A stretch of DNA of 51,473 nt, from the NCBI GenBank assembly GCA_001769035.1, contig MENF01000104.1:1-51473 (forward strand), given 5' to 3'. Below are positions 1-51,473 of the stretch, piece by piece. The stretch is from Bacteroidetes bacterium GWA2_32_17. GTDB taxonomy: Bacteria > Bacteroidota > Bacteroidia > Bacteroidales > GWA2-32-17. Positions within the stretch are counted from its first letter, which is position 1; every line of letters starts with the position of its first letter. Under the pieces are notes generated by a model. It searched no databases and had not been told where the DNA came from. It saw only the letters and a list, made by a program, of their open reading frames with translations. Both the position numbers and the translations under genes were made by a program.

Positions 1-368
1 CGTTTCTTTCAATTCCATTAGACATACTTAAAAATTTATCATTTTTTGTTAAGTGTTATATGTTTTAATAATATAGATTATTTATGCAGTTAGACACTAC
101 TAATAAGCTAGGCGTTTTTCATTGAGCTTTATACTAAAAAACGGGAACACCGTACTTATTATAGTTGGCAGCAGCTGTAGGCAGCCATGCCTACTGCTAC
201 TGCCTACTGTCGCTTGTTAAAGAAACGCATTCTATGACCATTCAAAGTATAACAACATAGCGAAACAATCGCATTTATCCCGTTAAATATTTGTTGATAA
301 AATATGTTGTAAAATGTTTTTTTTATATTTATATTAAATTATCTTTAGCCAATTATTAATTAATTAAA
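1..368. repeat. Non-coding leader with degenerate TGCCTACTG-type repeats
   Basis: No convincing gene. Positions about 165-220 hold a degenerate tandem of units such as GGCAGCAG, TAGGCAG and CTACTGCC. It is the same word family as the arrays at 16837-17035 and 47980-48110. A TCCCGTTAAATA word near 277 resembles the end of the mini-elements at 2119 and 11510. The last 30 bases carry TATCTTTA (340-347), one base off the Bacteroidota -7 consensus TAnnTTTG, suitably placed to serve the gene at 369. Confidence 0.5.
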
Positions 369-905
369 ATGAATAGTTGGATTGACGAAGCTGAGAAACG
401 ACAAAAAGAAAAAAATACTGTTTACACTCAAGATACGAGAGAGGAAAGTGTTATAATTAAAGAAAATATTCAAAAAATAGAACCTTTAATAAATAAACTT
501 AATGAGCTAATTGAAAGAATATCTAAAATTTCGCCCGAAGAAAGAAAACCCAGTTTGGAAATTGGTTCTACATACCTTGATGGAGATTTACGGTACGAGT
601 TTTACGGTTCAGCATTCAAAATAAAAGAAAAAAAAATTGCATTTTTGTTTAAAAAAAATGTAAACTTTATTTTTTGGAGAAGATTGTATATTAATATAAC
701 CGACACCGCTGGCTTAATAAAAATTACACTTTACGAAAAAGGTACTTCCCAAATAAACCCAAACGATATAGTTAAGCAAAAAATAAAATTACTTTCGAAT
801 ATTAATAATCAAAACGATGCAAGTTGCTATAATATAATTGATTGGTTAGCATTTAAAATTTCTACGAGCGAGTTAAGGAGAAATTTACCTCACTTGCACC
901 AATAA
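369..905 (+). CDS. Hypothetical protein, 178 aa, cytoplasmic
   Basis: I do not recognise this protein. It has no signal peptide and no long hydrophobic segment. The first 60 residues are highly charged (Lys/Glu-rich, probably helical or coiled coil). Residues about 65-130 look like a beta-rich domain with alternating hydrophobics (YLDGDLRYEFYGSAF, then FIFWRRLYINITDTAGLIKITLYEK). It starts at an ATG after an AT-rich leader with a near-consensus -7 box at 340-347. The next gene is convergent, and a GGTATAAGG hairpin lies between them. Codon use matches the neighbours, so it is probably a real gene. Confidence 0.6.
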   Translation: MNSWIDEAEKRQKEKNTVYTQDTREESVIIKENIQKIEPLINKLNELIERISKISPEERKPSLEIGSTYLDGDLRYEFYGSAFKIKEKKIAFLFKKNVNFIFWRRLYINITDTAGLIKITLYEKGTSQINPNDIVKQKIKLLSNINNQNDASCYNIIDWLAFKISTSELRRNLPHLHQ

Positions 906-944
906 TTAGAGTTTGTTCCTAATATCAGCATTTTTAATTTATAG

Positions 945-1020
945 CATATAGTGGTATTAAGGTATAAGGAAATAGGGAATGACGGCTAAACCCTTATACC
1001 ATATACCTTTATGCCTTATC
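945..1020. repeat. GGTATAAGG inverted repeat between convergent genes
   Basis: The words AAGGTATAAGGAAATAGGG and CCCTTATACCATATACCTTT face each other around a short loop and form an imperfect hairpin. A related pair is at 12352-12421 (GGTATAAGG... CCTTTATACCCTATACTTT). It may act as a bidirectional transcription barrier here, but there is no clean U-tract, so I call it a dispersed hairpin repeat. Confidence 0.5.
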
Positions 1021-1095
1021 TTCATAAGTTCAGAATTAAAAATATGACATAAATTTGCAAGTTTTATCAAACTTTATGGACAAACACTAATTATT

Positions 1096-1980
1096 TTACA
1101 ATTTAAGTTTCTGCCCTATTCTTAAAGTTGATTTTTCGGAAATATTGTTTTTGTTGCAAAGTAATGTAACAGAGGTATTATATCTTTTTGCTAAAGAATA
1201 TAATGTATCGCCTTGTTTTATATAATAATAATTTCCCTTTTTATCAATAGTTAAATCCGATTTATTTGTTGTATGTTTTTTGGAAATATTTTTTCTGTGA
1301 AAAAAAGTGTCGTTCGAAACAATAAGTGTATCACTATTAATTTTTTGATTTTCGAAATTAACAACTAAACGTGGATTTATTGGCTCTTGCAAATAGCGAA
1401 CTTCAAAATGAAGATGATTACAAGTTGCATGACCAGTTCTTCCGCCAAGTCCAAGAACATCGCCTGCTTTTACAATTTGGCTAACTTTAGTTAGTCGTTT
1501 CGACATGTGTGCATAACAGGTTTCTAAACCATTGTAATGCCTCACAACAACAATGTTACCGTATCCACTAAAATATCTGCTTATACGAACAACTCCATCG
1601 AAAGCAGAATGAATAGAATCGCCTTTATTTAATTGAATATCAATGCCTGCGTGAATACGTCCATGTCGCCAACCAAATTCCGAAATTACTTTTCCTGGAA
1701 CTGGCATGTAAAAATTTGAATTTTCTTCGGTTAATAATTTTAATATAACTGAATCATTAACAGATACTTTTGCATTTCGGCTTAAACGAATATACAACGT
1801 ATCCCACAAATTACCGTAAATTTTTTCTGATGGTAACATATTAGTTCCTTTTAAAGAATCTGAATTAGAAATTTCGTTACCCGAAACTACTTCTTTTTCT
1901 GTTTTAACCTTTTGAGCCTGTGTAAATACGTGAAACACAACAATTAAAGCAAATGACAGTAAAATGTTTTTTATCTTCAT
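1096..1980 (-). CDS. M23 (LytM) peptidase with C-terminal LysM domain
   Basis: Predicted periplasmic peptidoglycan endopeptidase or amidase activator. Residues 1-22 form a signal peptide ending in TQAQ. The M23 domain (about 95-210) has the zinc-ligand motifs HAGIDIQ (HxGxD) and HLHFEVR (HxH), so it looks catalytically intact. A LysM cell-wall-binding domain (about 250-294; YYYIKQGDTLYSLAKRYNTS) closes the protein. In many family members LysM is N-terminal; the C-terminal placement is also common in Bacteroidota. On the minus strand, 31-38 bases upstream of the ATG, lies TATTTTTG (plus-strand 2012-2019), an exact -7 promoter word. Length is normal for the family. Confidence 0.9.
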   Translation of the reverse strand: MKIKNILLSFALIVVFHVFTQAQKVKTEKEVVSGNEISNSDSLKGTNMLPSEKIYGNLWDTLYIRLSRNAKVSVNDSVILKLLTEENSNFYMPVPGKVISEFGWRHGRIHAGIDIQLNKGDSIHSAFDGVVRISRYFSGYGNIVVVRHYNGLETCYAHMSKRLTKVSQIVKAGDVLGLGGRTGHATCNHLHFEVRYLQEPINPRLVVNFENQKINSDTLIVSNDTFFHRKNISKKHTTNKSDLTIDKKGNYYYIKQGDTLYSLAKRYNTSVTLLCNKNNISEKSTLRIGQKLKL

Positions 1981-2063
1981 TTGGTAAAAATAGAAATTTA
2001 TTTCTGAAACACAAAAATATTTTAAGGTATTTTAAGATTTTTTTTAATTCAATTTGTTTAATT

Positions 2064-2406
2064 GTAACTATTCAGTATGCGTAAAAATTGTCACGCAAAG
2101 TCGCAAAGTTCGCAATTCACTCCGTTATATAATTCCTATAGAAAGGGGTATGAAAATAAAAATTGGTATCTAACGGGGTTAATATAGAAAATTATAATAA
2201 GTAAAAAGAAAAAATGACTATGAGATTTTATGGTTTGAATAGTAAACACGCTGTAAGCACGCAATGAAAAAAATCATTAATGATTTTTTTTAACTTTGCG
2301 GGCTTAAAACTTTGCGGGCATTGCGAGCTTTGCGTGACATAGTATTTGAGAGAAGAACTTGTATGTTAAATAAAAAATCAAATTAACTTTGACACTGATT
2401 AGTTAC
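2064..2406. repeat. MITE-like GCAAAG element, copy 1 (GTAACTA ends)
   Basis: The ends are imperfect terminal inverted repeats: GTAACTATTCAG at 2064-2075 and the complement of GTAACTAATCAG at 2395-2406 (11 of 12). The body folds back on itself: CACGCAAAGTCGCAAAG near the left end pairs with the CATTGCGAGCTTTGCGTG region at 2318-2338. A perfect palindrome AAAAATCATTAATGATTTTT sits at the centre of the right half. The core from 2251 to about 2348 is almost identical to 3589-3688, and both ends match the copy at 44297-44577. It carries no coding capacity. A second mini-element (2119-2179) is inserted in its left arm. Confidence 0.75.
2119..2179. repeat. Nested ~60-bp mini-element, copy A
   Basis: Bounded by ACTCCGTTATATA (2119-2131) and TATCTAACGGGGT (2167-2179), whose complement ACCCCGTTAGATA matches the left end at 11 of 13 positions. 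The sister copy at 11510-11571 has ends ACCCCGTTAGATAAT and CTATCTCACGGGG. Both interrupt the left arm of the GCAAAG element. The second copy has a clean empty-site comparison. Confidence 0.6.
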
Positions 2407-2574
2407 GTTTAATTTTAAAATCAATAAATTATTGTTAGTTGTTATATTAAAGATCATGGCTTTAAAACCTCAAAATGCTTTTAAAAGCTCTGTCATCCTT
2501 CAAGTACCTTGGAACGATAATGCTTTCATTTAGAGTATATTGAATAGTAATTTAAGAAAAACTAAAAAATAATG

Positions 2575-2644
2575 TTCGACCCCGAAAGGGTCGAATGTTT
2601 GTAACAAACATAATTCTATATACTTATGACTCCTTTGGAGTCAA
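2575..2644. repeat. Triple-hairpin repeat upstream of flavin reductase
   Basis: Three consecutive small stem-loops: TTCGACCC-CGAAA-GGGTCGAA (2575-2595), TGTTTG-TAA-CAAACA, and TGACTCC-TTT-GGAGTCA (2628-2644). The arrangement resembles dispersed intergenic repeats of Bacteroidota. The loop of the last stem supplies the TTTG (2634-2637) that serves as the -33 box of the next promoter. Confidence 0.65.
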
Positions 2645-2666
2645 ACAAATAAAATAATTAAATTTG
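2634..2666 (+). promoter_or_regulatory. Bacteroidota-type promoter (TTTG-N21-TAAATTTG)
   Basis: TTTG at 2634-2637, 21 bases, then TAAATTTG at 2659-2666, an exact TAnnTTTG. The expected start of transcription is about 2673, leaving roughly 9 bases before the ATG at 2682. The TTG at 2664 falls inside the -7 box and so cannot be the translation start. The -33 word belongs to a repeat hairpin. Confidence 0.6.
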
Positions 2667-2681
2667 CATAAAAATAATTTT

Positions 2682-3191
2682 ATGTTCAAAAATATTTTAC
2701 CCGAAAAATTAAATGAAAATGCTATAAAACTTATAGCTAATGATTGGATGCTTATTTCGGCTGGAAAACCAAACAATTTTAATAATATGACAGCATCATG
2801 GGGCGGTTTGGGTAATTTATGGAACAAGCCAGTAGCCTTTATTTTTGTCCGCCCACCTCGATACACTTATAAATTTATAGAAGAAAACGATTATTTTACA
2901 ATTTGTTTTTTTGAAGAAAAGTATCGCGATATGTTACGGTTAACCGGCACAAAATCAGGTCGCGAAATTAACAAAATGAAAGAGTTAGGATTAACCCCTG
3001 TTGAAAGTCAGAATCATTCTGTTTATTACGCTGAATCTAAAATTGTTATGGAATGTAAAAAATTATATTTTCAGGATATAAACCCAAATAATTTTTTAGA
3101 CGAAAATATTATTAAAAATTATCCAAAACGCGATTTTCATAGAATGTATGTTGGAGAAATTGTGAATACTTTAATAAAAAGTAAAATATAA
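2682..3191 (+). CDS. Flavin reductase-like FMN-binding protein
   Basis: Small flavoprotein of the flavin reductase-like family (PF01613 type). Such proteins bind FMN and often reduce free flavin with NAD(P)H. The N-terminal half has the typical split-barrel pattern: DWMLISAGKPNNFNNMTASWGGLGNLWNKPVAFIFVRPPRYTY, with the MTASW/G and RPPRYT motifs, then FTICFFEEKYRDMLRLTGTKSGREINKM. I chose the ATG at 2682 rather than the in-frame TTG at 2664, because the TTG lies in the predicted promoter. At about 169 aa it has the usual length. The substrate is unknown. It stands alone between two repeat-filled gaps. Confidence 0.85.
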   Translation: MFKNILPEKLNENAIKLIANDWMLISAGKPNNFNNMTASWGGLGNLWNKPVAFIFVRPPRYTYKFIEENDYFTICFFEEKYRDMLRLTGTKSGREINKMKELGLTPVESQNHSVYYAESKIVMECKKLYFQDINPNNFLDENIIKNYPKRDFHRMYVGEIVNTLIKSKI

Positions 3192-3440
3192 ATAATGTTA
3201 CCTTTCAAGAACTTCAGAGTGACTGCATTTGCATAATAAGGTTCTCAGTCATCTTTCGAGAACCTTAGGATAACTACGCTCTCGGTCATGTTGAGGCTCT
3301 TAAAACATTACTTTAGCAATTTATATTATTTTATAATCACAATACTTAACAATGTGTATAATCTAAAGATACCATTTATTTTATGTAAATTAACTCACGT
3401 TACGCAAATTTTGTGGCTAAAATGATAATTGATGTTAATA
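3192..3440. repeat. Hairpin and intergenic segment shared with 11268-11400
   Basis: A stem AAGGTTCTC / GAGAACCTT (3238-3246 with 3258-3266) follows the flavin reductase gene closely and could end its transcript. The words TCGGTCATGTTGAGGCT and ACAATGTGTATAATC reappear in the same order at 11279-11370, downstream of the REC-histidine kinase. The two gaps are therefore related beyond the GCAAAG element that follows each of them. Confidence 0.5.
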
Positions 3441-3476
3441 AATTGTAAGTCATTGAAAATAAGGAGCTATTTAGTA

Positions 3477-3690
3477 ATCATAAAAATTATCTCGCAAAGG
3501 CGCAATGTACGCAATGAAAATAAAAATCTGCTCTCTATCGGATGAAAACGATAACTAATGAGAAGTTTACAACTTAAATTTAAACTTGCTGTAAGCACGC
3601 AATGAAAAAAATCATTAATGATTTTTTTTAACTTTGCGTGCTTAAAACTTTGCGGGCATTGCGAGCATTGCGTAACATAATATTTGCGGG
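3477..3690. repeat. GCAAAG element, copy 2 (partial)
   Basis: Starts with ATCTCGCAAAGGCGCAATG and ends with GGCATTGCGAGCATTGCGTAAC. From 3589 onward it is nearly identical to copy 1 (CTGTAAGCACGCAATG, then the ATCATTAATGAT palindrome, then AACTTTGCG). The GTAACTA ends are not recognisable, so it looks end-eroded. Confidence 0.65.
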
Positions 3691-3791
3691 AAATAATTGT
3701 AATAAATTTAATCGCAAAATAAGAGTTATTAAAGTTTGAAATGTTAGAATGACTATTTTTTGATATTTTATGCGTAACATCAGTAAATTAA

Positions 3792-3821
3792 TTTAACTTT
3801 ATTATTAACATTCTATATTTG
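3792..3821 (+). promoter_or_regulatory. Promoter for REC-SpoIIE gene
   Basis: TTTA (3792-3795), 18 bases, then TATATTTG (3814-3821), an exact TAnnTTTG. The ATG at 3840 is 18 bases further on, leaving a leader of about 12 bases. Confidence 0.5.
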
Positions 3822-3839
3822 TAAATAATATTTAACAGG

Positions 3840-5105
3840 ATGAACTTACAAAATAAACCATTAATTTTAGTTGTTGACGATACTCCTCAAAACATTCAGG
3901 TACTTGGAAACATTTTATATAATAAAGGATATAATGTTGCTATAGCTTCTTCAGGAGCAGGAGCTCTTCAATCTGTAAAAAATAAAACTCCCGATTTGAT
4001 ATTATTAGACATTCAAATGCCAGAGATGGATGGCTTTGAAGTTTGTGTAATTCTTAAAAGTCAATTCGAAACAAAAGAAATTCCGGTAATATTCTTAACT
4101 GCATCAACCGAAACAGAAAACATTTTGAAAGGTTTTGAAGTTGGAGCTATTGATTTCATTACAAAACCGTTTAATTCAGCCGAACTGTTAGCTCGTATAT
4201 CTACACATATAGAACTAAAAAAATCTAAAGAAAAAATTGAATTTGAAAACGTAAAAATTGAAACATTAAATACTAAACTTCAAAGTACAAACAACAAGCT
4301 CAATGTAGCTTATAATAAAATTAAAGACAGTATTAATTATGCAAAAAGAATTCAGGAAAACTTGTTGCCTGATTTAAGTTTTTTGACTGAAAACGGAATT
4401 GAACATTTTGTAATTTATAAACCAAAAAATATAATTAGCGGCGATTTTTATTTTGCAACTCAAATAACAACAATGGGGCATGACACATTAACAACAAGGG
4501 AGCATGCCCCCTTGTTAATTGTTGCTGTTGCCGATTGTACAGGGCATGGAGTACCAGGTGCTCTTCTTTCGATGTTAGGACATAACTTTCTTTATGAAAT
4601 TGTGAATATTGGAAAAGTTTACGATCCAGCCGAAATTTTAAATAAGCTAAACACTAAATTTCGCAAAATCCTTAAACAGGAAATTACATTATCGCATGAT
4701 GGAATGGATATAGCTATTTGCGTAATTAATACTAAAACTAACATAATAGAGTATGCTGGTGCCAAAAGACCAATTTGTTATTATAACAATGAGCATTTTA
4801 TAGAACTTGTTCCCAATAAATTTTCTATTGGTGGATTAGAAAACAATAATTCTGTTTTTAATAAGCAAATAATTGAACTTAAAAGTGGCAACAAAGTATT
4901 TATGTTTACCGACGGAATAACTGACCAGTTTGACAGTAGTAACAAGAAAAAAATTACCAGAAAAGGATTTGAAAATAAACTTTCTTTATTAGCTAATAAA
5001 CCGCTTAAAACAATTAAAAAAGATTTGAAAGATTATTTAAAAGATTGGCAGGGTAACAATATGCAAACCGATGATATTTTAGTATTTAGCTTTGAAATCT
5101 TATAA
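3840..5105 (+). CDS. Response regulator with SpoIIE-type (PP2C) phosphatase output
   Basis: An N-terminal receiver domain (residues 1-125) has the acidic pair VVDD, the phosphoacceptor Asp57 (LLDIQMP) and the TKPF lysine. A short coiled coil (about 130-165) and the SINYAKRIQENLLP linker lead to a SpoIIE/PP2C-like Ser/Thr phosphatase domain (about 170-421) with KPKNIISGDFYF, DCTGHGVPGALLS, DGMDIAI and FTDGITDQF, all expected for metal binding. It probably dephosphorylates an anti-sigma-factor-antagonist-like partner under control of a histidine kinase. Residues about 212-226 are an unusual insertion encoded by a palindromic repeat (see 4475-4516). The receiver is a close paralogue of that in the 10173 gene. 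It opens a signalling block with the hybrid kinase downstream. Confidence 0.92.
   Translation: MNLQNKPLILVVDDTPQNIQVLGNILYNKGYNVAIASSGAGALQSVKNKTPDLILLDIQMPEMDGFEVCVILKSQFETKEIPVIFLTASTETENILKGFEVGAIDFITKPFNSAELLARISTHIELKKSKEKIEFENVKIETLNTKLQSTNNKLNVAYNKIKDSINYAKRIQENLLPDLSFLTENGIEHFVIYKPKNIISGDFYFATQITTMGHDTLTTREHAPLLIVAVADCTGHGVPGALLSMLGHNFLYEIVNIGKVYDPAEILNKLNTKFRKILKQEITLSHDGMDIAICVINTKTNIIEYAGAKRPICYYNNEHFIELVPNKFSIGGLENNNSVFNKQIIELKSGNKVFMFTDGITDQFDSSNKKKITRKGFENKLSLLANKPLKTIKKDLKDYLKDWQGNNMQTDDILVFSFEIL
4475..4516 (+). repeat. Palindromic repeat inside SpoIIE domain coding sequence, copy 1
   Basis: Positions 4493-4516 are a 24-base palindrome with one mismatched base (left half AACAAGGGAGCA; consensus AACAAGGGGGCA followed by its own complement). 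An additional GGGGCATG at 4475-4482 pairs with CATGCCCC at 4503-4510. In frame it encodes T-R-E-H-A-P-L-L. It sits between the SGDFYFAT strand and the IVAVADCTGHG strand, where relatives normally have a short turn. A second copy lies in another SpoIIE gene at 17365-17415. Confidence 0.85.
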
Positions 5106-5114
5106 TTAAAATCA

Positions 5115-5864
5115 GGCATTGTTAAATAAGTATATCTGAATTATTATTCCATTTAAACATCAATAGTTTTACAGAATAAATCAACATATATGTTGCTTTT
5201 GTATAACATTTTGTTTACCTTCTTAATCTTGCTAAAAAATGCCTGAAAAGCATGTTATAACTTTTTACTGTAAATGTTTCAGCTTTAGTTTGAATATGTT
5301 TCTCTTTCAGAATAAATGCTTCATAAGGATTCCAATAATCACTTGTTATTATACCCATTTTATATTGTTTTATCTTTTTCCATAACCTTCTGCCTGTTTT
5401 GGTGCTCCTGTCGCCAACAACGAAATTGATAAATCTTTTTCCATATCTATCAACAGCAATCCAAATCCAACAGTAATTTTTTTTGAATCAATATATGTGT
5501 GCATCTCATCTAATTCAACTACTTCAATATCTCCTGAATTTCGAAACTCATTTAGTTTTTCTCCAAAGGATTTAATCCAATTAAAAACAGTAACATGGCT
5601 CACATTTAAAAATCTACCTATTGACCGAAAGCCCAAACCTTCTAAATATAATATCAACGCATCCCTTTTAACTTTATTGGACTTTCCTATTTGTTCTACT
5701 GTAAAGCGATATTTACAATCTTTACACAAATACCTTTGCTTAGATTTAACTATACCATCTTTACGAAAATTTGTACTCTTACATTTTGGGCAACTATCCA
5801 TATTGTTTTAATTTAAGTTAATAATTGCACAAATATATAAAAACTATACTATATTAACAATGCC
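5115..5864 (-). mobile_element. IS1-family insertion sequence, 750 bp
   Basis: Perfect 11-bp terminal inverted repeats: GGCATTGTTAA at 5115-5125 and TTAACAATGCC at 5854-5864. Similarity extends to 17 of 20 positions (an inner AGTATA is shared). The element holds one transposase gene on the minus strand reaching to within a few bases of the left end. A size near 750 bp is right for the IS1 family. I see no exact 8-9 bp target duplication (left flank TAAAATCA, right flank AAAATTAC share only AAAAT). It sits between the REC-SpoIIE and hybrid-kinase genes without breaking either. Confidence 0.88.
5122..5801 (-). pseudogene. IS1-family transposase, frame break plus premature stop
   Basis: Residues 1-125 are in one frame: a zinc ribbon (CPKC...CKDC), helix-turn-helix (SIGRFLNVSHVTVFNWIKSFG) and the first catalytic Asp (VELDEMHTYI). 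At 5476-5483 (complement: eight A residues after TC) the frame changes by -1. It continues SKKNYCWIWIAVDRYGKR, VVGDRSTKTGRRLWKK, TSDYWNPYEAF (second Asp), QTKAETFTVKSYNMLFRHFLARLRR (Glu region). At 5215-5217 a TAA replaces the expected Lys codon. Reading through gives TKCYTKATYMLIYSVKLLMFKW and a natural stop at 5122-5124, for a total near 226 aa, the family length. The frame break coincides with A_AAA_AAA, the kind of slippery heptamer IS1 elements use, so only the nonsense codon is clear damage. Confidence 0.85.
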
Positions 5865-6113
5865 AAAATTACAAAAGAAAAGCCAAGTAATTATACTCGC
5901 TAAAATTTCCCTATATCACGTTAAAACACTCTTTTTTTACCATAGCTACCGACTATATCTTTATATGTTTAATCAAATTTCATTATTTATTAAGTACCAG
6001 TTAAATACTTTAAAAAATGAATTGCTTAATTTTTTAAACGAATCTGCCCATTGTTGGAGAATACTGCCAACAAAGGCAGAGAGTGTAAATAAAATTTGAA
6101 TAACATAATAATT

Positions 6114-9100
6114 ATGGAAAATATACATCAGTGGGTTTATCAGAATATAAACTACTTTTTTTTTGTATATGGACTATCTTTTCTGACAATGGGCATTGCC
6201 ATTTTGTTAATGCCAAAAAAAGAAAGCAGGTTTAAACTTGCAAAAATATTATGGCTGCTTGCTGCCTACGCATTTCTGCACTCCGTTGGCGATTTTGCCA
6301 CTATTATTTCAGATATAAAAGAAGAAACAAAAAATCACATAGGAATAATATTTACTTCGGTTTCTTACCTGTTTTTATTTGAATTTGGAAGAAGATTAAT
6401 TAATCTATCAAAAAAAATCCTTCCTTGGTGGCTTTTGCCCGTATGTGTTTTAATAACTTTCTCTGCAAGTTTCTTTTCATCAGATTACTTAAAGTCTTTT
6501 AATATTTTTGTAGGATATTTCGTCAGATTTCCCGCAGGTATCATGGCAAGTATAGGGTTTATTCTCTATTTCAGTTCCATCAAATCTGAAGTAAAAGAAA
6601 GTAAAGTAGTTAAAACATATTTTATTGTTATTTCAATAGCAATGTTTTTATGGGCAATTTTATGTGGAATTGTGAGAGTTGAAGGTAATTTTTTTCCTGC
6701 AAATATCATAAATACTACAACTTTTTTTGATTTTACAGGATTTCCCGTGCAAGTATTTAGAACAATAACTTCTATTCTTACAACCATTGCCCTGTTTGGT
6801 ATATTTGACATTTTTAAGTGGGAAATGATTCATAGACTACAAGATAGCCAAAATGAGATTAGAGAATACAATAATTCGCTCGAAGAAATTGTTAAACAAC
6901 GAACAGAGAAATTGATAAAGGTCAACGATATTCAATCATCGCTTTATGATGTTTTGCAGATGACTCTTCAAAAACAGACACTGAACGAAATATTAGAAAA
7001 GATATTAAACAAATTATTATCCGTAAGTTGGCTTTCGTTAGAAGCGAAAGGAGCAATTTTTTTAGTCGCCGAAAACCAACAGGAATTGGTATTAAAAGTA
7101 AGTAAAAACTTAAATGAATTGCAATTAAATATATGTGCCATTGTACCATTCGGAAGGTGTCTTTGCGGAAGGGCTGCCTTAAATCGCGAAATTGTTTTCT
7201 CTCAACACCTCGACGAAACTCACGAGAATACTTATAACGGGATTACGCCTCACGGACATTATTGCATCCCAATTATAAACGACGAAACTGTGCTGGGGGT
7301 CATTAATGTTTATCTGAAAGATGGTTATGTCAGCAAAAAAGAGGATGAAGAATTTTTAAGAGTATTTGCTTCTTTGGGTGCAAAAATTATTATTCATTAC
7401 AAGTCTGATGAAGAAATTCGTGCACTTACCTCAGAACTTGAAATGAGAGTTGAAGAAAGAACTGAACAGCTTGCCGTAATAAATAAAAATCTTTTTCTGG
7501 AAATTGAAGAGCATAAGGAAACTGAAAATTTGCTTTTAGAAAGCAATGAACGCTATGAAACATTAATCAAAACATCACTCGATGGTTTTTGGGTTGTTAA
7601 TACTGAAGGACGTATTCTGGAAGTTAATGATGCTTATTGTTTAATGTTAGGATGTTCGAGAGAAAAATTACTTACAAAGCATATTACGGATATAGAAGTA
7701 ATAGAATCGGAAGAAAAAACACGTGAACATATCGAAAAAATAATTAAACAGGGCTGGGATCGTTTTAAAACAAAACATCGTTGTGCTGACGGAAAAATAA
7801 TTGATGTGGAAATCAGCACAGTTTTCATTTCCTCTCAAAAAATATTTTTAGTTTTTATTAATGATATTACTCAACGCAAACAAGCAGAAAAAGAACTGAT
7901 AAAGTTGAACAAGGCAGTTGAAAGTTCAAGCGAAATTATTTTTATGACAGATAAAGATGGCGTAATCACTTTTATAAACAACGAATTCACTGTGGTTTAT
8001 GGATACAGAGCTGACGAAGTCGTAGGTAAGGTTACACCACGTATCCTCAAAAGCGGGATGATGGAAACAAAAGATTATGAAGCATTTTGGCAAGCAATCA
8101 TGAACAAGCAGGTAATTAAGGGAGATTTGATTAATAAAACCAAAAACGGGAAACTCATACACATTGAAGGTTCTGCCAACGCAGTTTTTGATGAATCGGG
8201 TGATATTATAGGGTTCCTTGCTATCCAAAGAGATATTACTGAACGAAAAAAAATAGAAGAAGACCGTGCGAATGCAAAAAAAACTGCCGAAGATGCAAAC
8301 AGAATGAAAAGCGAGTTTCTTGCCAACATGAGCCACGAAATTCGCACTCCCTTGAATGCCATTATTGGATTTTCGAACATACTTAAAGAAAAAACTGCAG
8401 GAAAGCTCATATATACCGAATATCTCGATAACATTATTCAAAGCAGTAGAGTTTTATTGAGTCTTATTAATGATATTCTCGATTTGTCTAAAGTGGAAGC
8501 GGGCAAAATGGTTATTGATTATCAGCCGGTAAGTTTGAAAAATATTATTAAAGAAATTCATTCTGTTTTTCAATTAAAAGCAAAAGAAAAAGGTTTGTTA
8601 TTAAATATTCAAATTTTAGATGATATCCCCGAAAGTATAATTACTGATGAAAAATACTTAAAGCAAATTTTATTCAACCTTATTGGAAATGCTGTAAAAT
8701 TTACTCATAAAGGTTCTGTTGATATTGCAGTAAATATTATTCCAAAAGACAATACTAAAGGCAGTAAAGCTGACTTGAAGTTTACAATAAAAGATACTGG
8801 TATTGGTATTCCCTCTGATAAGTTAATAAGCATATTTGAACCATTTTTGCAAATAGAACACAAAGATAGTCATAAGTATGGGGGCACTGGTTTAGGTTTG
8901 AGCATTACAAAACGGTTGGTGGAATTGCTGGGAGGAACAATTTCTGTTGAAAGTCAAATTGGTAAAGGTTCGGTTTTTAGCTTTTCTATTTTTAATATAG
9001 AAATATCTTCATTAAGAATTGATGAAAACAAAAATAATGAAAACAAACTATTTTCAAAAATCAGATTTAAAAATCCTGTCCTGCTTTTAGCAGAAGATAT

Positions 9101-9749
9101 TCTTTCGAACCGTATGGTTGTAAAAGGATATCTCGAATCACTTAAAATTATAATTATTGAAGCCGAAAACGGTGAAGAATGTTTAAACGCTATACGCAAA
9201 CAACGCCCCGATATTATTTTGATGGACATGCAGATGCCTGTTATGGATGGATACACTGCTATTAATATTATTAAATCGGATGATGCATTAAAAGATATTC
9301 CGATAATTGCACTTTCAGCTTCGGGTATGAAACAACAGAAAGAACAGTTTGAAAAAGTTGCAGATGATTTTCTTATTAAGCCAATTTACAAAAATGAATT
9401 ATTGGAAAAACTGATTAAATATTTGCCTTACGAAGAACTAACTGAAAATATAAAAGAACATGAAAAACATTTAACAGAGAAGCCCGTTGTTCTGAAACAA
9501 ATAAAATTATCGGCAAAAGTTAAAGAAGAAATTGTTGCTAAATTCATGCCCTCAATTACAAAGTTACAGGAAGCATTAAATATTGACGAATTACAGGATT
9601 TTGTTAAAAAATTAGAAAAATTTAATGTAAAAAATAAAATTGCATTCATTGATGAACATTGTAATAACATAATAAAGAATATTATTTCATTTAATATCGA
9701 GAAGATTTTAGATAATTTAAAACAATTAAAAGAGTTTATTAATAAATAA
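6114..9749 (+). CDS. Hybrid sensor histidine kinase: membrane sensor, GAF, PAS x2, kinase, REC
   Basis: About 1211 aa. An N-terminal membrane region (residues about 10-235) has around seven hydrophobic helices (FFFVYGLSFLTMGIAILLMP onward). A coiled coil leads to a GAF domain (about 273-430; VPFGRCLCGRAA) and two PAS domains (about 480-590 and 593-710). HisKA has phospho-His near 741 (NMSHEIRTPLNAIIGFSN). HATPase_c (about 843-960) has NLIGNAVKF, KDTGIGI and GGTGLGLSI. The receiver domain (about 988-1103) has its acceptor Asp near 1038 (LMDMQMP), followed by a roughly 100-residue Hpt-like or spacer helix region. I prefer the ATG at 6114 over an upstream TTG at 6096. It probably feeds the REC-SpoIIE and REC-kinase genes on either side. 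Confidence 0.92.
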   Translation: MENIHQWVYQNINYFFFVYGLSFLTMGIAILLMPKKESRFKLAKILWLLAAYAFLHSVGDFATIISDIKEETKNHIGIIFTSVSYLFLFEFGRRLINLSKKILPWWLLPVCVLITFSASFFSSDYLKSFNIFVGYFVRFPAGIMASIGFILYFSSIKSEVKESKVVKTYFIVISIAMFLWAILCGIVRVEGNFFPANIINTTTFFDFTGFPVQVFRTITSILTTIALFGIFDIFKWEMIHRLQDSQNEIREYNNSLEEIVKQRTEKLIKVNDIQSSLYDVLQMTLQKQTLNEILEKILNKLLSVSWLSLEAKGAIFLVAENQQELVLKVSKNLNELQLNICAIVPFGRCLCGRAALNREIVFSQHLDETHENTYNGITPHGHYCIPIINDETVLGVINVYLKDGYVSKKEDEEFLRVFASLGAKIIIHYKSDEEIRALTSELEMRVEERTEQLAVINKNLFLEIEEHKETENLLLESNERYETLIKTSLDGFWVVNTEGRILEVNDAYCLMLGCSREKLLTKHITDIEVIESEEKTREHIEKIIKQGWDRFKTKHRCADGKIIDVEISTVFISSQKIFLVFINDITQRKQAEKELIKLNKAVESSSEIIFMTDKDGVITFINNEFTVVYGYRADEVVGKVTPRILKSGMMETKDYEAFWQAIMNKQVIKGDLINKTKNGKLIHIEGSANAVFDESGDIIGFLAIQRDITERKKIEEDRANAKKTAEDANRMKSEFLANMSHEIRTPLNAIIGFSNILKEKTAGKLIYTEYLDNIIQSSRVLLSLINDILDLSKVEAGKMVIDYQPVSLKNIIKEIHSVFQLKAKEKGLLLNIQILDDIPESIITDEKYLKQILFNLIGNAVKFTHKGSVDIAVNIIPKDNTKGSKADLKFTIKDTGIGIPSDKLISIFEPFLQIEHKDSHKYGGTGLGLSITKRLVELLGGTISVESQIGKGSVFSFSIFNIEISSLRIDENKNNENKLFSKIRFKNPVLLLAEDILSNRMVVKGYLESLKIIIIEAENGEECLNAIRKQRPDIILMDMQMPVMDGYTAINIIKSDDALKDIPIIALSASGMKQQKEQFEKVADDFLIKPIYKNELLEKLIKYLPYEELTENIKEHEKHLTEKPVVLKQIKLSAKVKEEIVAKFMPSITKLQEALNIDELQDFVKKLEKFNVKNKIAFIDEHCNNIIKNIISFNIEKILDNLKQLKEFINK

Positions 9750-9950
9750 TGCGAATCAAGGGTTAAAATCTAAAAGTCCCGTAGGGAAAATATATTGGTA
9801 GAAATAAATAACAGTTACCAACATAAATGCCGTAGGTATGATATATTTGAAATATTTCGTTCCTACGGAACTATTGATTTATATATAATTATCTTTTCTA
9901 CCAATATGCCGTTCCTAACGGAACGAAAAAAAATTTAACCCTTAATTCGC
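9750..9950. repeat. 200-bp MITE with probable 8-bp target duplication
   Basis: Ends are GCGAATCAAGGGTTAAA (9751-9767) and the complement of GCGAATTAAGGGTTAAA (9934-9950), with one mismatch. Inside are further fold-back words: TCCCGTAGGGA, ATATTGGTAGAA against TTCTACCAATAT, and CCGTAGG against CCTACGG. It can therefore fold into one long hairpin. ATAAATAA occurs at 9742-9749 and again at 9951-9958, consistent with a target duplication; the first copy includes the stop codon of the hybrid kinase. No coding capacity. Confidence 0.75.
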
Positions 9951-9993
9951 ATAAATAACAAATATATTTGGTATCTCTAAAAACCATGCAAAT

Positions 9994-10140
9994 GACACGT
10001 AATTGCGAGGTACGAAGCAATCTCCACAACTCTACCTCACAATTTAATAATTACAAGTGTAAATTGCTTCAGTCGTTCCTCTTTCGCAATGACGAAAAAT
10101 GGAGTGTCATTGCGAACGAAGTGAAGTAATCTCAAAGAAA
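9994..10140. repeat. GTCATTGCGA-type palindromic repeat
   Basis: AATTGCGAGGTACGAAGCAATCTCC (9999 onward) is followed by CAGTCGTTCCTCTTTCGCAATGAC in opposite orientation, and then GTCATTGCGAACGAAGTGAAG. This word family (TCATTGCGAGGNACGAAGCAATCTC) is a widespread extragenic palindrome in environmental genomes. It lies between the MITE and the REC-kinase gene. Confidence 0.6.
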
Positions 10141-10172
10141 TAATTATTTTAAAATATACCTAAAATTAAAAT

Positions 10173-11273
10173 ATGGAAACAGCTAAAAAACCTTTAATAT
10201 TAATTGTTGACGATACTCCTCAAAATATTCAGGTATTGGGTAATATTCTTTACGATAAAGGATACAATATCGGCATATCTTCGTCTGGTACTCAGGCACT
10301 TCAATCGGTAAAAACAAAAGCTCCCGATTTAATTTTACTCGATATTCAAATGCCCGGAATGAATGGTTTTGAGGTATGCAAAATGCTAAAAGCAGATCCA
10401 AAAACAAAAGAAATTCCAGTTATTTTTCTAACTGCAGCAACTGAATTGGAAAAAGTATTACATGGTTTTGAAATCGGAGCAGTTGATTATATAACTAAGC
10501 CTTTTAATGTACCTGAATTATTAGCCCGCGTAGCAACACATATAGAGCTTAAATTAGCCCGTGAAAAATTAACAGAAATTAATGCAACCAAAGATAAATT
10601 TTTCTCAATAATAGCACACGATTTAAAAAATCCGGCAAATGCTTTTAAATATTTGTTACAACAAACTATTAATAATTATTCCAATTTCAGCAGTAAGGAA
10701 ATATATGAGAATCTTGTTGAACTTCACGAAGCATCAGGAAATTTATACAATCTGTTGGAGAATCTTTTGTTGTGGTCAAAATCGCAACGGGGTGTTTTGG
10801 CTTTTAATCCCGAAAATATAAATCTGAAATCTGTTATAAATAAAAAAGTCACTAATTGTAACCCTGCCGCTAAAAACAAAAATATTATAATTAAATCATC
10901 CATTTCTGATGATTTGAATGTATTTGCAGATATGATGATGCTGAATATTGTAATAATTAATTTATTATCGAATGCAATAAAATTTACAGGTAGCAATGGT
11001 GAAATTAAAGTTGAGGCAAAAACAAATGATAAATTTATTGAAATTTCTATTAAAGATAATGGAGTTGGAATAAATAAAGCCGACATAAGTAAGTTGTTTG
11101 AAATAGATTCTAATATCTCAACAATGGGTACAAATAAAGAAGAAGGCAGTGGGCTTGGTTTAATATTATGCAAAGAATTTATTGTCCAAAATGGAGGTAG
11201 CATAAAAGTTGAAAGCGAAATAAATAAAGGTAGTACATTTATTTTTACTGTGCCAATTATGCCGTTACTCTGA
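10173..11273 (+). CDS. Response regulator-histidine kinase (REC-HK)
   Basis: 366 aa, soluble. The receiver domain (1-125) has VDDTPQN, acceptor Asp57 (LLDIQMPGMNG) and TKPF. A short linker is followed by HisKA with His149 (FFSIIAHDLKNPANAFKYLL). HATPase_c (about 245-360) has NLLSNAIKFTG, KDNGVGI and GSGLGLILCKEF. All phosphotransfer residues are present. The receiver shares long identical stretches with that of the 3840 gene, including at DNA level (GTTGACGATACTCCTCAAAA), so the two arose by duplication with a different output attached. Such REC-HK proteins often act downstream of a hybrid kinase in a relay; the neighbouring hybrid kinase is the obvious candidate. Confidence 0.9.
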   Translation: METAKKPLILIVDDTPQNIQVLGNILYDKGYNIGISSSGTQALQSVKTKAPDLILLDIQMPGMNGFEVCKMLKADPKTKEIPVIFLTAATELEKVLHGFEIGAVDYITKPFNVPELLARVATHIELKLAREKLTEINATKDKFFSIIAHDLKNPANAFKYLLQQTINNYSNFSSKEIYENLVELHEASGNLYNLLENLLLWSKSQRGVLAFNPENINLKSVINKKVTNCNPAAKNKNIIIKSSISDDLNVFADMMMLNIVIINLLSNAIKFTGSNGEIKVEAKTNDKFIEISIKDNGVGINKADISKLFEIDSNISTMGTNKEEGSGLGLILCKEFIVQNGGSIKVESEINKGSTFIFTVPIMPLL

Positions 11274-11800
11274 GGTTCTCGGTAATGTTGAGGCTTTCGA
11301 AGGATGACTATAGTAATTTTAGAATTCTTTTATTCCAATAATCTCGTTGTAATAACAATGTGTATAATCAAAATATGCAATTTATCTGATAGTGTAAACA
11401 ACTTTTATAATTTTTAGACCATGCTCAATAATTTATTACCAAACGTAAAATTAAGCACGTGGACTAAATTATTCATAACTTTCAGTATAAGAATTATCAC
11501 GCAAAGGCGTTTACCCCGTTAGATAATTGCTCTTTATATAGTTCGCTCTTTTTTTTAACTATCTCACGGGGCAGGGAACGCAAAGAAAAGGAGAAAATGT
11601 GGAATTAGACAGGATTACAGGATTAACATAAAAAAATCCTGTAAATCTTGTAAATCCTGTCAAAAGAGAATATGATATAACTAAAGAAAAGGAAAAAATG
11701 ATGAAATACAAAATAGAATTGTTTATATGATTTACAAATTGTTAGTTCGCAAAGAAAAAAATAAAAAGTTAAAATCCGATAGCTCCTATATCAATTTAAT
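11274..11800. repeat. Gap with GCAAAG element copy 3 and an ACAGGATT hairpin
   Basis: From 11275 the sequence repeats the 3230-3390 gap in broken form. A GCAAAG element begins near 11474 (AACTTTCAGTATAAGAATTATCACGCAAAGGCG) and continues after the nested insert (CAGGGAACGCAAAG) to about 11760 (ATTTACAAATTGTTAGTTCGCAAAG, shared with 44410-44440). It is truncated on the right. GACAGGATTACAGGATT (11608 onward) pairs with AATCCTGTAAATC... AATCCTGTC (to about 11662), another fold-back insert. Confidence 0.6.
11510..11571. repeat. Nested ~60-bp mini-element, copy B
   Basis: Left end ACCCCGTTAGATAATT (11513 onward), right end TAACTATCTCACGGGG (to 11571); 14 of 16 positions pair. The flanks GCAAAGGCG and CAGGGAACGC are contiguous in the homologous element at 44330-44343, which gives a clean empty-site comparison. 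It has the same ends as 2119-2179. Confidence 0.65.
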
Positions 11801-12472
11801 CGGAAAAAAAATTACAATCATCCAGATAGATATGAAGGACTATATTGAATACTGAAATCGGAATAAGTTGTGCAATTGTTATTAAACAGAATTTAGTAAG
11901 AGAAATTTTGGCTAAAGCCACTCCTCCTCTTCACAATTCAACCCACGACCTTCCTTCGACTTCGCTCAGGATGACAGGTCGTGGCAATTAAAAATTTAAA
12001 TGGAAAGATGTCTAATGTAAAATATTGAATATCCAATGTAGAATTTTAACTGCAACTATTGAGAAAATACCTATTTCCATATTCCTTATACCTTGAACCC
12101 AACCTTAATAATTTACATTACACCATTCAAAGTATAATTAATATCTTTGCAAATCTTTATTTTAGTAACGTGCATTAAATAAGCTCTTACTACGTTGCTA
12201 TAAAAGATTTTAAATCCTCATCCCGCAAAAAGCGGGGTTACGGTTTAAAATTTTTATGTGCTTTGTAGGAACTTATTTACTACACATTAACTTATACTGA
12301 AAACGGGACAAATTTTAACATTTCATCCCGCACAAGCGGGACAAAATGGCATAGAGGTATAAGGTATAAAGGCATAAGAAAGAGCGGGTTATACCCTACA
12401 CCTTTATACCCTATACTTTAAACTCAAATGTAATAATTTAACCCGTTCAAAGTATAATTGAATTTTTAAGTA
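11800..12472. repeat. Gap before mfd: fold-back elements, no gene
   Basis: Contains a CCACGACC... GGTCGTGG hairpin (about 11942-11986). A longer imperfect hairpin lies at about 12168-12294 (GTGCATTAAATAAGCTCTTACTACG against GTAGGAACTTATTTACTACAC, with inner TTTTAAATCC/GGTTTAAAA and CCCGC/GCGGG). A CCCGCACAAGCGGG stem is near 12330 and a GGTATAAGG inverted repeat at 12352-12421. The phrase CATTCAAAGTATAA / CGTTCAAAGTATAA recurs at 239, 12125 and 12444. No reading frame here looks coding. Confidence 0.5.
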
Positions 12473-15400
12473 ATGTTAGACTTATACTCAAACCATAAAA
12501 ATTTCTCTGAAATTTGTTCTAATCTTAATAAAAGCTATTCAACTAAATTGTTTATTAAGGGTTTAAGCGGTTCTTCGCAATCACTTTTTATCTCATCAGT
12601 TTTTAAAAAAATTAATAAAAATTTAATTTGTGTTTTGCCTGAGAAAGAAGAAGCTGCTCATTTTTATTCCGATTTATTGAGTGTTTTAGGCGAGCAAAAA
12701 GTTCTGTTTTTTCCTTCAACTTATCGCCGAAAATATAATTCGAATAATGTTAGTGTTGCAAATTCTATAATAAGAACGGGAGTTTTAGAAAAACTGTCGC
12801 AATCTAAAAGTTCTTTGTTAATTGTTACTCATCCTGAAGCTCTTACCGAAAAAGTCGTTAGCCAACAAGAATTAGCCGACAACACTCTTGTTTTACATAA
12901 AAACGAAAAAGTTAGTATTAGTTTTATCGAAGAAGTTTTGTTGAGTTATAATTTCGAACGTAACGACTTTGTTTTTCAACCGGGGCAATATGCTTTAAGG
13001 GGTGGCATTATTGATGTTTTTTCGTTTTCGCAGGAATATCCTTATCGAATTGATTTTATTGGCGATGAGGTAAATAAAATTCGTGGTTTTGATGTCGAAA
13101 GTCAGGTTAGTTTTAAAGAAGTTGAGAGTATTGCAATAATACCCGATTTACATTCTAAAAATCGGAATGTTATTGAATCTTCATTTTTCGATTTTATTAA
13201 CGAGAAGCCAAACTTATTTATTAAAGATATTGCAATATACGAAAGTGTTATTAATCAGTTCTTTTCTGAATCTGAAGAATCTGGTAATTTTTTTTCTTAT
13301 AATGATTTGTATGAAGCGTTTATCAAGTATAATGTTATTGAAACAGGACTAAACAAATTCTTCAATAACTCTGCTGTTTATGAATTTTATACTTTACCAC
13401 AACCAGCTTTTAATAAAAATTTCGATTTGCTGGGAGATGATTTAATTGACAAAAATAGTAATGGTTACAAGGTTTATATACTTTCCGAAAATCAACAACA
13501 AATTGAACGAATAAATGCAATTTTTAGCGATATGGGAATGAGTGATTTGTTTAAAACAATTAATTCCGATATTCACGAAGGTTTTATTGATAATGATTTG
13601 TTGATTTGTTATTACACCGAGCATCAAATTTTTGATAAATACCATAAATATAAGCTGCGCGACGATTTCTTAAAAAACGAATCGTTAACATTAAACGAAT
13701 TTTATAATTTACATCCAGGCGATTATATTGTTCACATTGACCATGGTATAGGTATTTTTGGCGGACTTGAAAAAGTGAATATAAAAGGTAAATGGCAGGA
13801 ACATATCAGATTGGTTTATAAGGATAAAGATATTTTGTACGTTAATCTGAACTCGCTTCATAAAATTTCAAAATATAAAGCTAAAGGTGGCGAACCACCT
13901 AAACTTTATAAGCTTGGCACAGGTGCATGGAACAGGTTAAAACAACAAACAAAATCGAAAATCAAAGATATTGCCCGCGACCTTATTGAGTTGTATGCCA
14001 AAAGAGTTCAGGAGAAAGGTTTTGCATTTTTACCCGATTCTTATATGCAAAAGGAATTAGAGGCATCTTTTTTATATGAAGATACACCCGACCAGGAAAA
14101 AGCTACTCTTGCAACTAAAAAAGATATGGAATCGCTTGTCCCAATGGATAGACTTATATGCGGCGATGTAGGTTTTGGTAAAACCGAAGTGGCAATTCGG
14201 GCTGCATTTAAAGCTGTTGCCGATAGTAAACAAGTTGCTATATTAGTGCCAACTACAATACTTGCACTTCAGCATTTTTACACTTTTACCGAAAGATTGA
14301 AAAATTTCCCTTGTAATGTAGAATTTATCAATCGTTTTAAAACCGCAAAAGAGCAAAAGGAAATAATAAATAAAATTAATAATGGGAACATTGATATAAT
14401 AATAGGCACACATAAATTGTTAAATAAAGAAATTAAATTTAAAGATTTAGGGTTATTAATAATTGACGAAGAACAAAAGTTTGGTGTTGCCGCTAAAGAA
14501 AAGTTGCGTTCTATTCGCATTAATGTTGACACACTCACACTTACAGCAACTCCAATTCCCCGCACTCTGCAATTTTCGCTTATGGGTGCACGCGATTTAT
14601 CAATAATAAATACTCCACCACCAAACCGACAACCAATTGTAACAGAAGTATATACTTTTAATGAAAATATTATCCGCGATGCAATTAATTTTGAGGTTAG
14701 CCGAAACGGACAAGTATTTTTTGTTAATAATCATATCCAAAATATTACCGAAATAGAAAAACTTATTCGTAAACTTTGTCCCGATGTTAAAACTGTTGTT
14801 TGTCATGGACAAATGAAACCATCAGAATTAGAAGACTTAATAATAAAATTTATAAATGGAAATTTTGATGTTTTAATTTCTACAACTATTATAGAAAATG
14901 GTCTCGATATTCCTAATGCAAATACTATTATAATTAACAACGGACATACGTTTGGGTTAAGCGATTTACATCAATTAAGAGGCAGGGTTGGACGTTCAAA
15001 TCGTAAAGCATTTTGTTATATAATGGCTCCACCGGTTTCTGTTCTTCCACAAGATGCTCGTAGAAGATTAAAGGCAATTGAAGAATTTAGTGAACTTGGC
15101 AGCGGATTTAATATTGCATTGCAAGACCTTGATATTAGAGGAGCAGGTAATATGCTTGGTGCCGAACAAAGCGGATTTATTGCCGATATTGGCTTCGAAA
15201 CATATCAAAAAATATTGCAGGAAGCTATGCTTGAGCTTCGCGAAAGTGAATATGCAAACTTACCCGAAAGAGCAAAAGATAAGCAAGATGAATCTCAAAA
15301 ACAATATGTAAGCGATTGTGTAGTAGAAACCGACCTCGAACTTTATGTTCCCGAAACTTATGTCGAAAACACAACGGAGCGAATTAAACTTTATCGCGAA

Positions 15401-15787
15401 TTGGATAGTATTGATGATGAAGAAAAACTTTTGAAATTTACAAAAACTCTCGAAGACAGGTTTGGGAAAATTCCAAATGAGATATTTGGTTTATTTGATA
15501 TATTGCGTTTAAGGTGGAAAGCAAAGCAATTGGGTTTCGAAAAATTAGTGTTAAAACAAAATAAACTTATTTGTTATTTTGTAGCCGATAAAAATTCAAT
15601 TTTTTATTACTCAAAAATATTTGCAGAAATTCTTCAATATCTGCAAACATCACATAACTCCTCGGGATTAAAAGAAAACAACGAAAAATTATCATTACAT
15701 TTCGATAAAGTAAATTCGTTAAATAAAGCAAAGCAGATTATTTCTAACCTTTACGATAGCATCTTTTTTGTTGAGGCAAATTGTTAA
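12473..15787 (+). CDS. mfd: Transcription-repair coupling factor Mfd
   Basis: DNA translocase that removes RNA polymerase stalled at lesions and recruits UvrA. N-terminal UvrB-like module (about 1-350; FQPGQYALRGGIIDVFSFSQEYPYRIDFIGDEV). CarD-like RNA polymerase interaction domain (about 416-490; YIVHIDHGIGIFGGLEKV). RecG-like helicase core with Walker A GDVGFGKTEVAIRAA near 564, DEEQKFG (Walker B) near 664, TATPIPRTL, and C-terminal motifs DIPNANTIIINN and QLRGRVGRS. C-terminal TRCF domain (about 960-1080; VETDLELYVPETYVENTTERIKLYRELD). At 1104 aa it is close to full length for the family. A near-consensus TATAATTG lies just upstream of the ATG. Single gene. Confidence 0.97.
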   Translation: MLDLYSNHKNFSEICSNLNKSYSTKLFIKGLSGSSQSLFISSVFKKINKNLICVLPEKEEAAHFYSDLLSVLGEQKVLFFPSTYRRKYNSNNVSVANSIIRTGVLEKLSQSKSSLLIVTHPEALTEKVVSQQELADNTLVLHKNEKVSISFIEEVLLSYNFERNDFVFQPGQYALRGGIIDVFSFSQEYPYRIDFIGDEVNKIRGFDVESQVSFKEVESIAIIPDLHSKNRNVIESSFFDFINEKPNLFIKDIAIYESVINQFFSESEESGNFFSYNDLYEAFIKYNVIETGLNKFFNNSAVYEFYTLPQPAFNKNFDLLGDDLIDKNSNGYKVYILSENQQQIERINAIFSDMGMSDLFKTINSDIHEGFIDNDLLICYYTEHQIFDKYHKYKLRDDFLKNESLTLNEFYNLHPGDYIVHIDHGIGIFGGLEKVNIKGKWQEHIRLVYKDKDILYVNLNSLHKISKYKAKGGEPPKLYKLGTGAWNRLKQQTKSKIKDIARDLIELYAKRVQEKGFAFLPDSYMQKELEASFLYEDTPDQEKATLATKKDMESLVPMDRLICGDVGFGKTEVAIRAAFKAVADSKQVAILVPTTILALQHFYTFTERLKNFPCNVEFINRFKTAKEQKEIINKINNGNIDIIIGTHKLLNKEIKFKDLGLLIIDEEQKFGVAAKEKLRSIRINVDTLTLTATPIPRTLQFSLMGARDLSIINTPPPNRQPIVTEVYTFNENIIRDAINFEVSRNGQVFFVNNHIQNITEIEKLIRKLCPDVKTVVCHGQMKPSELEDLIIKFINGNFDVLISTTIIENGLDIPNANTIIINNGHTFGLSDLHQLRGRVGRSNRKAFCYIMAPPVSVLPQDARRRLKAIEEFSELGSGFNIALQDLDIRGAGNMLGAEQSGFIADIGFETYQKILQEAMLELRESEYANLPERAKDKQDESQKQYVSDCVVETDLELYVPETYVENTTERIKLYRELDSIDDEEKLLKFTKTLEDRFGKIPNEIFGLFDILRLRWKAKQLGFEKLVLKQNKLICYFVADKNSIFYYSKIFAEILQYLQTSHNSSGLKENNEKLSLHFDKVNSLNKAKQIISNLYDSIFFVEANC

Positions 15788-15814
15788 TAACATTCCTAAA
15801 AACTAATTTGACGC

Positions 15815-15900
15815 CATGCTGTCCTGAATCAAGTTCAGGATTGATTCAGCATCTAATTCAAAAAGATTGCGGGTCAAGCCTGCAATGACGAAATACTATT
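15815..15900. repeat. Hairpins after mfd (CCTGAATCAAGTTCAGG type)
   Basis: CATGCTG... CAGCATC encloses CCTGAA-TCAAG-TTCAGG (15823-15839). It is followed by GATTGCGGGTCAAGCCTGCAATGACG, the second half of a common extragenic palindrome family. It could end the mfd transcript, though no U-tract follows directly. Confidence 0.5.
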
Positions 15901-15955
15901 TTTTATCATTCCGAGTGAGCGAGAAATTTATTAATAATAAGCATATTGTAAAATT

Positions 15956-16786
15956 TTATAAAATTGTTTTTAAAAAACAACTCTCAAATTTCACAGCATT
16001 TTTTGGTATAATAAATTTTTTATTTTTTTTATTTTTTTCAAAAATACCATAAGAAGCCGAACCGCTACCAGTCATTGAAGCAAAAATTGCCCCACTTTCG
16101 TACAATTTGTTTTTTATTTCTTTTATTTCAGGATAAAATTTATAAACTGTTTCTTCAAAATCGTTTGTAATGAATTTTCTCCAATTTGTTATTGGTTCAC
16201 TTTTTATAATATTTTTTAGATTGTTTTTCTTATTTTGAGGTTTAGAGTTTTTATAAGCCCATGCTGTGTTTACATGAATTTGCGGGTGTATAACAATTAA
16301 TTTGTAATTTGTTAAATCTAAATTAATTGATTCTAAAATTTCGCCTTTTGAAGTAGCAATACATGGTTTATTATCAATAAAAAATGGGCAATCGCTACCT
16401 AAATCTGATGCAATATTTTTTAATTCAGAATTAGTAATTGAAAGTTTAAAATAATTATTAAGAGCTTTTAAAAGAAATGCTGCATCTGCCGAACTGCCAC
16501 CAAGTCCTGCACCCGAAGGAATTGCTTTGTGCAAGTGAAATGATAAAGCTGGCAATTTATATTTTGCTTTTAAAATGTTATAAGCTTTTGTACAAATATT
16601 ATTTTCAGCATCAATATCTAATTTATAGCCGGAAATTGTGAATTTAAAAATTTTTGTTGGAATAAATTCTAACGAATCTTTTAAATTAATGGGTAACATT
16701 ATGGTTTCAATGTTATGATAGCCATCGGTTCTTTTGTTTAATATATTTAAACCAATATTTATTTTTGCATTAGGAAATAACAACAT
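15956..16786 (-). CDS. ispE: 4-diphosphocytidyl-2-C-methyl-D-erythritol kinase
   Basis: GHMP kinase of the non-mevalonate (MEP) isoprenoid pathway that phosphorylates CDP-ME with ATP. The start MLLFPNAKINIGLNILNKRTDGYHNIETIMLPI is diagnostic: the NAKINIGL and DGYHxIET motifs bind substrate. The GHMP glycine loop SGAGLGGSSADAAFLLKALN (about 93-112) is present, as is the C-terminal MTGSGSASYGIF. At 276 aa it is the usual length. It stands alone on the minus strand, converging on mfd. A short ACGATTT repeat (16802-16826) lies directly upstream. Confidence 0.95.
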   Translation of the reverse strand: MLLFPNAKINIGLNILNKRTDGYHNIETIMLPINLKDSLEFIPTKIFKFTISGYKLDIDAENNICTKAYNILKAKYKLPALSFHLHKAIPSGAGLGGSSADAAFLLKALNNYFKLSITNSELKNIASDLGSDCPFFIDNKPCIATSKGEILESINLDLTNYKLIVIHPQIHVNTAWAYKNSKPQNKKNNLKNIIKSEPITNWRKFITNDFEETVYKFYPEIKEIKNKLYESGAIFASMTGSGSASYGIFEKNKKNKKFIIPKNAVKFESCFLKTIL

Positions 16787-16799
16787 ACATTATTTAAAT

Positions 16800-17035
16800 T
16801 TACGATTTACGATTTACGATTTAGGATTTAAGATAGTTGCTTGCTCACAGTTCATTGTTCTATGTTCACTGTTCACTGCCCACTGCTGACTTCCGACTGC
16901 TGACTGCCGACTGTGGACTGCCGACTGTTTTATTGCATTTCTATCTATTTCTACTAATTTCTGTTTTTTATTTCAATGTTTTCGTTCATTGTACTTTGTA
17001 CTTAATACTTTGTACTTAATACCTTTTTCATTGTT
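16800..17035. repeat. Degenerate ACGATTT and CACTGCCGACTG arrays
   Basis: ACGATTTACGATTTACGATTT opens the stretch. Runs of CACTGTTCACTGCCCACTGCTGAC, CCGACTGCTGACTGCCGACTG and GTACTTTGTACTTAATACTT follow. Units of 7-10 bases vary, and there are no spacers or coding sense. Its complement is the array at 47980-48110. Confidence 0.6.
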
Positions 17036-20000
17036 TATTGTTTTTAATTTTTAAAGTTTCTTTTCCGAAATAAATTCCTGATAAAATAATATCATCAATT
17101 TGTGGATTTTTTCCACGCCAATCTAAAATCGTATTATTTAAAATTAATTTTTGCTCTTGCATTGACAAACCATTAATTTTTAAAAGTAATTCTTTTAACT
17201 GTTTATATTTGAATTTTTTACCTTTTGGCCCACCAAACTGGTCGGCATAACCATCAGAAAACATGTAAATGGAGTCTCCATTATTTATTTTAACTGTTTG
17301 ACTATTAAATGGTTGCTGTTTAATGTGAACTCCAATTGGCATATTGTCTCCTTTTAGCTCCTCTAAACCTAACAACAAGGGGGCATGCCCTCTTGTTTCA
17401 AAACCTGTTAGGTTTTCTACCTCTTTTAGGTTTTGCCCACCCCTCACAATATAAATTGGATTATTTGCACCTGCAAATTCAATTTCCTGTTTCTCATTAT
17501 CGAAAATAATTAAGCTAATATCCATTCCATCTTTTGCTTCGCCTTCTTTACCAGTTTGTCTTAGTGAAAGTATTACATTTTCGCGAAGTTGGTTTAGCAT
17601 ATTGTTAGCACTAATAGAATCGTTAATACCAATTATTTCATCTAAAAATGCAATCCCCAACATGCTCATAAATGCTCCCGGAACGCCGTGACCTGTACAG
17701 TCGGCAATTGCAAAGTAAGTTTTGTTATTTCGATACGAAATCCAGTAAAAATCGCCACTAACAATATCTCGTGGCTTATATAATAAAAATGATTCAGGGA
17801 AATGTTTTGTGATTTCTTCTTTAGTTGGTAAAACTGCTTCCTGAATGTTTTTTGCATAGTTAATACTATCGGTAATATCTTTATTTTTTTGCTCAACAAT
17901 TTCTTTTTGTTTTACAACTTCTATAGTTCTTTCTTTTACAGTTTTTTCGAGTCGGAATTTATCACGTCGAAGTGATGCTTCTCTATATTTTATGTAAATA
18001 AAAATTAATATTAAAATAATAATTACAAACGAAACAATTGCATACCATGTTAAATACCAAGGTGGACTAATTTCAAATGAAAAAGTAGTAGGAACTTCGT
18101 TCCATATTCCATCATTATTGCAAGCTTTTATTTTAAAAGTGTATTTACCGGGAGGCAGGGTTGGGAAGTCAAATTCGCTTTTCGGCATAGGTGGCGACCA
18201 ATTATCGTCAACACCTTGCATCATGTATTTATAACGTACCTTTTCAGGTGCATTTAAACTATTAGCTGAATATTGAAAAGTTATGTGATTTATGTTATAT
18301 GGTAAAACCAAATCAATTGGTAAACCAGTAATTGTATCTGTTCCTGAACTATATTGTGACCAATCAAATTCCTGAAAATTATATAAAATATTTGTGATAT
18401 AAGTGATTGGTTTAACAGTATTTATTTTATCTAATTCGGGATTATACATAGTGATTCCATCAACTGTACCAAACCAAATTCTTCCTAAACTATCAATATA
18501 ATTTGCATTTCTGTTGCATTCTAAACCTAAAAAACCTTCGTATTTACCATAATGTCTAACTTCTATTTTTTTTGTTGAATAAAAAGTTTTAAGATTTAAT
18601 TTATCTAAACCTTGGTTTGTGCCAATAAAAAGATAATTACTTGTTTTGTCAATTGTTAATGAATAAATATTATCAGATATTAATCCTTTTGATTTATCAA
18701 TTTTTTTAACTTCTTTGTTATTATAATAGTAAATACCTTCTTTAGTAGCTACCCAGTAATTATTATGATTGTCTTGTGTTACAGAGTTTATTTGCTCTTC
18801 TGCTAAAGCTTTATTGTTTTTTATTTGTGTTAATTTTTTACCATTATAATAATAAAGCCCTTGTTGAGTACTAAACCATGTGTGTTTATTGTTGTCATGC
18901 AAAATATGATAAACGGAAATATTGTTAAGTTTTTGTAATTCGGAGTTATTATCAATTATTGAAGTGTCAGAAAAAACATTTACACCAGATAATGTTCCGC
19001 ACCATATATTTCCATAAATATCTTTAGTTAAGCAATTTATACACTTATTTGTTAATTTATTATTAATTACACAATTATATTTCTTATCATTTGCATCATT
19101 TGTAATATGTATAAAACTACTGTCAATAGTATTAAAAATACTTATTCCAGTAATTGTTCCAAACCAAGTTCTGTTTTTATTGTCGTTTACTATTGATAAA
19201 ACCGTATTACTTATTAAATTCTTTTTAATTATTTCAGGTGTTATTTTTTTTTCAATCATTTCTATTGCCTTAAATGATGTAAAGTTGAAAAACCTCAGAT
19301 TTGCATTTTTTTCTCTGAAATAATAAGCTCCCCCTTTAGCACAACCAACCCAAAATTCAAAAGAATTAAATCCTTTTTCAATAGCGTAAACATTATTATT
19401 TAAATTCTGTTGCTCGTTATAATTAATAAATGGTGAAAGAGGAATTTGAATTAATCCGGTTTCAGTACCAACCCAAATATTATTTTCTTTATCAACTAAA
19501 ATTACTCTATATTGAAAACCATTAGTAACATATAGAAGATTAAGTGCCTTATAATTATTTTTAATGTTAACAATTCGTCCAGAATAATTTGTGAAAAGAA
19601 GTTCTCCTGAAGATGATTTGCAAGAAGAAGTATAACTTGTAGGGTTGGGTAAACAATTAACGCTATCGTTTATAAGATTAAGTCCTTTTGATGTTCCAAT
19701 TAAAATATTATTGTTTAAATCTTGATTAATTGTAAACACCCAATTATCTGATAATTTATTAATTGTTGAATATTGCTTAATTATTTTACCAGATACTTTA
19801 AAAGCACCTTGAGTTTTAGTGCCAAACCACATATTGTTTTTACTATCTTCAAAAATTGTGAAAATATTTTGTTTATCTAAATTTGATGATGTTGTATATA
19901 TTTCAAATTTGTTTTTATTTAAAAAAGCTAATCCTTTACCAGTTCCTGCCCAAATTTTTCCTGCATGGTCTTCAAAAACTTTCCAAACTGTATTATCAGG

Positions 20001-20375
20001 TAACCCATTATCAATTGTGTAATTTGTTATTTTTTTGCCTTCAATTTTTGAAACTCCTTTATCTGTGCCAATCCACATTGTGCCTTTTCTATCCTGAATA
20101 ATTGAATAAACGCTTTTTCCAACTAATCCATTCTCTTTTGAAATGTTTTTAAAACTAACTCCATTATAAATATTTATTCCGCCTCCAATTGTTCCAATCC
20201 ATAAGTCACCTTTTTTGTCTTGAAATAAAGAAAAAATGCTTGAAGTTGATAGTCCATGCTCTACCGTGTAAAGCCGATAATAAAAATTGTGAAATTTTGG
20301 GTTCTGCGCTTTTAGTTTAGTTGTGAAAAATACAAAAAATGGAATAAAAAATAATATTGAAAACTTTAACTTCAT
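17028..20375 (-). CDS. Two-component-regulator propeller protein with SpoIIE phosphatase output
   Basis: 1115 aa. Signal peptide 1-23 (ending KLKAQ). Periplasmic Reg_prop beta-propellers at about 25-680, with repeats of the form D(x)KGxxWIGTxxG (QDKKGDLWIGTIGGG, QDRKGTMWIGTDKG, EDHAGKIWAGTGKG and others). Y_Y_Y domain (about 697-765; APEKVRYKYMMQGVDDNW). One transmembrane helix (about 772-795), then a coiled coil (795-850) with SINYAKNIQEAVLP and a cytoplasmic SpoIIE/PP2C domain (about 860-1110; SGDFYW, DCTGHGVPGAFMS, DGMDISL, FSDGYADQFGG). The usual histidine kinase output is thus replaced by a phosphatase, giving a one-component transmembrane phosphatase. The ligand is unknown. Residues about 987-1003 come from a palindromic repeat insertion. 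Confidence 0.92.
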   Translation of the reverse strand: MKLKFSILFFIPFFVFFTTKLKAQNPKFHNFYYRLYTVEHGLSTSSIFSLFQDKKGDLWIGTIGGGINIYNGVSFKNISKENGLVGKSVYSIIQDRKGTMWIGTDKGVSKIEGKKITNYTIDNGLPDNTVWKVFEDHAGKIWAGTGKGLAFLNKNKFEIYTTSSNLDKQNIFTIFEDSKNNMWFGTKTQGAFKVSGKIIKQYSTINKLSDNWVFTINQDLNNNILIGTSKGLNLINDSVNCLPNPTSYTSSCKSSSGELLFTNYSGRIVNIKNNYKALNLLYVTNGFQYRVILVDKENNIWVGTETGLIQIPLSPFINYNEQQNLNNNVYAIEKGFNSFEFWVGCAKGGAYYFREKNANLRFFNFTSFKAIEMIEKKITPEIIKKNLISNTVLSIVNDNKNRTWFGTITGISIFNTIDSSFIHITNDANDKKYNCVINNKLTNKCINCLTKDIYGNIWCGTLSGVNVFSDTSIIDNNSELQKLNNISVYHILHDNNKHTWFSTQQGLYYYNGKKLTQIKNNKALAEEQINSVTQDNHNNYWVATKEGIYYYNNKEVKKIDKSKGLISDNIYSLTIDKTSNYLFIGTNQGLDKLNLKTFYSTKKIEVRHYGKYEGFLGLECNRNANYIDSLGRIWFGTVDGITMYNPELDKINTVKPITYITNILYNFQEFDWSQYSSGTDTITGLPIDLVLPYNINHITFQYSANSLNAPEKVRYKYMMQGVDDNWSPPMPKSEFDFPTLPPGKYTFKIKACNNDGIWNEVPTTFSFEISPPWYLTWYAIVSFVIIILILIFIYIKYREASLRRDKFRLEKTVKERTIEVVKQKEIVEQKNKDITDSINYAKNIQEAVLPTKEEITKHFPESFLLYKPRDIVSGDFYWISYRNNKTYFAIADCTGHGVPGAFMSMLGIAFLDEIIGINDSISANNMLNQLRENVILSLRQTGKEGEAKDGMDISLIIFDNEKQEIEFAGANNPIYIVRGGQNLKEVENLTGFETRGHAPLLLGLEELKGDNMPIGVHIKQQPFNSQTVKINNGDSIYMFSDGYADQFGGPKGKKFKYKQLKELLLKINGLSMQEQKLILNNTILDWRGKNPQIDDIILSGIYFGKETLKIKNNKQ
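17365..17415 (-). repeat. Palindromic repeat inside SpoIIE domain coding sequence, copy 2
   Basis: Nested palindrome of exactly 51 bases (17 codons). Outer arms AAACCTAACA (17365-17374) and TGTTAGGTTT (17406-17415) are perfect. The inner 24-base palindrome (17374-17397) has one mismatch and matches that at 4493-4516. On the coding strand it gives NLTGFETRGHAPLLLGL in the loop before KGDNMPIG. The codon phase of the inner palindrome is the same as in the other gene. Confidence 0.85.
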
Positions 20376-20411
20376 ACATTAAAATAATGGTTTAAAAGTA
20401 TAAAATATTAT

Positions 20412-20447
20412 TTAATTAAAATAAAAAAGGGAGTTAAAAACTCCCTT
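20412..20447 (-). terminator. Intrinsic terminator of the ppiD gene run
   Basis: Perfect 9-bp stem AAGGGAGTT / AACTCCCTT with a 3-base loop (20427-20447). On the minus strand a T-rich tract (TTTTTTATTTT) follows at 20426-20412. It lies 10 bases past the ppiD stop. Confidence 0.85.
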
Positions 20448-20456
20448 AATCTTATT

Positions 20457-22574
20457 TTAATACCACAAATACCTGTAATCTTTAACGTCGGCAACTTTCT
20501 TCATTGCTTCAAAAGCTTGGTAATCAACCCGTGATTGTATTTCGTTTGAGAGTTGCATTTTAGATATATTATTATCTATTGGTTGTGGTGATTTTGTTTT
20601 ATTTGTAACAGTTATTAAGAATACTCCATTATTCCCTTTTAATGGAGGCGAAAGTTTGCCTTTTTCGTAACAAGTAGATGCTGCTATTACATTTGGTTCA
20701 ATTCCCATACCTGGAAGTGAGAATGAATTAAAATTAATACTTGTTGCATCTTGTGCAGTAATATTTAATTTTTGTGCTAAAGCGTCTATTGAACTAGCTG
20801 AAGAAGTTTTTTTAAATTCAGAAATAAATTTTTCGGCTTTTTTATCTTTACGAACTAACGAAGTTATCTGGTCTTTTATTTGTTCTTTTTCGGCAATGCC
20901 TTTTAAGCGAATTTCAGATAAATACGCAACTACAAATTTATCGGTAAATTCAAATGGTTGAGAAATTTCACCTTTTTTAGTTTCTTCTTTGTAAGCCCAG
21001 CGTATAATTTCACGAGGCGATTCTAACCCTGCTATATTACGGTCGTTGGGACGAATATTGTTTGCTATTCGTTTATTCATACCTTCTTTAGTAATAGCAG
21101 CGTCAAATTTGTCTTTTGTTGAGTTAACTCCTGCAAATTGGTAAACTTTAGTTTTAACCCCTTGGTATGTTTCAGAACTTGGTTCAATTTTCCAATCAAT
21201 ATATGCAACTTCAGCTTTATTGCTTGCTTCACTTTTATCGGTTACTTTAATAATATGATAACCAAACTGAGTTTCAGCAACAACAACATCACCTTTTTTA
21301 GCATCAAAAGCAGCTTTTTCGAATGGTTTAACCATCATTCCTAATTTAAACCATTTTAAATCGCCCCCTTGTGTTGCCGAACCTTTATCATCGGAATATT
21401 GCATTGCAAGAAAAGCAAAATCGCCGCCTTGAGCTATTGCTAATTTTAAACTATCGGAAATTAATTTAGCTTGTTCTTTTGTTCTTTTTTCGCCAGGTGC
21501 AATTAAAATATGACTTGCAGCTACAGAATCGGATAAGCTTTTAAATGACATAATTTTTGCCATTCTATAAAGTCCATTTTCGATATAAGGTCCAAACACA
21601 ATACCTGGTTTTGCAGCAAAAAACAAACTATCGTAAGGAGGAGTGATTGAACTTTTTGAGAAAAATTGTTCTGAATAAGGTGTATCAGAACTGTGGTTAA
21701 CAAATTCTGCGATATCACTAGTTGTATCAAATTCGGCTTTAATTTTATTTAATTTTGTTTTAATGCTTTCAATATCTGATGGTGAAGGTATAACATCAAA
21801 TACAACATACTCTATATCTCTTGATGCCTCTTGTTCAAATAAATATTTGTGTTCGTTGTAATATTTTTCTATTTCATCATCTTTTACTGTAATTGTAGAA
21901 TCACCAATATCACTATATTTTTTGAGAGCATAACGAATATCGTACATATTTGTTCCATCTTCGGCATATTTATTTGATTCAGCTTTTGTTACATACATTC
22001 CTTTTTTAACAAGAATATAATATTTACTTAATAATCTTGAATGTTGTAATTGTTTTTCGAATGCAACCCAACTTAATCGTGCTGCTCCGGTAGGGTCTTT
22101 ATCCATATTTGCAATAAATTGCTTTACTAAATTGGGATCAAATTGCCCTGTTGCTTTATCTTTAAAAATAGGTATCTGCAAAATTTGAGGGTCTATATTA
22201 TTACCAACTACCATATCTTGTAGCTCGTTATTTTCTACTACTATACCATCATCCTGAAGATTGTTAGCAACAACATAATCAGTTACAATTTCTTCCCATG
22301 CCTGGTCGCGAATGCTTTGTATAGTTTCTTCATCAGGAGTAGTTTCTTTACCTGTATTTCTTTTATAATTTTCGGTAAGTTCGGTTACTCTTTCTTCAAA
22401 AACAGTAACAGGAATTCCTTCACCGGCAATTTCAGCGACATCTGTTTTTTGGCTCGAACCAAAAAAATTATTGTTAGTAATTAAATCACTCATAATAAAA
22501 GCAAGCAGCGAGACTCCAATTGCAATTGAAACTAACAAACCTGCACGATTCCTTATTGTTTGTAATGTAGCCAT
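20457..22574 (-). CDS. ppiD: SurA/PpiD-like periplasmic peptidyl-prolyl isomerase
   Basis: Membrane-anchored folding chaperone for envelope proteins. MATLQTIRNRAGLLVSIAIG and the following hydrophobic residues form a single N-terminal anchor (about 12-32). A SurA_N-like chaperone domain (about 60-250) follows. The parvulin PPIase domain (about 352-455) shows ASHILIAPGE, GGDFAFLAMQYSDD, GGDLKWFKLGMMVKPFEKAAF and FGYHIIKVTD. A long C-terminal helical part completes 705 aa, the usual size for the Bacteroidota PpiD/SurA group. It is the last gene of the coaX-ppiD run and is followed by a strong terminator. Confidence 0.93.
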   Translation of the reverse strand: MATLQTIRNRAGLLVSIAIGVSLLAFIMSDLITNNNFFGSSQKTDVAEIAGEGIPVTVFEERVTELTENYKRNTGKETTPDEETIQSIRDQAWEEIVTDYVVANNLQDDGIVVENNELQDMVVGNNIDPQILQIPIFKDKATGQFDPNLVKQFIANMDKDPTGAARLSWVAFEKQLQHSRLLSKYYILVKKGMYVTKAESNKYAEDGTNMYDIRYALKKYSDIGDSTITVKDDEIEKYYNEHKYLFEQEASRDIEYVVFDVIPSPSDIESIKTKLNKIKAEFDTTSDIAEFVNHSSDTPYSEQFFSKSSITPPYDSLFFAAKPGIVFGPYIENGLYRMAKIMSFKSLSDSVAASHILIAPGEKRTKEQAKLISDSLKLAIAQGGDFAFLAMQYSDDKGSATQGGDLKWFKLGMMVKPFEKAAFDAKKGDVVVAETQFGYHIIKVTDKSEASNKAEVAYIDWKIEPSSETYQGVKTKVYQFAGVNSTKDKFDAAITKEGMNKRIANNIRPNDRNIAGLESPREIIRWAYKEETKKGEISQPFEFTDKFVVAYLSEIRLKGIAEKEQIKDQITSLVRKDKKAEKFISEFKKTSSASSIDALAQKLNITAQDATSINFNSFSLPGMGIEPNVIAASTCYEKGKLSPPLKGNNGVFLITVTNKTKSPQPIDNNISKMQLSNEIQSRVDYQAFEAMKKVADVKDYRYLWY

Positions 22575-22771
22575 TATGATATTAAGTTATTATGTTATTA
22601 AGTTATTAAGTTATTAGTTACATCTTTAATAAATTATTTTCTTAATAACTTATTTTTTATTAAAATAATTTTCTGTTTTTTTAGGGTGCAAATATATTAA
22701 AAAAATAAATTTAATTAGTTTGTTTACAAGTTTATGTTGATAAATTTTTTAAGTAGTTTAAAATAAACAAA

Positions 22772-24028
22772 TTAATTTGTAATTTTTAATTGAATTAACT
22801 CAATTCGGGTATTAGTTGCTTTTAAAATTTTTATCGAAAAATTTCCAATGGAAATAATTTCATTTAAACTTGGAATGTTTTGGTGCTTATAAAGTATAAA
22901 CCCTGCAATTGTTTCATATTCGATATTTGAAGGAATGTTGATTTCGTACTTCTCATTAATGTAGTCAATTTCGAGGCGTCCCGAAAAAATAAATTCATTT
23001 TCGCTGATTTGTTTATCTTCAAAATCATCAGTATCGTGTTCGTCTTCAATTTCGCCAAATATTTCTTCCATAATATCTTCAATAGTAACCATTCCTGAGG
23101 TTCCGCCAAACTCATCAACAACAACGGCAACACTTCTTTTCTGTTGAAAAAACGATTTTAAAAGTTTATTTGCAGGCATTGTTTCGGGTACTATTAATAC
23201 CTCGTGAATAATATCGTGTATGTTTTTAGGTTTCGTAAATAATTCAGATGAGTGAGTGTAACCAATAATTGTGTCAATATTGTTATTGTAAATTAATATT
23301 TTTGAATACCCAGTTTCAATAAATTTTTCTTTTAAGTTTTCAATAGTGTCATTTTGTTCAATAGCAGCAATTTCGGTACGTGGAACAATACATTCACGTA
23401 ATTTAATTTTGCTGAAATCGAGAGCATTTTGAAAAATTTTTAATTCATATTCTTCATCTTCTGAGGTTGATTTATTTAATTGATATTCATTTAGGTAATT
23501 ATCAATATCAACTTTTCCAAAAACAATTAAGTTACTTTTTTGAGTTTCTGCCTTAAAAATATTTTTTAAGAAAAAATTAGAGATATAAATTGCAACCCAC
23601 GAAACAGGATAAAAAACATAATAAAAAATAGATACAGGGACTGAAAAAATATTCAAAAACAGATTTGCATTTAATCGAAAAATAGTTTTGGGGATATACT
23701 CTCCAATTATAAGAATAATTAATGTTGATATTATTGTTTGAGTTAATAAAATACCTGATTCTGAACTAATATATTTTGATATTGGATACTCTAAAATACC
23801 AGCCATAAAAATGCCGTATATTACAAGAGCAATATTATTGCCTACAAGCATAGTAGCAATATACTTCTTAGGGTTACTTATAAAAATGGAAATGATATTA
23901 GAAAAACGAAATTTTTGCTTTTTTTCGAGCTCAATTTGTAAACGGTTTGATGATAGAAATGCAATTTCCATTCCCGAAAAAAATGCTGAAAAAATCAGAG
24001 TGATAAAAATCATGTAACTACTTAACAT
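22772..24028 (-). CDS. DUF21/CBS-domain membrane protein (CorC/HlyC family)
   Basis: Hemolysin-family membrane protein of the CNNM/CorB type. DUF21 transmembrane domain (1-175) with FFSGMEIAFLSSNRLQIELEK. A CBS pair (about 205-325; CIVPRTEIAAIEQNDTI, VVVDEFGGTSGMVTIEDIMEEIFGEIEDEHD, a hallmark motif) and a CorC_HlyC domain (about 335-415). The family has roles in Mg2+/Co2+ handling, and in Bacteroidota one branch is GldE; I cannot decide between them. At 418 aa it is the usual length. It lies between a small membrane gene and ppiD in a conserved order. Confidence 0.92.
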   Translation of the reverse strand: MLSSYMIFITLIFSAFFSGMEIAFLSSNRLQIELEKKQKFRFSNIISIFISNPKKYIATMLVGNNIALVIYGIFMAGILEYPISKYISSESGILLTQTIISTLIILIIGEYIPKTIFRLNANLFLNIFSVPVSIFYYVFYPVSWVAIYISNFFLKNIFKAETQKSNLIVFGKVDIDNYLNEYQLNKSTSEDEEYELKIFQNALDFSKIKLRECIVPRTEIAAIEQNDTIENLKEKFIETGYSKILIYNNNIDTIIGYTHSSELFTKPKNIHDIIHEVLIVPETMPANKLLKSFFQQKRSVAVVVDEFGGTSGMVTIEDIMEEIFGEIEDEHDTDDFEDKQISENEFIFSGRLEIDYINEKYEINIPSNIEYETIAGFILYKHQNIPSLNEIISIGNFSIKILKATNTRIELIQLKITN

Positions 24029-24056
24029 TTTGAAAAAAATCTAAAATTATTTATTG

Positions 24057-24190
24057 TTCTTTACGAAATACGAATTGTACGAATTTACGAATAAAATATT
24101 GTTTATTGTTCATTGCTTGCGAAAATGCTGATAAATGTCCCTCCTGAGCGGGAAAACAACGAACATAGAACTTTGTTAAACTTATTATTG
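24057..24190. repeat. TTACGAAATACGAATT repeat and GAACA-type array
   Basis: About 48 bases from 24057 (TTCTTTACGAAATACGAATT, then TACGAATTTACG) recur with one change at 28358-28405. They are followed by degenerate TTGTTCATTGC words. It fills the gap between the CBS protein and the small membrane protein. Confidence 0.6.
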
Positions 24191-24196
24191 AACTTC

Positions 24197-24412
24197 TCAC
24201 TTCTTATTGTTTTCTAAAAATTTACGCATTGCCCTGCGTAACATATACATAAAGCAAGCAATAGCCGCAATAATATAAAAAATATAACTCTGATTGAATC
24301 CAATATAAATAACTTTATATGAGCCAATTATTACTGCAACGATTGCTAATATAAGCCAAACATATTCTAATATTAATTTTCCTTTTTTTAACATTGCACT
24401 TTTAATTTCCAA
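24197..24412 (-). CDS. Small two-helix membrane protein, 71 aa
   Basis: Unrecognised function. Two hydrophobic helices, about residues 16-33 (VWLILAIVAVIIGSYKVI) and 42-58 (IFYIIAAIACFMYMLRRAM), with a basic C-terminus (RRAMRKFLENNKK), predict a small inner-membrane protein. It sits between lptC and the CBS protein in an otherwise conserved envelope gene run with 53 bases to lptC, which supports a real gene and co-transcription. Confidence 0.75.
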   Translation of the reverse strand: MEIKSAMLKKGKLILEYVWLILAIVAVIIGSYKVIYIGFNQSYIFYIIAAIACFMYMLRRAMRKFLENNKK

Positions 24413-24465
24413 ATAACAAATTTCAAAATTAAGAACATTGAACTTTTTTGAACAATGAACTTTTT

Positions 24466-25053
24466 TTATTCATCTTTTACATTTACAGTTCCGCTAGTAT
24501 TTTTTAATTTCCACTTCGAGAAATTTTCATCGGCTTCAAAACCGTTTTTTCCAAACAGTATTCCATCATCGGTTGTAACTTTACAAAACTTATCTGAATA
24601 AATAATATGCTTATTTTCGTCCCAATATAGTAATTCTGTATTTAGCATTTCACCTTTTAAATTTTGTGCAATAACATTTGTTTTTGCAACCCACATTTTT
24701 TTGTTTTCAAAGTGCTTGGCATAATCGGCAGTAATACTAGATTCTACAATTGGATAGTTTATAAAAGTTTCTACTTTAAAACCTTTATTAAATTCTAAAT
24801 ATGGGTCATCATTATTTTTATAATATGAAGATTCTTTTGCATAACCTTTTAAAACAATTTCACCTGAATCAGTTCTAACAATTTCAACTTCTTTGGCATA
24901 AATTACAGGTTTGTTAGAAAGATTTACAATTGCATTTACTGTTTCTAAATTATTTGTGCACGAATAAAATAAAGCTATTCCAAAAAAAAGAATGGCTTTA
25001 AAAAATTTGCTAAAATCAGTATATTGTTCAAATCTAAAATCGTTTATTGCCAT
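24466..25053 (-). CDS. lptC: LptC-like LPS export lipoprotein
   Basis: Periplasmic component of the lipopolysaccharide transport bridge, which receives LPS from the LptBFG transporter. An N-terminal hydrophobic stretch ends in a lipobox (ALFYSC, Cys32), so it is probably a lipoprotein rather than a single-pass protein as in Escherichia coli. The beta-jellyroll features are visible as alternating strands (YAKEVEIVRTDSGEIVLKGYAKE, ITADYAKHFENKKMWVAKTNVIAQNLKGEMLNTELLYWDENKHIIYSDK, typical LptC/OstA-like). Gene order in the run supports the call. 195 aa is normal. Confidence 0.88.
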   Translation of the reverse strand: MAINDFRFEQYTDFSKFFKAILFFGIALFYSCTNNLETVNAIVNLSNKPVIYAKEVEIVRTDSGEIVLKGYAKESSYYKNNDDPYLEFNKGFKVETFINYPIVESSITADYAKHFENKKMWVAKTNVIAQNLKGEMLNTELLYWDENKHIIYSDKFCKVTTDDGILFGKNGFEADENFSKWKLKNTSGTVNVKDE

Positions 25054-25305
25054 ACCTTGGTTAATACATTGTTATACTGTTGTTAATCGTTACCTTTCAT
25101 TATTCTTAATACTTTGTACATAGTTTAATGTTCATTGTTAAATTGTTTCATTATTCTCATCCCCTACCCACTTCAAAAAGGGGGACATATAATCATTTAG
25201 CAATTTAGCAATTTTATTGTTTATTGTTCGTGAAAATGTTAATAGAAGTATATGTAACAAAGAACAACGAACATAGAACTTTTTTTAAACTTTTTATAGG
25301 ACTTT
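25054..25305. repeat. Degenerate TTCATTGTTA/ATTTAGCAATT array in operon gap
   Basis: Repeated words TTGTTAATCGTTA, TTAATGTTCATTGTTAAATTG and CAATTTAGCAATTTT fill 252 bases between lptC and the TPR gene. No gene is seen. Confidence 0.5.
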
Positions 25306-26676
25306 TCACTTCAAATTAAGCTTTGCTTTTATTTTAATTGTTTCGTTTATCCAACATGATATTGTATATGATTGTCCTTCCTGCATTTTGTTGAAGAAAA
25401 TGTCTTCTTTTGATGGAAAATAACTCGAATACGAAGCTATATATTTACCTGCTTCTTCGCTACAACTTGGGTCAACATTACGGGCTTGCGTATATTTATC
25501 AACAGCAGCTATATAAGTCATAGATTGAAAGAAAGCATTTTCGCCACAATCTTTTACGCTTTGTGCATATAAGGTTCCGATTAAAATATAAGGTTTTCCC
25601 CAATTCTTTTTATTTTCAAGAGCTTTATAAGCGTAATTGCGGGCGTTAACAAGCTGGCTTAATTTTGTTCCGGCTACCACAGCCATTTCGTAATAATATT
25701 GGGCTTTTTGTTCGTTATCTTTTTCTAAATCAGTTGCTTGTTGATAGTATGTTATTGCTTTAGAATAGTTTCCACTTTTTACAAAATAACGTGCAAGCGA
25801 AACTGCCGATAAAGGTGATAGTTCTAATTTATATAATTGTTCAGATGCTTCTGCATAAACTTTTGTATCGGTACATTCCTGTTTGCCAAGTATTTTTACA
25901 ATTGTTTTTAAAGAAGGAATATCATTTTTGTTTGCATCAAATTTCTTTTGAAAAATTGCAACAACTTTATCACAAGTTGCAACTCCGCTTCCAACAAATG
26001 TTATGTCTAAATTATCCTGTACTTTTTGGAGTTTGTTTGTTAAAATACTATCAGTAGAATTAGATAATTGATTAGAAATAATTTCGATAGTTTTATTGTA
26101 GTATTCTAATAATTGTCCGTCGGTAACTGTTTTCTCTTTTTGCAAATCAGTTGCAATTTGAAAAAAAGTGGAAATAATTGCAGTGTCAGAATTGTTTCCT
26201 TCTAAATCTATTGATTTAAGCATCATTTGTAATGCTTCGAATTTCTTTTTTGGATATAATTTAATAAAATCAATAGATTTTCTGCCTAAATTTTTCCCTT
26301 CTTCACCAAAATATTTAATTCTTTGGTCGTATATCATTAATAATGTATCTCCATATTTTAATTTTAATGAAGCGTCGGTTGTTTTATTAATTTTCTTCCA
26401 AACAATTTCAGTCCCATGAATATAAATGTTTTTACTCGATTTAGGACATCCTCTAAAAACATTACTCCAGGGAAGGTATGCTTCATTAAAATTTTTTTGT
26501 TTGTATAACTCAATATAAAGGGATAGATTTATTTTACAATTTTCGGGATTAGCCCCATATATTGTATCTCCGGAAGTACGATTTGTTTCGGTTACTTGTG
26601 ATAAAGTGCAAAATGGGTAAAAGCTTCCTAAAAACAAAGCAACCACTAACAGCAAGTGTTTCAGAATTGTTTTCAT
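25306..26676 (-). CDS. Secreted TPR-repeat protein
   Basis: 456 aa. Signal peptide about 1-27 (LLLVVALFLGSFYPF, cleavage near SQV). Several tetratricopeptide repeats are visible in the C-terminal half (SPLSAVSLARYFVKSGNYSKAITYYQQATDLEKDNEQKAQYYYEMAVVAG, LGKQECTDTKVYAEASEQLYKLE). This is the TPR gene found beside lptC in Bacteroidota. An envelope role is inferred from position only. The upstream gap holds a large GATTGA/TCAATC hairpin array. Confidence 0.85.
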   Translation of the reverse strand: MKTILKHLLLVVALFLGSFYPFCTLSQVTETNRTSGDTIYGANPENCKINLSLYIELYKQKNFNEAYLPWSNVFRGCPKSSKNIYIHGTEIVWKKINKTTDASLKLKYGDTLLMIYDQRIKYFGEEGKNLGRKSIDFIKLYPKKKFEALQMMLKSIDLEGNNSDTAIISTFFQIATDLQKEKTVTDGQLLEYYNKTIEIISNQLSNSTDSILTNKLQKVQDNLDITFVGSGVATCDKVVAIFQKKFDANKNDIPSLKTIVKILGKQECTDTKVYAEASEQLYKLELSPLSAVSLARYFVKSGNYSKAITYYQQATDLEKDNEQKAQYYYEMAVVAGTKLSQLVNARNYAYKALENKKNWGKPYILIGTLYAQSVKDCGENAFFQSMTYIAAVDKYTQARNVDPSCSEEAGKYIASYSSYFPSKEDIFFNKMQEGQSYTISCWINETIKIKAKLNLK

Positions 26677-26714
26677 CTGTTTATATTTTTTAGTTTACTG
26701 ATACTCAATTTATT

Positions 26715-26870
26715 ATATTTTTCAGATTGATGTAGATTGAAGAAGATTGATAGGATTGATGAAGACGTTCTTCAATCTTGTCTTCTCAATCTATTCAATC
26801 TTGTTTTTTCAATCCTTTCAATCTTTCTTTTCAATCTTATTTTCTCAATCTTATCCCTTAACCTCAACCT
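26715..26870. repeat. Inverted GATTGA / TCAATC array
   Basis: Left half: about five GATTGA units at 9-12 base steps (CAGATTGATGTAGATTGAAGAAG, ATTGATAGGATTGATGAAGACG). Right half: about eight TCAATC units (TTCTTCAATCTTGTCTTCTCAATC and so on). The halves are complementary and can form a long, imperfect hairpin around 26768. It is intergenic within the envelope gene run. Confidence 0.75.
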
Positions 26871-26929
26871 TAAATATAATCATTCCCTTGTGTGTCTTTA
26901 TTTAGTCGTGGATGTTTCATGCTTTGATT

Positions 26930-28321
26930 CTAATTAAATTTTCGTTTAATAAACCAAATATCGTACAAACTAAGGTTTAAAGATATTTGAACATATTTTT
27001 CTTTAATAAGGTCATTTTTTACAGTTCCTCTTTGTCCTATTTCAACTGCTATATTTATCATTGGTGGCAATTTTTTTCTTAAACCCGAAACTTCGCTTTT
27101 ATCTGGTTTACGAATTGGCAATCCTAACCCAAAACTTACACCATAATCGTTAATTTTTTGATTACGAATATTTAAGTATGTTTTTGTGTAATGCCCGCCA
27201 ATTCTATAATTTATCATTTTATAATATTTGTTTTGCCTGTTTGGTTCGGGAATAAATTGTAAACCAGCAGCAATTGATTGGCTGTTAACTAAAGAGTCGT
27301 TATTTCCAAAGAAACGTGCAGTTGACCATTGTTGCCATTTGTAATCTATTGCAAATGTTAATTTTTCGCGATTTATAAATGCAAAACCAGCACCTATATT
27401 CATAGGAAAACGTATATTTCCTTTTTCGTTAATCTGATTTTCGATTGTGTCAATTGTAACTGAACCACCTATGTTTAAATATTTTGTAACAAGTGAAGTG
27501 TTATGGGCATTTACATCATTTTGATTATCGAAAGTAAAACCTGTAATTATTGTATATTTATTAATTTTATCAAGTTTGTTTATTTCTATTCTGTTATAAG
27601 TATATTGCAATCCGAATTTAAAAGCAAAATCATTAACAATAGTTTTGTTTGAAGTGTACATATCAAATAAATGTGCTTCATCGGGAAAAACAGATGCTGT
27701 ATGTCTTTCGAGTGCTCCAAACAAAAATGATGAATTTATACCAAACGATAAAACTTTTGTATTGTAATATATTGTGTTTATTCCGGATGTTTCTTTAATT
27801 AATGTATCGCCTAAAGTAAATATTTTAAATGCGTTTCCAATAATAAATTGATTAATACCTCCGGTACCTTTATATGTGTTTTGTAAATTAAATGTATCTA
27901 TTGGAATTGACTCTGAGATATTGTAACCTACATTACTATAAGGAACTAATCCAATACTGCTAAACCATCTTTTTGTAACAGGAAAGCCCAAAGCAAAATG
28001 ATTAATATTGGTGTTATTATCTTTACTTGACTGTGTGTTAGTAATATAATTAATATTTTTATTGGTTAATGAAATATCGAACACAAAAGATAAGGAATCG
28101 AATGCAGTATAAGATGCAGGGTTATTGAAATTTACAGAGTGATTGGTACGTTGTGCAATTGCAGTTCCGCCCATAGCAACTCCGGGTTGAAAAGAAATTA
28201 ACGTTACATCTCCCACACCAAATCTTGAATATGGCGAACTTGTAAAACTTTGTGCCCCTGCTTGTAAACTCAATATAGAGCAAAGAAAAAAAACTATTTT
28301 ATATTTGTAATTATTCAGCAT
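26930..28321 (-). CDS. Outer membrane protein, SPYSRFG type
   Basis: 463 aa with signal peptide (cleavage after LQAGAQ, about residue 23) and the N-terminal SFTSSPYSRFGVGD motif typical of a Bacteroidota FadL/OmpP1-like family. The rest alternates beta strands ending in aromatics (YKWQQWSTARFFG, MINYRIGGHYTKTYLNIRNQKINDYGVSFGLGLPI, and a C-terminal YVQISLNLSLYDIWFIKRKFN), as in a beta barrel. Function is unknown; it might be a channel for hydrophobic compounds by analogy to FadL. It belongs to the conserved coaX-ppiD run. Confidence 0.85.
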   Translation of the reverse strand: MLNNYKYKIVFFLCSILSLQAGAQSFTSSPYSRFGVGDVTLISFQPGVAMGGTAIAQRTNHSVNFNNPASYTAFDSLSFVFDISLTNKNINYITNTQSSKDNNTNINHFALGFPVTKRWFSSIGLVPYSNVGYNISESIPIDTFNLQNTYKGTGGINQFIIGNAFKIFTLGDTLIKETSGINTIYYNTKVLSFGINSSFLFGALERHTASVFPDEAHLFDMYTSNKTIVNDFAFKFGLQYTYNRIEINKLDKINKYTIITGFTFDNQNDVNAHNTSLVTKYLNIGGSVTIDTIENQINEKGNIRFPMNIGAGFAFINREKLTFAIDYKWQQWSTARFFGNNDSLVNSQSIAAGLQFIPEPNRQNKYYKMINYRIGGHYTKTYLNIRNQKINDYGVSFGLGLPIRKPDKSEVSGLRKKLPPMINIAVEIGQRGTVKNDLIKEKYVQISLNLSLYDIWFIKRKFN

Positions 28322-28501
28322 TATAAAAAAAATGTTTATTGTTCTATGTTCATTGTTCTTTACGAAATACGAATTTTACGAATTTACGAATAAAATATTG
28401 TTTCATTGTTATTTAACAATTTAACAATGAAGCAATTTAGCAATTTAACAATCCGATAGCTATCGGGTTCATCGTTTATTGTTCTATGTTCATTGTTTTT
28501 G
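28322..28501. repeat. Repeat-filled gap in the envelope gene run
   Basis: TTCTATGTTCATTG words, then the 48-base TACGAAATACGAATT repeat (28358-28405, second copy at 24057), ATTTAACAATTTAACAATG units and GATAGCTATC. No coding sense. Confidence 0.55.
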
Positions 28502-29245
28502 CTACTTATTTCTTACTTTTTTATTAAATTCAATTATATTATTTAAACCTATTGCAACAAGATTTGGTTGTGCAAAGATGGTTTTTTTTATGTTTTTTAC
28601 AAAAAAATTAATATCACCTCCTGTAACAACAGTATTTAAACAAGAAAATTGTTTTGTTAATTTCTTTATATAACCTTCTGTTTCATAAATAATTCCTAAT
28701 TGTATTCCAGCATGTATCGAAACTTTTGTGTCTTTAGCGGGATATTCATAATTTTCGTTAAATTCTAATTCGGGAAGTTTATTAGTAAAATACGAAAGTG
28801 CTTTATATCTCGTTAAAACACCAGGCGAAATAGAGCCACCTATAAACTCGCCTTTATTATTTATAATATCATAAGTAATTGCGGTACCAGCATCAATAAT
28901 CAAACAATTTTTTTTAGGATAAATTGCAAAAGTTCCAATGGCAGCAGCTAATCTGTCCAATCCTAATGTTTCGGGAGTTAAATATAAGTTTTTAACAGGT
29001 ATTTTAGTTTTATGCGAAAAAATAATAAAATTTACAGCAGATTTTTTTAAATTTAAAATATAATCAGGAATGAAATTGTTTACGCTGCATACAATTATAG
29101 AATTAATTGTGTGATTATTTATTTCATCTATCAACTTAATAGTAAAATCTATATTGTTGGAGTTTGATATTATGTTAATAATCTGATTGTTTTCAAATAT
29201 AGTAACTTTTGTTTTAGAATTTCCAATATCAATTGTAAGGTTCAT
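28502..29245 (-). CDS. coaX: Type III pantothenate kinase
   Basis: First step of coenzyme A synthesis (pantothenate to 4'-phosphopantothenate), of the acetate/sugar kinase (ASKHA) fold. Motifs: the N-terminal phosphate loop MNLTIDIGNSKTK, LGLDRLAAAIG, the acidic catalytic segment LIIDAGTAITYDIINNKGEFIGGSISPG and VTGGDINFF. 247 aa, near the family norm. A TATTTTTA on the minus strand about 35 bases upstream is one base from the -7 consensus, so this is probably the promoter-proximal gene of the envelope run. Confidence 0.95.
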   Translation of the reverse strand: MNLTIDIGNSKTKVTIFENNQIINIISNSNNIDFTIKLIDEINNHTINSIIVCSVNNFIPDYILNLKKSAVNFIIFSHKTKIPVKNLYLTPETLGLDRLAAAIGTFAIYPKKNCLIIDAGTAITYDIINNKGEFIGGSISPGVLTRYKALSYFTNKLPELEFNENYEYPAKDTKVSIHAGIQLGIIYETEGYIKKLTKQFSCLNTVVTGGDINFFVKNIKKTIFAQPNLVAIGLNNIIEFNKKVRNK

Positions 29246-29503
29246 GTTTTTATTAAAAAATTAAAAATTTAATTAAAAATAGTTTACATGATTTTATTTT
29301 AGTTTAAATTTGCCTCTTTATTAGAACTAATGCAAAAAATAAAATATGCTACGAATTGCACTAATTTTCATTAATTAATTTCGTGAAATTATGACGTTTT
29401 ATAGTATAGTGGCAAAAATAAAATCTGCATAAATCCGAAAGTAATATTATTAATTTAATTTGGGAGTAAAAGTAAGTATTTTTCTGAATAATAATAAACG
29501 CAG

Positions 29504-32500
29504 ATGAAGTGTAAGAAAATAATAATAGTTGAAGACGATAAAATGCTTCTAACTGTATTTTCGTTATTTGTAAAAGAATTGGGGCACGAAGTTATAGGAG
29601 CATATACGAATGCAGAGAAAGCAATAGAACAATGTAACATTACTCGTCCCGATGTAGTTTTAATGGATATTAATTTACCAGGAAGTATTGATGGAATTAC
29701 AGCTGCCGATAAAATTTATTACGAATTTGACGTTCCAATTATTTATATTTCGAGCTATACTGATGAAACTACTGTTACTAGAGCAATAAAATCATCTACT
29801 TATGGATATTTAGTAAAACCAATTGATAAAATTTCGCTCGGAATAACAATTGATTTGGTTTATTCAAAACATAAGAACGACCATCAATCACGAATTGGCG
29901 AAATAATAATTGACCACATAAATGATGCGATTTTAACTGTTTCACTAAACGGAAAGATAACATTTTGCAATAAAGGTTCCGAAAAAGTTTTTGGAATTGA
30001 CAAATCACAAATAACAGGAAACTTGTTTACCTCACTTTTTACTCCTAACAGTATTGATTATATTCAGGAAAATGTAATTGAGAAAACACTCTCGGATGGT
30101 GAATTTGAAACCGAACTTATTATTAAATCCCATTCAAACGTAAATAAATATGTTTATATTTCTCTTTCAGTATTAAACGACGAAATAGATGAAGTTTTTG
30201 GTTTAATTTGTTATTGCAAGGATATTACAAATAAAAGAGAAATTGAAGAATATTCGAAAATAAATTTTGCGAATTTAAAAGCTATATTTAATGGTGCTAC
30301 TGAAGCCATATATATAGTTAACAGAGATTTTATTCTTCTCGATCAAAATAAACTAGCATTTCAATATCAGCAAAAATTATTTAAAACAAATTACAAAACA
30401 GGTGATTCTATTTACAGTGTTTTAAATTTCTTATCGCATGATGATTTAAAAAGTTTAATTAATACAACGTTAGAAGGAGTTTCCCACGTTCTTGAACGTG
30501 TTATAATAATAAATAATGTAGAAAGATATTTCAAAATAACAATTTACCCAATCATTTATGATGAAAATTGCAAAATTGAAAGATTTTGTATTTCATTGTT
30601 AGATATAACTGAAAATAAAAGAATTGAAAAAGACCTTGATGAAACTAAAAATGAATTAAAGCCACTTTTCGATAGCAGCATTCAACGGTTTTATTTGAGC
30701 GACCTAAATTTAAAGATGGTTGCATTTAACAAAGCTGCCCGTGATGTTATAATGAGAGAATTTAACAGACAAATAAAAAGAGGTGATAACGTACTTGATT
30801 TTGTTCCTACTGATGAGCGTCAAAAACATTTTATAGAAATGTTTGAAGAAGCTAAAAAAGGACATAGTATTGTTTACAAAGAAAAAATATCAATTCGCGA
30901 AACTGATGTATGGAACGAAACTCATCTTGACCCGGTAATGAATGAAAAAGGTGAAATATATAGAATATTAATCTGGACTTTAGATGTTACTGAAAGAGAG
31001 AGAAATTTGAATGACCTTCGTGAAACTCAGGAACGATATGCACTTGTTGCAAAAGGAGGCAACGATGGGATTTGGGACTGGAATATGCTTACCGAAACTG
31101 TTTATTTATCACCACGTTGGAAAGCATTGCTTGGTTACGAAGATTACGAATTAAAAAATGAGTTTGGAGTCCGCGATGGTTTTATCCATCCTGATGATTT
31201 AGAAAAGAGTAAGAAAAATTTAGAAGATTTTATTACAGGAAAAATTCCTTTTTACGAAAATGAAATTCGATTGAAACACAAAAACGGAACTTATGTTTGG
31301 GTATTAGAAAGAGGTGTTTTGCTAAATGACGATAACGAAAAACCTATACGATTAGCTGGTTCAATAACAGATATATCGCGTCAAAAAAATATTGAAAACG
31401 AAATTAGGGAAACAAATAAAATGCTTTTAGAAGAACGAGAGATGTTTATTCGGGGAAGCGTTGTTATTGCAAGAATTAAGGCTACTGACTCAAAAAATAT
31501 TGTTTATATTTCTGAAAACGTTAAAGAGGTTTTAGGTTACGATGTGAAAGAATTTTATTGTGGTAACATTACTTACGATGCTATTATTCACTCCGAAGAT
31601 AAAATTTATCACGTTGCCGAACGAAATGAAGCTTTAAATAGAAATGCTTCACACATTGAATTTTCGCCTTACCGCATGATAAGAAAAGACGGGACTTTTC
31701 TTTGGGTTAAAGATTTTGCAACAATAATCAGAGATGTACAAAATAACATTACAGAAATTTTAGGTTATTTTATTGACATCACTGAACAAAAAAAATCTGA
31801 AGAAATTCTTCTCGAAAGCCAGAAAAAATATTTTTCGATGTTTAAAGATGCCAGCGACGCAATGGTTATTGTTGATAATAATGATGTAATATACGATTGC
31901 AACGAAAAGCTAGAAAGTTTGTTCGGTTATAACCGTAATGAATTAGTAAATAATAATGTTCTAAAACTTATGCCCAAAACTCAACCAAGTGGGCAATTAT
32001 CAATTGAAAAACGAAAAAGTAAAATAGAAGAAGCTTATAAAGGAAAAGTTAGTACATATTATTGGAAATATAAAAGGAAAGATGAAACATTGTTCGATGC
32101 CGAAGTTAGTCTTACTACTGTAACATTGCAAAATAAAAAATATTTACATGCAAGTATCAGAGATATAACAGAACGTAAAACAATTGAACGAAATTTAAGG
32201 GTTACCGAGCAAAAAAATAAAGCTTTATTAGAAGCAATACCCGATTTACTTTTTATTATTGATAAAAATGGTGTTTATAAATATTTTAAACCCGATATCT
32301 ACCACGAGTTAGAGGTTCCTGCAGAATTTGTTGTTGGAAAAACATTAGATTTCTTTTTTAAAAACGAAATGTTAGAAAAAGTTCGTAATTGTATTAATAT
32401 TGCTTTATCAAAAGGCGAGGTTCAAATGGTCGAATATGAGTTAGATTCGCCAAAAGGTATGCGAACTTTTGAGGCAAGAATAAGTAAAATTGATGATGAA

Positions 32501-32551
32501 AATATTTTAATGCTTGTTCGCGATAAAATACAAAGCAACCATCACAAATAA
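29504..32551 (+). CDS. REC plus seven-PAS protein with no output domain
   Basis: 1015 aa, soluble. Receiver domain (1-125) with VEDD, acceptor Asp55 (LMDINLPG) and VKPID. Seven PAS units follow at about 138-245, 255-375, 385-500, 510-625, 645-765, 770-890 and 905-1010. Linkers have the usual DITxxK/R form (DITNKRE, DITENKR, DVTERER, DISRQK, DITEQKK, DITERKT). PAS4 and PAS5 are PAS_3-like (IHPDDLEKSKKNL). The chain stops a few residues after the last PAS fold (MLVRDKIQSNHHK), with no kinase, GGDEF, HTH or phosphatase domain. The downstream bases hold no continuation, and the next gene is on the opposite strand. Confidence 0.88.
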   Translation: MKCKKIIIVEDDKMLLTVFSLFVKELGHEVIGAYTNAEKAIEQCNITRPDVVLMDINLPGSIDGITAADKIYYEFDVPIIYISSYTDETTVTRAIKSSTYGYLVKPIDKISLGITIDLVYSKHKNDHQSRIGEIIIDHINDAILTVSLNGKITFCNKGSEKVFGIDKSQITGNLFTSLFTPNSIDYIQENVIEKTLSDGEFETELIIKSHSNVNKYVYISLSVLNDEIDEVFGLICYCKDITNKREIEEYSKINFANLKAIFNGATEAIYIVNRDFILLDQNKLAFQYQQKLFKTNYKTGDSIYSVLNFLSHDDLKSLINTTLEGVSHVLERVIIINNVERYFKITIYPIIYDENCKIERFCISLLDITENKRIEKDLDETKNELKPLFDSSIQRFYLSDLNLKMVAFNKAARDVIMREFNRQIKRGDNVLDFVPTDERQKHFIEMFEEAKKGHSIVYKEKISIRETDVWNETHLDPVMNEKGEIYRILIWTLDVTERERNLNDLRETQERYALVAKGGNDGIWDWNMLTETVYLSPRWKALLGYEDYELKNEFGVRDGFIHPDDLEKSKKNLEDFITGKIPFYENEIRLKHKNGTYVWVLERGVLLNDDNEKPIRLAGSITDISRQKNIENEIRETNKMLLEEREMFIRGSVVIARIKATDSKNIVYISENVKEVLGYDVKEFYCGNITYDAIIHSEDKIYHVAERNEALNRNASHIEFSPYRMIRKDGTFLWVKDFATIIRDVQNNITEILGYFIDITEQKKSEEILLESQKKYFSMFKDASDAMVIVDNNDVIYDCNEKLESLFGYNRNELVNNNVLKLMPKTQPSGQLSIEKRKSKIEEAYKGKVSTYYWKYKRKDETLFDAEVSLTTVTLQNKKYLHASIRDITERKTIERNLRVTEQKNKALLEAIPDLLFIIDKNGVYKYFKPDIYHELEVPAEFVVGKTLDFFFKNEMLEKVRNCINIALSKGEVQMVEYELDSPKGMRTFEARISKIDDENILMLVRDKIQSNHHK

Positions 32552-32633
32552 ATCTTAACACTTCAAAAACTCTTACTTGGCTAATACCGGACCGTTAATA
32601 AATATGTTAATATATTATAACAAATGGCAACTA

Positions 32634-33086
32634 TTACACATAAACCATTTTTGATAATTTTTCTAAACATTTTGCATCAATATCATCAAAATTATTAAAG
32701 TTTTTGCTGTCTATATCTAAAACACCTGAAATCATGCCGTTTCTGAAATAAATTGGAGTAACAATCTCTGAATTTGTTCGTGAGTCGCAAGCAATATGTC
32801 CTTCAAATTTATGAACATCGGGAACAATAATAGTTTTATTTTGGTTAAAACTTGCCCAGCAAACTCCTGTGGCATTTTTTAGTTTTTGGCAGGCAAGAGG
32901 TCCCTGATAGGGACCAACAACTAATTCGTGCTGAAGTTTAAGATAAAAACCTGTCCACGAAACTTCTTCTAATTTGTTATACAAAAGTGCAGCAATAGTT
33001 GCCATGCGTGAAAACGGAAATTCTGTAACTTTTAAAAGTTCATCAAGTTGTTCAATTATGTGTGAATATCTTTTTTCTTTGTCCAT
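32634..33086 (-). CDS. msrC: Free methionine-(R)-sulfoxide reductase (GAF type)
   Basis: GAF-domain enzyme that reduces free methionine-R-sulfoxide. It carries the three diagnostic cysteines C66 (GPLAC), C76 (TGVCW) and C100 (HIACDS); the spacing of 10 and 24 residues matches what I recall for the Escherichia coli enzyme. Motifs WTGFYL, VGPYQGPLAC, IIVPDVHKFEGHIACD and SGVLDIDS are all present. 150 aa is slightly short but complete. It is divergent from the outer-membrane gene at 33137, with a 50-bp gap in which the -7 boxes of both genes lie a few bases apart. Confidence 0.93.
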   Translation of the reverse strand: MDKEKRYSHIIEQLDELLKVTEFPFSRMATIAALLYNKLEEVSWTGFYLKLQHELVVGPYQGPLACQKLKNATGVCWASFNQNKTIIVPDVHKFEGHIACDSRTNSEIVTPIYFRNGMISGVLDIDSKNFNNFDDIDAKCLEKLSKMVYV

Positions 33087-33123
33087 TGTAAAATTATTTT
33101 CGTATTTTTGATTTACAAATTTA
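33078..33123. promoter_or_regulatory. Closely overlapping divergent promoters
   Basis: Plus strand: TTTG at 33078-33081, 21 bases, TATTTTTG at 33103-33110, serving 33137. Minus strand: TAAATTTG as the complement of 33116-33123, serving the reductase that starts at 33086. The boxes are 5 bases apart, so polymerase binding at one should exclude the other. Confidence 0.5.
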
Positions 33124-33136
33124 AATAATAATAACC

Positions 33137-33751
33137 ATGAAAAAAATTATTTTGTTATTTGTTAGCTTTATTCCTGTATTAATTTTTGCTCAGGCAGTAA
33201 AAAAAGGAAATGTTGAAATTACCGCCGGTACTGGCTTTGGAATATATGGAGCATCCGATAATGAATCGAATAATGACACCTCCCAAAGTAATAGTACAGC
33301 CGTAGCTGCATTGCTCGATGTTTCGTTAAAATATTCAATTACCAATAAATTATGTTTAGGTTTTATATTAGAGAGAAATGGTTTTGCTCACGATTCATCA
33401 AACAAAGCACATTCTGTAAATGTCGGGCTCAATGCTCAATATTTATTTGTAAACAAGGAAAAAAACGTAATTTATTTCGACTTTTTAGGCGGATATTCCA
33501 ATTTTAAATATATTGATAATGGAAGTAAAAATTGGGTAACAAGTAACGGATTAACTATACAACCTGGAATTGGCTTTAAACACTATTTCGGTAAAACTTT
33601 AGGTTTTTATTTACAAAGCAATTATGCATTTTATAGTTATAAAAAAATAGTTGCTGATAATGGTGAAATTTTAAAAACCAGTAAATCTGAAGATTATAAT
33701 TTACGATTATCAGGTTTAAATGTAAAAATTGGATTGATGTTTAAATTTTAA
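33137..33751 (+). CDS. Outer membrane beta-barrel protein
   Basis: 204 aa. Signal peptide 1-18 (LFVSFIPVLIFAQ). The mature part shows the amphipathic strand pattern of a small porin-fold OMP: VEITAGTGFGIYGASDN, LLDVSLKYSITNKLCLGFILERNGF, SVNVGLNAQYLFVNKEKNVIYFDFLGGYSNFK, LRLSGLNVKIGLMFKF, ending in Phe as barrels do. No specific function. Its stop overlaps by two bases the stop of the convergent small gene at 33748. Confidence 0.85.
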   Translation: MKKIILLFVSFIPVLIFAQAVKKGNVEITAGTGFGIYGASDNESNNDTSQSNSTAVAALLDVSLKYSITNKLCLGFILERNGFAHDSSNKAHSVNVGLNAQYLFVNKEKNVIYFDFLGGYSNFKYIDNGSKNWVTSNGLTIQPGIGFKHYFGKTLGFYLQSNYAFYSYKKIVADNGEILKTSKSEDYNLRLSGLNVKIGLMFKF

Positions 33752-33939
33752 GCTGCTTTATTATCTAAAATTTCTTTTATAACTGCTTTATATTCGCCAG
33801 TAAATGATGAATTTAACCAGACTCTTAATTCAACTTTTTCGTTCTCGGTTAACCAATTAATTGATTTTTGTAATTCTTTACTGAAAAGTAGCATATCAAA
33901 ACTTACTTTTTGCAATATTGTTTTTACATATTCTAACAT
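33748..33939 (-). CDS. Small conserved-looking protein, 63 aa
   Basis: Soluble, helical, charged: MLEYVKTILQKVSFDMLLFS, then KELQKSINWLTENEKVELRVW. It resembles small Bacteroidota proteins with the opening MLEYVKTILxKVSFD that I recall as conserved hypotheticals; the function is unknown. ATG start, and codon use fits. It converges with the beta-barrel gene and overlaps its stop codon. Confidence 0.7.
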   Translation of the reverse strand: MLEYVKTILQKVSFDMLLFSKELQKSINWLTENEKVELRVWLNSSFTGEYKAVIKEILDNKAA

Positions 33940-34229
33940 AGTTTTAATGTTTAATGCAAATAAACAATCAAAATTCCTGTAAATTGTATTTTAATCAATT
34001 TTGTTTTCAACAATAATATTAACCAAATTGGCTATTTATCTCTATATCTGATAAGAAGCAATTAGTTAAAATTTCTAAAAAATACGAACTGACAAATTTT
34101 CATTTTTGGTAATTAAAAATTTTTTTTTATAATTAAAACAAAAAAATGTTAGATTTGTAATTAATTTTATAGGTTAACCAATAAAATTATTATTGTGTAT
34201 TTTGTTAAACATTTAAAACTAATTAAAAA

Positions 34230-34676
34230 ATGAAAAAAATATTTTTTTTAGGATTGGCATTTGTTGCCTTTATCTCTGACATTTCGGCACAGGAATTTAA
34301 AGTTATTACTACTGTAGAATCTATTGTTCCTATGGGTATTGGACGTTCAAGAATGATAGATAATAAACAGCCCATGGACTATAAAAAATTTACTACAGAA
34401 AGAACTGATGGTAAAGATTCTGATCAGGGCAAAGTTGACCGCACAGACGCAAAAATTGATAACATGGAAGAAACTAAATTATTGAACTTTTATAGTGGAG
34501 TAGGAATTAATTTTCAGAACATTGCTTCGAATGATGCGATAATTGGTTCTAAACTTAACGAAATGGCTAAAGAAGGATGGGAACTCATGTTTGTTACCAG
34601 TGGCGTTGAAAGTGATTCCGGAAAAGATGACGGAAAGGGAATATTTATTACTCGTTATGTGTTTAGAAAAAAATAA
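34230..34676 (+). CDS. Secreted protein with DUF4177-like C-terminus
   Basis: 148 aa. Signal peptide about 1-20 (FLGLAFVAFISDISAQ). A central Lys/Asp-rich segment is probably disordered. The C-terminal segment LNEMAKEGWELMFVTSGVES and ITRYVFRKK resemble the DUF4177-type pattern (xxLNxLGxEGWELV...YIFKR). No known enzymatic residues. A TAGATTTG at 34150-34157 is an exact -7 word about 70 bases upstream of the ATG. Confidence 0.75.
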   Translation: MKKIFFLGLAFVAFISDISAQEFKVITTVESIVPMGIGRSRMIDNKQPMDYKKFTTERTDGKDSDQGKVDRTDAKIDNMEETKLLNFYSGVGINFQNIASNDAIIGSKLNEMAKEGWELMFVTSGVESDSGKDDGKGIFITRYVFRKK

Positions 34677-34898
34677 ATTATCGGGACTTCTAAAATCCGA
34701 TAGCTATACTATGTTCAGGCATAATTTTAGTTTTTTTGAAAAGCTCCAAATATTAAGCTCCAAAAACCAAGCCCCCAAGAATACTTGGAATTTAGAACTT
34801 GGAACTTATAATATGTAAATTAATCCCGACTTCAGTATATCTAACTTTAGAATCCCTTTTATAGCATTAAACAATATTATTAAGATATACATATTACT

Positions 34899-35558
34899 TT
34901 GAAAATATTTATATTATTTTTTTGTATCTTATTTTGTCATTTGTTAATTATTTTTTCATGCAAAAAGAAAAATGATAAATTAACTATCTCTGGCACAGCA
35001 TTTAATACAGAAATAAATCAAAATGTTAGCAATATTAAAGTTGACCTTTATATTAAAAGAGTTTCAAATAATACTTGGAATAATCAGTTCGGGCTATTAA
35101 ATTCAGTATATACTCAAGCTGACGGAACTTTTAAATTTGAATTTGATAATACAAGGGCATCCGATTTTAAATTAACATTTAACAAAACCGGCTATTTTAC
35201 TTTGGAATATATTATAAATCCCGATTTAGTTCAAAAAGGTAAAGAATACAATCAAACATATTTTGTTCATTACGAATCGTGGCTTAAACTTTTAATTAAA
35301 AATTTTTCTCCTGCTGATGCCGATGATTTACTTTTTTATAAGCTTTTAACAGGTGCTATTACTTGTCCCAATGGTTGTGTTGATACATTTAAATATTTTA
35401 TTGGACCAGGCATTGATACAACTAATATTTGCAGAGTTTATGGTTCGCAATGGGCGGTAATTGAGTGGAATGTTACTAATGGCTCGAACCATATTCAGAA
35501 TGTTGATAGTTTGTGGATTCCTGTTAGTGATACATTGGCTTATAGTTTATATTATTGA
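34899..35558 (+). CDS. Lipoprotein, 219 aa, carboxypeptidase-regulatory-like fold
   Basis: TTG start (34899) placed before a lipoprotein signal ending LLIIFSC, with acylation at Cys21. The next 90 residues (LTISGTAFNTEINQNVSNIKVDLYIKR, GTFKFEFDNTRASDFKLTFNKTGY) fit a peptidase-associated or carboxypeptidase regulatory-like beta sandwich, as in many Bacteroidota surface proteins. The C-terminal part has Cys pairs (TCPNGCVD, ICRVYG) and is not recognised. It is probably anchored to the outer membrane. It stands alone. Confidence 0.75.
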   Translation: MKIFILFFCILFCHLLIIFSCKKKNDKLTISGTAFNTEINQNVSNIKVDLYIKRVSNNTWNNQFGLLNSVYTQADGTFKFEFDNTRASDFKLTFNKTGYFTLEYIINPDLVQKGKEYNQTYFVHYESWLKLLIKNFSPADADDLLFYKLLTGAITCPNGCVDTFKYFIGPGIDTTNICRVYGSQWAVIEWNVTNGSNHIQNVDSLWIPVSDTLAYSLYY

Positions 35559-36130
35559 TTTATACTTATTTACTTTATTAAGGAAATTGGTTGTTTTTAT
35601 ATATTTAAAGGAGTATTTTAATTTACCCATGCCCTAATGGGCAATGTCATTAAGTTAATATTTAAGGACGGTTCTATAAATTCATTTTTTTTGAATAATG
35701 AATATTGATTAACAATTTATAATTTTAGAAGTATCTAAATATCAGCAATCTAAAGTTTGTAGTGAGCGAATCCGAACTATCGGTGTTCCTTGTTCTTAAA
35801 TTATTTTTTCGGATTTTTAGAACTCCTTAATTTGCAGATAATCAATAGCCACGAGCTTCAGCTCGTGGGAAAATGTAAAAATAAACTGGGCTTTAGCCCA
35901 ACACTTTCAACGAATTTTAGGCTAAAGCCCGAAAATGGTGCTTATTTAATTCCCCGACATAAATGTCGGGGCTATTCATAGTGTTGACATACAGCATGAT
36001 ATTTCTTAACTTAATGACATTGCCTTAAAGGGAAAATATATTTGTAAGTAAGTTCTCTACAGTGATTAAGAGTGTGGGTGAACAATTTTTTTTAACAAAA
36101 TTTAAAAAAATAATTATTTAAAATCTTTTT
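35559..36130. repeat. Intergenic gap dominated by a 385-bp composite palindromic element
   Basis: The element spans 35640-36024 with perfect 19-bp inverted ends GGCAATGTCATTAAGTTAA. Inside are CCACGAGC-TTCA-GCTCGTGG (35849-35868), TGGGCT-TT-AGCCCA (35887-35900) with a facing AGGCTAAAGCCC, and CCCCGACA-TAAA-TGTCGGGG (35952-35971). The 63-codon open frame across it has no coding character. The outer words (CCCTAATGGG, CCTTTAAGG) extend the pairing imperfectly. Confidence 0.75.
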
Positions 36131-36158
36131 AAATATTAAAATAATTATAGTAATTTTG
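36127..36158 (+). promoter_or_regulatory. Promoter for peroxiredoxin
   Basis: TTTT (36127-36130), 20 bases, then TAATTTTG (36151-36158), an exact TAnnTTTG. The expected start site is near 36165, with a leader of about 39 bases to the ATG at 36204. An in-frame TTG at 36156 lies in the -7 box and is rejected as a start. Confidence 0.55.
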
Positions 36159-36203
36159 TACCAGAATTTTAATAATATATATAACAATTTAAATATCAAA
36201 ATT

Positions 36204-36836
36204 ATGTCAGTATTAGTAGGAAAAAAAGCTCCTGTTTTTAAAGCAAAAGCAGTAGTAAACGGTGGCGAAATTGTAACCGATTTCACACTCGAACAATTTA
36301 TTGGTAAAAAAGAAGTGATATTTTTCTTTTATCCAATGGATTTTACATTTGTTTGCCCAACCGAATTAGTTGCATTTCAGGATAAAATTAAAGAATTCGA
36401 AGCTCGTAATGTAGCTGTTGTTGGTTGTTCGGTTGATTCAGAATTTTCGCACTGGAAATGGTTACAAACCGAATTAAAAAACGGTGGTATTAAAGGTGTT
36501 AAATATCCTTTAGTTTCCGATTTTTCAAAAACTATTTCTCAAAATTTTGATGTTTTGGCAGGTTACGAAGATTATAACGACGACGACGAAGCTACATTTG
36601 TTGGTGCACCAGTTGCTTATCGTGGATTGTTTTTAATTGATAAAAAGGGCGTTGTTCGCCATCAGGTTGTAAACGATTTACCATTAGGTCGTAGCATAGA
36701 TGAAGCAATTCGTATAGTTGATGCACTTCAGTTTTTTGAAGCTAATGGCGAAGTTTGCCCAGCTAATTGGCACAAAGGCGACAAGGCAATGAAAGCTAAT
36801 CAGGAAGGGGTTGCAGAATATCTTGCTGCACATTAA
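36204..36836 (+). CDS. Typical 2-Cys peroxiredoxin (AhpC/Prx1 type)
   Basis: Thiol peroxidase that reduces H2O2 and organic peroxides. The peroxidatic Cys51 lies in FYPMDFTFVCPTELVAF (PxxxTxxC motif); Arg and Trp/Tyr features follow in VVGCSVDSEFSHWKWLQTE. The resolving Cys185 lies in GEVCPANWHKGDKAM. The C-terminal YF-like tail is replaced by EGVAEYLAAH, so the enzyme may be robust to overoxidation (inference). 210 aa from the ATG at 36204. It has its own promoter and single-gene context. Confidence 0.95.
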   Translation: MSVLVGKKAPVFKAKAVVNGGEIVTDFTLEQFIGKKEVIFFFYPMDFTFVCPTELVAFQDKIKEFEARNVAVVGCSVDSEFSHWKWLQTELKNGGIKGVKYPLVSDFSKTISQNFDVLAGYEDYNDDDEATFVGAPVAYRGLFLIDKKGVVRHQVVNDLPLGRSIDEAIRIVDALQFFEANGEVCPANWHKGDKAMKANQEGVAEYLAAH

Positions 36837-37050
36837 TGCTGATGATACAATTATTGAAAAAGTTAACAGCTATATTTCGTATGGTTGTACAAACGATGTT
36901 AATGATTATTTTTGAGAATTGCCCAATGTTATTGGAGTAAAAGAAAAATTGTTTACTAAAACAATATTATTTTAAAGTTGACTATAAAAGAGCTATTTTT
37001 TTAATGGAATGTGTGTTGGCGTTTAAATTTTTATATTTGAAGTTATTAGA
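36837..37050. other. Gap after peroxiredoxin with a possible gene remnant
   Basis: From 36843 one frame reads DDTIIEKVNSYISYGCTNDV and then NDYF before a stop at about 36915, with an ordinary amino acid mix and no start codon. This could be the tail of a decayed gene. I cannot identify it. The remainder (36920-37050) is AT-rich with nothing recognisable. Confidence 0.3.
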
Positions 37051-37689
37051 TTATATTTTCTTAACAATTAAATGATAACTAGTATTGGGATAAGTTCTAA
37101 TGGTATCTTCTTTATAAACTATTATTTTAGAATTAGGTAGTTTTTCTGCTACGCTATATAAATTCTTACAATATCCAAGTGTTTTCATTCTCCATTTTTC
37201 ATAAAGATTGGCTCCATGGACAGATGGTTCACTCAAAACAATACCCTTCTTGCACACTCGCCACATTTCTTTTAATGCTATTTCTGCTTTTTCTTGACCC
37301 AATTGTTCTAAGACATGAATTGAGTATACAACATCAAATGAATTATCAGGCATTTTTAAATCACAAACATCAGCCAGAAACAAATTTTTTATTATAGGAG
37401 TATAAAATAAATTTACAATTGTTGAAGCTATCCTTGAATTTGTGTATTCAAACCCATGGATTTCAATATTTGGATTTAATGAATGTAATAAATAAATATT
37501 CAACCCAGAACCGCATCCAACTTCAAGTACTTTTGGATTATCAATATTTTTGCATAAATCATTTACATCGTCAATTACCTCAACACGCGGATACCCATTA
37601 CATCCTTTGTATATTTTCCCTTTATATTTCAATAAGTTGTTTTTTGTCAAAAGATCAATTGTTTCATAAAAATATTTTTCGTATCTCAA
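37051..37689 (-). CDS. Class I SAM-dependent methyltransferase
   Basis: 212 aa. Motif I for S-adenosylmethionine binding (PKVLEVGCGSGLNIYLL, about 73-88), acidic motif II (EIHGFEYTNSR), LADVCDLKMPDNSFDVVYSIHVLEQL (motifs III-IV) and LKEMWRVCKKGIVLSEP, as in Methyltransf_11 proteins. The substrate is unknown. The start is uncertain: TTG at 37689 is assumed. The same frame stays open further upstream (IIYIIYIGGAKGIIKHRIKY) past an AGGAGG on the minus strand (complement near 37737-37743). It lies in an AT-rich accessory patch. Confidence 0.8.
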   Translation of the reverse strand: MRYEKYFYETIDLLTKNNLLKYKGKIYKGCNGYPRVEVIDDVNDLCKNIDNPKVLEVGCGSGLNIYLLHSLNPNIEIHGFEYTNSRIASTIVNLFYTPIIKNLFLADVCDLKMPDNSFDVVYSIHVLEQLGQEKAEIALKEMWRVCKKGIVLSEPSVHGANLYEKWRMKTLGYCKNLYSVAEKLPNSKIIVYKEDTIRTYPNTSYHLIVKKI

Positions 37690-37720
37690 GAAAGTAGATT
37701 TAGAATACTTTATTCGATGT

Positions 37721-37984
37721 TTAATAATTCCTTTTGCTCCTCCTATATAAATGATATAAATGATGAGTAAAGCTAATTGACTTATTAGTTAATTCTTTTT
37801 TATAAACAGTATTAAAAACAGATTTTTCATAATATCTTAACCCATTTTGTTTTATCGCTTCGTTAATATGAAACTCAATATCATTATAATTTTCAAATTC
37901 TGGGTGATTATTATTTCTTAAATCTTTCACTTCAATAATTAATTCTTCTGGTAATTTGAATGTGTTAATCTTAATTTTTTTCAT
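37721..37984 (-). CDS. Small hypothetical protein, 87 aa
   Basis: Not recognised. Charged, soluble; the N-terminal half IKINTFKLPEELIIEVKDLRNNNH could be a beta strand followed by a helix, loosely like a ribbon-helix-helix DNA-binding protein, but this is weak. The C-terminus is rich in His/Tyr/Arg. ATG start, upstream of and co-directional with the methyltransferase (31 bases to its TTG). It lies next to the left arm of the 550-bp inverted-repeat unit. Confidence 0.5.
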   Translation of the reverse strand: MKKIKINTFKLPEELIIEVKDLRNNNHPEFENYNDIEFHINEAIKQNGLRYYEKSVFNTVYKKELTNKSISFTHHLYHLYRRSKRNY

Positions 37985-38061
37985 TTACAAGCATTTTATT
38001 AAAATTATTACGGAATTATATATTAATTGGAATTTAATAAAAACTCTATATATATAATCAT

Positions 38062-38091
38062 TTTGCGAAAATAATAAATATTTTATCTTTG
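38062..38091 (+). promoter_or_regulatory. Consensus promoter inside the 550-bp unit
   Basis: TTTG (38062-38065), 18 bases, TATCTTTG (38084-38091), an exact Bacteroidota-type promoter. The expected transcript start is near 38098. That lies after the TTG at 38089, so translation of the following frame must start further in. Confidence 0.6.
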
Positions 38092-38532
38092 AGAAAATTT
38101 AATACTCAAAGATATGGGAAAAACATTCAATTAATATATTCGGCTATTGGTTTAATAGCTAATTTGATTTATATAAAAATAAGTTTACATTTAATAGAAA
38201 TAAAAAGTATGACATCAAACGAAGCAACATTTTTAATAATAGATTTAATACTTCTTGTGCTAATAGTATATATTATAGTGTTTTTAGTGCATTTTAGAAA
38301 TATTTTTAATTTAAATATAAAATATGAAAATAACAAATATAATGAGATTGTTAAACATGTAAATGTTATGCAAAAATATTTTAAATTTTTACATAACTAT
38401 TATCATATCAAAACTGATGGTAAAAATATAGAATTAAGACCTACTAACATAGAAATAAATAAAAATTTCACAAAGGAAGAACTTGAAATTATCGGTTATT
38501 CAGAATATGATATAGAAATATTAAGAAAATGA
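38089..38532 (+). CDS. Small membrane protein of the inverted-repeat unit
   Basis: Up to 147 aa; not recognised. Two hydrophobic helices (about residues 14-33, IQLIYSAIGLIANLIYIKIS, and 48-70, FLIIDLILLVLIVYIIVFLV) are followed by a charged cytoplasmic-type tail of about 75 residues rich in Lys/Asn/Glu. The true start is unclear: TTG 38089 overlaps the -7 box of a consensus promoter, while the next candidates are ATT 38125, TTG 38164 or ATG at residue 41. Helix-helix-charged tail is a shape seen in some small membrane effectors and toxins, but nothing here proves that. It fills the unit bounded by 26-bp inverted repeats. Confidence 0.6.
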   Translation: MRKFNTQRYGKNIQLIYSAIGLIANLIYIKISLHLIEIKSMTSNEATFLIIDLILLVLIVYIIVFLVHFRNIFNLNIKYENNKYNEIVKHVNVMQKYFKFLHNYYHIKTDGKNIELRPTNIEINKNFTKEELEIIGYSEYDIEILRK

Positions 38533-38680
38533 GAAATTCCAATTAATATATAATTCCGTTTTTTTATATATCATACATTCAGTTATTTATAAAGAAAAGA
38601 TTTTACTGTAATTTAACTTATTGTCGTTTGAGAAGGCAAATAGTTACACTCTGTTGAAAAAATATTTTATAAAATTCATT

Positions 38681-38688
38681 TAGCTTTG
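38681..38688 (+). promoter_or_regulatory. -7 box directly before pabB
   Basis: TAGCTTTG is an exact TAnnTTTG and ends 4 bases before the ATG at 38693. A start site about 7 bases after the box would fall on the ATG itself, implying a leaderless message. The -33 side is weak (TTG at 38654-38656, 24 bases away). Confidence 0.4.
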
Positions 38689-38692
38689 CATT

Positions 38693-40015
38693 ATGCGAAA
38701 ATCCATAGAAATACATATTGAAAACGTTTCAGAATTTCAAAATAAACTTATTTTATTTTCACAAACTCTTTCGGTTTCTTGTATTTTAAACAGCAACGAT
38801 TATTATAAAAAAAATAACAATTCACACAATTACCATTCATATAATTTGTTAGTGGCACTTGGTTCAATAGATGAACTCGTTTTTAGCAAAAACAAAGAGC
38901 CATTCAATTCGCTATTCGAATTTTATAATAAACAACCCGATTGGGTATTCGGGCATTTTAATTACGATTTAAAATACTCGATAGAAAATTTAAAATCGGA
39001 AAATCAAGATTTAATTGGTTTCGAAGAAATGTTTTTTTTTAAACCAAGATATGTTATTGAATTAAATGACAATAAAATTAAAGTTTGGTTTACTAAAATT
39101 GATAATGAAAGTTCAGTTAAGCAATTAATAAACAATATACAAAATGTAAAGTTTTCAAATGAAAATATATTACAATCAAAATTAAAATCAAGAATAAGTA
39201 AAGAAGAATATATTGATAATGTTGAACTTATAAAAAAACATATACAGTTAGGCGATATTTACGAAATGAATTTTTGTCAGGAGTTTTTTAACGAAAATGT
39301 TAAAGTAAATCCTGCAACATTATATATTAAATTATGTGAAATTTCACCTGTACCATTTTCTTGTTTTTATAAAGTAGGCAACAAATTTCTTTGTGGTGCT
39401 TCACCCGAAAGGTTTTTGAAAAAAGTTGGCAGTAAAATTATTTCTCAGCCAATAAAAGGCACATCAAAAAAAGGAAGGAGCAAAATTGAGAATAGTGTTA
39501 TTGCAAAAGAATTATTTTCTAATGAAAAAGAACGTTCAGAAAATATAATGATTGTTGATTTAGTTCGTAACGATTTATCACGAACAGCAAAAAAACAAAG
39601 TGTAAAAGTTGAAGAACTTTGTGGTATTTATGAATTTCCGCAGGTTTTTCAAATGGTTTCAACTGTTACATCAGAATTATCTGATAATCATAATTTTACC
39701 GATGTTATTAAAAATGCTTTCCCAATGGGTAGTATGACTGGTGCTCCAAAAATAAGAGCTATGGAACTTATCGAGAAATATGAAAAAACAAAACGAGGAC
39801 TATACTCTGGCTCTGTTGGTTATGTAACACCTTCACAAGATTTTGATTTTAACGTTGTTATTAGAAGTTTTCAATATAATGCCGAAACAAAATATCTTTC
39901 ATTTATTACTGGTGGAGCAATTACTATAAAATCTTATCCTGAAAAAGAATATGAAGAATGCTTAATAAAAGCAAAGGGTTTATTAGAAGTATTGAATGGG
40001 AAAATAGAAAATTAA
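38693..40015 (+). CDS. pabB: Aminodeoxychorismate synthase component I
   Basis: Chorismate-utilising enzyme that makes 4-amino-4-deoxychorismate for folate synthesis. The chorismate-binding domain (about 165-435) shows SKEEYIDNVELIKKHIQLGDIYEMNFCQEF, CGASPERFLKK, QPIKGTSKKG, NIMIVDLVRNDL, FPMGSMTGAPKIRAMELIEKYE and GLYSGSVGYVTP, in PabB/TrpE order. PIKGT (lysine for PabB-type covalent chemistry, rather than alanine as in TrpE) favours PabB. The N-terminal part is short and diverged. 440 aa with no PabC fusion, and no pabA or pabC in this window. Possibly leaderless (see the -7 box at 38681). Confidence 0.9.
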   Translation: MRKSIEIHIENVSEFQNKLILFSQTLSVSCILNSNDYYKKNNNSHNYHSYNLLVALGSIDELVFSKNKEPFNSLFEFYNKQPDWVFGHFNYDLKYSIENLKSENQDLIGFEEMFFFKPRYVIELNDNKIKVWFTKIDNESSVKQLINNIQNVKFSNENILQSKLKSRISKEEYIDNVELIKKHIQLGDIYEMNFCQEFFNENVKVNPATLYIKLCEISPVPFSCFYKVGNKFLCGASPERFLKKVGSKIISQPIKGTSKKGRSKIENSVIAKELFSNEKERSENIMIVDLVRNDLSRTAKKQSVKVEELCGIYEFPQVFQMVSTVTSELSDNHNFTDVIKNAFPMGSMTGAPKIRAMELIEKYEKTKRGLYSGSVGYVTPSQDFDFNVVIRSFQYNAETKYLSFITGGAITIKSYPEKEYEECLIKAKGLLEVLNGKIEN

Positions 40016-40134
40016 AGTATTTTAAATATATTTACATTTGGAAAATAAAAAAACATGAAACATCCATGATTAATTTAAAACACACTACTTGTTCTGATTG
40101 AGCGGAAAGGGAATGATTATTAAGAAAAAAATAT

Positions 40135-40256
40135 GCCACAGATTGCACAGATTAACACTGATTTAAAACAATCTTTGATTGTTTTTTGGAAAAAAATCTG
40201 TGCAAATAATCTGCGATAATCAGTAAATCTTCCGAAAAATCGGAACAAGTTGTGGC
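40135..40256. repeat. GCCACAGATTGCACAGATT hairpin element, copy 1
   Basis: GCCACA at 40135-40140 and TGTGGC at 40251-40256 close a fold-back. GATTGCACAGATTAACACTGATT faces AATCTGTGCAAATAATCTGCGATAATCAGT. A second copy starts at 51411. The word family is common between genes in Bacteroidota. Confidence 0.65.
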
Positions 40257-40311
40257 AAAAAAATAAATTTTTAAATAAGTCAATATCAAACACATATAAA
40301 ATTATAAACAG

Positions 40312-42213
40312 ATGAAACAAAGTGCAACATTTAAAGAAAAGTTAAAATACGCTTTCGATAATACAATGACATCCGGAACTCTGTCATTAATTATTTGGTT
40401 AGGAATTCTTTCGGTAATTGTTGTTGTTATTGCTGCGGTTGTGGTTGTTATAACAGGCATTACACCAGTTGATAATCCCAAAATTAGTTTTTTTGAAGCT
40501 TGCTGGCAAAGCATGATGCGTGCTATGGATTCTGGAACTGTTGCTGGTGATGCAGGATGGAAATTCAGATTTATTATGCTCATTGTTACTTTGGGTGGAA
40601 TTTTTATTCTTTCAACATTAATAGGTGTACTAACATCGGGTATTCAAACAAAAATTGAAGAGTTACGCAAAGGAAAATCTAAAGTGTTAGAAACAAATCA
40701 CACATTAATTTTGGGCTGGTCAACAAAAATATTTTCTATAATTTCTGAGTTAATTGTTGCAAACGAGAATCAAAAACGTCCGCGAATTGTGATTTTAGCC
40801 TACAAAGATAAAATTGAGATGGAAGATGAAATAAAATCACATATTAAAAACACAAAGAAAACTAAAATTATTTGTCGCTCTGGAAGTCCTTTAAATTTGC
40901 ATGATTTAGAAATTGCAAACCCTAATTTTGCCCGTTCAATAATTATTTTATCGCCCGAAAACGAAAATCCAGATACTTATGTAATTAAATCAATGCTTGC
41001 TGTAACAAATAACCCTAAACGCAAACAAGAAAATTATCATATTGTTGCCGAAATAAAAGAAAAATCGAATATAGAAGCTGCAATGCTTGTAGGTAAAAAT
41101 GAAGCTGAATTAGTGTTATCTCCCGATATACTGGCTCGTGTAACCGCTCAAACTTGTCGTCAATCAGGCTTAAGCGTTGTTTATACCGAATTGTTAGATT
41201 TTGATGGTGTAGAAATTTATTTCTCCGAAGAACCAAAATTAGTTGGCAAAACATTTAAAGAAGCTCTTTTAATGTACGAAGACAGTGCAATTATGGGCAT
41301 TCAGTTTGCCAATAAAAAAGTTACTGTTAATCCGCCAATGGATACAGTAATAAAACAAGGAGATAAAATAATTGTAATTTCTGAAGATGACGACACGATA
41401 GTTCTTTCTGGCAAAACAAATATCACAATAAATGAAGGTGCTATTAAAGTTGGAACACCCGAACCAAAAATTATTGAGCAAACCCTTATTATTGGTTGGA
41501 ATGAAAAGGGGACTTCGATAATTAAAGAAATGGACAATTATGTACTTGAGGGTTCTACTGTGCAAGTTGTTTCGGAGACAGAATCAACAAAACAAGAAAT
41601 TGATGAACTCAATAACAAATTAAAAAAGCAGAAAGTTTCATTTTTACAAGGCAATATTATTGACAGGGAATTTTTAGAATCTTTGAATGTCGAAAAATTT
41701 AATCATATTATTATTTTATATAATTCTCATATCGAAGATGTTCAGGAGGCAGATGCTAAAACTTTAATTTGTTTGCTTCATTTAAGAAATATTAGTCAGA
41801 TAAAAAATGTTGATTTTAGTATTGTTAGCGAAATGATTGATATTCGTAATAAAGAACTAGCTGAAGTAACAAAAGTAGATGATTTTATTATTGGTGATAA
41901 ATTAATAAGTTTGTTAATGTCGCAAGTATCTGAAAACAAGTATTTAAAACTTGTTTTTGATGATTTATTTGATGCCGATGGTTCCGAAATATATGTTAAA
42001 CCTGCCTCTCAATTTATACAACTTGGAATTGATGTTGATTTTTATACAGTTACAGAATCGGCAGCTCGTCAAAATCAAGTTGCAATTGGTTATAAAATTC
42101 ATGCTTTACAACACGATTCAGATAAGGGTTATGGAGTTATTGTTGACCCTAAAAAATCGGATAAAATTAATTTTACCGAAAAAGATAAAATTATTGTTAT
42201 TGCGGAAGATTAG
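40312..42213 (+). CDS. CASTOR/POLLUX-like ion channel with RCK domains
   Basis: 633 aa. Two transmembrane helices (about 24-46 and 83-108) flank a pore region ending MRAMDSGTVAGDAGWKFR. This is followed by two TrkA-N/RCK-like halves (about 125-340, LETNHTLILGWSTKIFSIISELI; about 385-630, IEQTLIIGWNEKGTSIIKEMDNY), each with a Rossmann nucleotide-binding start. This layout matches bacterial relatives of plant CASTOR/POLLUX cation channels. The filter is not the K+ TVGYG, so ion selectivity is uncertain. Its own transcription unit, preceded by a GCCACAGATT hairpin. Confidence 0.88.
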   Translation: MKQSATFKEKLKYAFDNTMTSGTLSLIIWLGILSVIVVVIAAVVVVITGITPVDNPKISFFEACWQSMMRAMDSGTVAGDAGWKFRFIMLIVTLGGIFILSTLIGVLTSGIQTKIEELRKGKSKVLETNHTLILGWSTKIFSIISELIVANENQKRPRIVILAYKDKIEMEDEIKSHIKNTKKTKIICRSGSPLNLHDLEIANPNFARSIIILSPENENPDTYVIKSMLAVTNNPKRKQENYHIVAEIKEKSNIEAAMLVGKNEAELVLSPDILARVTAQTCRQSGLSVVYTELLDFDGVEIYFSEEPKLVGKTFKEALLMYEDSAIMGIQFANKKVTVNPPMDTVIKQGDKIIVISEDDDTIVLSGKTNITINEGAIKVGTPEPKIIEQTLIIGWNEKGTSIIKEMDNYVLEGSTVQVVSETESTKQEIDELNNKLKKQKVSFLQGNIIDREFLESLNVEKFNHIIILYNSHIEDVQEADAKTLICLLHLRNISQIKNVDFSIVSEMIDIRNKELAEVTKVDDFIIGDKLISLLMSQVSENKYLKLVFDDLFDADGSEIYVKPASQFIQLGIDVDFYTVTESAARQNQVAIGYKIHALQHDSDKGYGVIVDPKKSDKINFTEKDKIIVIAED

Positions 42214-42434
42214 AAAAATATATACAATAAGCGGAAATAAATAGTAGAAATAAATTGTAAAAACAGAAATAAACAAACGATAAACGTTAAACGGTTTCCC
42301 CCTTGTGTCTGAGCGAAGAGGGTAGGGTGATGAAACTTGAAAAAATTAAAGTATAAAGGTAAAAAACGATAAACAATGTGTTAACAACTGTATAACAATA
42401 AACAATAAACGACGAACTATAAACTTTTAACTTC

Positions 42435-43178
42435 TTATTCCAAGCTATTCATCAACTCATCGGTCAATTCGAGATTATGAAAAACATTTTGCACATCGTC
42501 GTCATCTTCAAGTTCATCAATTAATCTCATAATTTTCTGACCTGATTCAATATCAACAGTTTTATAATCGTTAGGAACTCTTCTAAGTTCCGAGTTTTCG
42601 GCTTCAATATTTAACTCTTCTAATTTTTTCTGAACTTTTCCAAAGCTTTCGAGCGGGCAATAAATTGTCAAAATTTCATCTTCTTCTTCAATGTCATCAA
42701 CTCCGACATCAATAATTTCAAGTTCAAATTCATCACGGTTTTTAATGTTTTCTTTAGGAATGGCAAACACACCTTTTCTGTCGAATAAAAAACTAAGTGA
42801 ACCATTAGTTCCAAGATTTCCGCCGCGTTTATTAAAAACAGAACGAACATTACTTACTGTACGATTGTTGTTATCTGTTAAACATTCAATAAATACAGCA
42901 ACACCGCCTTGTGCATACCCTTCAAATGTTGTTTCTGCATAATTACTTCCTTCGGCACTTGCTTTGTTAATAGCACGTTGAATGTTTTCTTTAGGCATGT
43001 TTACCCCTTTGGCATTCTGAATAGCCATTCTTAATCTTGGGTTGCTGTCGGCGGCAGTACCGCTTTCTTTTACAGCAATACTAATTTCTTTAATAATTTT
43101 TGAGAAAATTTTAGAGCGTTTGGCATCAATTGCTCCTTTTTTTCTTTTAATTGTTGACCATTTACTATGTCCTGACAT
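42435..43178 (-). CDS. YebC/PmpR-family regulatory protein
   Basis: Starts MSGHSKWSTIKRKKGAIDAKRSKIFSKIIKEI, the family signature. NPRLRMAIQNAKGVNMPKENIQRAINKA, TFEGYAQGGVAVFIECLTDNNNRT, RSVFNKRGGNLGTNGSLSFLFDRKG and the acidic C-terminus are all in place. Members bind DNA or assist translation of polyproline stretches; a TACO1-like role is possible. 247 aa, complete. It is divergent from the SpoU methyltransferase 115 bases away. Confidence 0.95.
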   Translation of the reverse strand: MSGHSKWSTIKRKKGAIDAKRSKIFSKIIKEISIAVKESGTAADSNPRLRMAIQNAKGVNMPKENIQRAINKASAEGSNYAETTFEGYAQGGVAVFIECLTDNNNRTVSNVRSVFNKRGGNLGTNGSLSFLFDRKGVFAIPKENIKNRDEFELEIIDVGVDDIEEEDEILTIYCPLESFGKVQKKLEELNIEAENSELRRVPNDYKTVDIESGQKIMRLIDELEDDDDVQNVFHNLELTDELMNSLE

Positions 43179-43292
43179 AATTATATTATTAAGATAATTT
43201 TTTACAAATTTGCATCAATTTTTTTGATTGAAAAAAATATTTACCGAAATTAAATATTAATTTTTTATTTTTATAACATATTTATTTAAAAC

Positions 43293-44060
43293 ATGCTTTC
43301 AAAAGCTATTATAAAACTTGTAAGTTCGCTTGAACAAAAGAAATATCGTCTCGAAAATAATTTGTTTGTAGCCGAAGGCAATAAAATTGTTGAGGAAATT
43401 ATTAAAACCAATTTTCCAATAAAATTTTTAATTACTACTTCTGAATGGCTTTCAAAAAATAGTTTAAATAAAAATATAGAAATATATGAAGTAGAGGAAA
43501 GCGAGATAAAAAAAATATCTTTTCAAAAAACACCGCAATCTGTTATTGCTGTTTGTAACATTATAGAAAATAAATTAGACATTTCTGAAATTGAACAAAA
43601 TTTAACTTTAGCTCTCGATAATGTTCAGGACCCCGGTAATGTTGGCACTATAATAAGAATAGCCGACTGGTTTGGCATTAAAAATATTTTAGCAAGCTAT
43701 TCTACTGCTGATATATATAACCCTAAAGTTATTCAGGCAACTATGGGCGCATTTGCAAGAATGAAAGTTCATTACGTTTTGTTACCTGAACTTTTAAGAA
43801 AGTTGAAAAATGACAATAATCTAATTATTTATGGCACAACTCTTAACGGAAATAATATTTACGAGCAAAAATTAGAAAGCAAAGGAATTATTGTAATGGG
43901 TAGCGAGGGTAATGGTATTTCTAAACCTGTATTAGAAATATTATCTGAACAACTTTTAATTCCAAACTTTTCAAATAATTTGCAAAAAAGTGAATCTTTA
44001 AATGTTGCAACTGCCACTGCTATTGCGTGTTCCGAATTTAGACGACAACAAAATTATTAA
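43293..44060 (+). CDS. TrmH/SpoU-family RNA 2'-O-methyltransferase
   Basis: SPOUT methyltransferase acting on rRNA or tRNA ribose. N-terminal substrate-binding part (FVAEGNKIVEEIIKTNFPIKFLITTSEW, about 28-56). Catalytic knot motif 1 LALDNVQDPGNVGTIIRIADWFGIKNILAS (about 110-138), motif 2 GIIVMGSEGNGISKPVLE and motif 3 IPNFSNNLQKSESLNVATATAIACSEF. In most relatives motif 3 reads IPxxGxxxSLNVSVAxAI; here ESLNVATATAI is a mild variant. 255 aa. Target site unknown. Confidence 0.92.
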   Translation: MLSKAIIKLVSSLEQKKYRLENNLFVAEGNKIVEEIIKTNFPIKFLITTSEWLSKNSLNKNIEIYEVEESEIKKISFQKTPQSVIAVCNIIENKLDISEIEQNLTLALDNVQDPGNVGTIIRIADWFGIKNILASYSTADIYNPKVIQATMGAFARMKVHYVLLPELLRKLKNDNNLIIYGTTLNGNNIYEQKLESKGIIVMGSEGNGISKPVLEILSEQLLIPNFSNNLQKSESLNVATATAIACSEFRRQQNY

Positions 44061-44817
44061 TAAAACAGATACGGTATCAGAGTTTCATAAAACTAGAAAA
44101 GGAGAAAGGCTGGCGCCTAATTCCTTTCCCTAACCTAAACATAGATTCCTATGAATCTTGAAAGCCGTACAAATATAATACTGTATTTTTCATTTTCCAA
44201 ATTTATTTTGTTAAAGTTACATAAACGGCTAATGTTTTTATATAAAATTAGTTGTGCAATTTACAACATTAATTTTAAAAAACTAAAATAATTTATGTAA
44301 CTATTCAGTATAAGAATTATCACGCAAAGGCGCAGGGAACGCAAAGAAAATAGAAAAAGAAAATATAGAAAACGCTCAAAATGATGAAATACGAAATAGA
44401 ATTGTTTATAGTATTTACAAATTGTTAGTTCGCAAAGAAAAAAATCATTAATGATTTTTTTAAAACCTTGCGGGCTTAAAACTTTGCGGGCATTGCGTCT
44501 TTGCGAGAATAATATTTGCGAGAAATATGGTGCGAGTTAAACGAAAAATCATATTAACTTTGACACTGATTAGTAACTAATTTATTAACAATTATTTTTA
44601 TTTGCATTTGCAGAGAATATGGTTTTATTGTCAAATGGTTAAATTGCTATATTGTTGTATGACAATCATTAACTATATAGGTAAAAATTAAAATAACAAT
44701 TTAACAATTTAACCATTTAATTATAATTTCAGCAATTTTTAATTTCCCAAATTTTTAAATTTGCAAATTCCTAAAAAATCATGTAGGTTTGTTCGTTGAT
44801 TTAAGAAAATATAAATT
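44061..44817. repeat. Gap holding GCAAAG element copy 4 and AATTTAACAATTT words
   Basis: The element spans 44297-44577, with ends GTAACTATTCAG and CTGATTAGTAAC. It contains CACGCAAAGGCGCAGGGAACGC, the ATCATTAATGAT palindrome and GGGCATTGCGTCTTTGCGAG, and lacks the nested mini-element. Positions 44620-44770 are TTTAACCATTT/CAATTTAACAATTT degenerate units. No gene. Confidence 0.65.
44760..44791 (+). promoter_or_regulatory. Consensus promoter for the TerB-ABC transporter
   Basis: TTTG (44760-44763), 20 bases, TAGGTTTG (44784-44791), an exact match to both boxes. The expected start is near 44798, leaving a leader of about 20 bases to the ATG at 44818. Confidence 0.6.
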
Positions 44818-47800
44818 ATGAGTGAATCCATATTAAAAGCATTAATGCGTTTATTTGCAATTATTGCAGACGTTGAAATTGGCGAAAACGGTGAAATTTT
44901 AAACCCGGGAAGAGTGATTGTTGCATCATATTTAAAGCAACAGTTAAATCAGGAATTAGTAGATGAATATTTAGCTTTGTTTGACCAATATATTGCTCAA
45001 CATCATAGTAAAAAAGGTAAAAAAAGGATGTCGGCAAATAGCGTTAAGGTACTTGCAATTTGTTCGCGTGTAAATGACGAACTTCGTCAGGAACAAAAAA
45101 TGCTTGTTTTATTAAAACTTTTTGAATTTATAAATCACGAAAGTTCAATTACCGATGAAGAATTAGAGTTTGTTAAAACAGTTGCCGTTACATTTAATAT
45201 CAATCAACTCGAATATGAAAATTGTAAAGCATTAATTCTTGAAGAACCTGATAAAATTCCTTATAAGCAAAATTTGTTATTAGTTGATGGCAATAAAGAC
45301 TTTTCAAATTCTGAAGTTAAGCACATATACAGCGAACATATTACAGGTCAATTAGTTATACTTCATATTGAAAGTACTAATATGTATGTCTTTGGTTATA
45401 TTGGCAATGAACCTTTTTATTTAAACAGTCAGATAATTAGCCCCAAACGTGTTTATGTACTTGTTAAGGGGTCATCAATAAGAAGCCGAAAAACAAGCCC
45501 AATTTATTATAGCGATGTTGTTGGAGCATTCTTAAGTCAATCGAAATCTGAAAAAATTATATTTACTGCCCACAATGTTGAGTTCAGATTCCCAAATTCT
45601 GATAATGGATTGCATTTTTTCAATTTTAGCGAAGAAACAGGGCAACTGATTGGAGTAATGGGAGGTAGTGGTGCCGGAAAATCAACATTATTAAATATTT
45701 TAAACGGTAACATTAAACCACAAAGTGGTGAGGTTCTGATAAATGGATTTAATATTTATTCTGAAAAAGAAGCCATTAAAGGTGTTGTTGGATTTGTACC
45801 GCAAGATGACCTTTTAATTGAAGAACTTACTGTTTATCAGAATCTTTATTACAACTCAAAACTTTGTTTCAACGATTATACCGAACAACAAATATATGAA
45901 GCTGTTACTAAAGTGTTGCAGGATTTGGATTTGTATGAAATAAGAAACTTAAAAGTTGGCGGACCATTAAATAAATTTATAAGCGGTGGGCAACGTAAGC
46001 GTTTGAATATTGCTCTTGAGTTAATTCGTGAACCCGATGTAATGTTTGTTGATGAGCCAACTTCGGGATTATCTTCGATGGACTCGGAAATGGTAATGGA
46101 TTTATTAAAAGAAATTACTTTAAAAGGAAAACTTGCAATAATTAATATTCACCAACCTTCATCTGATATTTTTAAGTTATTCGATAAAATTTTAATTTTA
46201 GATAAAGGCGGATACCCGATTTATTTTGGCAATCCTACCGAATCGGTTGTGTATTTTAAAAAGGCAACAAATCATATTAATTCTAACGAAAGTGAATGTA
46301 ATACCTGTGGGAATGTAAATCCAGAGCAGGTTTTGCAAATTGTTGAATCGAAGGTTGTTGATGAATACGGAAAATTAACAAAGAGCAGAAAGATTTCTTC
46401 AAAAGAGTGGAATAAACATTATTCCGAAAATATTGATGTTGACTTCAAAACGAAACCCTTTTCAAAATCAATTCGAAAAAATAATTTTAAAATCCCAAGT
46501 AAAATAAATCAGTTTAGAATTTTTATTACTCGTGATGTGCTGGCTAAGCTAACAAATCGCCAATATATTTTAATGAACTTTTTTGAAGCTCCATTGCTTG
46601 CTTTTATTCTTGGTTATTTTACAAAATATGTTGCAGGAGAAAGATATTTATTCAGCGAAAACGAAAATTTATATGCATACTTGTTTATGGCTATTGTAGT
46701 TGCACTTTTCTTAGGTTTAACAGTAAGTGCAGAAGAAATTATTCGGGATAGAAAAATTTTACAACGAGAACGTTTCCTCAGTTTGAGCCGCTTTAGTTAT
46801 ATCAATTCTAAAGTAATGATTATGTTTGTGTTATCGGCTATTCAGATGTTTACGTTTGTGCTTATTGGTAATTACATTTTAGGAATAAAAGGTCTTACTA
46901 TTAATTATTTTTTAGTTTTATATAGTTCAGCTTGTTTTGCAAATATGCTTGGTTTAAATATTTCATCTGCATTAAATTCTGTTGTAACAATTTACATATT
47001 AATACCCTTTATACTTGTTCCGCAATTATTATTAAGCGGTGTAATTGTTAAATTTGACAAATTACACAAAACATTTGCTTCTCATAAATATGTACCATTT
47101 GTTGGCGACTTAATGACTTCTCGCTGGGCGTTTGAAGCACTTGCAGTTACACAGTTTAAAGATAACGAATGGGAAAAAAACTTTTTTGAAATAGACAGGA
47201 AGAAAAGTTATGCAGAGTATAGGTTTAATTATCTTTTACCGGAATTAATAAATATACTTGACGGGTGCGACAGATACTTAACTAAACCAACCAAAGAGGT
47301 TGATATGAATAAAAATTTGTTGATTTTAAACAACGAAATAGAAATTTTAGAAAAAAGTTTTTCTAAAAAAACATTTAAAAAATTAGCCCAGTTAAATAAA
47401 AAGAATTTTAATTCTGATATTTCCGAAAATACTCGAAATTACCTTGAAACAAAGAAAAAATATTTCTTAAAAAAATATAATGAATCTACCGTTGAAAGCG
47501 ATAAAAGGTTTAACAATATCTCAAAAAAATATAAAAGCAAAGATAATTTAATAGCTTTAAAAGAAGATTATTTTAACAATAGCTTGTCCGAATTAGTAAC
47601 AAATAAAAATAGTTTTCAAACAGTTTTCGAAACCGACGACCGTCTGATACAAATGACAAAACCAATTTTTAAAGACCCCGAATCAAATTATGGACGTGCT
47701 CATTTTTATGCTCCGTATAAATATTTGTTTGGTAAAAAAATAGATACACTTTGGTTTAATATTGGTTTTATTTGGTTTACAACTTTATTTATGTACGTTG

Positions 47801-47880
47801 CATTAATATTTGAATGGCTTAAAAAATTATTGAATGTTGGCGATAAAATCAACTTTGGACGTAAAAAAGAAAAGGATTAA
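44818..47880 (+). CDS. ABC-2 type transporter fused to TerB-like domain
   Basis: 1020 aa. An N-terminal helical TerB-like domain (about 1-140; LMRLFAIIADVEIGENGEIL, LVLLKLFEFINHESSITDEELEFVKTVAVTF) and a small beta domain (about 150-240). The ABC ATPase (about 245-470) has Walker A GGSGAGKST near 282, signature SGGQRKRLNIA, Walker B VMFVDEPTSG and the switch His (NIHQPSS). ABCG-like membrane helices lie at about 610-780 (FLGLTVSAEEIIRDRKILQRE is typical). A helical insert of about 180 residues (Lys-rich) precedes the last helix near 1000. The substrate is unknown. It has its own consensus promoter and is not in an operon. Confidence 0.9.
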   Translation: MSESILKALMRLFAIIADVEIGENGEILNPGRVIVASYLKQQLNQELVDEYLALFDQYIAQHHSKKGKKRMSANSVKVLAICSRVNDELRQEQKMLVLLKLFEFINHESSITDEELEFVKTVAVTFNINQLEYENCKALILEEPDKIPYKQNLLLVDGNKDFSNSEVKHIYSEHITGQLVILHIESTNMYVFGYIGNEPFYLNSQIISPKRVYVLVKGSSIRSRKTSPIYYSDVVGAFLSQSKSEKIIFTAHNVEFRFPNSDNGLHFFNFSEETGQLIGVMGGSGAGKSTLLNILNGNIKPQSGEVLINGFNIYSEKEAIKGVVGFVPQDDLLIEELTVYQNLYYNSKLCFNDYTEQQIYEAVTKVLQDLDLYEIRNLKVGGPLNKFISGGQRKRLNIALELIREPDVMFVDEPTSGLSSMDSEMVMDLLKEITLKGKLAIINIHQPSSDIFKLFDKILILDKGGYPIYFGNPTESVVYFKKATNHINSNESECNTCGNVNPEQVLQIVESKVVDEYGKLTKSRKISSKEWNKHYSENIDVDFKTKPFSKSIRKNNFKIPSKINQFRIFITRDVLAKLTNRQYILMNFFEAPLLAFILGYFTKYVAGERYLFSENENLYAYLFMAIVVALFLGLTVSAEEIIRDRKILQRERFLSLSRFSYINSKVMIMFVLSAIQMFTFVLIGNYILGIKGLTINYFLVLYSSACFANMLGLNISSALNSVVTIYILIPFILVPQLLLSGVIVKFDKLHKTFASHKYVPFVGDLMTSRWAFEALAVTQFKDNEWEKNFFEIDRKKSYAEYRFNYLLPELINILDGCDRYLTKPTKEVDMNKNLLILNNEIEILEKSFSKKTFKKLAQLNKKNFNSDISENTRNYLETKKKYFLKKYNESTVESDKRFNNISKKYKSKDNLIALKEDYFNNSLSELVTNKNSFQTVFETDDRLIQMTKPIFKDPESNYGRAHFYAPYKYLFGKKIDTLWFNIGFIWFTTLFMYVALIFEWLKKLLNVGDKINFGRKKEKD

Positions 47881-48149
47881 TCAACTCAAAATAAAAAGTT
47901 AAAAAAAGTTCTATGTTCGTTGTTTTGTATTAAAAAAACTTATATTAATATTTTCACAAACAATAAACATAGAACAATGAACAGTAGGCAGTAAGCAGTC
48001 CACAGTCGGTAGTCAGCTGTCGGCAGTGGGCAGTGAACAATGAACGTAGAACAATGAACAGTGAACTTTTTTGAACAGTGAACAGTAGGCAGTGAACTTA
48101 AACTAAAAACTCGAAACTAAAAACTTTTTTAAACAATGAACAATTATTT
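47881..48149. repeat. Degenerate GAACAATGAACA / GGCAGTAAGCAGTC array
   Basis: Words such as AAACATAGAACAATGAACAG, GTAGGCAGTAAGCAGTCC, ACAGTCGGTAGTCAGC, TGTCGGCAGTGGGCAG and GTGAACAATGAACG. It is the complement of the 16837-17035 array. It is followed by AAACTAAAAACTCGAAACT. No coding sense. Confidence 0.6.
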
Positions 48150-49055
48150 ATGACTATTAGCGGATTTACTTTTGTGCGTAATGCTACCCGCTTTTATTTT
48201 CCTATAAAAGAATCTATTTTAAGTATTTTACCTATTGTTGACGAATTTATTGTTGCTTTAGGTATGGGCTATGATGACGATAAAACTGAGGAAGAAATTT
48301 TATCTGTTAATTCACCAAAAATAAAAATTATTCGTAGAGTTTGGGACGAAAAACATTATGCTAATAGTGCAATATTTAGAGACGAAACAAATGTTGCACT
48401 TAGTTATTGTAAAGGCGATTGGTGTTTTTATTTACAAGCTGATGAAGTAATTCACGAAAATGATATTACAATAATTAATGACTGTTGTTCAAAATATTTA
48501 AATAACAAAAATATAGAAGGAATACTTTTCAAATATTATCATTTTTGGGGCGATTATGCTCATTATTTGCCTTTTCATGGATGGTACAGAAATGAAATTA
48601 GAATAATAAAAAACCATTGCGGTGTTGTTTCGTATAAAGATGCTCAATCTTTTAGAAAAAAAGATGGGAAAAAATTAAATGTTGTTTCTGTTGATGCTCA
48701 TATTTTTCATTATGGGTGGGTTCGTCCACCATTAAGTATGAAAAGCAAAAAGAAAGAACATGATTCAATTCACAAAGGAATAGTAAATGATAATAATATT
48801 GAACCTGATAATGGTTTTGATTATGGACCAATAGGACGACTACCTGTTTTTAATGGAACTCATCCAAATGTGATGTCAAACAGAATAAAAGAAATATTTT
48901 GGAAAGATAAACTAAATTATACTAAAACTTTTTCAAAGAATTATATCTATAATAAACACGAAAAAACAAAGTACAGAATTATTTCGTGGCTCGAGAATAA
49001 TTTATTTGGTGGAAAACAATTAGTTGGTTATAAAAATTGGAAAACAATAAAATAA
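48150..49055 (+). CDS. Family 2-like glycosyltransferase
   Basis: 301 aa, soluble. N-terminal GT-A start TISGFTFVRNATRFYFPIKESILSILPIVDEFIVALGMGYDDD, the usual opening of this Bacteroidota group. FRDETNVALSYCKGDWCFYLQADEVIHENDI (about 76-108) contains the acidic QADE that replaces DxD for metal/nucleotide-sugar binding. HFWGDYAHYLPFHGWYRNEIRIIKN follows. The acceptor is unknown. The stop is one base from the stop of the convergent SirB1-like gene. Confidence 0.85.
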   Translation: MTISGFTFVRNATRFYFPIKESILSILPIVDEFIVALGMGYDDDKTEEEILSVNSPKIKIIRRVWDEKHYANSAIFRDETNVALSYCKGDWCFYLQADEVIHENDITIINDCCSKYLNNKNIEGILFKYYHFWGDYAHYLPFHGWYRNEIRIIKNHCGVVSYKDAQSFRKKDGKKLNVVSVDAHIFHYGWVRPPLSMKSKKKEHDSIHKGIVNDNNIEPDNGFDYGPIGRLPVFNGTHPNVMSNRIKEIFWKDKLNYTKTFSKNYIYNKHEKTKYRIISWLENNLFGGKQLVGYKNWKTIK

Positions 49056-49056
49056 A

Positions 49057-49929
49057 TTATTCCATCAAAATATCAAGTAACTCGCCCAATTCTCTCATCT
49101 TATCGGTGTAACCTAATTTTTCGTACGATAATATTAAGTTCGAAATGAGTCTTTCAAGTGTTTTAGTATTACGGCATGGTAAAAAGTAATCTTTTTTAGG
49201 TTCTAATTTCTGTTGAACTATAAAATAATCAATTTCTTTACGCCCAAAAACTGCGCCTCTGTTAAAAGGATTTATGTAAAATAAAACTGAATTATCTATG
49301 CTATCACCAAAAGCATGAAAAGAACTAATGTTGTCAACATAACAAAGTATAAAATTTTTCGGTAAATTTACACCAAAAACAGGCAGTTCTAAACGTTGTG
49401 CAACCGACATATATAATATTCCTAAACTAACAGGGTTTCCCTTTTTAGTTTCGAAAAGTAAATTCAAATAAGCATTTTGAGGAGAGTAAAAATTAGTATT
49501 ATTTGAAGAGAATTTGTATATTTCAAAAAAAAGATGATTTAAAACCCTTATTTTTTCAAGTGCTGTTAAATTGTCGTTAAGTTCGAGCCAAACATCGTTT
49601 TTAATGTTTTCAATATTTTGGGAAATGATATCCCATGATAAGTCGGGGTATTGGTATTTTGCAAGCAAAAAAGTTCCGTAAGCAATATCTTTTGAACCTG
49701 TTTGTACCCAGTCTTTTATCTGTGATTTTACTGCAGAAAATTGAATGTTTTTTATTATATTTTCTAAACGTTCCTGTATAAGTTCACTAAAAGAACTTTC
49801 CCAAGCTTTTTCAAGTTCGGGTACAATTTCAGTACCCAGACTAATAAGGTTATCGCGAACAGCATTAAAAATGTTGTCATCAGGGTCGTCTAACAGTTTT
49901 ATTTGCGAAGATATTTCTTTATTATACAT
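49057..49929 (-). CDS. SirB1-like transglutaminase-fold protein
   Basis: 290 aa, cytoplasmic. Helical N-terminal region (about 1-110), then a SirB1_N/transglutaminase-core-2 domain with GNPVSLGILYMSVAQRLELPVFGVNLPKNFILCYVD (about 160-195) and FINPFNRGAVF. As in other SirB1 proteins the catalytic Cys of true transglutaminases is not apparent, so it is probably not an active transglutaminase. It starts 4 bases after the nucleoside phosphorylase stop on the same strand, which implies co-transcription. Confidence 0.85.
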   Translation of the reverse strand: MYNKEISSQIKLLDDPDDNIFNAVRDNLISLGTEIVPELEKAWESSFSELIQERLENIIKNIQFSAVKSQIKDWVQTGSKDIAYGTFLLAKYQYPDLSWDIISQNIENIKNDVWLELNDNLTALEKIRVLNHLFFEIYKFSSNNTNFYSPQNAYLNLLFETKKGNPVSLGILYMSVAQRLELPVFGVNLPKNFILCYVDNISSFHAFGDSIDNSVLFYINPFNRGAVFGRKEIDYFIVQQKLEPKKDYFLPCRNTKTLERLISNLILSYEKLGYTDKMRELGELLDILME

Positions 49930-49933
49930 GTTG

Positions 49934-50812
49934 TTATTCTGTTAATTTTTGCAAGGTATGTTCTACAAGTTTTTTAACAAAAGGATGATAGTCTTTGCTA
50001 TATGTTTTTGAAACGCGGTTAGCAATTATTGCACATATTGTTAAAGCATTGTGCCCAAGAAGTTTCGAAAGTCCGTAAAGTGCCGAACTTTCCATTTCGT
50101 AGTTTGTTATTTTTTTGCCTTCAAAAACGAATTTTTCAATTTTGTCATTTATTATGGGGTCAGCAATCTGGAGTCGTAACACTCTGCCTTGTGGTCCGTA
50201 AAATCCAGAAGCAGAAATATTAATGCCTTTTTTTAAGCCATTGCCAAGTTTTATTAATAGCATTTCGGAACAATCTACAACATAAGGTTTTGGTAATAGT
50301 GGGTTCCATTGCATGAATTCTATAAATGCTTTTTCGAAATTTAAATTGCTGATTATATTTCTGTCTTTGTAATAATTTAATAAACCGTCAAAGCCAATTG
50401 AACTTTGCGAAACTAAAAATGAATCAACTAATACATCTGATTGTAACCCGCCAGACGTTCCAAGCCGAACTAAATTTAAGATTTTATGAGCTGATTTTAT
50501 TTGTCTTTTTTCTAAATCAATATTTACTAAAGCATCTAATTCATTTACTACAATGTCAATATTATCGGTACCAATTCCGGTTGATAAAACTGTTATTTTC
50601 TTATTGTTGAAATAACCTGTATGAGTATAAAATTCGCGATTTGAAATTTTACATTCAATTTTCGAAAAATAGCTGCTAACCATCTGAACTCTTCCAGGGT
50701 CGCCAACCAAAATAATGTTTTCTGCAATATGTTCGGGACGAAGATGGAGATGATAAATACTTCCATCCGGGTTTATTATTAATTCTGAAGGTTCAATTAT
50801 CCTTGTGCTCAT
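49934..50812 (-). CDS. Nucleoside phosphorylase (uridine phosphorylase type)
   Basis: PNP/UDP-family enzyme that splits a nucleoside with phosphate in salvage. Motifs: ILVGDPGRVQMVS (phosphate site, about 34-46), VLSTGIGTDNIDIVVNEL, LVRLGTSGGLQSDVLVDS (about 114-131) and the family signature KKITNYEMESSALYGLSKLLGH near 238-259. 292 aa is a little long for Udp (about 250) but normal in Bacteroidota. TAACTTTG on the minus strand (complement of 50839-50846) is an exact -7 word 27 bases upstream. First gene of a two-gene unit with the SirB1-like gene. Confidence 0.93.
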   Translation of the reverse strand: MSTRIIEPSELIINPDGSIYHLHLRPEHIAENIILVGDPGRVQMVSSYFSKIECKISNREFYTHTGYFNNKKITVLSTGIGTDNIDIVVNELDALVNIDLEKRQIKSAHKILNLVRLGTSGGLQSDVLVDSFLVSQSSIGFDGLLNYYKDRNIISNLNFEKAFIEFMQWNPLLPKPYVVDCSEMLLIKLGNGLKKGINISASGFYGPQGRVLRLQIADPIINDKIEKFVFEGKKITNYEMESSALYGLSKLLGHNALTICAIIANRVSKTYSKDYHPFVKKLVEHTLQKLTE

Positions 50813-51229
50813 AATTTTATTTTCGTTAAATTATTTATCAAAGTTAGTAAAATCAATCTTTGTTAACTTATAAATCTTAAGTTTTTATTAACATATTATG
50901 ATTTGCGAATTATGATTTCGGATTTATGATTTAAGATGCCATAATAGCTATTATTTATACCACGAGGTCTGGAATTGGTGTCATCCTCAGTCGTTAGACT
51001 GCTAAAACCCCTGTTGTTAACAATTTCGTATAATTTATTAACGTTTATGCTTTTTTTCAAAATTCACTAAAAACAATTTTTATTTCTCATTTAATTGTTT
51101 TATATTTGATTGAAATTTTTAATAAAAGAGGTTATTAGACGAACTGACATTATAAGCCATTTTGAAAACCAATATACCAATGAAACTGATAATTTTATTG
51201 AAGACTAACAACAGTAAAAGAATAATGAT
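50813..51229. other. Gap, mostly featureless
   Basis: Apart from the phosphorylase promoter, a GATTTGCGAATTATGATTTCGGATTTATG repeat (50899-50930, akin to 16802-16830) and an AT-rich stretch are visible. At 51106-51204 one frame reads ISHFENQYTNETDNFIED before a stop, with only a TTG start; this may be a remnant or short gene. Confidence 0.3.
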
Positions 51230-51382
51230 ATGGAAAATAATTTGCAAATTTATCCTGTTAAGTTTAGTAAAGTAAGGCGTTATCTAAAAAAGCAAAAATG
51301 TACGTTAGTTTCTAAAAATACTACAACAGAAAGTTGGTCCAATGGTAAAATAAAAGTTACGTTTAAAATACAAAATCCGTAA
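51230..51382 (+). CDS. Possible small protein, 50 aa
   Basis: ATG at 51230, stop 51380-51382. The protein starts MENNLQIYPVKFSKVRRYLK, then KQKCTLVSKNTTTESWSNGK and IKVTFKIQNP. It is basic and soluble. A helix (FSKVRRYLKK) followed by strands (CTLVSK, IKVTFKI) gives a compact alpha-beta outline. It is weakly reminiscent of HicA-like folds but lacks their GSHH motif. Not recognised; it could be a true small gene or the remnant of one. Confidence 0.35.
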   Translation: MENNLQIYPVKFSKVRRYLKKQKCTLVSKNTTTESWSNGKIKVTFKIQNP

Positions 51383-51410
51383 CTACTCAGCCACTAAATA
51401 TGGAATTTTT

Positions 51411-51473
51411 GCCACAGATTGCACAAATTTACGCAGATTTAAAACCACCAAAGGTGGTTTATTGGCGAAAATT
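51411..51473. repeat. GCCACAGATTGCACA element, copy 2, cut by window end
   Basis: GCCACAGATTGCACAAATTT matches 40135 onward. A small AAACCACC-AAA-GGTGGTTT stem (51442-51460) sits inside. The right end is outside the window. Confidence 0.55.

Follow-up and report, generated by a model that had tools for sequence, protein, structure and literature searches.

An in-frame palindromic repeat in the turns of SpoIIE-type phosphatases of a Bacteroidota genome, most likely a captured REP-like element multiplied between paralogues

The window, that is, the whole 51,473-nucleotide stretch of DNA analysed here from Bacteroidetes bacterium GWA2_32_17 (genome G000), contains two genes in which a short palindrome lies in frame within a SpoIIE-type phosphatase domain. 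The first (3840-5105, + strand) encodes a 421-amino-acid response regulator with a C-terminal SpoIIE/PP2C phosphatase domain, as judged from matches to PF00072 and PF07228. The initial annotation had described a near-perfect 24-base palindrome inside this frame, and we confirmed it at 4493-4516 (palindromes are given without strand): the copy, AACAAGGGAGCATGCCCCCTTGTT, has one mismatch to AACAAGGGGGCATGCCCCCTTGTT, encodes T-R-E-H-A-P-L-L and is flanked by GDFYFATQ.. and IVAVADCTGHG. Since the stretch originally marked also overlaps a degraded copy at 4469-4492 (AACAATGGGGCATGACACATTAAC, in frame as TMGHDTLT, read off the sequence), the site is a head-to-tail pair. The copy reported in another gene was also found, at 17374-17397 (AACAAGGGGGCATGCCCTCTTGTT, one mismatch to AACAAGGGGGCATGCCCCCTTGTT), and its host is likewise a SpoIIE gene: a large sensor of 1115 amino acids (17028-20375, - strand) with the SpoIIE domain at its C terminus, in which the palindrome reads TRGHAPLL on the - strand. 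Here the 24-bp palindrome is nested midway in a second palindrome, of the AACCTAACAGGTTTTGAAAACCTGTTAGGTT family, whose arms lie at 17366-17373 and 17400-17414.

These were the only two window matches to AACAAGGGGGCATGCCCCCTTGTT at up to three mismatches, and 100 shuffled windows gave a mean of 0.00. As originally stated, the consensus is free of stops in all three frames (NKGACPLV, TRGHAPL and QGGMPPC, read directly). Members of the family share the arms ACAAGG..CCTTGT around a variable centre, which is GGGCATGCCC in these SpoIIE copies. AlphaFold2 runs on both window domains gave a mean pLDDT of 55.6, too low to lean on; in this low-confidence model, residues 55-67 (most of the insert) are coil between strands 47-54 and 68-76. 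A profile built from 64 domains matched the solved phosphatase 6k4e (E 2e-60).

RNA folding of the window copy was modestly better than that of shuffles (z -2.0), and on this weak signal we rejected an RNA hairpin as the main point of the site. We also rejected a known RNA: within 4200-4800, no Rfam family over the palindrome reached the cut-off, and the one match nearby, to a CRISPR repeat, was sub-threshold and did not cover the palindrome. Other repeats occur elsewhere in the window. The AT palindrome AAAAAAATCATTAATGATTTTTTT has three exact copies (2267-2290, 3605-3628 and 44438-44461), of which that at 3605 sits inside a larger hairpin with arms at 3592-3611 and 3625-3644. An inverted repeat at 10080-10119, TCTTTCGCAATGAC..GTCATTGCGAACGA, resembles the widespread CGTCATTGCGA-type repeat.

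Genome-wide, the 24-bp pattern occurred at 21 places in G000 and the 20-bp core CAAGGGGGCWWGCCCCCTTG, at up to three mismatches, at 26; reversed-pattern controls gave 0 for each. The initial annotation had treated an absence of further copies as fatal to its reading, and had proposed counting genic against intergenic copies and their codon phases. Further copies do exist, but its two-gene scope was too narrow. PF07228/SpoIIE-type phosphatase genes account for 22 of the 26 places; these copies are all read in a single frame (TRGHAPLL and variants), within open frames without stops. The remaining four are one inside a restriction gene (C74:3410) and three between genes (C143:16211, C159:21590 and C187:39964), a 104-amino-acid ORF across the C143 copy appearing spurious. 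An exact search with the arms only returned 15 places, two of them new: C183:2238, which is intergenic, and C219:7341, inside a restriction gene. This is a real, dispersed, protein-coding palindrome.

In G000, PF07228 gave 50 matches in 47 genes, three of which are split in two. All SpoIIE copies of the palindrome lie at one of two constant positions: turn A, between SGDFYW and ADCTGHG, or turn B, between NNPLYIVR and KGDKMPI. Among the 44 G000 rows (L022, L049 and L062, where the motif pattern missed and whose loci hold no core at up to three mismatches, were left out), turn A is occupied in 15, the window's response-regulator gene (L029) included, and empty in 29. These calls include two degraded copies, in L040 and L064, made by eye because they are too degraded for the 26-place count. 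Turn B is occupied in four genes (L040, L044, L046 and the window's 17-kb gene), and 17 SpoIIE genes hold the palindrome in one turn or the other; in the tree and identity counts below, carriers are the 15 genes with turn A occupied. Compared to the usual 24 bp, carrier turns are longer by 9, 12, 15, 33 or 39 bp. Seven genes contain tandem doublets with an identical linker, and a variant changed in both arms, AACAATGGGGCATGCCCCATTGTT, is found in L067 and, with further changes, in L040. The nesting within AACCTAACAGGTTTTGAAAACCTGTTAGGTT in turn B of the window gene recurs in L044 and L046, while unsplit AACCTAACAGGTTTTGAAAACCTGTTAGGTT is present in two other SpoIIE genes, L035 and L056; the AACCTAACAGGTTTTGAAAACCTGTTAGGTT palindrome occurred in all four genomes searched, at 3-6 places each.

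Several other repeats were seen in G000. In five G000 SpoIIE genes (L038, L057, L061, L063 and L067), turn B holds a longer imperfect repeat such as SSMQSAVSNEMHKLPTAAASCQL, in DNA rich in GCAGT and ACTGCC. L024 and L063 have a third variable stretch, before FILFKPKD and upstream of the phosphatase motif, with the repeat-like inserts LSPALFKGEGINHSLWGELGGA and LSLTLSKGEGKSPSLWGGLDGA. On C183, L235 (from about 1660 on) is a CRISPR-array-like repeated stretch, GTTGTAATCTCCTTTCAAATAGAT.GTATGCACACGC, beside the intergenic ACAAGGGGATTAATCCCCTTGT.

The palindrome was absent from the sampled congeners. At up to three mismatches, four congener genomes (three rated 100% complete, G002 74%) held 0 copies, and turn A was without it in all 59 sampled congener rows, which represent part of those genomes' PF07228 genes. 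A segment conserved across orthologues, which the initial annotation had named as the observation that would speak against an insertion, was not what we found: congener relatives of carriers lack TRGHAPLL. For the window gene itself, no secure orthologue turned up. Its best congener match, in G003 (51% identity including the REC domain), has the plain turn GDFYWFKNNKNTLYLAAADCTGHG; since the gene tree does not pair the window gene (L029) with this match, the G003 gene is no secure orthologue.

We built the tree from 96 domain rows with the turns removed; 7 of 103 rows, including carriers L048 and L064, could not be trimmed, the bootstrap had not settled and L029 is on a long branch. On a FastTree of all 96 rows, the 13 carriers need 10 label changes, compared with a mean of 12.4 and a minimum of 9 in 300 shuffles, which points to many separate gains or losses rather than one inherited insert. 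Starred branches of the bootstrapped tree force at least four label changes among G000 rows alone. In that tree, strong support joins two carriers to empty congener genes: L040 to L105_G004 (100/96) and L053 to L126_G004_3 (100/99). Carriers are scattered nearly as widely as shuffled labels, and an ancestral insert of the SpoIIE family followed by many losses, or plain gene duplication, is very improbable. Some carriers are sisters, as either would predict (L036 and L067, 99/94; L035 and L063, 96/54). However, the 59 congener rows and the four congener genomes are empty, several carriers adjoin empty congener genes, and the palindrome has changed little between carriers whose flanks differ at about half of positions. 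This alternative, already disfavoured, needs near-complete loss in every sister species.

The congeners fill the same turns with other DNA. A TCATTCTGAACG..TGAAGAA repeat occurs in turn B at 4 places in G003, 7 in G004 and 1 in G001, all 12 at SpoIIE loci, and in G000 at one SpoIIE place and one intergenic place. In G001, turn B additionally harbours AAAGTTGAAAGT..ACTTTCAACTTT-like inserts, and L086 and L103 have a turn A with long inserts. Thus, which repeats the turns of this expanded SpoIIE family collect differs between species. These data bear on the idea that the insert is kept for a function, with an mRNA or DNA hairpin or the TRGHAPLL loop regulating the genes. The common frame of the SpoIIE copies fits such a role, as does the variant with changes in both arms (L067 and, with further changes, L040), but the folding signal only modestly above shuffles and the lack of an Rfam family at cut-off over the window copy do not. 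In other species, turn B holds repeats unrelated to this one, a pattern that suggests tolerance rather than one function, and we regard selection for such a role as quite unlikely.

How the palindrome spread can be read from the DNA beside it. We determined flank identity for 15 carriers and 27 non-carriers in G000 (42 G000 and 53 congener rows were used). Over the 9 bp after GDFYW, carriers were 0.875 identical to one another and 0.362 identical to non-carriers; over the 15 bp before the AD(C) motif, the values were 0.839 and 0.575. Further out, 15-60 bp before the motif, identity was at baseline (0.529 between carriers, 0.524 between carriers and non-carriers). The host flanks common to carriers are ACTCAA..TTAATTGTTGC. 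Because carriers were also more alike 60-120 bp after the AD(C) start (0.602 versus 0.516), part of the flank likeness reflects kinship, and since LLIVAVA-like strands are also found in non-carriers, convergence may add to it. No local excess appeared among close congener relatives that lack the palindrome, picked by hand as a control: their identity was 0.67 and 0.654 next to the turn, compared with 0.691 downstream. Identity profiles in successive intervals for five carriers, each against its nearest congener gene, mostly agreed, with noise in single intervals.

If a bare palindrome had jumped each time, the adjacent host codons should track the gene tree, and those of the carriers do not. 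The short flanks that carriers share make short-tract gene conversion the simplest reading; on these alignments, paralogues probably acquired the loop patch from one another in short conversion tracts. Repeated independent insertion of a site-preferring, mobile REP-like element, without conversion, could also scatter carriers over the tree, place the palindrome at two different turns and reach several restriction-gene sites (described below) in two reading frames. We consider it unlikely, since carriers share flanking codons outside the palindrome, all SpoIIE copies are in the same phase and seven genes show the tandem doublet with an identical linker.

We think there is a good chance that a REP-like element entered a SpoIIE turn in frame and was then copied among paralogues by short conversion tracts. 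Under this model, a short dispersed palindromic DNA element would have entered a SpoIIE-type phosphatase gene in frame at an inter-strand turn; the eight residues that it adds there (TRGHAPLL) would be tolerated and perhaps near-neutral. The palindrome would then have been copied into many paralogues (about ten gains or losses on the tree) through short tracts anchored in the conserved SGDFYW and ADCTGHG DNA. Neither a target-site duplication nor a dated insertion was seen in these comparisons, and as G000 has few copies outside coding DNA (3 of 26, plus that on C183), support for the entry step is indirect. The 15 occupied and 29 empty paralogous sites in one genome, together with homologous empty sites in four congeners, allow gain, copying and tolerance to be traced site by site.

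Copies in other genomes point to a different class of host. An exact scan of an 84,980-species collection returned 32 stretches with 34 copies; by title, 16 stretches are from Bacteroidota, 11 from Ignavibacteria and 5 from Proteobacteria MAGs. An ORF of at least 80 amino acids covers 10 of the 34 copies and none covers the other 24, and the flanks of exact copies are mostly unrelated. When the four longest ORFs were compared to Pfam, L144, L150 and L156 proved to be restriction-modification genes (Eco57I, N6_Mtase or TaqI_C), and L163 had no Pfam family. Across the phylum, 5 of 395 genomes had a match at up to two mismatches, with more than one match in G000 only. We set aside the match in G014 as probable chance, as its ORF peptide, SREYAPLFAK, resembles ordinary coding sequence. 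Phage or plasmid carriage was rejected on searches of IMG/VR and plasmids: one viral contig held the 20-bp core, under the start of a 121-amino-acid ORF.

In G025, a genome of the same order, three Eco57I genes (L072, L076, which L069 overlaps, and L078) contain the palindrome in frame at several sites, and comparison of ENLVKNNPQYDKLTLF (L076) with ENIVKNNFARGHAPLYVDKLTLF (L078) looks like an in-frame gain. In L074, also from G025, the palindrome is read in another phase (NNKGACSLVV). The SpoIIE copies keep to one frame. The family as a whole is read in two phases out of three, as TRGHAPL and as NKGxxPLV, and this speaks for an element of DNA rather than a peptide motif.

Some of these restriction genes contain a transposase domain. 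The Eco57I-type proteins of C74 and C219 (G000), L076 (G025) and L144 carry an HUH transposase domain (PF01797, Y1_Tnp) just before GGFD[VI]VxGNPP; since the Eco57I genes L072 and L078 of G025 lack it at this place, the domain is optional. All four aligned domains retain an HUH motif, DH[ILM]H, and a Tyr motif, Y[IV]xxNR. Against solved transposases, the best match of the Y1 profile was 2xo6 (E 2.4e-4), with a chain labelled ISHp608 transposase at 0.053. In all four genes the palindrome (an array in C74) lies inside the Y1 domain, between HUH and Tyr; as this set includes genes found through the palindrome, it is no test of a link between the two.

A profile of the domain was therefore compared with 395 phylum genomes and matched six, G000 among them. 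In four of the other five, exact ACAAGG..CCTTGT occurs in that gene and nowhere else in the genome (two copies in G060 and one each in G066, G086 and G094, with centres TTTAAA and TTGCAA); G236 had no match to the pattern. One of the two G060 copies is between HUH and Tyr, and those of G066, G086 and G094 follow the Tyr motif. These last three genomes share one family and one palindrome and count as one event. The pattern was found in none of 13 control genomes of the same genera without a Y1 profile match, and in none of three congeners whose Y1 matches are all in open frames of at most 184 amino acids. G035, which is outside the Y1 comparison, has four pattern matches. Relatives of the Y1 insert were not confirmed in IMG/VR by a pattern-based search in which 31 stretches were tried, nor found in plasmids.

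We propose that ACAAGG..CCTTGT is the REP-like partner of the Eco57I-lodged Y1 domain, which might mobilise it, and the Y1-domain restriction genes may be the source of the palindrome. A fuller version, which we offer tentatively and hold at somewhat under an even chance, is that the palindrome is the REP of a so far undescribed system in which an HUH (Y1) domain lodged in an Eco57I gene seeds in-frame palindromes, their centre specific to the lineage, into its host, related restriction genes and, in the present lineage, SpoIIE genes, with conversion among 47 paralogues multiplying them. If so, protein-coding palindromes would have a reservoir in the turns of an expanded paralogue family, with turnover from one species to the next. 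The Y1 domain inside restriction enzymes is a testable candidate for an enzyme that moves the palindrome.

Protein-coding palindromes are best known from Rickettsia, and their source and way of spread are little understood; the Rickettsia palindromic elements (RPEs) were reportedly described by Ogata et al. in 2000 and 2002. RPEs are given a length of about 150 bp and occupy metabolic genes that are unrelated (PMC10969869, PMC2996958). The initial annotation likened the present element to RPEs, and part of that comparison stands: this is dispersed, in-frame palindromic DNA in signalling genes that works in an RPE-like way, and RPEs also form several families per genome and are tolerated by host proteins (PMC10969869, PMC2996958). 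The rest does not. The palindrome is 24 bp rather than about 150 bp. In G000, free invasion of unrelated genes is not its main mode: a single paralogous family, at two homologous turns and with flanking host codons in common, accounts for 22 of the 26 copies. PARCEL elements are also palindromic DNA encoding a repeated peptide, but form 25-residue tandem domains, whereas here 8-residue inserts occupy enzyme turns (PMC2996958).

Outside the SpoIIE family, the coding hosts that could be recognised belong to restriction-modification systems, and several contain an HUH domain; this points to REP/TnpA-REP systems as the nearer relatives. Like REPs, which are palindromes of 20-40 bp in many copies, this one is 24 bp at 26 places. 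Unlike them, it has no GT[AG]G or CGTC tetranucleotide at the foot (AACAAGG..CCTTGTT, with no consistent end tag by eye), and in G000 it is not mostly extragenic, although the 24 of 34 copies in other genomes without an ORF of at least 80 amino acids would fit. In TnpA-REP/RAYT subclass 2.4, in-frame REPs, which are short palindromes, are described inside tnpA-REP genes, between HUH and Tyr of the HUH Y1 domain, with the motifs NH[IFV]H, WQ and YIxNNP (PMC6006769). That placement recurs in C74, C219, L076, L144 and one G060 copy; the motifs differ (DH[ILM]H, W[TA]Q and Y[IV]xxNR in the four aligned domains), the GT[AG]G foot is missing and the Y1 domain is in an Eco57I-type restriction-modification gene (compare PMC6006769). 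GTAG/CGTC REPs also occur within ORFs, and one example has them at nearly matching positions of related genes, but these are tetranucleotide-tagged, have other sequences and are predominantly intergenic (PMC3733652).

Palindromes of this kind, as RPEs and in-ORF REPs, are already known. What appears to be new, within the open-access literature searched, is the family of host genes, the way in which the palindrome spreads and its Y1 partner in restriction genes. In that literature, we found nothing on Eco57I with Y1_Tnp, nothing on this link for REP/RAYT with restriction-modification, in-frame and HUH, and, for GGGGGCATGCCCCC, TRGHAPL and RGHAPLL, nothing but unrelated mitochondrial work. Among the matches listed, no title was pertinent for Eco57I with transposase, REP or IS200, or for SpoIIE with palindromic repeats and paralogues. 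Overall, the most likely account is that phosphatase turns captured a REP-like element, which conversion between paralogues then multiplied.

Other Y1 genes of G000 also have palindromes nearby. L183 (C6:1-2300) consists of two identical tandem Y1 transposase genes near a contig end, possibly an assembly artefact, flanked by CCACGACCT..AGGTCGTGG palindromes in a REP-like layout. The Y1 match L186 (C71) has palindromes with a CAGTT..AACTG core nearby, three times, and CAACGCCATAAATGGCGTTG-like palindromes lie near the Y1 matches L187 (C214) and L191 (C75).
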